Assembly (NCBI GenBank): GCA_021790515.1
Contig: JAJYHV010000026.1
Location: 1-64,000 of the forward strand
Length of the DNA stretch: 64,000 bases
Direction of reading: 5' to 3'
Source of the DNA: Pseudomonadota bacterium
GTDB taxonomy: Bacteria; Pseudomonadota; Gammaproteobacteria; Burkholderiales; Sulfuriferulaceae
Shown here: positions 1 to 64,000 of the stretch, piece after piece
Layout: every line of letters begins with the position of its first letter
Numbering within the stretch: the stretch's first letter is position 1
The notes under the pieces: generated by a model
Seen by the model: only the letters and a program-made list of their open reading frames with translations
Told to the model about the DNA's origin: nothing
The model's database searches: none
Made by a program: the position numbers and the translations under genes

Positions 1-543
1 AGCTTTGGATCGGTTCAGCCGACGCTCAGGGATTGCAACACGAACTTCCTTATGCGGGAATTTATCTCTAACTGTCCGAATTGCCGGTGCTAGGTCTGTA
101 TCCGCAGTAAATATGATGGCTTTGTCGAAAGCGTCTTCATAAGCCAGCTTCAACAAGTGCAGCGCAATGTTGACGTCACTTTCTTTTTCCTCATGCGTAT
201 CCCACTCATGTTGGCAGCTAGGGCATTTACGAGGTTTTTTCTTGAACGTCCCCATAATCGGGATGACACCTGTTGATTTCAACACGGCCACATAGTCGCG
301 GTGTCTATCTTGTACATCTTGTGGAACCCAGCCAGCATAAGCTGAAAAATAATAAGCGCCAGCTAGGCTGTCTTGCGCGGGATGAATGAGAGCCTTGCTG
401 AGTGCAGAAATGTCTAACCACTTGAGATAATGTTTTTTGGGGCGGGTAGGTCGTTTGGTTTTTAGATCAAAATTCAATTCGTGAATGGAATGATAAAGAT
501 TGAATCCATCTACGAAAACGATAACTCGATTTTGATTCGCCAA
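1..543 (-). CDS. NYN-domain (LabA/DUF88-like) putative RNase with zinc-ribbon-like CPSCxxxW insert; 3' end runs off the window
   Basis: Reverse-strand reading from a TTG at 543 (AGGGGCG upstream): (M)ANQNRVIVFVDGFNLYHSIHELNFDL...AYYFSAYAGW...KKKPRKCPSCQHEWDTHEEKESDVNIALHLLKLAYEDAFDKAIIFTADTDLAPAIR...; the VDGFNL / SDVNIAL / TADTDLAPAI motifs are typical of NYN proteins. Confidence 0.85.
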   Translation of the reverse strand, partial: MANQNRVIVFVDGFNLYHSIHELNFDLKTKRPTRPKKHYLKWLDISALSKALIHPAQDSLAGAYYFSAYAGWVPQDVQDRHRDYVAVLKSTGVIPIMGTFKKKPRKCPSCQHEWDTHEEKESDVNIALHLLKLAYEDAFDKAIIFTADTDLAPAIRTVRDKFPHKEVRVAIPERRLNRSKA

Positions 544-555
544 GTTCGCCCCTAT

Positions 556-712
556 AAATGAAACCGGCCGCGCAGGCGGCCGGGACCTCGGGAATTACCC
601 TCGGGATGATTGCCGACACCGCAGGGCGTCGGGACCAACAGCGATGCTGTTGGGATGACTCACCCCGGCAACGCTGGTCACCGGGACTCTTCGGAATGCC
701 GAGGAGGATGAT
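556..712 (-). ncRNA. Tandem hairpin array (3 units of about 49-53 nt, two hairpins each) upstream of the NYN gene; candidate structured RNA
   Basis: Minus strand: TCATCC-[hp]-GTCCC-[hp] repeated three times. The second hairpins are GGTGAC-CAGC-GTTGCC, GACGCC-CTGC-GGTGTC and GGCCGC-CTGC-GCGGCC; stems vary while linkers are conserved. Confidence 0.6.
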
Positions 713-721
713 ATGACTGTA

Positions 722-751
722 ATTATGCAGCAATTGCTAGCAAAAAGTAAA
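722..751 (-). promoter_or_regulatory. Putative sigma70 promoter for hairpin array/NYN unit
   Basis: Minus strand TTTACT (746-751) - 18 nt - CATAAT (722-727), just upstream of the array. Confidence 0.4.
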
Positions 752-766
752 TCTTTTTTCACCTTA

Positions 767-889
767 GGAGGCGCTGATTAATTCCCACGCGGTCGCGACG
801 GTGGCTTGGCGGGATGAAATGCAAGGCGCGATGCGCAGTCAAGGGTTATTCTCCTTGACAAGCGGCGCAACGCGGCAGTTCGCCCGCAG
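767..889 (+). repeat. MITE-like dispersed repeat, copy A (interrupted by IS3 remnant)
   Basis: GGAGGCGCTGATTAATTCCCACGCGGTCGCGACGGTGGCTTGGCGGGATGAAATGCAAGGCGCG; matches the copies at 34763, 37925, 42424 and 44899 (reverse). Confidence 0.7.
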
Positions 890-981
890 TAATCCTCCCT
901 GCAAAAAGTCAGGAATAGAAGTAGAATTTTCTCGATAGGAGGAGGTTCTGCATGAAGCAGTCGAAATTTACGGATAGCCAG
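890..981 (+). mobile_element. IS3-family left-end remnant (TIR plus first codons of orfA)
   Basis: TAATCCTCCCTGCAAAAAG...GAAGTAGAATTTTCTCGATAGGAGGAGGTTCTGCATGAAGCAGTCGAAATTTACGGATAGCCAG closely matches the orfA end of the IS at 62047-63144. Confidence 0.8.
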
Positions 982-1345
982 ACCTGCCGCTGAGGACACC
1001 GGCCAGCGCAGCGATGCAAAGCCTCTTGCCAGACAGAGTAATCTCAATCATGCTGTTCGCTGCATTTAATGGTCGGGATTTTTGGATTGACACCGGCACC
1101 AACTTGAAGCCGGATTGACCCGAACTGGCAGGGGATTACCTTCGGCGCGACATTGCCTGATCCAGTGCTGCAACTGATTCGGATTAATGTCGTTGGCCAT
1201 GGCAATGCCCGCCACAGATACACCGGACAGAAGGCTGGCTATTACGCCTGCCGGATGGATAATGACATTCGCCAAACCAGTCTATGCGCCAGAGACGCTC
1301 ATCCGGGGTGAGTTGCGGGATGGAAAGGATGGGCGTCAGTCTCAT
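982..1345 (-). pseudogene. IS66-family orfA (TnpA) remnant, frameshifted
   Basis: Fragments in different frames: MRLTPILSIPQLTPDERLWRIDW; GVSVAGIAMANDINPNQLQHWIRQCRAEGN; GFKLVPVSIQ...NSMIEITLSGKRLCIAAL, in IS66 orfA order. Confidence 0.6.
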
Positions 1346-1444
1346 GATTAAGGCCCGCCCAAAAAAATGGGAGTATCAGTTTCTATCATCGAATAGTGAA
1401 ATATTATCACTGATTAATAGAAATTATCATTTATTTGTGTATGT

Positions 1445-2380
1445 TCACAATACGCCCGCCGATTGCGCTTGCTGGTCGGCGTGGTAGCTGCTGCGCACCA
1501 TCGGGCCGCAGGCAGCATGGGTGAAGCCCATGGCGGTAGCGGTGACGGTCAAGCGGTCGAATTGTTCCGGGGTGACGAAGCGTTCGACGGGCAGGTGGTG
1601 CGCGCTGGGTTGCAGGTATTGACCAATGGTGAGCATATCGACCTGATGGGTGCGTAAATCCTTCAGTACGGGCAGGATTTCTTCGTCGGTTTCGCCTAAT
1701 CCGACCATGATGCCGGATTTGGTCGGGATGTGTGGATGGCGGCGTTTGAATTCGGCCAGCAGTTTGAGCGAGTGCCGGTAATCTGCTCCTGGTCGGGCGG
1801 CTTTATATAGACGGGGTACGGTTTCAAGGTTGTGATTGAGCACGTCAGGCAGGTTTGTGCTGAGGAGGTCAAGTGCTGTGTCCAACCGACCCCGAAAATC
1901 GGGAACCAGAATTTCGATACGGGTATTCGGGGAAGTTTCCCGCACGGCGCGAATGCACTGTGCGTAATGTTGCGCGCCGCCATCACGCAGATCGTCACGG
2001 TCAACGCTGGTGATGACGACATATTTCAGCCGCATGGCGGCGATGGTGGCAGCAAGATTGGCCGGTTCATCGTTATCCGGTGGCAGCGGGGTGCCATGTC
2101 CCACGTCGCAAAACGGGCAGCGGCGAGTGCATAAATCACCCAGAATCATGAAGGTGGCTGTGCCGTGGCTGAAGCATTCGCCCAGATTGGGGCAGGAGGC
2201 TTCTTCGCAAACGGTGTGCAGGTGTTGTTCGCGCAGAATTTGTTTCAAGGCTTGCACGTTGGCAGCGCTGGCCGGCTTGGCACGTATCCAGGGAGGTAAG
2301 CGCAGGCGGGGCTTGGGAACGATGGGGATGGGGATGCGGGCCGTTTTTGCCGCTCCTTTGTGCTGGGAGTTGTCTGCCAC
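1445..2380 (-). CDS. lipA: Lipoyl synthase
   Basis: [25 protein letters not shown] radical-SAM motif, [11 protein letters not shown]. Confidence 0.97.
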
Positions 2381-2391
2381 GGAGGTCCTTG

Positions 2392-3018
2392 TCAGTGTGT
2401 TGAGTCGAGTTGGTGGATGAGTTGTCGGGCAAGCCGGAAAGTTGCATCAGTCATTGTAGCATTGCTGTGGTGATCACGCAGTTGGGTGATGGGTAATTGG
2501 GCGAAACCGCAGGGATTGATGCGGGAAAAAGGTGATAAATCCATGTCGACATTCAGCGCCAACCCATGATAGCTATAACCTTGGCGGATGCGTAATCCAA
2601 GCGAGGCAATTTTTGCGCCATTCAGATATACGCCAGGTGCACCGGATTTCCGTTCTGCTTGCAGGGCATATTCCGCCAGAGTGTCGACGATGGCTTGCTC
2701 CAGTCGATGGACAAGTTCGCGTACGCCAAATCTGCGCGCTTTCAGGTTGATGAGGACGTATGCCAGCAATTGACCGTAGCCGTGGTAAGTAACTTGTCCT
2801 CCACGATCAGTGCGCAGTAACGGAATGTCGCCTGCATCCAGAATGTGCTCGGTGCGACCGGCTTGGCCAAGTGTGAAAACGGGGGGGTGCTCGGTGAACC
2901 AGATTTCGTCATCTGTATTGGTGTGGCTGGTGATGTGTCTGGCGGCAGTGAAGGTGCGCATGGCGTCCCAACTGGCCGTGTAATCAGTGATACCGAGATG
3001 ACGAATCTGCATATGCAA
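2392..3018 (-). CDS. lipB: Octanoyltransferase
   Basis: [44 protein letters not shown]. Confidence 0.96.
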
Positions 3019-3026
3019 TGTGTGGG

Positions 3027-3290
3027 TTACAGAACCATTTTTACTTTTGGGTGGTCAACCAGTTCCTGATACAGCGCGTCGAGTTGCGCGCGCGAGACGG
3101 CGCGGATGGTGCAAGTGACGCTCAGGTAATTGCTGGCGCTGCTCACCCGCCATTCGATGCTGGCGGCGTCGAAATCCGGGTCGTGGCGCAGCACAATTTC
3201 GACGATGCTGGCGCTGAAGTCAGGTTCATTGCGACCAAAAATTTTGATGGGAAAGTCGCATGGGTAGGGAATGATCGATTCTTCAGTCAT
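3027..3290 (-). CDS. ybeD: YbeD/DUF493 family protein
   Basis: [21 protein letters not shown]...[23 protein letters not shown]; context between lipB and dacC. Confidence 0.85.
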
Positions 3291-3318
3291 GGCGTTCTCG
3301 GGCTTCCGGGTAATCCGT

Positions 3319-4473
3319 TCATGAAGCGTGGCTACCACTCAAGGCCATGCGTATTTTATCCCATAAACGTCCCAGCCAACTGGCGACTGGGTCATTGTCC
3401 AATGACTGCACAGGATATTGTGCCAGCGTGTTGCCGTTTAGACGAATGGTGAGTGAGCCGATGGTTTGTCCGATAGACAGCGGTGCCAGCAAAGGTTGAC
3501 TGGTGTTGAGCGTGGTCTGGAGATCGTGGGCGTGGCCGTGCGGCACGTCGATGGTGATGGCGTGCGTCGAACCGGCGCGGATATGATTCTGTTTGCCTTG
3601 CCAGACTTTGAGGGTGGTCACAGGCTGGTTGGCCGCGTACAGTTGAACGGAGTCAAAAGACTGAAAGCCATAATTGAGCAGACGCTGTGTTTCTGTTGCG
3701 CGCAGAGTGTCGGAAGGCGCGCCGAGCACCACGGCAAGCAGACGGCGGTTATCGCGGTGAGCCGAAGCTATCAGGCAATATCCGGCGGCTTGGGTGTGGC
3801 CGGTTTTCATGCCGTCCACGCTGGGGTCGCTCCACAATAACCGGTTACGGTTGGCTTGGGTAATGTTGTTGTAACGGTATTCCTTGATGGCATAAAGACC
3901 GGAAAACTGTGGGTAGTCGCGCAGCAGCGCAATGGCGACACGAGACAAATCGCGTGCTGTGGTGTAATGCTGGGGGTTGGGCAGGCCGGTAGCCGTCACG
4001 AAATGACTGCGGGTCATTCCCAGTTGTTGCGCCGCCTTGTTCATCATGTCAACGAATCCGGCTTCGCTACCTCCTACCCGTTCTGCGAGCGCCATGGTGG
4101 CATCATTACCAGACTGGATGATCATGCCATGTAGCAGGGCATCGACGGTGACTGGTTTTCCCGGCTCGATAAACATGCGTGAACCTTCTGTTTTCCATGC
4201 GTTTTCGGACGGCAGGATAGTATCGGAGAGTTTGATCTCACCTTGATTGATGGCGCCGAAGATGAGCCAGGCGCTTAATAGTTTGGTGAGAGAGGCAGGC
4301 TCGATGCGGTTGTCAGCATTGTGTTCCGTCAGCACCTGACCATTGTTGACATCAATGAGCAGCCAAGCGGTGGCGTTGAGCTCGGGTGGTGGCGCAACCG
4401 GAATTTCCATTGCTGACGCAGTTTGGATGGAAATAAAAATAAATATAAAAATCAGTCTTATATAGTGTGGCAT
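3319..4473 (-). CDS. dacC: D-alanyl-D-alanine carboxypeptidase (PBP5/6 family)
   Basis: Signal peptide; SLTKLLSAWLIF (SxxK), SGNDATMALAE, KTGHTQAAGYCL. Confidence 0.93.
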   Translation of the reverse strand: MPHYIRLIFIFIFISIQTASAMEIPVAPPPELNATAWLLIDVNNGQVLTEHNADNRIEPASLTKLLSAWLIFGAINQGEIKLSDTILPSENAWKTEGSRMFIEPGKPVTVDALLHGMIIQSGNDATMALAERVGGSEAGFVDMMNKAAQQLGMTRSHFVTATGLPNPQHYTTARDLSRVAIALLRDYPQFSGLYAIKEYRYNNITQANRNRLLWSDPSVDGMKTGHTQAAGYCLIASAHRDNRRLLAVVLGAPSDTLRATETQRLLNYGFQSFDSVQLYAANQPVTTLKVWQGKQNHIRAGSTHAITIDVPHGHAHDLQTTLNTSQPLLAPLSIGQTIGSLTIRLNGNTLAQYPVQSLDNDPVASWLGRLWDKIRMALSGSHAS

Positions 4474-4495
4474 GGTGGTTTTCGTTTTGCTCCGG

Positions 4496-5419
4496 TCAGG
4501 GTAGGACAATGCGGAAAGGGGTGAGGTTCATACGGGTTTGAATTTCTTTTTCAGCCTGCATGGCACTATCTTCATCCTGATACGGTCCAAGCGCTACCCG
4601 GTAGCGTTGTGCATGTTGCAGGATGACCAGAGCAGTGCTGCCATGGTCGAGTTGGGTGCTGGCTTCGGCCAGTAACCGTTCAGCGTTGGCATGTTCGACA
4701 AAACTGCCCAGTTGCAGAAAAATGCCGTGAGCATGGTTGGTATTGTCGGCGATATCACGTCCCTGGCTGATTTCGTCCGGGGTGATGGCGCGAACCCTGA
4801 CCATGCCGCTGCCGCCTTGTATCAACCCTAGTTTGTGAGCCGCCGTATAGGATAAATCGATAATGCGGGTGCTGTGAAAGGGGCCTCGATCATTGATGCG
4901 GACGATGACAGATTTGCCGGTCTGCAAGGAAGTGACACGCGCATAGCTGGGAATAGGCAGGGTTGGGTGCGCTGCTGTCATGGCATACATGTTGTACGGT
5001 TCACCCGACGAGGTGTTGTGGCCGTTAAAGCGGCGACCATACCATGACGCAATACCGGTTTCTTCATAAGGCATCAGCGCGGTTTGCGGGGTGTACGCCT
5101 TGCCCAGCGCAGTATAGGGGCGGTTGGCGGCTGTTTTCAACGGTTCAATTTTGGGTACGGCATCCGGAATTTGGTCGATGTTGGCGGGGGGGTTGTCGCC
5201 CGGGCCGTCATCAAGGTAATAACCTCCACCATGGTGAGGTGTGATTTGACTGGTGCGTGGCGCGATGGCGGCAGGGGACGTTGCCATGTTGTGAACTGGC
5301 TGGCTGGCACAACCGGCCAGCAGGTCGAGACATACACAGACCAAAGCGGATGAGAAAAGGGTGTGGACGGGTTGTTTCACAGTAACGTCAGGATTTGTTG
5401 AGTTTTTGATGCGTGTCAA
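4496..5419 (-). CDS. rlpA: RlpA-like septal ring lytic transglycosylase with SPOR domain
   Basis: GIASWYGRRFNGHNTSSGEPYNMYAMTAAHPTLP; VRINDRGPF; C-terminal SPOR-like region. Confidence 0.92.
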   Translation of the reverse strand: MTRIKNSTNPDVTVKQPVHTLFSSALVCVCLDLLAGCASQPVHNMATSPAAIAPRTSQITPHHGGGYYLDDGPGDNPPANIDQIPDAVPKIEPLKTAANRPYTALGKAYTPQTALMPYEETGIASWYGRRFNGHNTSSGEPYNMYAMTAAHPTLPIPSYARVTSLQTGKSVIVRINDRGPFHSTRIIDLSYTAAHKLGLIQGGSGMVRVRAITPDEISQGRDIADNTNHAHGIFLQLGSFVEHANAERLLAEASTQLDHGSTALVILQHAQRYRVALGPYQDEDSAMQAEKEIQTRMNLTPFRIVLP

Positions 5420-6488
5420 GCCCCATGATTAGCCCAAAACCCAGCATCACAATCAGCATGGCGCTTCCGCCGTAACTGATGAGCGGCAAAGGTACGCCAA
5501 CCACGGGCAAAATGCCCGAAACCATACCCATATTGACAAAAACATAGGTAAAAAACGACAGTACGATACTGCCGGATAGCAGGCGACCAAATAAATCCGG
5601 TGCGCGGGCGCTCAAGCGAAGGCCGCGCAAAATGATACCAAGGTAAAGCGATAATAACAGGAAATTACCCAGCAGGCCAAATTCTTCCCCGAACACGGCA
5701 AATACAAAATCGGTAGTATGTTCAGGTAAAAAATCCAGGTGTGATTGGGTACCATGTAGCCAGCCTTTGCCCAACAGACCACCGGAGCCGAGTGCAATGC
5801 TGGACTGGATGATGTGATAACCGGCTCCCAATGGATCGCGGGAGGGGTCTAGTAGCGTCAGAATGCGGTTTTTTTGGTAATCGTGCAGAACATGCCATAA
5901 CAGAGGGAGGCTGGCGGTGGCAAGCAGGCTGAGTCCAGCCAGAATGCGCCAGGGTAATCCGGCCAGTACAATGACGTAGAAGCCGGAGGCGGCAATCAAC
6001 AGAGCTGTGCCCAGATCGGGTTGATGTGCGACCAACAATGTCGGTGTCAACAAAAGCAGGGCAGCGATGCTGTAATCGCGCAGGGTGAGGGTGGCGTGTC
6101 GGGTGTGGAAAAACCAGGCCAGCATTAGCGGCATTGCCAGTTTCAGAATCTCTGATGGCTGTATGCGAAAAAAAACCAGATGCAGCCAGCGTCGCGAGCC
6201 ATTGACCACGTCACCTGCCATAGCGACGCCAAGCAACAGTAAAATGCCCGTGACATACAGTGGAACGGCCAGTGTCACCCAGTACTGGGTCGGAATGTTG
6301 GCGACCAGAGCCATTAATAATAGCGCCAGCAGACCAAAACCTGCGTGCATCAGGACATGGTTGACGCTTTCGTTGCTGGCGCTGTATTGCACGAACAGAC
6401 TCAACAGCAAAAGCATAAACAGCATGAACAGTAACGGGTAGTCGATATGGGTGGCGAATTTTCGCCAGAAATGTTTATTAGTCAACAT
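5388..6488 (-). CDS. rodA: Rod shape-determining SEDS protein RodA
   Basis: Polytopic; HQPDLGTALLI, FVFAVFGEEFGLLG, VVGVPLPLISYGGSA. Confidence 0.96.
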   Translation of the reverse strand: MLTNKHFWRKFATHIDYPLLFMLFMLLLLSLFVQYSASNESVNHVLMHAGFGLLALLLMALVANIPTQYWVTLAVPLYVTGILLLLGVAMAGDVVNGSRRWLHLVFFRIQPSEILKLAMPLMLAWFFHTRHATLTLRDYSIAALLLLTPTLLVAHQPDLGTALLIAASGFYVIVLAGLPWRILAGLSLLATASLPLLWHVLHDYQKNRILTLLDPSRDPLGAGYHIIQSSIALGSGGLLGKGWLHGTQSHLDFLPEHTTDFVFAVFGEEFGLLGNFLLLSLYLGIILRGLRLSARAPDLFGRLLSGSIVLSFFTYVFVNMGMVSGILPVVGVPLPLISYGGSAMLIVMLGFGLIMGLDTHQKLNKS

Positions 6489-8397
6489 GATCGATGGTCG
6501 GTGTGGCTGGCGTGCTGGCGGGCGTTATGGCGGGTATTTTTTTCAGCAGATAGTAATCCATGACAGCACGGGCAATGGGTGCCGCTGTGGTGCCGCCATG
6601 ACCGCCATTTTCAATGAAAATGGCAATGGCGATTTTGGGGTGATCGGCAGGGGCGAAGGCGATAAAAACGGCATGGTCGCGGTGGCGCATGGTGAGGCTG
6701 GCAGCATGGTATTTTTCATTTTGTCGGATACCGACCACTTGCGCAGTACCGGTTTTGGCAGCGATGAGATAGGGGGCGCCCATGCAGGCGTGCGAGGCTG
6801 TGCCGCCTGGTCGGGTAACATCTATCATGGCATCGACGATGATTTGTCGGTCGGCAGGCGGAATCTGGATGACGCGGGTGATTTTCGCCGGTGTGTCGTG
6901 ATATCGGCCGGTTTTACTGTCGGTAATGCCGCGCACGACTTGTGGTTGCCAGACAGTTCCGCCGTTGGCCAGTGCTGCTGTGGCGACGGCCAGTTGCAAG
7001 GGTGTGGTGAGGTTGTATCCCTGGCCGATGCCACAAATGACGGTTTCTCCAGGATACCAGGGCTGGCGCGAGATTTTGGCTTTCCACGCGCGAGATGGAA
7101 GCACGCCGCTGACTTCGCCTGGCAAGTCGATGCCGGATTTTTGACCAAAACCAAATTGCGCCAGATAGTTGTGCATGCGGTCGATGCCCAGATCGTTAGC
7201 AAGGCGGTAGTAGTAAGTATCACACGAGACGACGATGGATTTGTGCATGTCTACTATACCGTGTCCGTTGGGCGCCCAGTCGCGGTAATGGTGGCTGCTG
7301 CCCGGAAAAGCGAAATAACCCGGATCGGAAATGGTTTGTTCTGGCGTACGAACACCATAGTGCAAACCGGCCAGCGCCATGAAGGGTTTAATGGTGGAAC
7401 CTTCCGGATAGGCAGCACGCAGGGCGCGGTTGATGAGTGGGTGGTCAGGAGAGTCGTTGAGTTGGTTCCAGTCTTCGCTGTCGATGCCGTCAACAAAGAG
7501 GTTGGGATCAAACCCTGGGTGGCTGACCAGCGCCAGCACGCCGCCAGTATTTGGGTCAAGCGCAACCATTGCTCCACGAAAGTCGCCAAAAGACTGCTCG
7601 GCAATGGCCTGTAATTTGGCATTCAGCCATAAGGTCAAATGGTCCCCGGAGACAGGATTTTGCTGTGCCAATGAACGGATGATATGCCCATTGGCGTCAG
7701 TTTCCACCTGATCAAATCCTGTTTGGCCATGCAAGATGGTTTCGTAGCTTTGTTCGATACCGGTTTTGCCGATGTGGTCAGTGCCCAGATAATTGTTGAG
7801 CTGGTTGTTTTTTTCAAGTGCTGCCAGATCCGCATCGTTCATGCGACCGACGTAACCGAGCAGATGCGCTGCCAGCATACCTTGCGGGTAGTGTCGAAAC
7901 AGGCGTGCCTTGACTTCGACGCCGGGCAGGCGGTAGCGGTTGGCTGCGATGCGCGCAGCTTCGGCGTCGGTCAGGTGGGTGCGCAGAGGAAGTGTGTCGA
8001 AGTGGTGGCTTTCGGACAGGATTTTAAAGAAGCGCAGCTTGTCGGCGGGAGTGATGGTAATCAGTTGTGCAACGTCATTAATCGTTGCATTCAGGTCATG
8101 GATTTTGGCCGGTGCGAGTTCGACCGTATACGCAGAATAATTGTTGGCCAGTACAACACCATGATCGTCGGTGATGATGCCGCGGTTGGGCGGGATGGGG
8201 ATGCTGGAGGTGCGATTGTTTTCTGCCTGTTTAAGATAGCTGGCATGATGAATGATCTGGGTATCGACAAGGCGGGCGAGCAACAGGGCGAAAGCCAGCA
8301 GAATGAAGCTGGTGGCAAGGTAAATGCGTTGTTGGAAGTTGATGCGCGCCCGATCCTGGGCAGGCAGTTCCATGGATGGTTTCATGGAAGGTTTCAT
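6478..8397 (-). CDS. mrdA: Penicillin-binding protein 2
   Basis: PEGSTIKPFMALAGL, SCDTYYYRLANDLGID, AAKTGTAQVVG. Confidence 0.96.
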   Translation of the reverse strand: MKPSMKPSMELPAQDRARINFQQRIYLATSFILLAFALLLARLVDTQIIHHASYLKQAENNRTSSIPIPPNRGIITDDHGVVLANNYSAYTVELAPAKIHDLNATINDVAQLITITPADKLRFFKILSESHHFDTLPLRTHLTDAEAARIAANRYRLPGVEVKARLFRHYPQGMLAAHLLGYVGRMNDADLAALEKNNQLNNYLGTDHIGKTGIEQSYETILHGQTGFDQVETDANGHIIRSLAQQNPVSGDHLTLWLNAKLQAIAEQSFGDFRGAMVALDPNTGGVLALVSHPGFDPNLFVDGIDSEDWNQLNDSPDHPLINRALRAAYPEGSTIKPFMALAGLHYGVRTPEQTISDPGYFAFPGSSHHYRDWAPNGHGIVDMHKSIVVSCDTYYYRLANDLGIDRMHNYLAQFGFGQKSGIDLPGEVSGVLPSRAWKAKISRQPWYPGETVICGIGQGYNLTTPLQLAVATAALANGGTVWQPQVVRGITDSKTGRYHDTPAKITRVIQIPPADRQIIVDAMIDVTRPGGTASHACMGAPYLIAAKTGTAQVVGIRQNEKYHAASLTMRHRDHAVFIAFAPADHPKIAIAIFIENGGHGGTTAAPIARAVMDYYLLKKIPAITPASTPATPTIDHVD

Positions 8398-8930
8398 GAT
8401 TTTTCGTGCGGAACCTTATTGTGTAACTGATGCAGGATGATCCATAACACAAACCAGCACAGCATGCCTGTCACAGTGGAAAAGGCGTAGTACAGTGGCG
8501 TACGGGAGTCGCCCGCAAATGTGGCGATGACCAGGTTGACAATTTCATCAATCAGCAGAAATACCAGCACTGGTAATGCTTGCTGCCAAGGAGGAAAGTT
8601 GAATAACCTGCGCTGAAACAAGCCAACGGTATAGATGGTGACGGCATAGGCCAGTGCATGCTGCCCAAGGTGCGCGCCATCGGCGAAATCTTCAACAAGG
8701 CCAAGCCACCAGGCATGGCCAACACCGATTTGATCGGGTCGGTAGATTGCCCAATATAATGTCACCAGCAGCAGGAAATCCGGTCGCAACCATAGCCAGT
8801 CGATGCGCCATGGCAACAGGTTGCAGACGAGCGCCAGCAACAGACTGACGGTGATGGTCGTGCCGTGGTGGTGTGTCGGTATGGCCGTGGCAGGCGGGGC
8901 TAAAATTGGCATGGCGTCAGTGTGAGGCAC
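8394..8930 (-). CDS. mreD: Rod shape-determining protein MreD
   Basis: Small polytopic protein in the mreBCD-mrdA operon; RPDFLLLVTLYWA. Confidence 0.85.
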   Translation of the reverse strand: MPHTDAMPILAPPATAIPTHHHGTTITVSLLLALVCNLLPWRIDWLWLRPDFLLLVTLYWAIYRPDQIGVGHAWWLGLVEDFADGAHLGQHALAYAVTIYTVGLFQRRLFNFPPWQQALPVLVFLLIDEIVNLVIATFAGDSRTPLYYAFSTVTGMLCWFVLWIILHQLHNKVPHEKS

Positions 8931-9768
8931 CTGAGCGGGGAGCGGGTATTAACACCAGAATATGATTGTGGCGATCAATATTGGCCAACTGGCGGCAGTC
9001 GATGTGCGCAAATGTTTGGCTGTTGCTCTGGGAGTCGGCAATGGTGGCGACCGGAAGTCCGGCAGGGTAGAGGCCGTCGAGTCCTGACGTGATCAGCCTG
9101 TCGCCCTGGTGAATATCGGCGTGGCTGGGCAGGTAACGCAGTTCAATGCCATCACCGGTTCCATAGAGAATGGCGTGTTCACCTGTGCGCTGGATTTGCA
9201 CTGGTGTCGTTTCATCCTTGTCGCTGATGAGCGCAATCTGGCTGGTAAAAGGATAAACCTGGGTTACTTGGCCGACCAACCCGGAGTCATCGACGGCAAT
9301 GGCTCCGGCACGAACACCGGCATGACTACCGATATCGATCGTGATCTGGCGTTGATATGGGTCGCGCGGAACACTGAGAATTTCGGCCGCATGGCTGACC
9401 AGCGATTGTCGGTTGCGCAAGGCAAGCAAGGTACGCAGTTGCTGATTTTCCTGCAAAACGTGTTGTAATTGCCAGGCGTCGATCTGAAAATTGATGGCTT
9501 GTTGATGCAATTGTTTATTTTCCGCGAGCAATAATTGCTGGCGGGTAAAAAAAGTATCCATTTGCCGGATGATGAGCCACGGGGTCTGTGCTGTAACCTG
9601 AATGGGATAAAGCAAGGTATTGCCGGTCGCGCGCAGAAAAGCCATGGCATGAAATCGTGCGTCAGCGGTGATGAGCAAAATGCTGATCAGCAGGTAGAGC
9701 AGCAGTTTTGCGCCCGCGCTCAAACCATGCGGGAACAGGGTAAGGTGAGGAGACGGGCGCGGACGCAT
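8917..9768 (-). CDS. mreC: Rod shape-determining protein MreC
   Basis: SVPRDPYQRQITIDIGSHAGVRAGAIAVDDSGLVGQV; operon position. Confidence 0.94.
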   Translation of the reverse strand: MRPRPSPHLTLFPHGLSAGAKLLLYLLISILLITADARFHAMAFLRATGNTLLYPIQVTAQTPWLIIRQMDTFFTRQQLLLAENKQLHQQAINFQIDAWQLQHVLQENQQLRTLLALRNRQSLVSHAAEILSVPRDPYQRQITIDIGSHAGVRAGAIAVDDSGLVGQVTQVYPFTSQIALISDKDETTPVQIQRTGEHAILYGTGDGIELRYLPSHADIHQGDRLITSGLDGLYPAGLPVATIADSQSNSQTFAHIDCRQLANIDRHNHILVLIPAPRSGASH

Positions 9769-9798
9769 ATATCAGTGCTGGACGATATGGATGAGCGA

Positions 9799-10848
<1,050 letters not shown>

Positions 10849-10952
10849 TTACAGTACAAGTGATTGAGTGGAATATCTGCGTCGGCATGGCTGGCAGATG
10901 CAAAGGCGATATGATACCCTATCGGACTTGTTTTTAGTGAAGAATCACGACC

Positions 10953-11249
10953 ATGTCTCTCGATTTTCAGGATGTCCGGCGTATCGCCAAATTGGCGCGT
11001 GTGGCTGTCAGCGAACAAGACACACACATGTATCAGCATAGAATCAATGGGGTACTTGCGTTGGTGGCCCAAATGCAGGCGATTGACACCCAAGGCGTTG
11101 CGCCGATGGCGCATGCATTGGATGTAGTGCAGTCACTGCGCGAGGACGTGGTGACCGAAACCGATTTGCACAAAAAATTTCAGGCCATCGCGCCACAAGT
11201 GGCGGGGGACTTGTATTTGGTGCCGCAGGTGATCGAACATGATGACTGA
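10953..11249 (+). CDS. gatC: Asp-tRNA(Asn)/Glu-tRNA(Gln) amidotransferase subunit C
   Basis: [16 protein letters not shown]...; operon with gatAB. Confidence 0.93.
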
Positions 11250-12729
11250 AACCGGTATCACTGAAGTCGGTCTGGCCGGTTTATCGCGTATGCTGGCCAA
11301 GCGGCAGGTGTCCAGCGTTGAACTCACGCAGGAATTTTTGCGGCGTATCACGCAGTGGAATCCGCTGATCAATGCATTCATTACCGTGGATCAAGAGCGC
11401 AGTCTGGCCGATGCGCGTTTGGCTGATACATTGCTTGCCAGTGGCAAAGGTTCATTGCTGACAGGTATTCCATTGGCGCACAAGGATATTTTTTGTGCGG
11501 ATGGTTGGTTGACGACGTGTGGCTCCAAGATGCTGTCGAACTTTGTGGCGCCGTATGATGCCCATGTAGTCGGTTTGTGCAAGGCGGCGGGGATGGTGCT
11601 GTTGGGCAAGACCAACATGGATGAATTTGCCATGGGCTCGTCCAACGAGACTTCTTATTATGGGGCTGTCAAGAATCCTTGGGACATCGCAGCAGTGCCG
11701 GGCGGCTCATCCGGCGGGTCTGCGGCGGCGGTGGCTGCACGCCTGACGCCTGTTGCCACCGGCACGGACACCGGTGGGTCGATTCGCCAACCGGCAGCCA
11801 TGACCGGCATTACCGGATTGAAACCGACGTATGGCGTGGTGTCGCGCTATGGGATGATTGCGTTTGCGTCGAGTCTGGATCAGGCCGGACCGATGGCCAG
11901 ATCGGCGCACGACTGCGCGTTGCTGATGAATGTGATGGCCGGGCATGATGCGCGCGATTCGACCAGTCTGCAACGACCCGCCGAGGATTACACCCGCACG
12001 CTCGACCAACCGCTGGCCGGATTCAGAATTGGGCTGCCACGCGAGTTTTTTGCCGAAGGTCTGGGCAGCGAAGTGGCGGCAGCCATTGAGTCGGCTTTGG
12101 CCGTGTTGCGTGGTTTGGGGGCGAAGACGGTGGACATCAGTTTGCCCAACAGCGCCCTGTCGATTCCGGCGTACTATGTGCTGGCACCAGCAGAAGCGTC
12201 GGCGAATCTGTCGCGTTTTGACGGGGTGCGTTATGGTTATCGTGCCCCCGATTATGTCGATCTGGATGATATGTACGAAAAAACCCGTGCGCAAGGGTTT
12301 GGTGATGAAGTCCGGCGGCGCATCATGATCGGAACTTATGTGCTGTCGCACGGATATTATGATGCGTATTATGTCAAGGCGCAGCAGGTCAGGCGATTGA
12401 TTGCGCAGGATTTTGCACGGGCGTTCGATGAGTGTGACGTGATTCTAGGGCCAACAACTCCAGAAACGGCATTTGATTTCGGCAGCAAATCGGATGATCC
12501 GGTGGCGATGTATCTGTCTGATATTTATACCATTGCTGTTAACTTGGCCGGTTTGCCCGGTATGTCCGTGCCGAGCGGATTTGATGGCCGTGGACGACCA
12601 ATCGGCCTGCAACTGATTGGCAATTATTTTTCTGAGGCCCGTTTGCTGGGCGTGGCGCATCAGTATCAACAAGTGACGGACTGGCATGCGCGCGTGCCGA
12701 CGCTGGTGCGTGAGGGGGTATCGGCATGA
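11239..12729 (+). CDS. gatA: Amidotransferase subunit A
   Basis: [32 protein letters not shown] amidase signature. Confidence 0.97.
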
Positions 12730-14168
12730 CGACATGGGAAATCGTGGTCGGACTGGAAATTCACGCGCAACTGGCCACGCGCAGCAAGATTTTTTCCGCC
12801 AGCAGCACAGCGTTTGGCGCAGCACCCAACTCTCAGGCCAGTGCGGTCGATATCGCCTTGCCCGGCGTCTTGCCGGTGCTGAATAAAGCCGCCGTCGAAT
12901 ATGCCATTCGCTTTGGCCTGGCGGTGGGAGCGGATATTCCTCCCCGTTCGGTTTTTGCACGCAAAAACTATTTTTATCCCGACTTGCCAAAGGGTTATCA
13001 AATCAGCCAAATGGATGACCCGATCGTGCAGGGCGGCAGAGTGACCATCGTGACGGAACAGGGCGATAAACAGGTGCGATTGACGCGCGCGCACCTGGAA
13101 GAAGACGCCGGCAAATCACTGCATGGCGATTATCCCGGCACGACAGGAATCGATCTCAACCGTGCCGGCACCCCTTTGCTGGAAATCGTATCCGAGCCGG
13201 AGCTGCGCGGCGCAGCCGAGGCCGTTGCCTATGCGCGTACCGTGCATGGTCTGGTGACCTGGCTGGGTATTTGCGATGGCAATATGCAGGAAGGCAGCTT
13301 TCGTTGCGATGCCAATGTGTCAGTCCGCCCCATGGGGAGCGAAACCTTTGGCACGCGCTGTGAAATCAAGAACTTGAACTCATTTCGTTTTTTGGAGCGC
13401 GCCATTCTGTTTGAGGCGCAGCGGCAGATTGAATTGCTGGAAGACGGCGGCAGGGTACGGCAGGAAACGCGGTTGTACGATGCCGATCGTGATGAAACAC
13501 GCACCATGCGTAGCAAGGAAGATGCGTTTGATTACCGCTATTTTCCCGATCCGGATCTGTTGCCGGTGGTGGTCGATGACGCGTGGAAAGCGAAAATCGC
13601 CGCCAGCATGCCGGAATTGCCGCAGGCCATGCGGGCGCGTTGGGTAGAACAGTATGGATTGTCTGCCTATGATGCCGGTATTTTGACGTCGAACCGCGTC
13701 ATGGCAGAATATTTTGAAGCGCTGGTGCAGGTGGTCGGCGGGACAGGGGCAGCCAAGTTGTGCGCCAACTGGATGATGGGCGAACTTCTGGCGGCGCTCA
13801 ACCGGTATGAATTGCCTTTTTCCGCCAATCCGGTGACGGTTGACCGTCTGGCGCAATTGATACAGCGTGTGCAGGACGGGACATTATCCGGCAAGCTGGG
13901 TAAAACGGTGTTTGATGCCCTGTGGCAGAATGAAGGCGAAGTGGATGCCATTATTGAAGCGCGCGGTTTGCGGCAGGTCTCCGATAGTACTGCATTGGCA
14001 GTGGTCTTGGATGAAGTGCTGGCTGCTTTTCCGACGCAAGTGGCGGACTATCGTGCCGGAAAGGAAAAAATGCTGGGGTTTTTAATGGGGCAGGCGATGA
14101 AACTCAGTGGCGGGCGCGCCAACCCGCAGCAGTTGAACGACATGCTGCTGAAAAAATTACAGTCGTGA
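12726..14168 (+). CDS. gatB: Amidotransferase subunit B
   Basis: [38 protein letters not shown]. Confidence 0.97.
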
Positions 14169-14263
14169 TGCCGGTCTGGATGTGCGTGATTGGGAATCAA
14201 TTGCAATCTTTGCAAGACATGCTAGAATGCTGTCATCTGAAAAGCTGAGGAATGGAGATAAAA

Positions 14264-14371
14264 ATGGGCAACTTTATGTTTGGCAAATTGACCAACTTTC
14301 CCATGATGATCGTGGTAGCGTTAATTATGATGGCGTGGTTCAGTTTCTTGTCGGTTGTGTTTTTTTCCTGA
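14264..14371 (+). CDS. Small (35 aa) predicted membrane protein
   Basis: MGNFMFGKLTNFPMMIVVALIMMAWFSFLSVVFFS*; GGAGAT upstream; TTGCAA-16 nt-TAGAAT promoter-like; terminator downstream. Not in the supplied ORF track. Confidence 0.6.
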   Translation: MGNFMFGKLTNFPMMIVVALIMMAWFSFLSVVFFS

Positions 14372-14398
14372 ACAGCTGTTGTCGGGTACGGGTAATAT

Positions 14399-14426
14399 AA
14401 AAAACCGCCTGAAAGGCGGTTTTTTA
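14399..14426 (+). terminator. Rho-independent terminator
   Basis: AAAAAACCGCC-TGAA-AGGCGGTTTTTTA. Confidence 0.9.
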
Positions 14427-14488
14427 TGGCTCATGCTTTCTGGCCGCGTTTCTGGTCGCGGTTTTTGGTCAAGAGGGCGGCAGAAGCG

Positions 14489-15352
14489 TCAAGCCGAGAC
14501 AGCCGGTGCCAATGCCAACCGCAACTTCTGGATGGCCTTGTTTTCAATCTGGCGTACCCGCTCCGCAGAGATGGTGTATTGTGCTGCCAGTTCGTGCAGG
14601 GTGGCCGGATTTTCTTCATTTAACCAGCGTGCCTCGATAATGTGGCGGCTGCGATCATCGAGCTGATCGAGTGCATGGCGCAGTCCTACGCTGGACAGAT
14701 GCTCAAGCGCGGCGCGCTCCAGCACCTGCGTCGGTTCCGCTTCCGGATCCGACAACCAGGAAATGGGGGAAAATCCCTCTTCGCCGTCTTCCACGGTGGG
14801 GTCGAGCGCGACATCCTGTCCGCTGAAACGGGTCTCCATCTCCAGTACTTCTTCGCGGCGTACGCCAAGATCCTGCGCCATTTGCAAAGCTTCGCCCTGT
14901 GTCAGACTGGTGCTGTCCTGTTTCAGGCTGCGCAGATTGAAAAACAGTTTGCGCTGGCCTTTGGTGGTGGCGATTTTGACCATACGCCAGTTGCGCAGGA
15001 TGTATTCATGAATTTCGGCTTTAATCCAGTGCATGGCGAACGATACCAGACGCACGCCCCGGTCGGGGTCGAAGCGTTTGACGGCTTTCATCAGACCAAT
15101 ATTGCCTTCCTGGATGAGGTCGGCTTGCGGCAGGCCATAACCGATGTATTTGCGGGCAATACTGACCACGACGCGCAGATGCGACATGACCAGGCGACCC
15201 GCAGCATCGACATCGTTGTAGTCGCGCAGGCGGTGTCCCAGCTCGGTTTCTTCTTCCTGGCTGAGCATCGGATAGCTGTTGACGGTATGAATATAGCTTT
15301 CCAGGCTCGTGGCATGGTTGCTTAGTACGGGCAGACTCATGGTGGCAGTCAT
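14489..15352 (-). CDS. rpoH: RNA polymerase sigma-32 factor
   Basis: MTATMSLPVLSNHATSLESYI...LIQEGNIGLMKAVKRFDPDRGVRLVSFAMHWIKAEIHEYILRNWRMVKIATTKGQRKLFFNLR; AAGGAG RBS; start corrected from 15613. Confidence 0.96.
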   Translation of the reverse strand: MTATMSLPVLSNHATSLESYIHTVNSYPMLSQEEETELGHRLRDYNDVDAAGRLVMSHLRVVVSIARKYIGYGLPQADLIQEGNIGLMKAVKRFDPDRGVRLVSFAMHWIKAEIHEYILRNWRMVKIATTKGQRKLFFNLRSLKQDSTSLTQGEALQMAQDLGVRREEVLEMETRFSGQDVALDPTVEDGEEGFSPISWLSDPEAEPTQVLERAALEHLSSVGLRHALDQLDDRSRHIIEARWLNEENPATLHELAAQYTISAERVRQIENKAIQKLRLALAPAVSA

Positions 15353-15380
15353 CGTTGGGTACACTCCTTGGTGAGCTATT

Positions 15381-15407
15381 TTAGCACTGTCGGTGAGAGA
15401 GTGCCAA
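15381..15407 (+). promoter_or_regulatory. CIRCE-like HrcA operator upstream of rpoH
   Basis: TTAGCACTG-N9-GAGTGCCAA against consensus TTAGCACTC-N9-GAGTGCTAA (16/18); overlaps TTGGCA-18-TAAAAT on the minus strand. Confidence 0.7.
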
Positions 15408-15593
15408 GCAGGAAAAGTTCCCGGGCAGATTTTTATGCCAGATGTAGAGACGACCAGACCGCTCGTGTGCAGGTTTGACGAATGACGTACCGGAAAACAA
15501 TCGTTGATTGATGCGTTGCCATTGAACGGGTGTTGGCCGCAAACAGGACGGGTTGCTGTTGCGGCCATGCAGATAAGGATGGTGCCGCAGCGA

Positions 15594-16301
15594 TCAACGG
15601 CGACGCAGACCAATGATGCCTGTCAACGCGAGTGCCGACAACATCAACAGACCTGAAGCGGGCAGCGGCGTTGCCGCGACATTGCTCACCGCTGTGGCGC
15701 CGACAATGAACGGTGTGCCGAGCGGATTCCCGTAACCGTACGAATCAAACGTGATGCTGTCGAGCATTTGCGTGTTGAAAACGGAAGGCAGGATAAAATT
15801 CTGCATGTCCAGATGTTCATTTCCGGGGCTGTTGATGCCAAAGACGGCTTGCGTCACGTCAGGAGAGCTGGTGGTATTGACATAATTACCATAAAAATGG
15901 TCGCGTACGTTGTCGCCTTCAATCAGATCGACTGTGTACGACGATACGCTGCCGTTGAAGGTGATGCTGCCTGTCGTCGTACCGGTTGTGCCATAAATGG
16001 AGTTGATTAACGTATCGACATTGTCAACGCCATATACGTTGACAGGAATCACCAGTGAGCCGGGACCTATGAATGCATTGTTGCCGCTGGCGGACAGTTG
16101 GAGATCGAATGGCGTACCGCCCAGGGTATTTGGCGTCACCGGTTGGGTAAACAGGGGTGCGAACTCACTGCCAGCCGAGGTATACGTACGGATGTCGGTA
16201 TTGAGGGTGGGCAAACTGAGTGGAGTATATGTGGATGCGAATATCGGCGTGCTCGCTGTCAGGGCGCTCAACATAATGATCAGGCTGAATTTGTTTTTCA
16301 T
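15594..16301 (-). CDS. Secreted protein with PEP-CTERM-like sorting signal
   Basis: MKNKFSLIIMLSALTASTPIFAS N-terminus; C-terminus ATPLPASGLLMLSALALTGIIGLRRR; AGGAG RBS. Confidence 0.85.
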   Translation of the reverse strand: MKNKFSLIIMLSALTASTPIFASTYTPLSLPTLNTDIRTYTSAGSEFAPLFTQPVTPNTLGGTPFDLQLSASGNNAFIGPGSLVIPVNVYGVDNVDTLINSIYGTTGTTTGSITFNGSVSSYTVDLIEGDNVRDHFYGNYVNTTSSPDVTQAVFGINSPGNEHLDMQNFILPSVFNTQMLDSITFDSYGYGNPLGTPFIVGATAVSNVAATPLPASGLLMLSALALTGIIGLRRR

Positions 16302-16665
16302 GATGACTCCTGGATAGAAAATGGTGTATGAATATGGTGCGCAAACGGCTCTCGGGCAGGCTGGCGAGACTGGATCGGTGCAAACATGGCCTGCGTACGC
16401 ACCTTGCGGCAGGTAGTTCCCATGATAGGAACAATTGCCGTTCGTCACCATCCCCCATGAGAGGGGGGTGATTGTCATTTTTCTGCCATCATTTTCGTGC
16501 CGACTCTGTTGTTACACGCAGACAGCAGATTTGGTCTGACGAGGGGTACCCCCAATTGGCGGGGGTTGCCGTTCGCATGAAATTGCGGTAGTTTGAACCG
16601 CCGGTTCGTGTTGCAGGCGACGGAGTGTGGCGCATGGTGTCGTGTGGCGTGGCGAGGATGTCCTG

Positions 16666-17274
16666 ATGCTGAAAACTTTGCTGGTAGACGATCATGTCCT
16701 GTTTCGTGCCGGGTTGCGTATGCTGCTCGGCACCATGAGGGAGGATGTCTGCGTGTTTGAGGCAGGGTCGTTGATCGAGGCGCTGGCATTGGCGCAGGCA
16801 CATCCGGATTTGGGCTTGTGTCTGCTCGATCTGGAGTTGCGTCAGGAATTCGGTTTGCGGGCGCTGGATCAGTTGCGTCTGGCGGCTCCGGCAGTCGCCG
16901 TTGTGGTGATATCGGCGTCGGAAGATCCGGATACCATTCGTGCCTGTATTGATGCGGGAGCGATGAGTTATCTTTCCAAGGGCATGGAACCTGCGCTGTT
17001 GAAAGAGGCTTTGTCATGTGTTCTCGGCGGCAGCGTGTTTTTACCGCCCATGTTGGGTTGGGATGAGGGGGAATCGGCTAAACGCCCCGTATTGACCCCG
17101 CGCCAGCGCGATGTGATGCGGTTGTTGTGTCAGGGACTGCCGACCAAGTTGATTGCGCGCAAACTGTCGCTGTCAGAACACACGGTCAAAGAGCATATTT
17201 CGGCTGTGTTGGGGTTGCTGGGCGCAAAAAATCGTACGGAGGCGGTTATCAAATCCAGCCGTCTCAAATCATGA
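16666..17274 (+). CDS. LuxR/NarL-family response regulator
   Basis: MLKTLLVDDHVLFRAGLRMLL...; C-terminal HTH LTPRQRDVMRLLCQGLPTKLIARKLSLSEHTVKEH. Confidence 0.93.
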   Translation: MLKTLLVDDHVLFRAGLRMLLGTMREDVCVFEAGSLIEALALAQAHPDLGLCLLDLELRQEFGLRALDQLRLAAPAVAVVVISASEDPDTIRACIDAGAMSYLSKGMEPALLKEALSCVLGGSVFLPPMLGWDEGESAKRPVLTPRQRDVMRLLCQGLPTKLIARKLSLSEHTVKEHISAVLGLLGAKNRTEAVIKSSRLKS

Positions 17275-17320
17275 TGTTTTCCAACAGGCTGCCAGAGAGT
17301 GGTGTGCGGTGATAGAAGAT

Positions 17321-19081
17321 ATGAAGATATCTGATGTGGCGCGCACTCCTTTTTTCCGGGATGAAGTGTTGCGTGAGCTTGATGTATTGCACGCTCGGGC
17401 ATTGGTTCGTATGCCATTTATTCATCTGTTGCTGGTGCTTGGGTTGAAATTCGTGTTGCTGCCATCCGTTCCGGTGCGGCAATTCGTGGGCTGGAGCATA
17501 CTGACAGTGTTGATGGAAATGGTTCGCGCTGTGGTAGGTATCCGGATATTGCGTCATGGGCAGGATTTTGATGCACAACGCGTTCATGTGGTATTGGTTG
17601 TGCTGGCAGGATTGTCCGGTCTTGTCATTAGCTGGAGTGCTGTGTTGTTTTTGCCAGTGCTGGATTCTCAGCGTCAAGCACTTTTGTTGGTGATACTGTT
17701 TGCCATGCCGGCTGCCGGAGTTGCCGTATCGGTCGGTGCGCGGTGGATATTGGGAACGTACGCGTTGGCGATTTTATTGCCGACCGCCGTGGCATATCTG
17801 CATCTGTATCCGGATTTGTGGGTTGCCTTATGGTTAACATTATTGTTTTTTGTTTTTTTGATTGGGGTAGCGAGTGATGCTGAAAAATTGTTGTTGCGCT
17901 CAATTCTCATTCGTCGGGAGCGTGACGAGGCAATGCAGGCGTTACAGTACAGTCATGAGGAAACCTTGCAGGCCATGAAGCGCGCGGAGCGTTTTGCGCA
18001 GGCACGCGATCGGGTGCTGGCGTCAGCCAGTCATGATTTACGTCAACCATTGCATACGTTGTCTTTGTACGGTGCGGTGTTGTCATCCAACCCTGATATG
18101 GCGACGATGCAACAATTGGGGCGCAATATCGATCAGGTCGTGCGCGCACTCGGCAATTTGTTGACAGGGCTTTTGGATTTGTCGCGGTTTTCGCCGGAAC
18201 ATTACCGGTCGGAGCAAAAACTGTTTGATCTCGATGTATTGGTGCATGAGGTGTGTCGGGAATTTGACCCGATCGCACGAGAAAAAGAAATTACCCTGAT
18301 TCGTGAAACTTCGCCAATTCGATTGATGGGTGACGCATTCGCAACGATGCGGATTTTACGAAATCTGCTGGATAATGCGATTAAATACACAATTCGGGGT
18401 AATGTCAGGGTTATTGCCCGCTGTGAGCAGAAACAAGTCATTTTGATTGTTGCCGATACGGGTGTTGGCATCTCTCCCGAGGAGAAAGAGCATATCTTCG
18501 AGGAATTTTATCAGATCGATAATCCCACCCGGGATCGCAACAAAGGGGTGGGATTGGGGTTGGCCATCGTGCAACGTTTGTGCGCTTTGACTGGCGCGCA
18601 CATCACACTGGAATCGGCGCTTGGGCAGGGCGCGCAGTTCACGGTTGTTTTTCCGGTAAATGCCCAGGAATGGGTTGGGTGGAGGCGGGAAGAGAAAACA
18701 GTCTCGACGAACACGTTGTCTGGTCGCAAAATATACGTGCTGGATGATGAGCGTGAAATTTTGCAGGGGATGCGGATTTTGCTCGAACTGTGGCAGGTCG
18801 ATGTTTGTCTGGCGCGTACGGTGGATGGCATGATGGGGGTTTTTCATCAGTCTGGTCGCCCGGACGTGCTGATTGCGGATTTGCGGCTTGAGGGCGATGA
18901 GCACGGCGCAGCGTTGGCTTGCCGGTTGCAGGAGCAATATGGGGTATTTCCGGTGTTGATCATGACAGGGGATATTTCTTCTCCTGCGTTGCAGGTCGCG
19001 CACGGAGCCGGGTTTGTGGTGTTGCAAAAACCGGTTTCGGCAGATAGTCTGCATGCCGTTTTGTGTGAAATGTTGGGGTGA
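17321..19081 (+). CDS. Membrane hybrid sensor histidine kinase with C-terminal receiver domain
   Basis: ASASHDLRQPLHTLSLYGAVL (HisKA), LDNAIKYT, ADTGVGISPEEKEHIFEEFYQ, GVGLGLAIVQRL; receiver IYVLDDEREIL...; start approximate. Confidence 0.9.
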   Translation: MKISDVARTPFFRDEVLRELDVLHARALVRMPFIHLLLVLGLKFVLLPSVPVRQFVGWSILTVLMEMVRAVVGIRILRHGQDFDAQRVHVVLVVLAGLSGLVISWSAVLFLPVLDSQRQALLLVILFAMPAAGVAVSVGARWILGTYALAILLPTAVAYLHLYPDLWVALWLTLLFFVFLIGVASDAEKLLLRSILIRRERDEAMQALQYSHEETLQAMKRAERFAQARDRVLASASHDLRQPLHTLSLYGAVLSSNPDMATMQQLGRNIDQVVRALGNLLTGLLDLSRFSPEHYRSEQKLFDLDVLVHEVCREFDPIAREKEITLIRETSPIRLMGDAFATMRILRNLLDNAIKYTIRGNVRVIARCEQKQVILIVADTGVGISPEEKEHIFEEFYQIDNPTRDRNKGVGLGLAIVQRLCALTGAHITLESALGQGAQFTVVFPVNAQEWVGWRREEKTVSTNTLSGRKIYVLDDEREILQGMRILLELWQVDVCLARTVDGMMGVFHQSGRPDVLIADLRLEGDEHGAALACRLQEQYGVFPVLIMTGDISSPALQVAHGAGFVVLQKPVSADSLHAVLCEMLG

Positions 19082-19223
19082 TTCGGGTACAGCAGTCGTT
19101 GTTGGTGCTGACAGGCAAGCGTTCCCATGTGAGACAACGGTCAACTTTTGTTATGCGCTTTCCCGGAGAATGGGTAGTATTGAGATGGTTTGCCAAAACA
19201 GGCGGGTTTTGGGATGGGAATAA

Positions 19224-19250
19224 CAAAAGCCCCTGTTTATCAGGGGCTTT
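19224..19250 (-). terminator. Rho-independent terminator of tRNA transcript
   Basis: AAAGCCCCTG-TTTAT-CAGGGGCTTT. Confidence 0.8.
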
Positions 19251-19259
19251 GCCGTGCGT

Positions 19260-19336
19260 TGGCGGAGTGGACGGGACTCGAACCCGCGACCCCCGGCGTG
19301 ACAGGCCGGTATTCTAACCAACTGAACTACCACTCC
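19260..19336 (-). tRNA. tRNA-Asp (GTC)
   Basis: GGAGTGGTAGTTCAGTTGGTTAGAATACCGGCCTGTCACGCCGGGGGTCGCGGGTTCGAGTCCCGTCCACTCCGCCA. Confidence 0.95.
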
Positions 19337-19344
19337 CGGTAATC

Positions 19345-19420
19345 TGGCGTCCCCAACGAGATTCGAACTCGTGTTATCGCCGTGAAAGGGCGGTGTCCTA
19401 GGCCTCTAGACGATGGGGAC
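19345..19420 (-). tRNA. tRNA-Glu (TTC)
   Basis: GTCCCCATCGTCTAGAGGCCTAGGACACCGCCCTTTCACGGCGATAACACGAGTTCGAATCTCGTTGGGGACGCCA. Confidence 0.95.
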
Positions 19421-19532
19421 AATGTTCACGCTGGCAATCTGCTTTTGGCGGACATGCCAAACCGACCCTGAATTCTAGCGATCAGCCGAAACCATGCGTG
19501 ACGTCACATAAGCTGCGCATTGTAGCAGTTGT

Positions 19533-19712
19533 TTACGGTTTTGAAAACAGGATAATGACAACTCCTGTCAAAAGGCCAAGAAAGCTGGCGGGTACCATGG
19601 CAAGCCAGATACTGGCTTCGTGGTAGACGACCAGTTCTCGAAAACCCAGTATCAGACCGATAATGCAGGAAACAATGCTAATCCAGTTGATGAAAACGCC
19701 GAGTTTGTGCAT
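19533..19712 (-). CDS. Small hypothetical membrane protein (59 aa)
   Basis: MHKLGVFINWISIVSCIIGLILGFRELVVYHEASIWLAMVPASFLGLLTGVVIILFSKP, two hydrophobic segments. Confidence 0.6.
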   Translation of the reverse strand: MHKLGVFINWISIVSCIIGLILGFRELVVYHEASIWLAMVPASFLGLLTGVVIILFSKP

Positions 19713-19885
19713 GATGGTGGTTCCTGAAGATTGTTGGGGCGCATGATGTTGGTGATAATGTGCCCGCATGTTACCATCGGCGCGGACAGGTGGCTAACAA
19801 CTTTTGCTGCTACTGAGATAACGACGAATCTATTCCTGTATGGTCGTTTGTTCCAGAGGAATAAATTCGTGATTCCCTGAAGGAG

Positions 19886-20095
19886 ATGATGATGGGCGAT
19901 ATGGAGCAACTGGAATTAAACCGGCACCGCAAGCAGATGTTGGCGGATTTGCGTCAACTGGTAGAAAAATATCGGGCAATTTTTGATTGGGATATTCCTG
20001 ATGTGGATCAAGCTGCTGCGGACCATCTGATTCTTGATGCCGTGCAGGCGGCATTGGTTGAAATCGAACATGAGTTGACGCAGATCAAACCGTGA
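19886..20095 (+). CDS. Small hypothetical protein (69 aa or shorter)
   Basis: MMMGDMEQLELNRHRKQMLADLRQLVEKYRAIFDWD...; AAGGAGA upstream. Confidence 0.55.
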   Translation: MMMGDMEQLELNRHRKQMLADLRQLVEKYRAIFDWDIPDVDQAAADHLILDAVQAALVEIEHELTQIKP

Positions 20096-20116
20096 TGAGC
20101 GTGAAATTCCGCTTAG

Positions 20117-20170
20117 GGAAGCACTGTTAATTCCTCCTTGACCAACGGTACGGCAGCCAAGCCTCGCCCC
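20117..20170 (+). repeat. MITE-like repeat fragment, copy B (truncated)
   Basis: GGAAGCACTGTTAATTCC terminal sequence of the dispersed family; right boundary uncertain. Confidence 0.45.
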
Positions 20171-20249
20171 ATCGAGCATGTTTTGTTCGTCACCAACGAG
20201 GTGGGTGCGGCCAAATTGGGGTTTTGCTGCACTGAAATCGGATTGGATT

Positions 20250-20711
20250 ATGAATCATGTTGAAAATTCCTTATTAGCATTGGAAGAATCTGTTCGAAAA
20301 ACGGCCGGGGTCAGGTACAACGCGGCACGTAGGTTGGAAAGGCGCGATTGGTTCGCCACCTTCAGCATCGCTATGTTTTCAGCGATCAGTGTCGGAATTG
20401 CTGTGATGCAAAAGGTTTATGCGCTTTTGCCCGGTTCGTTGATCGATGATTACCTGACTGCGTTATCGATTTTTATTGGAATATTTGTAATCGTGATTAG
20501 CCTGATTGAATGGGGCGTTAACGCGCGTCTCAACGCCCAACTAATTTGGCAAAATGCAGAAAAATTAAACGCTTTCAAATACAGGCTTACGCTCTGGTTG
20601 GCGCAAGCTAAGGATGGTATTGCACTGACTCGGGCAGAAGTTGCGCCAATCTATGACGAATACGAAACAATCAAACGTTCGTGTCCGGTCAACCATGAAA
20701 CCGTTGACTAA
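20250..20711 (+). CDS. SLATT-domain (SLATT_5-like) 2TM protein, putative defence/nucleotide-signalling effector
   Basis: MNHVENSLLALEESVRKTAGVRYNAARRLERRDWFATFSIAMFSAISVGI...LSIFIGIFVIVISLIEWGVNARLNAQLIWQNAEKLNAFKYRL; two TM segments between conserved basic and acidic motifs. Confidence 0.65.
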   Translation: MNHVENSLLALEESVRKTAGVRYNAARRLERRDWFATFSIAMFSAISVGIAVMQKVYALLPGSLIDDYLTALSIFIGIFVIVISLIEWGVNARLNAQLIWQNAEKLNAFKYRLTLWLAQAKDGIALTRAEVAPIYDEYETIKRSCPVNHETVD

Positions 20712-20770
20712 TTCAAACTTCCGCCAATTCCGGGTTTGCTGCTCGTGATAAATTGAGCAAATATAACTCG

Positions 20771-20881
20771 ATGAAAGTAAGTATGGTGTATTTGGAAAGT
20801 TTGTTAACCGGCATTCGTTATTTTCTGATCTTCTGGTTAATCATCCTCATCCTGCTCACAGTTGCCATTCTTCAATATTAA
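20771..20881 (+). CDS. Possible small (36 aa) single-TM protein
   Basis: MKVSMVYLESLLTGIRYFLIFWLIILILLTVAILQY*; weak RBS; not in supplied ORF track. Confidence 0.35.
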   Translation: MKVSMVYLESLLTGIRYFLIFWLIILILLTVAILQY

Positions 20882-21091
20882 AATCATTATAAGTGTAAAC
20901 CTGCTTGCTTCACAAAACCGTTATCCAAAATTAATCGTTGACTGCGGCGGAAAATAATTCTATTATTAATAATAGATTGTATATTTTTGGTGCATCATGG
21001 CGATGCAATCATAATTTTTGGCAAGCACAACCTCTGGTAAGCACAGCGTGTGATTCGAGCATTCGGCACCTGGATAGACGAAGGAGAGGAA

Positions 21092-21808
21092 ATGAAATTT
21101 TTTTATATTCAGTGCTCTTTGGCAGTAATGATCGCGGTGAACATATCGGTTGCTCAGGCCGGTGGGTTTCTTGATCCATCCAATTCTACAAACAGCACGT
21201 ACTCAGGAAACTATCGTTCAACCGGAAGTTATTTTAATAACAACAGAAACACGAATAACAACAGTCGGACACCCATTTCGCCCAGGTGGTTTGGTTCATC
21301 CAATGCCACAAACAGTGCCTACCCAGGAAACAATCGTTCAACCGGAAGTTATTTTAATAACAACAGAAACGCGAATAACAACAGTCGGATATCCGTTTCG
21401 CCCAGAATGTCGCTGCCTTTTTTAAAGACCCACGTGACATATATCCAAACCAAGGAAGCGACATTGGTTAACAATGGCCCAAAACATACGTTTGTTTATG
21501 TCAGTCAAGTGAGTGGGAAAGGGAGGACACCGGAGGAGGTGTTAAACCAATATCAGGAAAAACATCAAAGCATGATGGATGATGGTTACGGCCCACCCGA
21601 AATTGTCGGGCATCACTACTTTAAGAGGAATGCGGAAAAACAAGTTGTACAATTACGGGATAAATTGGAAGCCAACCCCGGTTATCGTTATCTCATCGAA
21701 TATCACACGCCCGCACAACGGGAAATCTACGAGCATGAACTGCGCGATCTTCAATGGCGTGAATTAAATGAATCACAGTTGCGCGGATCTTCTGGATATT
21801 CAAGATAG
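21092..21808 (+). CDS. Secreted protein with duplicated Asn/Ser-rich 40-aa module
   Basis: GAAGGAGAGGAA-ATG; signal peptide MKFFYIQCSLAVMIAVNISVAQA; two modules containing RSTGSYFNNNRNxNNNSR. Confidence 0.75.
   Translation: MKFFYIQCSLAVMIAVNISVAQAGGFLDPSNSTNSTYSGNYRSTGSYFNNNRNTNNNSRTPISPRWFGSSNATNSAYPGNNRSTGSYFNNNRNANNNSRISVSPRMSLPFLKTHVTYIQTKEATLVNNGPKHTFVYVSQVSGKGRTPEEVLNQYQEKHQSMMDDGYGPPEIVGHHYFKRNAEKQVVQLRDKLEANPGYRYLIEYHTPAQREIYEHELRDLQWRELNESQLRGSSGYSR
21175..21410 (+). repeat. In-frame 120-bp tandem duplication inside CDS 21092-21808
   Basis: accggaagttattttaataacaacagaaac at 21221 and 21341, exactly 120 bp apart. Confidence 0.9.
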
Positions 21809-21916
21809 TTCGTTGTGTAAAGATCGGGTTGTCGCGGCACTATAGTTCTGGCTGTGAAATAAATAACCACACGAAGTTCGGGTCGGTCGGTTTTTTGGCG
21901 AACACGCGGGGCAGAT

Positions 21917-22063
21917 GTCCTGCCCTTTGGGTTGCAACCAGAAACCGCGTCTGCGGCGTTGTAAAACTTGCCAATGGAATGACCATTCGCTGCGTTTTAC
22001 GCCTTGCATCCATCGTTTTCTGGTTGCAACGGGCATGGCAAATCAAGTCCGACAGGCTCCTAG
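21917..22063 (+). repeat. MITE-like repeat, copy C, with nested 100-bp inverted-repeat element (21931-22030)
   Basis: GTCCTGCCCTTTGGGTTGCAACCAGAAACC...TTTTCTGGTTGCAACGGGCATGGCAAATCAAGTCCGACAGGCTCCTAG; near-identical to the reverse complement of 44515-44655 plus a terminus. Confidence 0.85.
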
Positions 22064-22071
22064 AGTGACGG

Positions 22072-23514
22072 TCAGGTCGGATCTTCCGGAAGTAGCGGTG
22101 CCGTTTCGCGCAGGTGCTCAAGGTCGACCGCTTCGATCTGGCTGAAGCGGCGACTGATTTTCTGGCTGGTGGTGTGGACTTCGGCGGCGTCTTCATGCGC
22201 CTGACGAATGTGGTCAGCCAGTTTTTTCATGCGGGTGTCAAAGCGGTTGAATTCCTTGCCGAGTCGGGAGAGTTCTTCTTTGATGATATGTACCTGGCGA
22301 CGGGTTTCTACGTCTTTGATGACGGCGCGTGCCGTGTTGAGAACGGCCATCAGCGTGGTGGGCGATACAATCCAGACGCGATGTTGTTGCGCGTATTCGT
22401 TCAGCTCCGGGTGATTGCCGTGAATCTCGGCAAATACGGCTTCGGCCGGCACGAACATCACGGCGCCATCGGATGTTTCGTTGTCGATGATGTATTTGCT
22501 GGCGATATCGTCGATATGTTTGCGGATATCTGCCTTGAAATTGCGATTTGCCGCTGCCCGTTCAGAGTCGGACAAGTCGGGTGAAATCATGCGGTGGTAG
22601 TTTTCCAGCGGAAACTTGGCGTCAATGGCGACGTTGCCGGTGGGTTGGGGTAATTTCAGCAGGCAGTCGACCCGTGTGCCGTTGGACAGGCTGACCTGAA
22701 ATTCGCAGGCGTCTGCAGGCAGGACATTGCGCACCAGACTTTCGAGTTGCACTTCGCCAAACGCACCGCGCGACCGTTTGTCACCCAATAGCGTTTGCAG
22801 CGTGACGACGTTGCTGGTCAGGCTGTCGATTTTCTTTTGTGCTTCGTCGATGGTAGCCAAACGTACCATGACGTTAACGAAGGTCTCGTTGGTTTTTTTG
22901 AAACCTTCGTCCAGTCGTTCGGTGACTTTGCCGGAAATTTCGCCCAGACTGGCTTTGACAGTGGTATTAAGACCATTGACGGCGGTGTTCAGTTGTTCGC
23001 TAACCTGTTGTAGCGTCGTCTGCAACATGGTTTGTTGGGCGCGGCCTTGTTCGGCCAGTGTTTGCAGGGTCTGACCAAGAAATTCTGTTTGCGCCAGTTT
23101 GCTGTTGGTGGTCAGGGTATTTAGCTGGGTAAGCAGCAGCTCACGCGTTTGCGCCAGTTCCTCGCGTTGGGTCTGGGCGATAAGGTGCAATGCCGTTTGC
23201 GTGTCTTCGCGGGTTTTGGCCAGTTCGTGACTGCTGTTGAGTTGCAATTGGTGAATGGTTTCGCGCAATTGCGTCAATTCGCTGTTCAGGTGGTTGCGCA
23301 GACGTTCGCTGTGTTCGAATAGCGTTTGCTGGTTGCGTTCGCCAAGCTGGGTTCCCAGGTTGAGGATGCTGCGTTGCCATTCGTGTTCGGCTGTTTGCAA
23401 GGCTTGCAGCAGCAGCGCTTGTCGTGACGCAATCCCCCGTAGGGATAACACCAGTGCAACCAGAACTGCACCAGTGCAAGCCAGCAGAGCCAGCAACAGC
23501 ATGTCGGTCGACAT
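22072..23514 (-). CDS. rmuC: DNA recombination protein RmuC
   Basis: GEVQLESLVRNVLP, VAIDAKFPLENYHRM, VWIVSPTTLMAVLNTARAVIKD. Confidence 0.95.
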   Translation of the reverse strand: MSTDMLLLALLACTGAVLVALVLSLRGIASRQALLLQALQTAEHEWQRSILNLGTQLGERNQQTLFEHSERLRNHLNSELTQLRETIHQLQLNSSHELAKTREDTQTALHLIAQTQREELAQTRELLLTQLNTLTTNSKLAQTEFLGQTLQTLAEQGRAQQTMLQTTLQQVSEQLNTAVNGLNTTVKASLGEISGKVTERLDEGFKKTNETFVNVMVRLATIDEAQKKIDSLTSNVVTLQTLLGDKRSRGAFGEVQLESLVRNVLPADACEFQVSLSNGTRVDCLLKLPQPTGNVAIDAKFPLENYHRMISPDLSDSERAAANRNFKADIRKHIDDIASKYIIDNETSDGAVMFVPAEAVFAEIHGNHPELNEYAQQHRVWIVSPTTLMAVLNTARAVIKDVETRRQVHIIKEELSRLGKEFNRFDTRMKKLADHIRQAHEDAAEVHTTSQKISRRFSQIEAVDLEHLRETAPLLPEDPT

Positions 23515-23517
23515 ACC

Positions 23518-26508
23518 TTACTTGGCGGCGGTGCGCCGCAAACGGGAGAGCAGGCGACGCGCCAGTTCGCCAAACAGTTCGGTTTGCGTGGGATGTGGAT
23601 GAATGGCGCGGCCGACCTGCTCCAGCGTCAATCCGCACGATACCATCATCACTGCTTCGCCAATCAGCGTGTCGGTGTGCTCGGTCAGGAAGTGTACCCC
23701 AATGATTTTATGACTTGACTTGTCAGCAATCAGCTTGATGAGGCCATTTGTTTCGCCGGTTATCATCGCTTTGGCGTCGATATTCATCGGGATTTTGACT
23801 TCTGCGGCGTCGATACCTTTGGCTTGTGCCTGCGCCAGAGACAGGCCGACGAAACCCGCCTGTGGGCGGCTGAAAGTGACACCGCAGTCAACATCCTGAT
23901 TGTATTGCAGGTCTTCACCGAGCAGGTTGCTTGCCGCGACGCGTCCTTGTGTGGCAGCGGTATGCGCCAGCATGTAACCCCCGATGACGTCACCAACGGC
24001 AAAAATATGTGGCTGGCTGGTGCGCCCGCGGGTATCCACTTTGATGGCGGCGCCATCGAGCGTGACACCGGCAGACGGCAGGTTGAGTGCCTGTGTGTCA
24101 GGACGTTTTCCGGTGGCCATCAGCACGTAATCGCAATCAAAGGTCGATGTGTTACCGGTTGCGTCGGTGTAGGTGACATGCATGTCACCCGCGTTGCCGT
24201 GAATATCGCCGATTTTCACCTGGGTTTGCACGGTGAATTCCTGTTGCAGAATATCGGTCAATTGTTTGGCGATGTCCGTTTCCACTTCGGCAAGAATACG
24301 TTCTTTGGCTTCCAGAATGCAAATTTTCGTGCCGAAATCGTGAAAAATCTGCGCCATTTCTACGCCAATGACGCCACCACCAATAATGGCGAGTGTTTTG
24401 GGCGGAGTCGGCAGATTCCAGATGGTGTCGGAAGTGATGACGCCGCCGGTGGACAAACCTTCCCGTGCGCCAGGGATGGGCGGGATGAAGGGTGGGGCGC
24501 CGGTCGCGATGACCGCTGCGCCGAAACGCAAGGTGTACGCATCGCCTTGAGCCGGTTTGACATGCAGGGTGTGGGCATCGATGAAAGAGGCAAATCCTTC
24601 GCGCATGTCGATTTTGACGCCTTTGTCGGTTTTTAGCGCCAGTTCGCCGCGTTTTTGCAGAATACCCTTGCGGTGTTGTTCCAGTGTGGCCCAGTCCAAT
24701 GTTGGTTTGTCGGTGTTGTTGACCCCTTTGTCGGCGTCGTGCGCACGGTCACGCAAAATATCGGCGCTGTGCCGCCATGCCTTGGACGGGATGCAGCCCC
24801 GCCATAAGCACTCGCCGCCGGGCAAAGGTGCATTGTTGATGAGGGCAACTTTGACACCATGTTCGACCAGGTCTCTGGCGCAATCCTCGCCACCAGGGCC
24901 GCCGCCGATGACGACGACCGGAAAATCCCAGTCGCCATCGGGAATCGGTTTGGCGGTAGCTGTTTCCATCCAGCTTTCCGGTTGTTCGATGATGGTTTTC
25001 AGATGAGCCAGATAGGCCGCGACGTGTGCGCCATTGACCACACGGTGGTCTGCGGTGATGCAGACCGGCATGCCGTCAGCGCCGGTGGCTGCGATGGCCA
25101 TGATGGCGGCAATGCCTGGTGTGGGGATGGCGGTAAAGTGCGTGACACCAAACATGCCCATGTTGGAAATGGTGAAGGTCGGGTTGGCATATTCTGCCGG
25201 CGTCAGCTTGCGTGTGCGGGCGCGCGGCATCAAATCAACCCATTCTGCCTGTAACTGTTCGAGTGATTTTTGTTCAATGTGGTTGAGGATGGGAACGACC
25301 AGGCCGCCACCATCGGCAGACACGGCTATGCCGAAGTTGTGCTCGCTGCGTTCGACGATTTTGTCAACGGGTTGGTAGCAACAATTGAGCATCGGGTGTT
25401 CCAGCATGGCAACCGAGCATGCCTTGGCAATCGCGACGGTGACGGAAACTTTGCGCGCCTTGGCGGCGGCAATGAGCTTTTCCGGATGAATGTTGAAGGT
25501 GACATCAAATGTGGGTAAGGTCAGCGCTGCAGTCATGCTGTGGGCGACAGCCTTTTCCATTGAGGTCATGGGGCGGCCAACGCCGGGTACTTCGACTTGT
25601 GGCAGCGAGTGCGCGACTTCTTTCATGCTGGGGCGAGCCTGTTGCACATCGTGCGCCACAATGACATGATTGGGGCCGCTGCCGTGCAATTTGTTCAGGT
25701 CTACCCCCATTTGTCCGGCCAGTTTGCGTGCCAGCGGGCTGGCGTATTGACCCTGCGGGCGTGGTGCAGGTGCGGCAGTCGTTTGTAGGGTGACGGCTGC
25801 TGCTGTATGCGTTGCTGCGGGTGTCGCGACAGGTGCCGGGATGGTTTTTGTGGCAGCGGTTGTGCCGGAAGCGTGGTGGGTCTCTATGATTTTGTGTGCG
25901 GACGAAATGGTGACTTGCGTATCATTGATCGCTTCGGCGGCGGCAACCAGAAAAGCCATTGGATGGCCGACCTGTACGGTGCTGCTGATGCCTGCAAGAG
26001 GGCCGGACAGAAAACCTTCCTGAAATACCTCGACATCCATGATGGCTTTGTCGGTTTCCACGGTGGCGACGATGTCACCACGTTTGACAGCGTCGCCGAG
26101 TTGCTTTTCCCAGCTCACGACGATGCCTTCGGTCATGGTGTCCGACAATTGCGGCATGACGATGGGTGTGCCGGAATGGTGCGGTACCATTTCCGTCGAT
26201 GCCTGTTCCGTGACTGTTTCATCACGGGCGATGTTGATGTCTCCCAGCGTTTCACTGATGTAACCCATGGCGGCAGATACGGCAACCGTGCTGCCAATGG
26301 GCGCCAACGGGCCGGTCAGATAGCCTGGTTTGAATACTTCGACATCCATGATGGCTTTGTCGGTTTCTACTGTGGCGACGATATCGCCGCGTTCAACGCG
26401 GTCACCGGGCTGTTTTTCCCAACTGACGACGATACCTTCGGTCATGGTATCCGACAATTGCGGCATGGTGATGGCGTAATGCTGTGTGGCGGGCATGGAA
26501 GTCTCCAT
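23518..26508 (-). CDS. Fused dihydrolipoamide acyltransferase (two lipoyl domains) plus dihydrolipoamide dehydrogenase (E2-E3 fusion)
   Basis: Two ETDKAIMDVEVF lipoyl motifs; E2 catalytic ITADHRVVNGA; FAD/NAD(P) motifs GGGPGGEDCARDL, GGECLWRGCIPSKAWRH, IIGGGVIGVEMA. Confidence 0.93.
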   Translation of the reverse strand: METSMPATQHYAITMPQLSDTMTEGIVVSWEKQPGDRVERGDIVATVETDKAIMDVEVFKPGYLTGPLAPIGSTVAVSAAMGYISETLGDINIARDETVTEQASTEMVPHHSGTPIVMPQLSDTMTEGIVVSWEKQLGDAVKRGDIVATVETDKAIMDVEVFQEGFLSGPLAGISSTVQVGHPMAFLVAAAEAINDTQVTISSAHKIIETHHASGTTAATKTIPAPVATPAATHTAAAVTLQTTAAPAPRPQGQYASPLARKLAGQMGVDLNKLHGSGPNHVIVAHDVQQARPSMKEVAHSLPQVEVPGVGRPMTSMEKAVAHSMTAALTLPTFDVTFNIHPEKLIAAAKARKVSVTVAIAKACSVAMLEHPMLNCCYQPVDKIVERSEHNFGIAVSADGGGLVVPILNHIEQKSLEQLQAEWVDLMPRARTRKLTPAEYANPTFTISNMGMFGVTHFTAIPTPGIAAIMAIAATGADGMPVCITADHRVVNGAHVAAYLAHLKTIIEQPESWMETATAKPIPDGDWDFPVVVIGGGPGGEDCARDLVEHGVKVALINNAPLPGGECLWRGCIPSKAWRHSADILRDRAHDADKGVNNTDKPTLDWATLEQHRKGILQKRGELALKTDKGVKIDMREGFASFIDAHTLHVKPAQGDAYTLRFGAAVIATGAPPFIPPIPGAREGLSTGGVITSDTIWNLPTPPKTLAIIGGGVIGVEMAQIFHDFGTKICILEAKERILAEVETDIAKQLTDILQQEFTVQTQVKIGDIHGNAGDMHVTYTDATGNTSTFDCDYVLMATGKRPDTQALNLPSAGVTLDGAAIKVDTRGRTSQPHIFAVGDVIGGYMLAHTAATQGRVAASNLLGEDLQYNQDVDCGVTFSRPQAGFVGLSLAQAQAKGIDAAEVKIPMNIDAKAMITGETNGLIKLIADKSSHKIIGVHFLTEHTDTLIGEAVMMVSCGLTLEQVGRAIHPHPTQTELFGELARRLLSRLRRTAAK

Positions 26509-27491
26509 CAGGCTTTGCCAAATAATTTCAGTACCGCACGTACGACGTCGGTGTGATCAGGGATGGCAGCTTTTTCCAGTGTGTGGTTGTATGGTTGCGG
26601 GACCAGCGCTGAATGGACGCGCACGGGTGCGGCATCGAGTTCAAAGAAGCATTCTTCGTTGATGATGGCGATGACTTCGGCGCCAACACCTACCGGTGCT
26701 TCATCTTCTTCGGCAATGACAGCGCGGTGAGTTTTGCTGACGGATTTGCGGATGCCTTCCCGGTCAAGTGGTGAGAGTGCATACAAATCGACGACTTCAG
26801 CGGAGATGTTGTGCTGGCTGTGCAGGATTTCTGCGGCTTGCAGGCACCAGTGCACAGAAATGTTGTAGCCGAACAGGGTAACGTCGCTGCCGGCACGGGC
26901 GATTTCGGATCCTTCCAGTGGATGCAGATATTCGCTGTCTGGTACGTCGCCTTTCATGTTGTACATGAGTTCATGTTCGTTGATGAACACGGGGTCATCC
27001 GAGCGAATGGCCGCTTTGAGCAGACCATAGGCCTGTTTGGGATTGGATGGCGTGACGACGCGCAGGCCGGCAATACCCATGAAGACTTTTTCCATGCGCG
27101 CTGAATGTTGTGCGCCGAGTTGATGCGCGGCACCCCCTGCTGCACGAAACACACAGGGTGCGGTGAGTTGTCCGCCGGACATGTAACGCACTTTGGCGGC
27201 GCTGTTGAACATTTGATCCATGGCAAGCCAGGCAAAATTGACCGACATGATTTCGATGACGGGGCGAATGCCTAAAAAAGAGGCGCCAATACCCAGACCC
27301 GTGTAACCCCCTTCCGAAATCGGGGTGTCGATGACGCGCTTGTCGCCATATTTTTCGTACAATCCCTTGGTGGCTTTATAGGTTCCACCAGCCACGCCAA
27401 TGTCTTCGCCCATGCAGATGACCAATGGATCGCGCGCCATTTCTTCATCGTGTGCGCGTTGAAGTGCTTCCCAATACATGATTTCAGCCAT
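26508..27491 (-). CDS. pdhB: 2-oxoacid (pyruvate) dehydrogenase E1 beta subunit
   Basis: MAEIMYWEALQRAHDEEMARDPLVICMGEDIGVAGGTYKATKGL; transketolase-like domain. Confidence 0.93.
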   Translation of the reverse strand: MAEIMYWEALQRAHDEEMARDPLVICMGEDIGVAGGTYKATKGLYEKYGDKRVIDTPISEGGYTGLGIGASFLGIRPVIEIMSVNFAWLAMDQMFNSAAKVRYMSGGQLTAPCVFRAAGGAAHQLGAQHSARMEKVFMGIAGLRVVTPSNPKQAYGLLKAAIRSDDPVFINEHELMYNMKGDVPDSEYLHPLEGSEIARAGSDVTLFGYNISVHWCLQAAEILHSQHNISAEVVDLYALSPLDREGIRKSVSKTHRAVIAEEDEAPVGVGAEVIAIINEECFFELDAAPVRVHSALVPQPYNHTLEKAAIPDHTDVVRAVLKLFGKA

Positions 27492-27641
27492 AACTTTATC
27501 ATTCCTTCGTGTGTTCAGGCACCGGTCGTGGTGCCGAGGTCATATTTTGTCAGCCGGATTCGGCCCATCGGCTTTTGCTGATTGGCTTTTCCCGGTCAGA
27601 TTTTGTCGGTCAATTTTTCTGTTGAGCAAATTTTGTCATTA

Positions 27642-28601
27642 TCAGGCCAGAACGAAGTGTTCCAGTTCGCTGACGTCCGGTTCCGGCGATGCTTCGGCGA
27701 AGGCGATGATATCTTGTTCGATGAAAGTGTCGGTGTCCCGTTCCATCTGTTGAAAATCTTCCAGGGTGAGTTCGCCTGCAGCGATCAGGCGGTCGCGCAG
27801 AATGTTGATGGGGTCGCGCAATTTCCAGTGTTCTTCTTCTTCGCGCGAGCGGTAAGCGCGTGAATCGGACATGGAATGTCCCCGGTAACGATAAGTCATC
27901 AACTCCAGAAAGTAAGGTCCCTTGCCGCTGCGAACATAATCGATAGCTGTTTTGGCGTGTTCGTAGACGATGTCGATATCCTGACCATCACATTGTGCCG
28001 ATTCAATGCCGTAGGCGCATACGCGTTTGTATTGGTCGTGAACGGCCGTTGAGCGGTCGAGTGCAGTACCAATACCGTACAGATTGTTTTCACACACGAA
28101 TAAAACGGGTAAATTCCATAATTTGGACATGTTCAGGGTTTCGTGAAACACGCCTTGATTGTTGGCGGCGTCGCCCAGAAAACAGATGGCGATTTCATCG
28201 CCGCCTTTCATCTGTATGGCCTTTGCCATGCCTGCGGCAAGCGGGAAAGGACCGCCGACCAAGGCATATCCGCCCATGAAACGGTGCGCAACATCAAAAA
28301 TATGCATGGAACCACCGCGCCCCTTTGAGCATCCGGTGGCTTTGCCATATAACTCTGCCATGACGGCTTTGGGATCAGCACCACATTTGATGGCGTGAAT
28401 ATGGTCGCGGTAGCCGGTGATGACGTAATCATGGCTGGGGCGCGCTGCTTCCATGACGCCATTGCAACAGGCTTCTTGCCCTGGATAAAGGTGCAGAAAA
28501 CCGCCGATTTTACGTTCAATGTAAGCTTGATAGCAGCGTTCTTCAAAGCGGCGATGCAGCACCATTTCGCGCAAGACACGTTTTTTGTCGTCCAGAGTCA
28601 T
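27642..28601 (-). CDS. pdhA: 2-oxoacid (pyruvate) dehydrogenase E1 alpha subunit
   Basis: TPP motif region GGDEIAICFLGDAANNQGVFHETLNM; RYRGHSMSDSRAYR; start corrected to MTLDDKKRVLREM. Confidence 0.93.
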   Translation of the reverse strand: MTLDDKKRVLREMVLHRRFEERCYQAYIERKIGGFLHLYPGQEACCNGVMEAARPSHDYVITGYRDHIHAIKCGADPKAVMAELYGKATGCSKGRGGSMHIFDVAHRFMGGYALVGGPFPLAAGMAKAIQMKGGDEIAICFLGDAANNQGVFHETLNMSKLWNLPVLFVCENNLYGIGTALDRSTAVHDQYKRVCAYGIESAQCDGQDIDIVYEHAKTAIDYVRSGKGPYFLELMTYRYRGHSMSDSRAYRSREEEEHWKLRDPINILRDRLIAAGELTLEDFQQMERDTDTFIEQDIIAFAEASPEPDVSELEHFVLA

Positions 28602-28787
28602 GAATTTTCCTTGAATTTTCCTTGAATTTTTTTGCAAGATACAAACCTTGGCATTATCTGACAAACTTGGCTTCAGGTCAAAACTTGCCGCTGAAACTGC
28701 CTGCGAGTCGATTCCCTGGATGGATTCGAAAGCCGATGGGGTTTGATGGTATGATGGCGGGCGTGATGTGTCAGTGCGGGATAAATA

Positions 28788-29528
28788 ATGGCGTTGATTG
28801 AATTCAGCAATGTATGTGTGGATTTTCCGGTTTACAACGCGAGCGGGCGTTCGCTGAAAAAGAATCTGATGCAGGTGGCTACCGGTGGACGTATCGGTTC
28901 GGACAATGGCGGTAGAGTGGTGGTGCGTTCCATTGATAGTCTCAGCTTTACACTGACTGATGGCGAGCGTGTGGGGTTGATTGGACATAATGGTGCGGGA
29001 AAAAGCACGTTGCTGCGACTGTTGAGCGGAGTCTATTACCCGACGGGCGGCACGGTACACCGGGAAGGCAATGTCGGGTCGCTAATTGATATTTCGCTGG
29101 GTATCGATCCGGAGGCAACCGGGCGGGAGAACATTTTTTTGCGTGGCGGTTTGTTGGGTATGACCAAACGCGATATCCGGTTGGCTTTTGACAGTATCGT
29201 GACATTTTCCGAGTTGGGTGACTTTGTCGATATGCCTTTGCGTACCTATTCTTCTGGTATGCATCTGCGTTTGGCCTTTGCCGTTTCTACTCTGTTGCGC
29301 CCAGAAATCTTGTTGATGGACGAATGGTTGTCCGTCGGGGATGAACATTTCAAGCATAAAGCCGAGGCGCGCCTCAAGGATCTGGTGCAGTCATCGAATA
29401 TTCTGGTCATTGCAAGCCATGACCGTGAACTGGTACAGGATGTCTGCACGCGGGTATTGTGGCTGGAGCATGGCCGGATCCGTGCCGACGGGCGACCAGA
29501 AGAAGTATTGCAGGCTTATTTTGGTTGA
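28788..29528 (+). CDS. ABC transporter ATP-binding protein (polysaccharide-export Wzt/TagH-like)
   Basis: GLIGHNGAGKSTLLRLLSGVYYPTGG, YSSGMHLRLAFAVSTLLRPEILLMDEWLSVGD. Confidence 0.9.
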   Translation: MALIEFSNVCVDFPVYNASGRSLKKNLMQVATGGRIGSDNGGRVVVRSIDSLSFTLTDGERVGLIGHNGAGKSTLLRLLSGVYYPTGGTVHREGNVGSLIDISLGIDPEATGRENIFLRGGLLGMTKRDIRLAFDSIVTFSELGDFVDMPLRTYSSGMHLRLAFAVSTLLRPEILLMDEWLSVGDEHFKHKAEARLKDLVQSSNILVIASHDRELVQDVCTRVLWLEHGRIRADGRPEEVLQAYFG

Positions 29529-29637
29529 CTGAGGTTCGGCACCGTGTGCGTCGTGATTTTTCCGATCTGACTTGCAAAACGCGGTTTATGGAGGCGTCAA
29601 TCGGGGGCTCTCCGGTGACTTTCTGGAAGGCGGGTGA

Positions 29638-29901
29638 TTATTGCTGGAGTCTGCGTTGTTGTCGGCGCTCGAATCCGTAACCATATCCCGGGTTGCTGCG
29701 CGGAGCGGAAAACACCCGATTGTCTGCACGTTTCATCGGTGCAATCCGGAGGTTTGGATTGGCGAATCTTCCGCGGTTGGCAGGCATGGTGTGCGATACG
29801 CGTTGTATGCCCGGGCGCAATCTGTTGTTATTTGCGCGAGCAAACGGTGCCCACAACGCAGCAGAAAACAGCAGACTCAAAACGGCCAGTTTCGTGTACA
29901 T
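29638..29901 (-). CDS. Small secreted basic protein, unknown function
   Basis: MYTKLAVLSLLFSAALWAPFARANNNRLRPG... signal peptide. Confidence 0.5.
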   Translation of the reverse strand: MYTKLAVLSLLFSAALWAPFARANNNRLRPGIQRVSHTMPANRGRFANPNLRIAPMKRADNRVFSAPRSNPGYGYGFERRQQRRLQQ

Positions 29902-30032
29902 GCAAAATAACCAGACGAAAGCAACGACCCCGTTATCATGGCATAAAAACCGGATTGATGCGCCACGTCAGGACATTAAATTGTAACAATTTGTTACCAG
30001 AGGATTCGGGTAGTCAGGTACGTCGCCCGGAA

Positions 30033-30362
30033 TCACGGTTTGGTCGCTGTGGAAGCAGAATTCGAGCTGATTCCGATCTTTTTTGTTACCTTGCCGACGA
30101 CGCGGGAGGTGGCTTGTGCGCCATGTGCTACGCCGCGTTCGGCGGCTTTGGCACCTTTTTCGATGCCGCCAGCGACAACTTTCATGCCGTGATCTACGCC
30201 ATGAATACCGGCCTCGACGCCGTGTTTGATACTGTGTTCTATTTTGTTGGCTGTTGACGGCGTTGTGGTGCTGGAAGAGGTGTTGCTGTCTGCAAGTGTT
30301 GCTGCAGTATGGCACGACAGGATAATGAGGAGGATCAGGCTGCGTGGTGGGCGTGTCGTCAT
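30033..30362 (-). CDS. Secreted Gly/Ala/Ser-rich hypothetical protein
   Basis: MTTRPPRSLILLIILSCHTAATLADSNTSS...HGVEAGIHGVDHGMKVVAGGIEKGAKAAERGVAHGAQ. Confidence 0.55.
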   Translation of the reverse strand: MTTRPPRSLILLIILSCHTAATLADSNTSSSTTTPSTANKIEHSIKHGVEAGIHGVDHGMKVVAGGIEKGAKAAERGVAHGAQATSRVVGKVTKKIGISSNSASTATKP

Positions 30363-30429
30363 GGTGTAAAGAAATAACGGGTTGATATGAGTTGTCATGA
30401 TACGCGTGTCAGCATATTTGGCAAGCCGG

Positions 30430-31785
30430 TCAGAATATGGCGTGTTCTGCGCTGACCAGAGACTGAATGGTGGCAAGATGAACCGTTTCCATATTGACCA
30501 GACATTGGGCGGCGAGTGTTTCAACTGCAGCCGGATCTGATTTTTCTGTGGCAATGGCGAGCTTTAGCAGCATCCCTGCCGCTGTGCTGTGCTGAAGCAA
30601 GGCAAGTTTGATGGTTTTATCAAGGGGTAGCAGATCAAGGCACTCTGTTAGCGGGCGCTTCAATAGCGCGTCGCAGACTGAAAGCAGGCCGACGAGCCAG
30701 GCAGTTTGTGGAGAAATGTTTTGCAGGTTGTTGTTCGCGACAATTTCCATGAAATGTGCACGTTGCAATCCACGGCGCTGAATCTGCCGGACGCTGGCAC
30801 TGGATTCGGTGGCGATTTTCAACAGCATGGTCAGCCATCGGTACAAACCGTCGCGTTGATGGAGCGAGATTGCTTGTCCAAGATTTTGAATGTTGAATGA
30901 TTTTTTGTCTGCTTCCGGCAAGCAGGCCAGCATTTGGAAACATAAACGGGGGTCTGTTTTGAGGGTGTTTTCGATGCTGCTCAATTCGTGGTTGGCCATC
31001 AGTTGGTCAATCAGGTTGAGCACGCCCAGGCGATTGATGGCGATGGGCGAGGTTTGTCCGGGTGGGGTATGTTGGCAAAATTCTCCTTGCAAGGCATCGA
31101 GTTTCAGTTTGATGCAGAATTCCTGCATTTCCTGATGGTGGACGTTGGTGGCCAGAATGGTAGCAATGCCTTGTTGCTGTAATTGACTGACACAGTTTTC
31201 CAGTTGCTGGCAGTGGACGCTGGAGACATCTATTCGTGCTTCGCGCAGGATGCCTTTGAGTGTGTGTGGGACGCGGGTATTGTCAGTGACATTGAGCAAC
31301 AGGCGAAATCCGGACGCCAGGCGACTTTTGATGAGTAGCAGGAGTTTGCTGTCTGGCACGGGAGGCACGTCAATCGCAAACAGAATGTGTCTGGCCGGCA
31401 GCCAGTTGATGTCCTTGTGTGCCAACGACGGGGCATCAATCGTTGCCAACAATGGATATTCCGGCGTTTTGTTTTGTTCGGTCAGTGTGTATAGTGCGGC
31501 AATCAATGTGGCATCGTCGCCCTCTCGCAAAGAGGCGTTGTTGGGTGCCATCTCGCCTAAATGAGCACGCAGTACGATTTCAAATCCGATGATCTGGCCG
31601 TGGCTGTCATATAAAGGATCGCGTAATAGCAACCTGTCCAGCAGCGCGGTGGAAGAAGGTTCTCCCTGCTGGCTGGTGGCATTCAGCATATGGGTAGCGA
31701 TGGTGTCTTGCTGTTGTGTCGTGTTGACGTGGTGCGCTCTGATAACAGGGCGATGCGTGGCGGAGAGGCGATCCTGTTTGGACAT
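30430..31785 (-). CDS. Degenerate EAL plus HDOD signalling protein (YuxH-like)
   Basis: LLDRLLLRDPLYDSHGQIIGFEIVLR...; C-terminal HDOD region NHELSSIENTLKTDPRLCFQMLACL. Confidence 0.8.
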   Translation of the reverse strand: MSKQDRLSATHRPVIRAHHVNTTQQQDTIATHMLNATSQQGEPSSTALLDRLLLRDPLYDSHGQIIGFEIVLRAHLGEMAPNNASLREGDDATLIAALYTLTEQNKTPEYPLLATIDAPSLAHKDINWLPARHILFAIDVPPVPDSKLLLLIKSRLASGFRLLLNVTDNTRVPHTLKGILREARIDVSSVHCQQLENCVSQLQQQGIATILATNVHHQEMQEFCIKLKLDALQGEFCQHTPPGQTSPIAINRLGVLNLIDQLMANHELSSIENTLKTDPRLCFQMLACLPEADKKSFNIQNLGQAISLHQRDGLYRWLTMLLKIATESSASVRQIQRRGLQRAHFMEIVANNNLQNISPQTAWLVGLLSVCDALLKRPLTECLDLLPLDKTIKLALLQHSTAAGMLLKLAIATEKSDPAAVETLAAQCLVNMETVHLATIQSLVSAEHAIF

Positions 31786-31848
31786 GTAGGGTCTGTTTCT
31801 GCGGGCAGATTGACTGGGTATTATACGCATGGTTTTATTGCGGACTCA

Positions 31849-33579
31849 ATGGCGTTGTATGGTTCGGTAAAAAGGGGAGCGGGCTTGGCAGAATTGGTAT
31901 GGCGACCATATGTTGTCGCAGACGCGGAAAAACTGGCGCAGGTGGGTGTGCATCCGGTATTGGCGCGGATTTTTGCGGCCAGGGGAGTGACAGATATTGC
32001 GCAGTTGCATGGCGAGGTTTCGGCGTTGTTGCATTGGCAGACGTTAAAAAACATTCATCTTGCAGCGAATTGGCTGGCTGACGCGGTGCAACAGCAAATC
32101 AGCGTGCTGGTGGTGGCGGATTACGATGCGGATGGCGCAACCGCTTGCGCATTGGCTGTGCGCGGATTCAGACTGTTTGGACTCACGGTGGATTATTGGG
32201 TACCTAACCGGTTTGTGCACGGTTACGGTCTGTCCGAAGATGTGGTGCGCGAGGTGGTGCAGCGGCAGCCACGGCCAGAGTTGATTGTTACCGTGGATAA
32301 TGGCATGTCCAGCCGGAAAGGGGTGCGTCTCGCGCAGGAGTTGGGTATCCGGGTATTGGTGACGGATCACCATTTGCCGGGTGACGACGTGCCGGATACC
32401 GTGATTGTGAATCCGAATCAGCAGGGCTGTCCGTTTGAGGATAAGTCGCTGGCCGGGGTCGGCGTGATGTTTTATGTGTTGTTGGCGACCCGTGCGGCGC
32501 TGCGTGAACGCGGATGCTTGCCAGAGCTTGTCAACCTGTCCGGTTTGCTCGATCTGGTGGCCTTAGGGACGATAGCTGACGTGGTTCGGTTGGGCCACAA
32601 TAACCGGATTCTGGTGGAGCAGGGGTTGCGCCGTATGCGTGCTGGTCGTGCCTGCGCAGGAGTGCGGGCATTGTTTGCCGTCAGTGGGCGCGATATCGCA
32701 AGAGCGACATCGGGCGATTTGGGTTTCATGATCGGCCCGCGTTTGAATGCTGCAGGCAGGCTTGAAGATATGTCTGCCGGAATTGCCTGCCTGTTGCTTG
32801 ATGATGACAAGGAAGCTGTCTTGTGCGCGGAACGGTTACATCAACTGAATGTAGACCGGCGTGAAATCGAGCAAAGCATGCAGCAGCAGGTGTGTTTGCC
32901 CGAGCCGGATAAACTGGGTCATAGCCTGGTATTGTTTGATCCGGCCTGGCATGTTGGTGTGATTGGTATTCTTGCCTCGCGGTTGAAAGAGCGCTATCAC
33001 CGACCAACCGTCTGTTTTGCCCGGGGCGACAGGGGCGAAATAAAAGGTTCCGGGCGTTCGATTGCCGGATTGCACCTGCGTGATGCGCTGGATTGGGTGT
33101 CCAAGCGTGAACCAGGTTTGATTGTCAAGTTTGGCGGACACGCCGCCGCAGCGGGATTGAGTATCGCTGAATGTGATTTTGCGGTGTTTGCAGCGGTTTT
33201 CGAACAGGCAGCGCGCAGCATGTTGTCTGCGGAAGATTTGCAGGCGCAATTGTTGGTGGATGCCCGTTTGGCTGCAGACGAGATAACGGACGAGTTGGCG
33301 CAGATCATTGCGCGGCAGGTTTGGGGGCAAGGGTTCCCGGCGCCGGTATTTCAGGGCGTGTTTCAGGTGAAAAGCCAGCAATTGCTCAAAGACAGACATC
33401 TGAAGTTATTTCTTGGTATGGCTGGACAAGGGTGGGACGCCATTTTGTTTCAGTGTACGGACAGATTGCCGGAAGAGATCTGTGCGTTGTATCAATTGGA
33501 CTGGAATGTCTTTCAGGGCAAAGGCAGGGTACAATTGCGTTTGCTCGCGTGGCGGCAGCGCGATGATTGCCGTTTTTGA
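31849..33579 (+). CDS. recJ: Single-stranded-DNA-specific exonuclease RecJ
   Basis: VLVVADYDADGATACALAVRGFRLFG; VTVDNGMSS; VTDHHLPGDDVPD; KFGGHAAAAGLSI. Confidence 0.95.
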   Translation: MALYGSVKRGAGLAELVWRPYVVADAEKLAQVGVHPVLARIFAARGVTDIAQLHGEVSALLHWQTLKNIHLAANWLADAVQQQISVLVVADYDADGATACALAVRGFRLFGLTVDYWVPNRFVHGYGLSEDVVREVVQRQPRPELIVTVDNGMSSRKGVRLAQELGIRVLVTDHHLPGDDVPDTVIVNPNQQGCPFEDKSLAGVGVMFYVLLATRAALRERGCLPELVNLSGLLDLVALGTIADVVRLGHNNRILVEQGLRRMRAGRACAGVRALFAVSGRDIARATSGDLGFMIGPRLNAAGRLEDMSAGIACLLLDDDKEAVLCAERLHQLNVDRREIEQSMQQQVCLPEPDKLGHSLVLFDPAWHVGVIGILASRLKERYHRPTVCFARGDRGEIKGSGRSIAGLHLRDALDWVSKREPGLIVKFGGHAAAAGLSIAECDFAVFAAVFEQAARSMLSAEDLQAQLLVDARLAADEITDELAQIIARQVWGQGFPAPVFQGVFQVKSQQLLKDRHLKLFLGMAGQGWDAILFQCTDRLPEEICALYQLDWNVFQGKGRVQLRLLAWRQRDDCRF

Positions 33580-33633
33580 TGTTGAGGAACAGCATGGATA
33601 TGGGCGTTTGATTGGATTTTCTGGCGGGAGTGC

Positions 33634-34773
33634 ATGATGTGGCATGCAAAAATCGGCTTGATAAGTTGGCTGATGCTGATTGGCAGTGTCATGGCGCACG
33701 CACAAGGATTTGCGCCGGTTCCGGTGGACGTGCTGCAGCTGCCACCCCGTTTGCGTGGAACGGTTGATCAGGAATTGCTGCGCGGGCAGGTCGGGCATGA
33801 AGTGTTCATCATGACCAAACCAGCCAGCAGAATCTGGCATATTGCCTATCTTTTTCCGCATTTGAATGACCCATACTGGCTGGGTTGCGCGTATGGCGTC
33901 ATCAACGAAGCGCGCCGGTTGCGGGTGGCGGTCGATATCATTCCTGCCGATGGTTATGACGATTTGATTGGTCAGTTGCACAAAATGAATGAATTGGTCG
34001 TCTCGAAAAAATACGATGCGATTGTGCTGTCACCCATTAGTCTGACGGGCGACAATCTGGCCATCAGGCAGGCTCGGAAAGCAGGTATTCCGGTTTTTGA
34101 ACTGGCCAATGACAGCACCAGCCACCTGTTAATCAGCAAAGTGACGACTTCGATGAATGGGATGGGGGTGAATGCCACCCGTTGGATGATAGCGGATGCG
34201 CAACGGCGTGGGTTGAAAGCTGTCACGGTTGCTTTGTTGCCGGGGCCAGCTGATGCAGGCTGGGTGCAGGGAGAAGTGCAGGGAACATTGCAAGCGATTC
34301 AAAATGCCCCACTACCGGTTCATGTGGTCACGATCCGGTATGGCGACAGCGAACGTATCACGCAGACGCAATTGGCGGAGCAGGTGCTGGCGCAATATGG
34401 CTCGCATCTGGACTATATTCTTGGTTGTACGGGTTGCGCTCCGGCAGCGGTGTTGCCAATTCGCAAGGCGCATCTGGAGACGCAAATCCGGGTGGTGGCT
34501 TACGATCTGACTGACGAAATCGCCACCATGCTGCGCCGGGGCGAAATCGTTGCGGCTGGCGATACCAGGGGCGTCAGTCAGGCCAGAGTGGTCACGGATT
34601 TGGTGGTGGATTATCTGGAAAAACGGCGCAGACGGATGCCGGATATTGTTTTGGTGCGACTGGGCATGGTTGACAGGCAAAATGTGGGCAGTTACCCGAT
34701 GGATGTGTCCATCGCACCACGAAATGACGTGCCGGTTCTTTCCTGGACGCCAGGTAGCGTATGGAAGCACTGA
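33634..34773 (+). CDS. torT: TorT-like periplasmic substrate-binding sensor protein
   Basis: Signal peptide; periplasmic-binding fold (IAYLFPHLNDPYWLGCAYGVINEARRLRVAVDIIPADGYDD...); stop codon lies inside MITE copy D. Confidence 0.75.
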   Translation: MMWHAKIGLISWLMLIGSVMAHAQGFAPVPVDVLQLPPRLRGTVDQELLRGQVGHEVFIMTKPASRIWHIAYLFPHLNDPYWLGCAYGVINEARRLRVAVDIIPADGYDDLIGQLHKMNELVVSKKYDAIVLSPISLTGDNLAIRQARKAGIPVFELANDSTSHLLISKVTTSMNGMGVNATRWMIADAQRRGLKAVTVALLPGPADAGWVQGEVQGTLQAIQNAPLPVHVVTIRYGDSERITQTQLAEQVLAQYGSHLDYILGCTGCAPAAVLPIRKAHLETQIRVVAYDLTDEIATMLRRGEIVAAGDTRGVSQARVVTDLVVDYLEKRRRRMPDIVLVRLGMVDRQNVGSYPMDVSIAPRNDVPVLSWTPGSVWKH

Positions 34774-34902
34774 TTAATTCCCACATGACCGCGCCGGTGG
34801 CTTGGCATCGTCCTCCTGGCTACGACCTGCGCCGTGTGCTGCGCCGCGATCTTCCCGATTTGACCCGCAACGCGGCTCGTGGAGGAATTAATCAGCGCTT
34901 CC
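34763..34902 (+). repeat. Complete 140-bp MITE-like element, copy D
   Basis: 19-bp terminal inverted repeats GGAAGCACTGATTAATTCC / GGAATTAATCAGCGCTTCC (1 mismatch). Confidence 0.85.
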
Positions 34903-34939
34903 TTACCGCTGTCCATATACCGGTGAATCGGCTGTCTCA

Positions 34940-37924
34940 ATGAAACTGTTACTCAAAAACAAGATTTTGCTGGGCGTCCTGTCGTTTGTTGTATTGATGT
35001 CGCTGGCATATATGGGTGCGATTTCCATTGTGATTCGTCAACAGTATCTGGACGAGTCGCACCGGTGGTTGAACAATGCGGCAAACGTGATGGACGTGGC
35101 GTTGAATCTTCGCCGCGATCGGGTGCAAACGGCTGCCCGCGATTTGGCGAGCCAGAAAAATCTGGGGACAGATATCTGGTATCTGACCAGCTATGGGCAG
35201 GCGAATCTGGATCGTGAAACTTTGCTGGGGACATACCAGCAGTTGGCGCAGGATGCATTCTGGGTTGCCTCGATGAAAAACATTTCCCAACTGGCTATTT
35301 ATGACATGGCCGGGCATCTGCTGGTATTTGCCCGGCACGATCATACGAATTGGCAGGCAGGATTTGTGCGAGTGTTTTCGGCGGGTAGCGTGCAAGTGGC
35401 GGATGTGGATCGGACGGGAAGGTTGCGTTGGCAGACGCAAGCGCTTGCTCGGCCAAAATTGTCATTGCGGTTCGATGAAGCGCCTCCTGCGAAGGAAAAG
35501 GTGTTTTACGCGCAAATGGATGGTCGGTTGGTGATTCGCGCTGAAGTTCCCATCATGGGAGAAGTCTTCGAAATGAACACCGGAAAGCCGGTCATGGTGC
35601 CGTTGGGTTTTGTCGATGCCGTGTTGCCATTCGATCAGGACTACATTCAACAGGTTGCGCACTTGACCGGAGCCCGTATCAATATTTTCGGCGGGGATAC
35701 GTTAGATATGGGTGGCATGCCGGCGTATCGCCGCTTGAACCGGAATATCGATCGCACGACATTGGCGCTGGGAAACCTGTTGTTTAATACCGTGACCATT
35801 CAAGGCAATGGTTATTATCAGTGTTTATTGCCTTTATCGGGGGAGCATGGCGTGATCGGCTCCATTGCTTTGTTGCAGTCGATGGAAGTAGTGAATAAAA
35901 ACACCTGGCAAATGATTGGTATCCTGTGGTGGATTGCGTTGGGTAGTGTTTTGTTGATTTTGCCCATGGCATGGTATTTTGCCTCGTCGCTGACTCGACC
36001 GATTACATTGTTGATCCGGATATTTCGTGATATGGCTAGCGGTAATCGTGGTGATGCTGTGGGGCGATTGTCCATCGATGAACGGGCGTTGGTGGACAAA
36101 GCGCAGCAGCGTCAAGATGAGCTGGGTGAATTGGCGCGGGGTTTCATGGCGATGGACAAGGCGATTTCGCAAAACATTGCCGAGATTCACGACATCAACG
36201 CGTCGTTGGAGCAAAAAATCGCGGACAGAACGGCAGCATTGGCCGCGAAAGAGGCGGAGACTCGCACGCTGATTGAGAACTCGCCGGATACCATCGTGCG
36301 CTACGATCGTGAATGTCGGCGTATTTATGTGAATCCGGCCTTGTCCGATGCCGTCGAGGGGGGCAGTGACGCGGTGTTGAACAAGACACCTGTCGAGACG
36401 TGGAATGAGGCGGGAGGGCGGATATACCAGGATAAAATTCGGCAGGTTTTTGTCACCGGTGTACCTGTGCAACATGAAATGACCTGGTTGAACAAATATG
36501 GCAAGCAGATGCATAGCCATATCCGGTTGACACCGGAATTTGACGATAACGGCCTTGTGAGTACGGTGTTGAGTGTCGGGCGGGACATGACAGAACGCAT
36601 TACCTTTGAGCAAATGATTTGGAAACAGGCCAATTACGATATGTTGACCCAGTTGCCAAACCGGCAGATGTTTCAGGACACGCTGTACAAGGAAACGCAA
36701 TCCATGTATCGGCTTGGCAAGTCGTTGGCGTTGTTGCTTATCGATCTGGATCGGTTCAAGGAAGTCAATGATGTGCTGGGGCATGACAAGGGCGATTTGT
36801 TGCTGATTGAGGCTGCGCATCGCATTCGTTCCTGCGTGCGGGAAAATGATACCGTGGCGCGGTTGGGTGGTGATGAATTTACCGTTATCATTGGCGGTTT
36901 TGATGAGTTGGCAACTGTCGAGCGTATTGCAGATGACATCATTGGTCGATTGAGCCTGCCCTTTGATCTGGCCGGCGAACAGGCCTATATTTCGGCGAGT
37001 ATCGGTATCAGTTGCTATCCACGCGATGCCACAGATCTGGATATTTTGTTCAAACATGCCGATCAGGCGATGTATGCGGCAAAAAACAGCGGGCGTAATC
37101 AGTTTTGCTATTTCACCCCCGATTTGCAGCAGATGGCTGATACGCGCTTGCGCATGGCAAATGATTTGCGCCACGCATTGGCTGATGGGCAACTGATGAT
37201 TTATTACCAACCCATCGTCAAATTGTCTGACGGACAATTGTATAAGATCGAAGCATTATTGCGTTGGCAGCATCCGGAGCGGGGCATGATCGATCCGACC
37301 AATTTTATTGCGCTGGCAGAAGAAACCGGGTTGATAGTTTCCATTGGCGACTGGGTGTTTCGCAAAGCGATTCGGCAGACAAAATCGTGGCAGGAACGGT
37401 ATGGCAAGCCTGTGCGCATCAGTATCAACAAGTCGCCGGTGCAGATTCATCAGCGAGAACAGCTTTTCTGGCCGGAGGTTGTTCATGCGACTGGTCTGGA
37501 TGCCAGGCAAGTGACGATCGAGATTACCGAGGGCGTATTGCTGCACGCCAACGATGATGTCAGAAACCGGTTGGCAGAATTACGGCAGGCGGGGATGCAA
37601 CTGGCGCTCGATGATTTTGGGACCGGATACTCTTCCCTGTCTTACCTGAAAAAATTTGACATCGATTTTCTGAAAATCGATCGTTCGTATATCCAGCATC
37701 TGGATAACGATCCGGATCAGCAATTGTTGTGTGAGGCGATAATTGTCATGGCGCATACCCTGGGATTGCAGGTGATTGCGGAGGGCGTGGAAACGCTGGC
37801 GCAACAGCAGGTGTTGCTGGCAGCCGGTTGTGATTATGCACAAGGCTTTTTATATGACCGACCGCTATCTGCTGACGTTTTTGAGCAACGGTGGCTGGTA
37901 GAAAAAAACACGCTGTTCCATTAA
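34940..37924 (+). CDS. Membrane sensor GGDEF-EAL protein with large periplasmic domain, HAMP-like and PAS domains
   Basis: Two TM regions around a periplasmic domain; ARLGGDEFTVII; KIEALLRWQHPERG; LDDFGTGYSSLSYLKKFDIDFLKIDRS. Confidence 0.94.
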   Translation: MKLLLKNKILLGVLSFVVLMSLAYMGAISIVIRQQYLDESHRWLNNAANVMDVALNLRRDRVQTAARDLASQKNLGTDIWYLTSYGQANLDRETLLGTYQQLAQDAFWVASMKNISQLAIYDMAGHLLVFARHDHTNWQAGFVRVFSAGSVQVADVDRTGRLRWQTQALARPKLSLRFDEAPPAKEKVFYAQMDGRLVIRAEVPIMGEVFEMNTGKPVMVPLGFVDAVLPFDQDYIQQVAHLTGARINIFGGDTLDMGGMPAYRRLNRNIDRTTLALGNLLFNTVTIQGNGYYQCLLPLSGEHGVIGSIALLQSMEVVNKNTWQMIGILWWIALGSVLLILPMAWYFASSLTRPITLLIRIFRDMASGNRGDAVGRLSIDERALVDKAQQRQDELGELARGFMAMDKAISQNIAEIHDINASLEQKIADRTAALAAKEAETRTLIENSPDTIVRYDRECRRIYVNPALSDAVEGGSDAVLNKTPVETWNEAGGRIYQDKIRQVFVTGVPVQHEMTWLNKYGKQMHSHIRLTPEFDDNGLVSTVLSVGRDMTERITFEQMIWKQANYDMLTQLPNRQMFQDTLYKETQSMYRLGKSLALLLIDLDRFKEVNDVLGHDKGDLLLIEAAHRIRSCVRENDTVARLGGDEFTVIIGGFDELATVERIADDIIGRLSLPFDLAGEQAYISASIGISCYPRDATDLDILFKHADQAMYAAKNSGRNQFCYFTPDLQQMADTRLRMANDLRHALADGQLMIYYQPIVKLSDGQLYKIEALLRWQHPERGMIDPTNFIALAEETGLIVSIGDWVFRKAIRQTKSWQERYGKPVRISINKSPVQIHQREQLFWPEVVHATGLDARQVTIEITEGVLLHANDDVRNRLAELRQAGMQLALDDFGTGYSSLSYLKKFDIDFLKIDRSYIQHLDNDPDQQLLCEAIIVMAHTLGLQVIAEGVETLAQQQVLLAAGCDYAQGFLYDRPLSADVFEQRWLVEKNTLFH

Positions 37925-38084
37925 GGAAGCGCTGATTCACTCCCACACGGTCGCGACGGTGGCCTGGCGGGATGAAATGCAAGGCGCGGAATGCGGCTGT
38001 GTTGCCCACAACAAGCGGTTCGCAACGATGCAAGGTGCCGCGCAGCCATCCTGCGGGTACGACGAATCAAGTCCGACAGGCTCC
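37925..38084 (+). repeat. MITE-like repeat, copy E (chimeric ends)
   Basis: Starts GGAAGCGCTGATTCACTCCCACACGG (type-1 end), ends AATCAAGTCCGACAGGCTCC (type-2 end). Confidence 0.8.
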
Positions 38085-38089
38085 CGGAA

Positions 38090-38947
38090 TCAAAGAATCT
38101 CCGGTATGTCGCCCAGGAGTGGTAGCACGGCATCAAGACCATTGTGGTTGATGGCGTAGCTGGCGCTTCGTTGCACCACAGGTTTGGCATGAAAGGCAAT
38201 TGATACACCGGCTTCTTCCATCATGCGCAGGTCGTTGGCGCCATCACCAATGGCTACTGCCTGCTGGGGAGAGAGTTGGTTTTGCTGGCAGATGTTGAGC
38301 AGCCAGTCGGCTTTCCCTTGCGCATCGAGCACTTTGCCCAGCACGCGACCGGTGAGTTTTCCGCCAATGATTTCAAGTGGGTTGGCGGCACTGTAATCCA
38401 GTGTCAGTCGCTCGTGCAGGCGGTCAGTGAAAAAGGTGAAGCCGCCGGAAACGAGCAGGGTTTTGATACCCAGTGCGCGGGCACGTTCGATAAGGGTTTC
38501 AGCACCCGGATTCAATTGCACCCGTTCCTGGTAGACCTGCTCCAGAAAATGAATGTCAAGGCCGGCGAGCAAGGCAACGCGACGGGTCAGGCTTTCGGCA
38601 AACTCCATGTCTCCTCGCATCGAAGCCTGGGTGATGGCGGCAATTTGTGGTTTGATGCCGAGCATATCGCCGACTTCGTCGATACATTCTACGGCAATCA
38701 GCGTGGAGTCCATGTCCATGGCAATCAACCCGAAATCAGAGGGTTTACGCTGACTGGGAATGAAGGCATAGTCGAGCTGATGCGCTGCACACCAACTGGC
38801 TACCTCGGGCTGACTGTCGGGGTTGGCGTGTGGCAGGCACCAGGCATTGGTTTGCAGCGGTTGTGCGGGGCGGGCATGGGACAAGGTGGCCAGTTCGGCG
38901 AGTTTGGGTGCAGGGACGCTGCCCTGGATAATCAGGTGAGAAGACAT
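38090..38947 (-). CDS. serB: Phosphoserine phosphatase
   Basis: LIAMDMDSTLIAVECIDEVGD, LLVSGGFTFFTDRL, AIGDGANDLRMMEEAG. Confidence 0.96.
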   Translation of the reverse strand: MSSHLIIQGSVPAPKLAELATLSHARPAQPLQTNAWCLPHANPDSQPEVASWCAAHQLDYAFIPSQRKPSDFGLIAMDMDSTLIAVECIDEVGDMLGIKPQIAAITQASMRGDMEFAESLTRRVALLAGLDIHFLEQVYQERVQLNPGAETLIERARALGIKTLLVSGGFTFFTDRLHERLTLDYSAANPLEIIGGKLTGRVLGKVLDAQGKADWLLNICQQNQLSPQQAVAIGDGANDLRMMEEAGVSIAFHAKPVVQRSASYAINHNGLDAVLPLLGDIPEIL

Positions 38948-38948
38948 G

Positions 38949-41900
38949 TCAGAGCAATTCCTTGAAAAAGTGACGGATTTTTTGCGCACGCTCCGCCCAT
39001 GTGGTGGTAACGGCTTGAATACGTAGTTTGTCTGACCCGGCCAGTTGATAATGTTTGTTGCGATGGATCAATTGCATGAGTCGTTGCGGGTCAACTGGCG
39101 GTTGCGGGATAAATTGCAGAGTGGTCTGTTCGCTGGTGGCGTTGATCTTGATGATGCCCAGCGGTTGAGCAAGAATGCGTAGTGTGTGCGCTTCCATGAG
39201 GGCTTGTGCGGGGTCGGGCAATTTACCGAAACGGTCAATCATTTCTTCGCGCAAGTCTTGCAGACTGTCGGTGTCCGTGCAGGTGGACAGGCGTTTGTAG
39301 AGTACCAGTCGTTCGTGAATGTCACCACAATAATTGGCGGGCAGCAGCGTAGGGACATGCAGGTTGATATCGGTAATGATGTCCAGCGGTTCGTTGAGAT
39401 TCAGGGTTTCTCCACGTTTGAGCGCCTTGACTGCGTGGTTGAGCATGTCGTTGTACAGACTGAAACCGATTTCCTGCAGACTGCCGCTTTGTGCATCACC
39501 CAAAATTTCACCTGCGCCACGGATTTCCAGGTCATGCATTGCCAACTGGAATCCGGCGCCCAGATCTTCCATCATTTGCAGCGCCTCCAGCCGTTTTTTT
39601 GCGGTGGCCGACAGGGCGGCTTCTTCCGGGGTCAACAGGTAGGCGTAGGCTTGGTGATGGGAGCGTCCGACGCGCCCGCGCAACTGGTGCAATTGTGCCA
39701 GCCCGAAACGGTCGGCACGGTTGATGATGATGGTGTTGGCGTTTGGGATGTCGATGCCGGTTTCAATAATGGTGGTGCATAGCAGCAGGTTGACCCGCTG
39801 CTGGTAAAACTGGCGCATGGCCTGTTCGAGTTCGCGTTCGTGCATCTGTCCGTGGGCGACGCGAATGCTGGCTTCTGGCAACAGATCGATCAGCGTGCTT
39901 TCCATGTGGTAAATGCTGTCGACGTCGTTGTGCAGAAAGTAGATTTGTCCGCCGCGTTTCAGTTCGCGCAGCACGGCTTCACGAATCGTGCCGACAGCAT
40001 AACGTGAAACGAAGGTTTTGATGGATAATCGTTTTTGTGGCGGGGTGCTGATGGTGGAAAAGTCGCGGATGCCTTCGAGTGCCATGCCCAGGGTACGCGG
40101 AATTGGCGTGGCGGTCAGCGTGAGCACATCGACTTCTGCGCGCAGGCGTTTCATTTGTTCTTTTTGGCGTACGCCAAAACGGTGTTCTTCATCGATGATG
40201 ACCAATCCCAATCGTTTGAAACAGACATCTTTTTGCAGCAAACGATGGGTGCCGATGACGATGTCGATTTTTCCATCAGCCAGTTCGGTGAGGCTCTGTG
40301 CTTGTTCACGCGCGGTACGAAAGCGCGACAGTTCAGCAATGCGTACTGGCCAGTTGGCAAATCTGTCCATAAAGGTTTGTGTGTGTTGTTCGGCCAGCAG
40401 GGTTGTAGGAACCAGTACCGCGACTTGCATATTGTTCATCAGCGCGACGAAAGCGGCGCGCAGGGCGACTTCGGTCTTGCCGAAACCGACATCCCCGCAG
40501 ACCAGTCTGTCCATCGGTTTGCCGCTTTGCAGATCCTGGATGACCGCTTCGATGGCAGCGGCTTGGTCGGGTGTTTCCTCGAAACCAAATCCTTCCACGA
40601 AAGCGTCATAATCCTGCTGGCGAAACTGGAATGCATGTCCCTGTCGGGCAGCGCGGCGTGCATATAAATCGAGCAGTTCGGCGGCAGTGTCACGCGCCTG
40701 TTCCATGGCGCGGCGTTTGGCTTTTTCCCATTGACCGCTGCCAAGGCGTGACAGCGTCACCGATTCGCTGGCCATGCCGCTATAACGGCCGATTAAATGC
40801 AATTGGGCAACGGGCACATAGAGCTTGTCGCCACCGGCATATTCCAGCAGCAAGAATTCCATCTCGCCTTCACCGAGATCCATGTTGATGAGTCCCTGGT
40901 AGCGGCCGATGCCATGCTCACTGTGGACGACCGGGTCGCCGGGCTTGATTTCGGACAGATCACGCAGGACATGGTCAATTTGTGTTGGGCGAGTACGGTT
41001 GCGGCCATGAATGCGGGGCGCGCCGGCATAGAGTTCGGCTTCGGTGACGAGTGCCCATGGCGGAGTGTCTTGCAGGATGAATCCGCGTGCCAACGGTGAA
41101 GTGGTAATGGTAATGGGATGTTCTGACTGGCAGGCAGAAAAGTTTTCGCAGGGGATGGCATGCAGTTCGTGTTCGCGCAGATATTGCAGGATGGTTTCGG
41201 CACGGCCGGCGCTTTCCGCCAGTAGTGTGATGGGTCCGGGAAATTCGTGACAGAAGCGGCGAAATTTACTTAACGGGTCTTCTGCGCGACGCTCGATAGC
41301 GATATCAGGCAGAGGGGCGCTTTGTTCGCCCGGTTCACTCTGGATGACAATACGGGCGTGGGGTTGCAGACGAATAAAAAACTGTTCGGCAGACAGAAAC
41401 AGGGTTTCTGGAGGCAGAATGGGGCGGTCCTTGTCGTATTGCAGCAAGCGGTAACGGTTGAGAGTGTCGCGCCAAAAATGTTGTGCGGCGTCATCCATCT
41501 CCCCCTGCAGACAAACGAGTGCATGTTGGGGCAAATAGTCGAAAATATCGGCGGTATGTTCAAAAAACAGCGGCAGATAATATTCGATGCCCGCTGGTGC
41601 CAACCCATTGCTGATGTCGCGATAGGGTTGTTTGCGTGAAGGGTCGCCGTCAAAGTGATCGCGAAAGTGTTGCCGGAAACGGGCGATACCGTTTTCATCA
41701 AGTGGAAATTCGTGTGCGGGCAGGAGACGGATTTCATCGACCGGATAAATGCTGCGCTGGTTATCGACATCAAACGTACGCAGGGTGTCAATGGTGTCGT
41801 CGAACAGGTCGATGCGGTAGGGCAGCGGGCTACCCATCGGGTAGAGATCGATGATGCCTCCGCGAACACAGTATTCGCCCGGCAGGGCAACCTGGCTCGT

Positions 41901-42365
41901 GGCCTGATAACCCGCATTGATTAATTGTTCACGCAATTGGTTGATGTCCAGCCTTTGACCACGATGCAGCAGAAAGCTGTGTGCGGTGAGCCATTCGCGC
42001 GGTGGTAACCGGCCCAGCGCGCTGGAAACCGGTACGATGATGACATTGCATTGTCCTGTTGCCAGGAGATAAAGACTGGACAAGCGTTCAGATACCAAAT
42101 CCTGGTGGGGGGAGAACTGGTCGTAAGGCAGAGTTTCCCAGTCCGGCAGAAAACGGATGTTCAGCGCTGGTGCAAACCAGTGCATTTCTTCCTGCAGGCG
42201 GCGTGCATCACTGCTTTGGGCGCACAGAATGAAAAGTGGATGGTGCCGTTGCGCGAGGTTGGCGAGTGCCAATGCATCACCGCTGCCATACCAGTTGGTA
42301 ACAGGCAACCGGTGACCCGGTTGAGGAATTGGGATGGAAAACGGCATAAGACGGGCAGGTAACAC
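38949..42365 (-). CDS. mfd: Transcription-repair coupling factor
   Basis: [51 protein letters not shown]. Confidence 0.97.
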   Translation of the reverse strand: [1138 protein letters not shown]

Positions 42366-42423
42366 GGAATGGAAGCGGGGATTTTACCTGAAATGAGGCG
42401 CACTGTTCACGTTTGAGGGTTAA

Positions 42424-42472
42424 GTGATTAATTCCCACACGGTCGCGACGGTGGCTTGGCGGAATAAATTAG
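42424..42472 (+). repeat. MITE-like repeat fragment, copy F
   Basis: GTGATTAATTCCCACACGGTCGCGACGGTGGCTTGGCGGAAT. Confidence 0.7.
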
Positions 42473-42480
42473 CGGCTCCG

Positions 42481-44790
42481 TCAATGTTCGGGTTTTGTTT
42501 TTTCCCATTCTTCCAGCATCAGTTGCAGAAAGAGTTGCAATTTTTCTTCGACCAGATCCCAATATTGGTTTCTGAAATGATCACTGGCGTGTTGGGCAGC
42601 AATGCCGATGGCGTGGTGGTAATCATGATGCAGTTGCGCCATGAGCGTGCCTTCGCCATGACCGAGGCGCTCCTGCACGCCGTATCCGCGGCATTGGCGA
42701 CTGTCGCCGAGCGACTGGGTATCAAGTTCTGCCGGGTTGATCATGAACATTTTCTTGATGGAGTTGTGCGATGCCATGGTGCCGGCATAATAACCAAACA
42801 AGGTTTGCGGCAATTCGGCTGTGACGGGTTGGTAGGTATCGAGGAAGCGATCGAGTTCGCTGAAATTCAGTGGTCGTGAAATGGCGTAGCCTTGCAGGAA
42901 AGGAATACCGGTGGTTTGCATGGCATCCAGAATCGTGGGGGTTTCGATGCCTTCTACAATCAAATCGACTTTCAGGTCCATGGCGAGGTTCTGAATGGCT
43001 CGTACGAAGTGCAGGTCTTGCGGACGCCGCTCCAGATGTCGCACAAAGTTTTCATCCAGTTTGATGGTGTCGATGGGAAATTCGTTCAGGCGTAATGCGC
43101 GACCGTCACTGTTGTCAATGTCATCCAGCGTGAGTTTGACGCCTAGTTCTTTGATTTGCTGCAATAGACTGAGTGTGGCGTTGTTTTCAAGGAAGTCGTG
43201 GCGCTTTAGAATTTCCAGACTGATGCGTTCCGGTGCTATGCCATTGGCAGTAATAATATTGCTCAGCGCCGTGATGAAAAGCGGGGTGAGGCAGGCAGGA
43301 TTGACGTTGAACGATAACCAGAGCTTGGTGTCCGGGTGCCGTTCATCGAGACGTTTTAAATCCTGTAAGGCTTGTCCAAGCAGCAGGGTACTGATGTCAC
43401 ACAGGTTTTTGGTGTCGAGGTTGGGCAGAAACTGGTTTGGATCCAACGTGCGACCATTTTCATCTTTTAATCTGGCCAGTGCTTCAATGCCAACCACCAA
43501 CTCGGTTTTGCTGGCGATGATGGGTTGGTAATTGATGTCCAGATGTCCGTTTTCCAGTAGGCGCTGTGTGTTCTGGCTGCTGATGGGCAGCAGTTTTTCG
43601 CCAAACAATGCCCAGAAGCGGTCTCGATTATTTTTGTGGGATTTGCTTTCGTACAGGGCATGATCGGCGCAGCGCAATAATTGATCGCTGATGTCCGCAT
43701 CACCATACGGATATAAATAGATACCCATGCTGGTGCCAACCTGAATTTCGTCACCGCTGGGCAATAGTATGGGTGCGGTGATGGCGGCATGAATTTTTTC
43801 CAGCAGGGGGATGAGGTCGTTTATTCCGCACAGGTCTTCAATCAGCAAAACAAATTCGTCGCCACCCAAACGCGCCACCATGTCGGATTTACGCAAATGT
43901 TCGGGGATGCGTCTGCTTAGCGTGATCAATACGTAATCGCCAATTTCGTGGCCGTAAGTGTCATTGACCGGTTTGAAGCCATCGAGATCAAGCATGCAGA
44001 CAGCCATGGCCTTGTCGTGGCGCTGACAGCGTATCATGGCCTGGGAAAGATGACTTTGCAGCAGGCGACGGTTAGGCAGGTCGGTCAGTTCGTCGTACAT
44101 GGCCATCCGGTGCAGCTTTTTTTCCTGCTGCTTGTGCGGGCTGCCGTCCAGATATTTGCCGACATAGTGGGTGATATTGCCCTGCGGATCGGTCAGGGCG
44201 ACGATGCTGACGTGGTCGAGGTAGATGTCACCATTTTTGCGCCGGTTGGTGAATTCGCCTTGCCAGGTTTTTTGTTGCTGCAAGACGTGTTGCATGGTAT
44301 CGCGGACGGATTGGGCAATTGCGCCGGAACGCAGAAAGGCGGGGGTTTTGTATTGCAGGTCGGCAGTGGTGTAACCTGTCCAGCGCGTAAAAGCGGCGTT
44401 GACGAACAGGATACGGTGTGCGACGTCGGTAACCAGTACCGCTTCATCGAGGGTATCCAAGGTTTTTAGCAAGATTGACGTTAAACCGGAATCACTGTTT
44501 TCTACGGGACCAGTAGCCTGTCGGACTTGATTTGCCATGCCCGTTGCAACCAGAAAACGATGGATGCAGGGCGTAAAACGCAGCGAATGGTCATTCCATT
44601 GGCAAGTTTTACAACGCCGCAGACGCGGTTTCTGGTTGCAACCCAAAGGGCAGGACGGCTGCGCGGCACATTGCATCGTTGCGAACCGCTTGTTGTGGGC
44701 AACACAACGTTGCATTTCGCGCCTTGCACTGCACCACGCAGCCAGTCTGCGGGTACGACGAATCAAGTCCGACAGGCTCCTAGATGACAT
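42481..44790 (-). CDS. PAS-GGDEF-EAL protein; N-terminus possibly encoded by MITE copy G (core gene starts near 44500-44538)
   Basis: PAS LVTDVAHRILFVNAAFTRWTGY; ARLGGDEFVLLIEDL; GIEALARL...VEGIET. Confidence 0.88.
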   Translation of the reverse strand: MSSRSLSDLIRRTRRLAAWCSARREMQRCVAHNKRFATMQCAAQPSCPLGCNQKPRLRRCKTCQWNDHSLRFTPCIHRFLVATGMANQVRQATGPVENSDSGLTSILLKTLDTLDEAVLVTDVAHRILFVNAAFTRWTGYTTADLQYKTPAFLRSGAIAQSVRDTMQHVLQQQKTWQGEFTNRRKNGDIYLDHVSIVALTDPQGNITHYVGKYLDGSPHKQQEKKLHRMAMYDELTDLPNRRLLQSHLSQAMIRCQRHDKAMAVCMLDLDGFKPVNDTYGHEIGDYVLITLSRRIPEHLRKSDMVARLGGDEFVLLIEDLCGINDLIPLLEKIHAAITAPILLPSGDEIQVGTSMGIYLYPYGDADISDQLLRCADHALYESKSHKNNRDRFWALFGEKLLPISSQNTQRLLENGHLDINYQPIIASKTELVVGIEALARLKDENGRTLDPNQFLPNLDTKNLCDISTLLLGQALQDLKRLDERHPDTKLWLSFNVNPACLTPLFITALSNIITANGIAPERISLEILKRHDFLENNATLSLLQQIKELGVKLTLDDIDNSDGRALRLNEFPIDTIKLDENFVRHLERRPQDLHFVRAIQNLAMDLKVDLIVEGIETPTILDAMQTTGIPFLQGYAISRPLNFSELDRFLDTYQPVTAELPQTLFGYYAGTMASHNSIKKMFMINPAELDTQSLGDSRQCRGYGVQERLGHGEGTLMAQLHHDYHHAIGIAAQHASDHFRNQYWDLVEEKLQLFLQLMLEEWEKTKPEH
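44515..44778 (+). repeat. Complete 264-bp MITE-like element, copy G, with perfect 18-bp TIRs and nested 100-bp element (44543-44642)
   Basis: AGCCTGTCGGACTTGATT (44515-44532) and AATCAAGTCCGACAGGCT (44761-44778) are exact inverse complements; inner GTTGCAACCAGAAA...TTTCTGGTTGCAAC. Confidence 0.9.
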
Positions 44791-44898
44791 CTTGTCTTCC
44801 CTGTATACAATATGTTCTTCCCTGATGTTCTTCCCTGAAGAGAGGTATGACTGGTTTTCCGGTGCTTATCGAACTGCTGATTTATCCCTTTGCGAGCC

Positions 44899-44945
44899 GC
44901 GTCTTGCATTTCATTCCGCCAAGCCTCCGTCGCGACCATGTGGGA
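44899..44945 (-). repeat. MITE-like repeat fragment, copy H (inverted)
   Basis: tcttgcatttcattccgccaagcctccgtcgcgaccatgtggga is the reverse complement of the type-1 element core. Confidence 0.7.
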
Positions 44946-45191
44946 ACAAGTCAATGATTTTTGTTTTTGTGTACGTAATTTTACGCGCAAATCCAGATCG
45001 ACGTCCAGATGACTTTGGAGTTTTCTGGCTGGCATATTCTGATAAAACTCCAGATTTGTTTTATCAGATCATCATCACGGCCATGTGGGCATAAATCAAC
45101 ATTTCCTGAAATTTGCATGTGTCGTTTTACAAGCGTTCTGTAAATGTCATATTCGGGTTAGAATCGGGACATTGTAGATCAATGATAGATA

Positions 45192-45773
45192 ATGGTTGTC
45201 GTGATGCCAATTAATTTGCCCAATCTGCTGACCTGGCTGCGCATCGTGCTGATTCCGCTGATGGTGGCAGTATTCTATTTTCCGGTCGACTGGTGGCTGA
45301 GCATACATCGGGACGCCGCGGCTGCCGCGATGTTTGGTGTCGCAGCATTGACTGACTGGTTGGATGGATATCTGGCACGCGTGCTCAGACAGACTTCGGC
45401 ATTTGGTGCGTTTCTCGATCCGGTGGCTGACAAGTTGATGGTGGCAGCTGCGTTGGTCATGCTGGTGCAGTTGCATCGGGTCGATGCGCTGGTGGCGTTT
45501 ATTATCATCGGGCGGGAGATTACCATTTCTGCCTTGCGGGAATGGATGGCTGGAATGGGCGCTGGTGGCAGTGTCGCGGTGTCAATGTTGGGCAAAATCA
45601 AGACCGCGGTGCAGATGTTGGCTATTCTCTGTTTGTTATGGCACACGCCGTTGATTGGTTGGAAGGTACAACAAACGGGCACCTGGCTTATCTGGCTGGC
45701 GGCGCTGTTAACCTTGTGGTCAATGGTGTATTATCTGCGCTGCGCGTGGAGGGAGATTGTGCATCGTGGATAA
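45192..45773 (+). CDS. pgsA: CDP-diacylglycerol-glycerol-3-phosphate 3-phosphatidyltransferase
   Basis: DWLDGYLARVLRQTSAFGAFLDPVADKL signature; start may be 45204. Confidence 0.94.
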   Translation: MVVVMPINLPNLLTWLRIVLIPLMVAVFYFPVDWWLSIHRDAAAAAMFGVAALTDWLDGYLARVLRQTSAFGAFLDPVADKLMVAAALVMLVQLHRVDALVAFIIIGREITISALREWMAGMGAGGSVAVSMLGKIKTAVQMLAILCLLWHTPLIGWKVQQTGTWLIWLAALLTLWSMVYYLRCAWREIVHRG

Positions 45774-47679
45774 CCATACTCTGGTAGCAGAGACAATGGC
45801 GGCAAGTGATGGTGGCAGGAAACGGAATCTGGCGGCATTGGCGCTAGCCGCTATTGGTGTGGTGTTTGGTGATATCGGTACCAGCCCCTTGTATGCCTTG
45901 CAAACGGTTTTTGCGACGGGTCACGGTGTAGACGTCAACACGGGAAACCTGTACGGCATTTTGTCACTGGTTTTGTGGTCGCTGTTGCTGGTCGTGGCGC
46001 TCAAGTTTGTGGTGTTCATCATGCGGGCCGATAACCACGGTGAAGGTGGCATCATGGCGTTGATGGCACTGATCCGGCGCTTGCTGCGCGAGGATGAGCG
46101 CATTCGTAACATGTTGATCATGTTTGGCCTGTTCGGAGCAGCACTTTTTTTTGGTGACGGCATTATCACGCCGGCCATTTCAGTGCTTTCCGCCATGGAA
46201 GGTCTGGAGGTGGCTGCCCCCGGTTTCACACCGTTCGTCATCCCGTTGTCATTGCTGGTGCTGGTGGGGCTGTTTTATATCCAGAGCAAGGGTACTTCTA
46301 CTGTCGGTACATTGTTTGGTCCGGTCATGGTGGTGTGGTTCGCCGTGATTGCGGTGCTGGGCGTGTTGCAGATTGCTCGCGCGCCACAGATTCTGCAAGC
46401 GGCGAACCCCATTTACGCCATCGGATTTCTGACCGGGCATGGTATACATGGATTTCTGGCGCTTGGCGCTGTGGTGTTGACGGTCACCGGCGCAGAGGCG
46501 CTGTATGCCGATATGGGGCATTTTGGTCCGCAACCGATCCGTTTGTCCTGGTTTTTGTTGGTCTTGCCCGCACTGGTATTGAATTATTTCGGTCAGGGTG
46601 CGCTGATGATGCTTGATCATGCCACGGCAGCCAATCCGTTTTATGCCATGGCACCCAAGTGGGCGTTATACCCGATGGTGGCGCTGTCCACTGTGGCAAC
46701 AGTCATCGCATCGCAAGCGGTCATTTCCGGCGTGTTTTCCATGACACAGCAGGCGATTCAGCTGGGTTTCTTGCCGCGAACCAATGTCGTGCATACGTCG
46801 GCTCGCGAAATCGGTCAGATTTACGTGCCGTCGATGAATTGGGTGATGATGCTGGGCGTTGTCGCGCTGATTCTGGGGTTTCGGTCTTCGGCAAATCTGG
46901 GTTGGGCTTATGGTCTGGCGGTGACAGGCACCATTACGATTGATACTTTGCTTGTGTTCGTGGTGGCGCGGCGCATGTGGCATTGGAATAAAGTGGTGGC
47001 GCTGGGGGGGTTGGCGTTTTTCCTTACGATAGACTTGGCGTTTTTTGGCGCCAATCTGGTCAAGATTTTTGAAGGAGGCTGGTTCCCGCTGGCGATTGGC
47101 GGCATCATGTTTACGCTGATGAGCACATGGAAACGCGGGCGTGAATTGTTGGCCGAACGTTTGCAGGCGCAGTCGATTGCGTTAAAACCTTTCGTGCAGG
47201 GTTTGATGGAAGATTCGCCCTTGCGTGTGCCGGGCACAGCGATATTTCTGACGACCAATCTGAACAATGTGCCCCATGCCATGCTGCATAACCTGCTGCA
47301 CAACAAAGTGTTGCATGAAACGGTCGTCGTGTTGACTGTTGTCATGCGTAACAAACCCTGGATAGAAAACCAGGAACGCTTGCAGGTGGAGAAAATTGCA
47401 GCCGGCTTCTATAGTATTTCCATACATTTTGGTTTTAAAGAAGAGCCCAATGTGCCTTTGGCGCTGGCTCCGCTGAAGTTGCGCGGTAATCCGTTGAATC
47501 TGATGGAAACATCGTTCTTCCTGAGCCGCGAAACGTTGGTGGTGACTAAAATGCCGGGCATGGCCTTATGGCGTGAACGACTGTTTGTCAGCATGGCGCG
47601 TAATGGCAGCAGTGCAACGGCGTTTTTCCATATTCCCACCAATCGGGTTATCGAGTTGGGTACGCAAGTAGAGTTGTAA
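45757..47679 (+). CDS. kup: Low-affinity potassium transporter Kup
   Basis: [38 protein letters not shown]; start probably 45766 (GTG) or 45796. Confidence 0.95.
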
Positions 47680-47692
47680 TGGTGGAATTGTC

Positions 47693-48229
47693 ATGGCGGT
47701 TCGTCAGGTATTGAGAATGGGCGATGCCCGTTTGCTGGAACGCGCGCAGCCAGTGCTGGATTTTGGCGCCCCCGGTCTGCAGGAATTGCTGATTGACATG
47801 CGGGATACGATGGCCGCCTTGCAGGGTGCCGGTTTGGCTGCGCCACAGATTGGTGTTGGGTTGCAGGTGGTCATTTTTGGTGTTGAACGCAATTTGCGTT
47901 ACCCGGAGGCCGAGGCCGTTCCGGAAACGGTGCTGATCAACCCGGTACTCACATCGCTGGATGATGAAATCGATGAGGCGTGGGAGGGTTGTCTGTCTGT
48001 GCCGGGGATGCGAGGGTTGGTGCCACGGCATCGCCACGTACGATACCGTGGTTTCGATGCCGAGGGCAAGCCGATTGATCGCAGTGTGAGCGGTTTCCAT
48101 GCCCGGGTAGTGCAACATGAGGTCGATCACCTGTTTGGCGTGCTATATCCGATGCGGATTCGGGATTTGCGTCAATTCGGTTTCAGTGAGGTATTGTTTC
48201 CGGGCAGGGATGTGACGCTTGACGACTGA
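47693..48229 (+). CDS. def: Peptide deformylase
   Basis: [31 protein letters not shown]. Confidence 0.95.
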
Positions 48230-51200
48230 ACCGCGCTTCATTCACTTGCGCTTGCATTCGGAATATTCGATTACCGATGGTATTGTGCGGATTGATGATG
48301 CGGTAGCGCGAGCGGTGTCCGACGATATGCCGGCGCTGGCATTGACGGATCTCGCCAACGTGTTCGGGTTGGTGAAGTTTTATCAGGCTGCGCGTGGTCA
48401 AGGCGTCAAACCCATTATAGGCTGTGATGTTTGGGTTGATCGGCCGGAATTGGGCGGGCGCGCGGTTCGAGTCCTGTTTCTGGTGCAAAATCTGTTGGGT
48501 TATCGACGTTTGTCGGCATGGTTGACACGGGCTTATCGTGATCATCGTGTAGGCGGGCGAGCACAATTGCGTATGGAATGGCTGCGTGAAACGGGTACTG
48601 ATGGCGTCATTGCTCTGTCTGGCGCGCAATGGGGTGATGTGGGGCAATCGTTGCTTGCCGAAGACAAGGTGGCTGCCAGCCGGTTTGCCCTGCAGTGGGC
48701 AAACTTGTTTCCTCAACGTTATTACCTCGAAATCCAGCGCACAGGCAGTCAGGATGCGGAAACCTGTTTGCGTCGCACGGTGATGCTGGCGGGCGAGTTG
48801 AATTTGCCTGTGGTGGCGACGCACCCGATTCAATTCATGGATACCGAAGACTTCAAGGCACACGAGACACGGGTGTGTATCGCAGAAGGATTTTTGCTGG
48901 CGGATAAACGCAGGCCGCAACTATTTACCGATGCGCAGTATTTCAAGCGCCAGGATGAAATGTGCGCGCTGTTTGCCGATTTGCCACAGGCACTGGAAAA
49001 TAGCGTGCAGATTGCACTGCGTTGTTCGCTGGAACTACCCTTGGGCAAAAGTCATTTGCCGGTTTTTCCTGTTCCTGATGGCATTACGCTTGACGCGTTT
49101 TTGCGGCAGCGCGCGCAGGAAGGTTTGCTGAAAAGGCTGTTGTTGCTGTTTCCGGACACAGTCGTGCGTGAGCAGCAGATGGAGCGCTATCGGGAGCGGC
49201 TGGATTTTGAGTTGGCGACCATCATTCAGATGCAGTTTCCTGGTTATTTTCTGATTGTGGCTGATTTTATCAATTGGGCCAAACAGAATGGTGTGCCGGT
49301 AGGGCCAGGCCGTGGATCAGGCGCGGGGTCGCTGGTGGCGTATGCGTTGGGTATTACTGATCTGGACCCATTGCCCTATGATTTGCTGTTTGAACGCTTT
49401 TTGAACCCGGAGCGTGTGTCGATGCCCGATTTTGACGTGGATTTCTGTCAGGACGGCCGTGAGCGGGTGATTCACTATGTGCGCGATCAGTATGGCGCAG
49501 AAGCGGTATCGCAGATTGTAACGTTCGGTACATTGGGGTCGCGCTCGGTGATTCGTGACGTGGGACGGGTTCTGGATTTGCCGTATAATTTGTGCGATCA
49601 ATTGTCCAAGTTGATTCCGATTGAAGGTGTCAAACCCGTCTCATTGGCCGTCGCACTGGAAAAAGAGCCACAGCTACGCGAGCGTTATGACAATGAAGAA
49701 GATGTTCATGAATTGTTCGATCTGGCGCGCAAACTGGAAGATTTGACGCGCAACGTGGGCATGCATGCCGGAGGCGTGTTGATTGCACCGGGAAAAATCA
49801 GCGATTTTTGTCCGGTGTACGTGGCCGATGGATCGGACTCGGTAGTGTCCCAGTTCGACAAGGATGACGTAGAAAAAGCCGGATTGGTCAAGTTTGACTT
49901 TCTCGGTCTGCGTACATTGACCATTCTGGATTGGGCGGTGCGTTATGTGGCGCAACTGTCGCCGGAAGGCAAGGCGCCATTTACACTGGAGACCTTGCCG
50001 CTGGATGACCGCCCTACTTATGCATTATTGAAATCGGCGCGTACCACGGCGGTGTTCCAACTCGAATCGCGGGGCATGAAAGACCTGATTCGTCGCTTGC
50101 AGCCGGATTGCTTCGAGGATGTGGTGGCGCTGGTGGCGTTGTTCCGACCTGGTCCGCTCGAGTCGGGGATGGTGGATGATTTCATCAACCGTAAGCATGG
50201 TCGCGCTCGCGTGGATTATATGCATCCTTCGCTGGAAGCGACACTCAAACCAACGTATGGCGTGATTGTGTATCAGGAACAGGTGATGCAGATTGCCCAG
50301 ATTATGGGAAGTTATACTTTGGGTGGTGCCGATTTGCTGCGACGCGCCATGGGCAAGAAAAAAGCAGAAGAAATGGCGCAGCATCGCGGCCTGTTCGTGC
50401 AAGGAGCTGTCAAACAGGGCGTCAATGAAGCGCTGGCCACCGGCATTTTTGATTTGATGGAAAAATTCGCGGGCTACGGTTTCAACAAATCCCATTCGGC
50501 GGCGTACGCATTGGTGGCTTACCAGACCGCATGGCTGAAAACCCATCATCCGGCGGCATTCATGGCCGCCACGTTGTCAGCGGATATGGACGATACCGAC
50601 AAGGTGCGACTGTTTTGTGATGAAGCCAAGGCAATGGGGTTGACGTTATTGCCACCGGACATCAATGTGTCGGGCTATCGTTTTGTACCGGAATCCGTGC
50701 AGCAGATTCGTTATGGGCTGGGTGCGGTCAAGGGTACTGGTGAGGCGGCCATTGTCGCCATCATTGCGGCAAGAGATGCCGGTGGCCGATTTGTGGACAT
50801 GTTTGATCTGGTGAAACGGATTGATCGGCGCAGCGTCAACAGGCGTGCGCTGGAAGCATTGATACGCGCTGGCGCGCTGGATGATATCGGTGGTCATCAT
50901 CGCGCGAGTTTGCTGGCCAGCCTGGGCGCTGCCATGGAGTGGGCGGAACAGCAGGCTTTGGCGGCAAATCAGCATAGTCTGTTTGGTGGCGATGATCATC
51001 AGGAGAGCATGTGTTTGACTGAGTTGGCGCCATGGTCTGAACAACAGCGCCTGCTGGAAGAGAAAGCGGCATTGGGATTTTATTTCAGCGGGCATCCTTT
51101 TCACGCATGGAAAGACGCGTTGGCAGACATGGTGAAATTGCGACTGGATCAATTGCAGCCAACACAGAAACCCGTGCTGTTGGCGGGTATCGTGGTCAGT

Positions 51201-51659
51201 TTGCGAACGCAAATGACGCGTCGAGGCAAAATGGCTTTTGTGATGCTGGACGACGGTGATGGCAGTATCGAAGTGCCGATTTTTAATGAGTTGTTCGAGC
51301 GGTATCGTGACTGGTTGAAAGAAGATCGTTTGTTGCTGGTGGAAGGCAAGGTGGGGCGCGATGATTACTCTGGTGGTCTGCGCGTGCAGGTTGATCGATT
51401 GTTTGATTTGACCTCGGCGCGGACGCAATATGCCCGTCAATTGTTACTGACAGTCCAACAAGGTATGTCAGCCGATCAATTGCAAGCGCAGTTGCGTCCA
51501 TATTGTGATGCGGCAGGTTGTCCGGTGCGGGTGAGTTATCATTTACCGAATGCCGTGGCAGAGTTGGAACTGGGCGAGGCGTGGAAGGTCGTGCTACACG
51601 ATACCTTGCTGGGTTCCTTGCGCGAAACAGGTATCGTCGCGACCGTTGTGTTTGGGTGA
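48219..51659 (+). CDS. dnaE: DNA polymerase III subunit alpha
   Basis: [63 protein letters not shown]. Confidence 0.98.
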
Positions 51660-51837
51660 TGGTATCGGGGGCGATCGGGTATCGTAATCTGTGACCATGA
51701 TGCAATTGGACAAGACAATCTGATTGGGCTAAAATGACGCTATTGTTGCAGGGGTGTTTGAGGCGGGCGCGGTGAGAACCTTGCCCGTTTATTTTGCGCG
51801 CAGGTGTTGTACGCGCTATTTCGGTGAGGTGGTTTAG

Positions 51838-52974
51838 TTGCAACGGCATTCTGCAGTTCTTGTGTTGGCTGATGGTTCGGTGTTTCGTGGCACCAAAGTG
51901 GGTGCCAGCGGTGTTGCAGTGGGTGAAGTGGTGTTTAACACAGCCATGACCGGTTATCAGGAAATTTTGACTGACCCTTCATACGCACGCCAGATTGTGA
52001 CGTTGACATGCCCGCATGTTGGCAATACCGGAGTAAATGCCGAAGATGCCGAATCGTCGGCAATTCATGCTACCGGTCTGGTGGTGCGTGATTTGCCCGC
52101 GTTGGCAAGCAACTTTCGTTCGCGGGATGGCCTGTCTGATTGGTTGGCAGCACATGGCGTGGTGGCGATTGCGAATGTGGATACACGTAGGCTCACCCGC
52201 ATTCTTCGCGAAAAAGGTGCGCAGGCCGGTTGCATCATCGCTGGAGACACTCCGGATGAAAAATTGGCGTTATGCGAAGCGGAAGCCTTTCCGGGATTGG
52301 CCGGGATGGATCTGGCGCGAGTGGTTTCGGCTGCAGCGCGCTACGAATGGGTAGAAGGCGAGTGGTCGTTGGGACGTGGTTTTGTGCCGCCCATTGTACA
52401 GAATTGGCATGTGGTTGCTTTTGATTATGGTATCAAACGCAATATTTTACGCATGTTGGCCGCGCGCAGTTGTCGGGTGACCGTATTGCCTGCGCAGTCG
52501 AGCGCCGAAGAAGCGCTGGCGTTGCAGCCCGATGGTATTTTCCTGTCCAACGGGCCGGGCGATCCGGAAGCCTGCGATTATGCCATTGCTGCGGTAAAGA
52601 AATTGCTGGAGACAGGTATTCCAGTCTTTGGGATTTGTCTGGGGCATCAATTGCTGGCGTTGGCCTCTGGGGCGAAAACAGTCAAGATGAAATTTGGTCA
52701 CCATGGTGCCAATCATCCAGTCAAGGATCTGCAGACTGGTCGAGTGTTGATCAGCAGCCAGAATCACGGATTTGCTGTGGATGAGCAGACGCTACCGCAA
52801 AATTTGCGCGCTACGCATGTTTCATTGTTTGATGGGTCCTTGCAAGGTGTTGTGCGTACCGACGTGCCTGCGTTCAGTTTTCAGGGACACCCGGAGGCAA
52901 GCCCCGGACCACATGATGTGGCTTTGTTGTTTGATCGTTTTGTGGCGATGATGCAGGCGCATCGCACCACCTGA
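51838..52974 (+). CDS. carA: Carbamoyl-phosphate synthase small subunit (TTG start)
   Basis: [51 protein letters not shown]. Confidence 0.97.
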
Positions 52975-53025
52975 TTTTCTTTCGGTATTTTCTTTCGGTA
53001 TGTCAGTTTCACTGGTGCCGTTCTT

Positions 53026-56000
53026 ATGAGCAAACGTACAGATTTACACAGCATTCTGATTATTGGCGCAGGCCCTATTGTCATTGGGCAGGCTTGTGAG
53101 TTCGACTACTCCGGCGCGCAGGCGTGCAAAGCTCTGCGTGAGGAAGGGTATAGGGTTGTGTTGGTCAACTCGAACCCGGCGACCATCATGACTGACCCTG
53201 ACATGGCCGATGTGACATATATCGAGCCGATTACTTGGCAGGTGGTGGAAAAAATCATCGATAAGGAGCGGCCGGACGCCTTGCTGCCTACCATGGGTGG
53301 ACAGACGGCGCTGAACTGTGCGCTGGATTTGGCGCGGCATGGCGTGCTGGAACGGTATGGCGTCGAGTTGATAGGGGCTTCACGTGAAGCCATCGACAAA
53401 GCTGAAGATCGGGAAAAATTCAAGCAGGCGATGTCCCGCATTGGTCTTGAATCGCCGCGTTCTTCCATTGCGCATAGTGTGGAAGAGGCCTTGCAGGTGC
53501 AGGCAGCGATGGGATTTCCCACGATTATTCGACCGTCGTTTACCATGGGTGGCAGCGGTGGCGGCATTGCTTACAATCGGCAGGAATTTGTGGAAATCTG
53601 CGAGCGCGGATTGGAGGCGTCGCCTACTCATGAGTTGCTGATTGAAGAATCGCTCATTGGCTGGAAAGAGTTCGAGATGGAAGTGGTGCGCGATCGCCAG
53701 GACAATTGCATCATCGTGTGTTCAATCGAGAATCTTGATCCCATGGGCGTTCATACGGGCGATTCGATTACCGTGGCGCCAGCCCTGACACTGACCGATC
53801 GGGAATATCAGGTGATGCGCGATGCTTCGATCGCTGTGCTACGCGAAATCGGCGTGGAAACGGGAGGATCCAATGTGCAGTTTGGCGTCAATCCGCGTGA
53901 TGGCCGTCTGGTGGTCATTGAAATGAATCCACGCGTATCGCGTTCATCTGCACTGGCTTCCAAGGCGACCGGTTTTCCGATTGCGCGTGTAGCAGCCAAA
54001 TTGGCCATCGGTTATACACTGGATGAATTGAGCAACGACATCACGGGCGGAATGACCCCGGCGTCTTTCGAGCCGAGCATTGATTACGTGGTGACCAAGA
54101 TTCCACGTTTTGCTTTTGAAAAATTCCCGCAGGCCAATGATCGGTTGACCACGCAAATGAAGTCGGTGGGCGAGGTCATGGCTATCGGACGCACGTTCCG
54201 TGAATCGCTGCAAAAAGCGTTACGCGGACTGGAAACCGGCGTGCACGGCCTGGATTCGCTGTCGCTGGAACGGAATGTCATCGAAGCTGAAATCGGTAAT
54301 CCCGGGCCTGAGCGGCTCTGGTATGTTGCCGATGCCTTCCGTGTTGGTATGAGTATGGCAGAAGTACATGATTTTACGCATATTGATCCATGGTTTCTGG
54401 CGCAGATCGAAGCCTTGGTGAAAAGCGAACAGTCTTTGCAGGGACGCCAGCTTGACAGTCTGGGTGCAGACGAGATGTATCAGTTGAAGCGCGACGGATT
54501 TTCTGACCAGCGACTGGCCAGACTGTTGGGAACTGATAAACATGCCGTACGGCAGCGGCGTTGGGTACAGGGCATTCATCCGGTGTATAAACGTGTGGAT
54601 ACCTGTGCGGCGGAGTTTGCGTCGCACACGGCATACATGTACTCGACATATGAGGAAGAATGTGAGGCTTCGCCATCAAATCGCCGTAAAATCATGGTGT
54701 TGGGCGGAGGCCCAAACCGTATCGGGCAAGGTATCGAATTCGATTACTGCTGCGTGCACGCAGCGTTGGCCTTGCGCGAGGACGGTTACGAAACCATTAT
54801 GGTCAATTGTAATCCGGAGACTGTGTCAACGGATTATGATATTTCAGACCGTTTGTATTTCGAGCCGTTAACGTTGGAAGATGTGCTGGAAATCGTGCGC
54901 ATCGAAAAGCCGGAAGGCGTGATTGTGCAGTATGGCGGACAGACGCCATTGAAGTTGGCGCGTGATTTACAGTTGTGTGGGGCGCCCATCATCGGCACGA
55001 CACCGGACATGATTGATTGCGCGGAGGATCGTGAACGTTTTCAGAAGATGTTGCAGGCGTTGGGATTGCGGCAACCCGCCAACCGGACGGCGCGATCGGC
55101 GGAAGAAGCATTGAATCTTGCCGCCGAAATTGGCTATCCATTGGTCGTGCGCCCGTCTTATGTACTGGGTGGCCGTGCCATGGAAATCGTGCGCGTAGAA
55201 GAAGATTTGCAGCGTTATATGCGTGAAGCTGTCAAGGTTTCCAATGATTCGCCGGTATTGCTCGACCGGTTTTTGAATGACGCGGTCGAAGTGGATGTCG
55301 ATGCGGTTTCGGATGGTAAAACAGTCGTCATTGGCGGTATCATGGAACACATTGAACAGGCCGGTGTTCATTCTGGTGATTCTGCCTGTTCGTTACCACC
55401 CTATAGTCTGTCCGTGGCGATCCAGGATGAAATTCGGCGTCAAACGATGGTTATGGCGCGGGCACTGAATGTGGTAGGTTTGATGAATGTGCAGTTTGCC
55501 CTGCAAAACGGGGTGGTGTACGTGCTGGAGGTGAATCCTCGCGCGTCGCGTACAGTGCCGTTTGTGTCCAAAGCCACTGGTGTGGCGCTGGCCAAGGTGG
55601 CGGCGCGGTGCATGGTCGGCATGTCGCTGGAAAGCCAGGGGGTGCGGGGCGAGGTTATTCCACCGTATTATTCGGTCAAGGAGGCTGTGTTTCCTTTCGT
55701 CAAATTTCAGGGCGTCGATACGTTGCTGGGGCCGGAGATGAAATCTACCGGCGAGGTGATGGGTATCGGGGAAAGTTTTGCCGAAGCCTTTGTCAAATCG
55801 CAACTGGCCGCAGGTGTGAAACTGCCGCACGGTGGGCAGGCATTTTTGAGTGTGCGTCATGTGGATAAAAGCAAGATTGTCGACATTGGTGCGGAATTGG
55901 TCCGGCTTGGATTCGTGCTGGTGGCGACCCGTGGTACGGCTGCCGCTTTGCAGGCAGGAGGTTTGTCCGTCAATGTGGTCAACAAAGTGGCAGAAGGTCG

Positions 56001-56247
56001 CCCGCACATTGTGGACATGATCAAGAACAATGAAATCAGCCTGATTGTGAACGTGGTGGACGATAAACGCGCTGTACGCGACTCGGTGGAAATTCGTCGG
56101 GTGGCTTTGGCGCAACGAGTGACGTATTACACGACACTGGAAGGTGCGCGTGCTGCCTGCATTGGCATGCGGGCAATGCGCGAGTTGAATGTTTATGATA
56201 TACAGCAATTGCATGGGCGTTTGCATGCCCGGGAAAGTGTGACATGA
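53026..56247 (+). CDS. carB: Carbamoyl-phosphate synthase large subunit
   Basis: [25 protein letters not shown]; tandem ATP-grasp halves. Confidence 0.98.
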
Positions 56248-56729
56248 ATTCAATCGTTAAAGTCCCATTGACGGTGTTGGGCGCGCAGCAGTTGCGCGAT
56301 GAGTTGCATCGTCTGAAAACCATCGAACGTCCAGCAGTGATTACCGCAATTGCCGAAGCGCGTGCGCAGGGCGATTTGTCTGAAAATGCGGAGTACGATG
56401 CGGCCAAGGAAAAACAGGGTTTTATCGAAGGACGTATCGCTGAGTTGGAGGCAAAACTGTCAACAGCACAGGTTATCGATCCGGCGAGCATTGAGGCCGA
56501 AGGCCGTATCGTGTTTGGTGCCACTGTTGAACTGGAAGATATGAACAGTGGTGATACAGTGACCTATCAAATTGTCGGAGACGACGAAGCGGATATCAAA
56601 CTGGCAAAAATATCCATCAGTTCGCCGATTGCCCGGGCGCTGATTGGCAAGCATGCGGGAGATACGGCAGATGTGATGGCGCCAAGCGGCGTTCGTCAGT
56701 ATGAAGTGCTGGATGTGCGTTATATTTGA
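56244..56729 (+). CDS. greA: Transcription elongation factor GreA
   Basis: [28 protein letters not shown]. Confidence 0.97.
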
Positions 56730-56736
56730 GACCGCC

Positions 56737-57180
56737 ATGCACCGTTTCTCTGATATGTTGGCCAAAGTAGTGCTCACGATGTGGGTGGGTGGTCTATGGA
56801 CGATTGCGGTGGTGGCGTGGGTATTGTTCCAGAAACTGACCGACAGACAGTTGGCGGGCAATGTGGCCGGGACATTATTCACCATCGTGGATTGGGTCGG
56901 TATGGCGACCGGTTTTTATTTGCTGATACACCGCTCGGTGCGTGAGGGTACCGGTGTGTTGCGACGAGGATTTTTCTGGCTGGTGCTGGGTATGCTGTTG
57001 CTGACGCTGGGCAGTTATTTTGGCATCCAGCCCATTATTGAACAATTGAAAGCGCAGGCTTGGCCAAAAGCCGTGATGCAAAGCGTGTTTGCCGACCGTT
57101 TTGCCCGCTGGCATGGGATTTCCAGCGTGGTGTATCTGGTAGAATGTGTTTTGGGCTTGGTTCTGGTGGCGCGTGAATAA
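56737..57180 (+). CDS. DUF4149-type membrane protein
   Basis: MHRFSDMLAKVVLTMWVGGLWTIAVVAWVLF; four TM segments; between greA and rlmE. Confidence 0.75.
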   Translation: MHRFSDMLAKVVLTMWVGGLWTIAVVAWVLFQKLTDRQLAGNVAGTLFTIVDWVGMATGFYLLIHRSVREGTGVLRRGFFWLVLGMLLLTLGSYFGIQPIIEQLKAQAWPKAVMQSVFADRFARWHGISSVVYLVECVLGLVLVARE

Positions 57181-57192
57181 TATCCTGACACT

Positions 57193-57822
57193 GTGGTGTC
57201 GGCTGTTCGTATGAAACCTGCCAGAACCAGCAAAGCGTGGATGCTTGAACATGTGAACGATCCTTGGGTCAAACAGGCCAAGGCGCAGGGCTACCGTTCT
57301 CGCGCAGCATTCAAACTGGAAGAAATCAATCAGAAAGACATGCTTATCCGGCGTGGGTCTTGGGTGGCGGATTTGGGGTCTGCTCCGGGTGCGTGGTCTC
57401 AATATGCCCGGAAAATGGGGGCGCATCTCGTCGCGCTGGATATTCTGCCAATGGCGCCGATTCCGGGCGTGCAGTTCATACAAGGCGATTTTACCGAGCA
57501 GGTGACGCTTGACGCCTTGAGTGCAACATTGAAAAATCAGCAACTGGACCTTGTAATGAGTGATATGGCGCCCAATATCAGTGGCGTATCCAGCGTCGAT
57601 CAGGCGCGCAGTCTCTATTTGTGCGAGTTGGCGCTGGATTTTGCCAAGGGGTGGTTGAAACCCGACGGCAGTTTCTTGGTCAAAGTATTCCAAGGCGTTG
57701 GTTTTCCGGAGTATTTGGTAGCCATGCGCGGTGTTTTTGAGCAGGTGATTAGCCGGAAACCGAAAGCTTCACGTGACCGGAGCAGCGAAGTGTATCTATT
57801 AGGTAAAATGTTGCGTAGATAA
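57193..57822 (+). CDS. rlmE: 23S rRNA (uridine-2'-O)-methyltransferase
   Basis: RSRAAFKLEEINQKD, WVADLGSAPGAWSQYA, DLVMSDMAPNISG. Confidence 0.96.
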   Translation: MVSAVRMKPARTSKAWMLEHVNDPWVKQAKAQGYRSRAAFKLEEINQKDMLIRRGSWVADLGSAPGAWSQYARKMGAHLVALDILPMAPIPGVQFIQGDFTEQVTLDALSATLKNQQLDLVMSDMAPNISGVSSVDQARSLYLCELALDFAKGWLKPDGSFLVKVFQGVGFPEYLVAMRGVFEQVISRKPKASRDRSSEVYLLGKMLRR

Positions 57823-57889
57823 TTGGTAATGTTCGTCATTTGGGTTTAAAATCAGGACGCGGGCGTTTTCGCTTGACCGGAGCGTAGTT

Positions 57890-59782
57890 ATGAATGGCAT
57901 GTTTAAAAATATAGCGATCTGGCTGGTCGTGATTCTGGTGCTGATGACGGTGTTCAATCAGTTCAATAATCACCAACCCAGTCAGGCACAGGTTGATTAC
58001 TCGCAGTTTCTGGATCAGGTGAAACAGGGACAGGTGGCCAAAGTGGTCATCGAGAATCATTCTATCAAAGGCATTCGTACCGATGGACATCGGTTTACGA
58101 CGTATGCGCCGTCTGACCCCTGGATGGTGTCGGATTTGCTCAAAGGCGGGGTGACGGTAGAGGCGCGTCCCGAGGAAGAGCCTTCATTCCTGATGAATAT
58201 CTTTATTTCCTGGTTCCCCATGTTGCTGTTCATTGGCGTATGGTTTTTCATCATGCGGCAAATGCAGGGCGGTGGTAAAGGAGGCGCGTTTTCGTTTGGC
58301 AAGAGCAAGGCGCGAATGCTGGATGAATCGACCAATCAGGTGACTTTTGCCGATGTCGCCGGTTGCGATGAAGCCAAGGAAGAAGTGTCGGAACTGGTTG
58401 ACTTCCTGCGCGAACCAGCCAAATTCCAGAAGCTTGGCGGACGGGTGCCCCGTGGTGTGCTGATGGCAGGCAGTCCTGGTACCGGTAAAACCTTGCTGGC
58501 CAAGGCGATTGCCGGTGAGGCGAAAGTGCCGTTTTTCAGTATTTCCGGTTCGGATTTTGTGGAAATGTTTGTGGGCGTGGGAGCTGCCCGCGTGCGCGAT
58601 ATGTTTGAGCAAGCCAAGAAGCACGCGCCCTGCATCATTTTTATCGATGAAATCGATGCGGTAGGTCGTCAGCGCGGTGCTGGCATGGGCGGGGGCAACG
58701 ACGAACGCGAACAGACCCTGAATCAATTGCTGGTCGAGATGGATGGCTTTGAAGGGTCGGTCGGGGTGATTGTGATTGCTGCCACCAACCGTCCGGATGT
58801 GCTGGATCCTGCCTTGTTACGCCCTGGTCGTTTCGACCGCCAGGTGGTGGTGCCTTTACCCGATATTCGCGGGCGCGAGCAAATTTTATTGGTGCACATG
58901 CGTAAAATACCGGGCGCTCCCGACGTGCGTGCGGATATTCTGGCACGGGGTACGCCGGGTTTTTCGGGCGCTGATCTGGCGAATCTTGTGAATGAAGCGG
59001 CATTGTTCGCTGCCCGTTCCAACAAACGTCTGGTGGACATGGATGATTTTGAACGCGCCAAAGACAAGATTATGATGGGCGCCGAGCGTAAAAATCTGGT
59101 CATGCCTGAAGACGAACGCCGTAATACGGCATACCATGAGGCTGGGCATGCTGTGGTGGCATATTTGCTCGACAAAACTGATCCTGTGCATAAGGTAACA
59201 ATTATTCCGCGCGGCCGTGCGCTGGGATTGACCATGCAATTGCCGACTGAAGACCGGTACAGCATGGATAGGGAGCAATTGCTGCAAAATATTTCCGTGT
59301 TGTTTGGTGGACGGATTGCAGAAGAAGTGTTCATGGGTCATATGACCACTGGTGCATCCAATGATTTTGAACGGGCGACCGGTATGGCGCGCAGCATGGT
59401 AACCCAATGGGGAATGTCCCAGGCGTTGGGCCCAATGGTGTATGGCGAAAATGATGGTGAGATCTTTCTGGGGCGTAGCGTGACAACGCATAAAAACGTG
59501 TCTGAAGCGACGATGCAGAAAGTGGACGGAGAAATTCGCCGCATTATTGATGAGCAGTATGCGCTCGCACGTAAATTGCTGGAAGATCATCGTGACAAAG
59601 TGGAGGCTATGGCGCATGCCTTGCTGGAGTGGGAAACCATTGATGCTGACCAAATCAAGGATATCATGTCGGGACAACCGCCGCGTCCGCCAAAACCGGT
59701 AAGCGGTGCGGGTAATCCTGTGGGCGGCAGCAGTGGCACAACGCCACCCAAGGCGGCGCCAACCGTGACGCCTGCAGTTTGA
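57890..59782 (+). CDS. ftsH: ATP-dependent zinc metalloprotease FtsH
   Basis: Walker [24 protein letters not shown] zinc site; [18 protein letters not shown]. Confidence 0.98.
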
Positions 59783-59810
59783 GTTATCATAAAGGCGTAT
59801 TTGGCGGATA

Positions 59811-59844
59811 AAACAAACGGGCTTTTGCCCGTTTGTTGTTTTTG
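59811..59844 (+). terminator. Rho-independent terminator after ftsH
   Basis: ACAAACGGGC-TTTT-GCCCGTTTGTTGTTTTT. Confidence 0.85.
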
Positions 59845-59855
59845 AAAGAACATTC

Positions 59856-60695
59856 ATGCTGTTGCAATGCCGACATAAAACACTGGATTTGCATTTTCCC
59901 CGTGTGATGGGGATTTTGAATGTAACGCCAGACTCATTTTCCGATGGTGGAAAGTTTCCTGGTTTGAATGCGGTGATTGATCATGCGCTGACCTTGATTG
60001 AAGATGGCGCCGATATACTGGATATTGGTGGAGAGTCCACCCGTCCGGGCGCACAACAGGTATCGGTGCAGGAAGAATTGGCGCGGGTGCTTCCTGTGGT
60101 GGAAGCATTGACAGGCGTGTTGCAGGATAAAAAAACGGTGATTTCTGTGGATACCCGCCGTACGGAAGTCATGCAGGCAGTGTTACAGGTTGGTGCGGAT
60201 ATGATCAATGATATTCAGGCGCTTGAAGCTCCGGGAGCCGTTGAAGCGGTAGCGCAATCTGGCGCTGCCGCGTGCCTGATGCACATGCGCGGCAATCCTC
60301 AATCGATGCAACAGCAAGTGGATTATGATGATGTGGTGGCTGAAGTGTATATGTATTTGCAGCGGCGGGTTGATACGGCGCTGGCTGCAGGTATCACACG
60401 ACATGCCTTATTGGTTGATCCGGGTATCGGTTTTGGCAAATCCACACAAGGAAATTTGTCATTAATCAAACACATCAATCGCTTGCAAGCGCTACAGTTA
60501 CCCATTTTATTGGGCGTTTCCAGAAAACGCTTTCTGGGCAATGTGACCGGTCGTGCCGTTGATGAACGTGAATGGGCGACGATTGCTGCCAATCTTTATG
60601 CATATCATCAGGGCGTGCGGATTTTTCGGGTGCATCATGTGCGTGCCTGTCGGGATGCACTGGTTATGTGTCGGGCAATAGAGGAAAGTCAATGA
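59856..60695 (+). CDS. folP: Dihydropteroate synthase
   Basis: [37 protein letters not shown]. Confidence 0.97.
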
Positions 60696-62050
60696 GCAGA
60701 AAGTATTTTGGTACAGATGGGATACGCGGCAGAGTGGGCGAATTTCCCATTACACCGGATTTTGTGTTGCGTTTAGGATATGCGGCGGGCAAAGTGTTGG
60801 CACGTAATGCGCAGACATTGCCCGCCGGAGTGGCGCATCCGGTGGTCTTGATTGGCAAGGATACTCGGTTGTCCGGTTATATGCTTGAGGCTGCTTTGCA
60901 AGCCGGCTTATGTGCAGCGGGGGTCCATGTGCGCTTGGTAGGGCCAATGCCGACGCCAGCGGTCGCGTATTTGACGCGGGCATTGCGTTTGCAGGCGGGT
61001 ATCGTCATTTCCGCTTCACACAATCCGTTTGAAGATAATGGCATCAAGTTTTTTTCTGCTACCGGCGAAAAACTGGAAGACGAAACAGAATTGGCTATTG
61101 AGCAGGAATTGGCGCGTGAAATGGTGATGTTTCCACCAGCGGAATTGGGGCGCGTCAAGCGTATTGATGATGCGGCAGCGCGGTATACTGAGTTTTGCAA
61201 GAGCAGTTTCCCGTTTGAACAGGATTTGCGTGGCCTGAAAATTGTGGTGGATTGTGCGCATGGCGCTTCATATCACATTGCGCCGCAGGTATTCCATGAA
61301 CTGGGTGCCGAGGTCATTGCCGTTGGCAATACGCCGGATGGCACTAATATCAACCGTGAATGTGGCGCGACACATACCGCAACCATGAGCGCCGCCGTTC
61401 GTCAGCATCGCGCTGGTTTCGGTGTGGCGCTGGATGGAGATGCTGACCGGGTCATGATGGCCGACGCAGATGGCCGTATTTTTGATGGCGATCAGTTGTT
61501 GTACATCATCGCCAGATTCCGTCAATCGCTTGGCAGATTGAAAGGCGGTGTGGTGGGAACGCTGATGAGCAATCTGGGTTTGCAGCATGCGCTGGAGCGT
61601 TTGTCGATTCCGTTTGTGCGCGCCAGGGTGGGTGATCGGTATGTACTGGAATTACTGAATGAACGTGGTTGGTATCTGGGTGGTGAGTCCTCCGGGCATA
61701 TCCTGTGTTTGCAGAAGCATACCACCGGAGACGGTATCATCGCCGCTTTGCAGGTATTGCGCGCGTTGCGTGAAACCGGTCAGACACTGGCGGAATATAC
61801 GGCGGATTTGCACATGTATCCACAATGTCTGCTTAATGTTCGTGTGGCAACACCGGTAGACTTGCAGCATGGCGACATACGGCACGCGGTTGAACGGGTA
61901 GAAAAGGAATTGGGTGTGAACGGCCGGGTGGTGTTGCGGTCGTCAGGAACCGAGCCGCTGGTTCGGGTAATGGTCGAAAGCGCCGACGGTGCACAGGCAC
62001 AGCGACATGCCGAAAGTATCGCCGCTGCTGTCCGTGCGGCAGTACGGTAA
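60692..62050 (+). CDS. glmM: Phosphoglucosamine mutase
   Basis: [47 protein letters not shown]; stop codon lies in the IS3 TIR. Confidence 0.97.
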
Positions 62051-62083
62051 TCCCCCCATTTTTAGTTGGGGTCAGAAGTAGGG

Positions 62084-62820
62084 TTACGCGGCCATGGCCA
62101 GCCGTTGTTTCGGTGTAATGCCACCCAAGGCCATGTGTGGGCGGTCGTGGTTATAATCATACATCCACTTCGTTGCAAATAGCTGGACTTCGGCCAGGTC
62201 TTGCCACAAATACTGCGATAGCCATTCATAACGCACTGTCCGGTTGAACCGTTCGACATAAGCATTTTGTTGTGGGTTTCCGGGCTGGATATAATCCAGC
62301 CGGATGCCTTGCCTGGCTGCCCAGTCCTGCAACAGGCCGCTGATATATTGTCACTGCGAATGGCAACCGGCTTGCCCCGCCATTCGATGTTCTGGTTCAG
62401 TGTTCGAATCACCCGTTCCGCTATCTGCAAGCTGATCATGCATGAAATCCATCGACCAACATTGGTTGATGGATTCTGGCACTGCAAGCGCTTCAGGTTT
62501 TTCCCTCACCAGCCGTTTTCTGGGCTTGATGCGCAGATTCAGCTCCAACTCCTTGTAAATTCGATATACCCGTTTGTGATTCCAGCCAAATTCTTTTACG
62601 TTGCGCAGCCACAAAAAACACAGTCCAAAGCCCCAGTTGCGATGATTGTCCGTCAGCCGGATCAGCCAGTCGGCGATCTCGGCATTTTCGCTGTTCAGCC
62701 TGGCTTCATGACGATAGCAGGTTTCGCTAATGACCATGATATTGCAAGCCAGCCGGATCGAAATCCCTTTGTTCGCCACCAGTTCCTTGGCCACCTCGCG
62801 GCGTCGAGATGGCCGGGTTA
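62084..62820 (-). pseudogene. IS3-family transposase orfB, disrupted by internal deletions
   Basis: ...INQCWSMDFMHDQLAD then a frame break; RVIRTLNQNIEWRGKPVAIRSDN then a break; QDWAARQGIRLDYIQPGNPQQNAYVERFNRTVRYEW. Confidence 0.88.
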
Positions 62821-63081
62821 TTTTTTTCCGAGGATCTCCTTCAGGATGTCGCCCTTCAGTCGTTCCTCGGCGTACATCTTCTTCAGCCGGGCGTTCTCGG
62901 CTTCCAATTCTTTCAAGCGGGACATCATTGGCACATCCAACCCGCCGTACTTCGCGCGCCATTTATAAAACGTTGCCGTGCTGATTCCGTATTCCCGGCA
63001 AATCTCCGGTACCGGCGTGCCGCCTTCTACCCGTTTCAATGCCTCAATGATCTGACTATCCGTGAATTTTGACTGCTTCAT
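62818..63081 (-). CDS. IS3-family transposase orfA
   Basis: MKQSKFTDSQIIEALKRVEGGTPVPEICREYGISTATFYKWRAKYGGLDVPMMSRLKELEAENARLKKMYAEERLKGDILKEILGKK. Confidence 0.93.
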   Translation of the reverse strand: MKQSKFTDSQIIEALKRVEGGTPVPEICREYGISTATFYKWRAKYGGLDVPMMSRLKELEAENARLKKMYAEERLKGDILKEILGKK

Positions 63082-63285
63082 GTAGAGCTCCCTCGTATCG
63101 AGAAAATTCTACTTCCAATCCCAACTTTTTGCTGGGGGGATTACCAGTGGATTGTAGTAAAATTCGGTATAAGCGGAAGGTTGTCGGCATTAACGGATCG
63201 CAGGATCGATAATCGAAATAATATCAAATTCTTACAACATTTTCTGCCATTTTTATGAAATATTCAGATTGAGGCATAAACATAA

Positions 63286-64000
63286 ATGCTTGGCGTTTTC
63301 AATCCATTCTATTATTTTTTTGTTATAGCGATTTTGCTGATTTTTGCCAAAAATCCACTTTTCAATTTAGCTGACGCGTCTTGGCATAGCACCACAAACA
63401 GAACGGTTAATATCGATGGCTTGAGGGGAATCCTCGCACTGAGCGTTCTCGTACAACATGCAGCCTTCCTGCATAATTCTCTCATCGGACTAAGTTGGCA
63501 AATTCCTATCCCCAACTTTTTTAATCAGACTGGACAGGCCAGTGTATCGCTTTTTTTTATGATCACCGGTTTTTTGTTTTGGAGAAAAGCGGTAGAAGCC
63601 AATGGTCGCCTGCGTTGGGGTAAGTTGTACATCACCCGGTTTTTTAGAATCGCGCCTGTTTATTATTTTTCCGTAGCGATCGTACTTTTTATCGTCTTTT
63701 ATGCAAGTCACTTTCACCTGCGGGAATCACCAGCCAAATTGATGAAAGAGCTTTTTCCGCTATTATTGGCGGGGTTTTACAAAGTGGGTCATCACATTAA
63801 CGGCACAGATGCAGCGATAATAAACGCAAGCGTAACGTGGACACTCCGCTATGAATGGGAATACTATCTACTGATATTACCAATATCAGCCATTTTTACG
63901 AGGCGTGTGGGTTGGCATATCTGGTATTCGGTGTCTGGATTTGTCTTGTTAACCATCATCACCATCAGATCACCTTCAAGTCACTCCGCTATTGCTTTGT
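63286..64000 (+). CDS. Membrane acyltransferase (acyltransferase-3/OafA-like), truncated by window end
   Basis: MLGVFNPFYYFFVIAILLIF...NRTVNIDGLRGILALSVLVQHAAFLHN...ASVSLFFMITGFLFWRK...YITRFFRIAPVYYFSV; not listed in ORF track because it is open-ended. Confidence 0.88.
   Translation, partial: MLGVFNPFYYFFVIAILLIFAKNPLFNLADASWHSTTNRTVNIDGLRGILALSVLVQHAAFLHNSLIGLSWQIPIPNFFNQTGQASVSLFFMITGFLFWRKAVEANGRLRWGKLYITRFFRIAPVYYFSVAIVLFIVFYASHFHLRESPAKLMKELFPLLLAGFYKVGHHINGTDAAIINASVTWTLRYEWEYYLLILPISAIFTRRVGWHIWYSVSGFVLLTIITIRSPSSHSAIAL

Follow-up and report, generated by a model that had tools for sequence, protein, structure and literature searches.

The window, by which we mean the whole 64,000-nt stretch of DNA analysed, carries on its minus strand a putative RNA array and, 3' of it, an NYN-domain RNase gene of the HEC-09 family. 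The promoter TTTACT-18-CATAAT reported in the first-pass annotation is present: the -35 element TTTACT lies at 746..751 and the -10 element CATAAT, after an 18-bp spacer, at 722..727, and the relatives L047 and L048 have TTGACA-17-GATAAT at the matching position. The three two-hairpin units claimed there were likewise found. Unit 1 (665..716) consists of a leader ending in TCATC, hairpin 1 CTCCTCGG-CATT-CCGAAGAG, the linker TC and hairpin 2 CCGGTGAC-CAGC-GTTGCCGG; unit 2 (613..663) of TCATC, hairpin 1 CCAACAGC-ATC-GCTGTTGG, TC and hairpin 2 CCGACGCC-CTGC-GGTGTCGG; and unit 3 (564..614) of TCATC, a hairpin 1 with tandem GA mismatches, TC and hairpin 2 CCGGCCGC-CTGC-GCGGCCGG. All three units were matched by the covariance model R2 described below, and units 1 and 2 are also supported by covariation. 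Hairpin 2 of unit 3 is predicted to serve also as the terminator or attenuator stem, and it is followed, in line with the annotated order of terminator-like tract and NYN start, by the imperfect U-tract TTTCATTT of an attenuating terminator (556..563), a Shine-Dalgarno sequence AGGGG (549..553) and the TTG start codon at 543. The promoter elements, the U-tract and the Shine-Dalgarno sequence were assigned from the sequence alone. The motif TTTCATT 3' of hairpin 2 is also found in the distant loci L018, L021 and L031.

Some details of the stems had to be revised. The second hairpins do have the 4-nt loops CAGC, CTGC and CTGC given earlier, but their stems are 8 bp and not 6 bp long once the conserved CC..GG is counted; the first hairpins of units 1 and 2 also exist, with stems of 8 bp (one mismatch in unit 1) instead of about 7 bp. 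Hairpin 1 of unit 3 reads CC-[GA/GA]-GGG, and its tandem purine mismatches are kept in relatives. Across the window, L047, L048 and L049 the mismatch takes the forms GA/GA, GA/AA and AA/GA within a conserved surrounding stem, and it is likely a structural or protein-binding motif.

The NYN gene occupies 1..543, with 181 codons present, and is interrupted by the contig start; the rest lies on contig G000:C53 (C53:2-127 onward). Window positions 1-126 are the same as G000:C53:2-127, and since this 126-nt end inside the NYN gene is common to two contigs, the assembly breaks within the gene, possibly at a graph branch or because of strain variation. A short minus-strand ORF at 1066-1275 (MANVIIHPAGVIASLLSGVSVAGIAMANDINPNQLQHWIRQ..), upstream of the array, resembles by eye the helix-turn-helix part of an IS66/IS3-type transposition protein, and may be a degenerate, IS-like mobile-element remnant.

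The array strand of the window folds with -75.2 kcal/mol (z = -5.1 against dinucleotide shuffles). No match at the Rfam gathering threshold was obtained for the window array or for the NYN-adjacent elements of 15 homologous loci, and at low thresholds the window array gave chance matches only. A dispersed repeat in its own genome was ruled out, the array being confined to a single locus there. Since a DNA-level search of 100 relatives returned no second copy, a protein-led search was needed.

The window ORF matches Pfam NYN with E = 2.7e-11, which bears out the annotated NYN-domain protein 3' of the array; NYN was the only Pfam match above the cut-off, and no ToxN-family model matched the ORF. 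The protein also matches HEC-09 of PADLOC (PDLC04163, E = 6e-44), as do its homologues (E = 5e-25 to 6e-98). The name presumably expands to 'Hma-embedded candidate', and PADLOC lists HEC-09 among the candidates around the Hma system. The Hma system itself has been described (PMC8565338). The catalytic aspartates D14, D124, D149 and D151 (L047 numbering) are invariant in 46 NYN proteins, as are C108 and C111. An AlphaFold model of the L047 protein, which is 76% identical to the window NYN, was obtained with a pLDDT of 94.4; a fold search with it gave one significant PDB match, the NYN protein VPA0982 (2QIP, E = 4e-8), while full-length phmmer against the PDB gave none. On the evidence of this model, the window NYN protein is not ToxN-like.

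NYN homologues occur on 323 plasmid records and in the Hma islands of L010, L016, L024 and L025, and gave two weak matches in a phage collection. In plasmid records H32 and H57, genes of the HEC-09 family are misannotated as 6-hydroxy-3-succinoylpyridine hydroxylase/monooxygenase. At L044 and L028 the HEC-09 NYN domains lie within ORFs of nearly 500 aa, so that NYN is probably fused to another domain there; L044 has a type B-like hairpin RNA (see below) upstream.

To follow the RNA, HEC-09 homologues were collected by scanning 85,488 species genomes, in addition to relatives, plasmids and samples at class and phylum level. At nearly every HEC-09 locus a two-hairpin element with a U-run adjoins the NYN start, so the recurrence of the RNA next to NYN genes, a check proposed with the annotation, holds well beyond the relatives of the window; an NYN gene with an adjoining hairpin RNA that has its own predicted promoter and terminator was found in more than a dozen bacterial phyla. 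We quantified this with a scan, blind to sequence motifs, for two hairpins and a U-run within 170 nt 5' of the start, applied to 112 NYN loci with enough upstream sequence and to 256 control upstreams of other genes in the same loci. A score of at least 40 was reached by 95 of the 112 NYN upstreams versus 9 of the 256 controls, and a score of at least 46 by 72/112 versus 0/256; dinucleotide shuffles reached 40 in 1.3% of cases and never 44 or more. Several misses are due to an element lying outside the 170-nt limit or to a bulged hairpin (L020, L022, L023, L025, L031 and L102). The upstreams of L019, L124 and perhaps L104 have no clear element.

The element occurs in two orientations. In type A the RNA is co-directional with NYN, in the order promoter, leader usually ending in ATCC, hairpin 1, linker, hairpin 2 with U-run, ribosome-binding site and NYN, and the terminator-like hairpin 2 with its U-run stands 10-35 nt upstream of the NYN start codon. 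This type is found in the window, on E. coli and Leptospira plasmids, and in Chlamydiae, Planctomycetes, Alphaproteobacteria and others. In type B the RNA lies on the strand opposite NYN, divergent from it and with a promoter between the two, in the order leader AACCCC, hairpin 1, CC, hairpin 2 (GACGCC..GGCGTT) and TTTCTTT; its carriers are Thermus, many Gamma- and Betaproteobacteria, Bacteroidota, Chlorobi and some Actinobacteria. Thermus oshimai and Caldimonas manganoxidans are two examples. Sigma-70 promoters on the RNA strand score at least 9 in 63% of elements versus 12% of shuffles, and the distance from promoter to hairpin 1 is fixed across loci (median 14-16 nt). Bacteroidota promoters have the consensus TTG-N-TAnnTTTG, and this sequence stands at the RNA-promoter position in 7/9 Bacteroidota copies and 0/10 others (null 0.003). 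A promoter on the RNA strand in both types, and of the Bacteroidota kind in Bacteroidota, points to a separate small RNA and not just an NYN 5' UTR; in the absence of transcript data, it favours independent transcription of the RNA over a mere leader of the NYN mRNA.

The conservation of structure was assessed with two covariance models. R1, built from 13 type B loci and searched against about 615 kb, recovered about 25 held-out copies with E from 1e-8 to 1e-20, nearly all of which lie on the strand opposite NYN and immediately 5' of it; tandem copies in L020, L096, L111 and L119 are among them. The compensatory stem changes that had been put forward as a further check are strong in these copies: in 40 distinct R1 copies 13 of 18 pairs changed on both sides, with a covariation score of 0.450 versus 0.182 for shuffled and at most 0.154 for slid alignments. 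For the units of the window clade (n = 12) the figures are 11/16 pairs and 0.543 versus 0.172 shuffled, although that alignment leans towards structure because it was set by hand to the hairpins. Covariation thus supports two nested hairpins, under a model without pseudoknots. R2, built from window-clade units only with the other loci unseen, located the held-out type A element, correctly placed and on the expected strand, in 12 further loci (E from 4e-6 to 0.46; best at L031, 4e-6, L075, 2e-5, and L064, 1e-4), and gave two off-site matches below E = 0.5. A MAFFT alignment of mixed type A sequences yielded no consensus structure and was replaced by geometry-matched units (A6) and by the scan with control genes. 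R1 weakly matches the type A elements of L063 and L090, hinting that types A and B may be homologous.

The RNA type also follows the protein: mapped on a phylogeny of 109 NYN proteins, the A/B label requires one change, versus 28 when labels are shuffled. Three units are present in each of the window, L047, L048 and L049, which group together on that tree with support. Arrays of 2-3 units occur in L020, L096, L111 and L119, and most other loci have a single unit and no array. The array on the E. coli plasmid pRHB09-C13_5 (L158) consists of a 33-nt hairpin sequence repeated in tandem (2.6 copies, 96%) and of a fourth, diverged hairpin; a strong terminator and then NYN follow it.

The link between RNA and NYN is not exclusive, as orphan copies of the RNA exist. 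Counting only strong R1 matches in two genome samples, with weaker, chance-level ones left out, we obtained 14 genomes; the match lies beside NYN in eight (G696, G712, G667, G101, G187, G195, G200 and G221) and has no NYN nearby in six (G718, G828, G746, G664, G037 and G347). RNA without NYN is thus common and NYN without RNA rare, which is the pattern an antitoxin would leave behind; the orphans also mean that the RNA may have another role or may outlast the loss of NYN. Three orphan type B RNAs (L127, L128 and L161) adjoin DUF3883 helicase genes of Hma-like islands that lack NYN, those of L127 and L161 with an intact promoter; they could reflect an NYN gene that was lost or an RNA with a role of its own. 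Other orphan type B copies lie near unrelated genes (L130, L131 and L162).

These comparisons establish the RNA as a distinct conserved element with its own predicted promoter and terminator, paired with HEC-09 NYN genes across a very wide bacterial range. The inference of the first-pass annotation, that the array is the cognate RNA (antitoxin, guide or substrate) of the NYN nuclease in a module resembling type III toxin-antitoxin (TA) systems, gains support from the recurrence beside NYN, from the covariation and from the RNA type tracking NYN phylogeny, within the limits that the role of the RNA, be it antitoxin, substrate or RNP partner, is inferred and that orphans exist. Of the refuting outcomes named there, neither a lack of conservation next to NYN genes nor a lack of covariation was observed. 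We regard it as reasonably probable, though far from settled, that the locus is a type III TA-like RNA-nuclease module with an unrelated nuclease and RNA, in which the RNA restrains NYN; this reading is drawn from sequence, with no transcript, binding, toxicity or phage data for any member. One part would be a structured RNA of small size, which here comprises three two-hairpin units in tandem, is transcribed from a promoter of its own and ends in a leaky terminator; the other would be a PIN-like NYN endoribonuclease expressed by read-through of that terminator. The abundant RNA would use its conserved CC/CCC leader and linker, which are unpaired and flank the hairpins, to bind NYN and keep it inactive; the nuclease may in addition process the tandem precursor into single units. 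Once the supply of RNA stops, because the plasmid is lost or a phage shuts off host transcription, the unstable RNA would decay and the freed NYN would cut RNA. The outcome would be plasmid maintenance, abortive infection or both, as known from type III TA systems. The active site is demonstrably intact, while binding, inhibition, processing and a role in plasmid maintenance or phage defence are inferences; antitoxic inhibition in particular is inferred by analogy, from the architecture and the plasmid and defence context only. Operon attenuation, as in type III TA, does not apply to the type B RNAs, since these lie divergent from NYN.

The alternative that survives best, although we consider it unlikely, is a ribonucleoprotein effector for defence, in which the RNA would not inhibit the nuclease but serve it permanently as a cofactor for folding, targeting or activation. 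The single two-hairpin RNA of most loci, the divergent orientation of type B, the co-diversification of RNA type and NYN protein, and the presence of L010, L016, L024 and L025, and of the L127 RNA alone, in Hma-like defence islands would all suit such a particle. However, the RNA has no variable guide-like segment, an antitoxin would better explain the occurrence on plasmids and the tandem arrays, and ssRNA cleavage by the NYN nuclease associated with CRISPR in B. fragilis proceeds with no RNA cofactor (PMC11346440). What varies in the RNA are its self-complementary stems, and for this reason a guide RNA was itself considered unlikely and rejected.

RNase E and RNase III limit their own synthesis via their own mRNA, and the hairpins could similarly be an attenuator or cleavage site in the 5' UTR of the NYN mRNA. 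The co-directional type A element, with its terminator-like hairpin shortly before the start codon, allows this, but the similar type B element has its own promoter on the opposite strand and orphan copies have no NYN downstream, so we hold autoregulation to be improbable. Least plausible, and very improbable, is that the RNA is a dispersed repeat or sRNA gene brought next to NYN by shared mobile elements or defence islands without direct interaction: the orphans near unrelated genes and the IS-like remnant just upstream of the window array are compatible with hitch-hiking, but an association over many phyla in both types, with one change on the NYN tree and fixed gene spacing, is not expected from it.

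We further suggest, tentatively and with rather less confidence than for the TA-like module, that the loci represent a very widespread new RNA-protein class of NYN with a dedicated two-hairpin RNA (operonic, tandem or divergent), whose orphan RNAs work in trans, either as decoys against addiction or as an additional layer of regulation in Hma defence islands. If true, this would be a new toxin-antitoxin or defence family in which both protein and RNA are unrelated to ToxIN. Few functions are known in bacteria for the large family of NYN proteins, and HEC-09 figures among candidate defence genes with no mechanism attached; a conserved cognate RNA offers a testable one. The two-hairpin RNA adds a non-coding RNA family missing from Rfam, and nucleases with an RNA antitoxin or RNA partner would extend to many phyla. 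A defence finder in which HEC-09 is represented by the protein alone would overlook half of the system, and experiments with only the NYN gene may fail or mislead.

The pairing of NYN with a hairpin RNA looks undescribed. PADLOC models only the protein of HEC-09, no RNA partner for it is described in PMC8565338 or PMC9252829, and we found no NYN-associated antitoxin or partner RNA in the open-access full-text literature (bioRxiv not included), so a report unseen by us is possible. The CRISPR-associated ribonuclease of B. fragilis resembles the window protein in its NYN fold, three conserved aspartates, RNase activity and a structure close to 2QIP, but belongs to a type III CRISPR locus with a different gene context and a proposed role in crRNA trimming (PMC11346440). 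Type III TA loci consist of a promoter, RNA repeats, a Rho-independent terminator and an endoribonuclease gene (PMC5086642), and the NYN module shares with ToxIN, CptIN and TenpIN a promoter, tandem repeats of about 33-52 nt, a terminator and an RNase gene, as well as a patchy distribution over plasmids and chromosomes. Tandem repeats upstream of the RNase gene are seen in the window, three relatives and L158, while the upstream promoter and the Rho-independent terminator between RNA and NYN are confined to type A, type B being divergent. In contrast to type III TA systems, the nuclease is a PIN-like NYN protein and not of the ToxN fold, with no homology to ToxN, CptN or TenpN seen in the Pfam and fold searches; the unit has two hairpins and no known pseudoknot; single-unit and divergent-promoter versions exist; and antitoxin activity is only inferred. 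AvcID, a type III TA system with a dC deaminase as toxin, differs from the NYN module in its enzyme and in its RNA, AvcI, a single RNA of about 300 nt with no terminator predicted before the toxin gene (PMC10511110). It nevertheless shows that an enzyme other than ToxN can be kept in check by a non-coding RNA and released once phage stops host transcription (PMC10511110), and the layout of pRHB09-C13_5 is the one that defines type III TA loci (PMC5086642).
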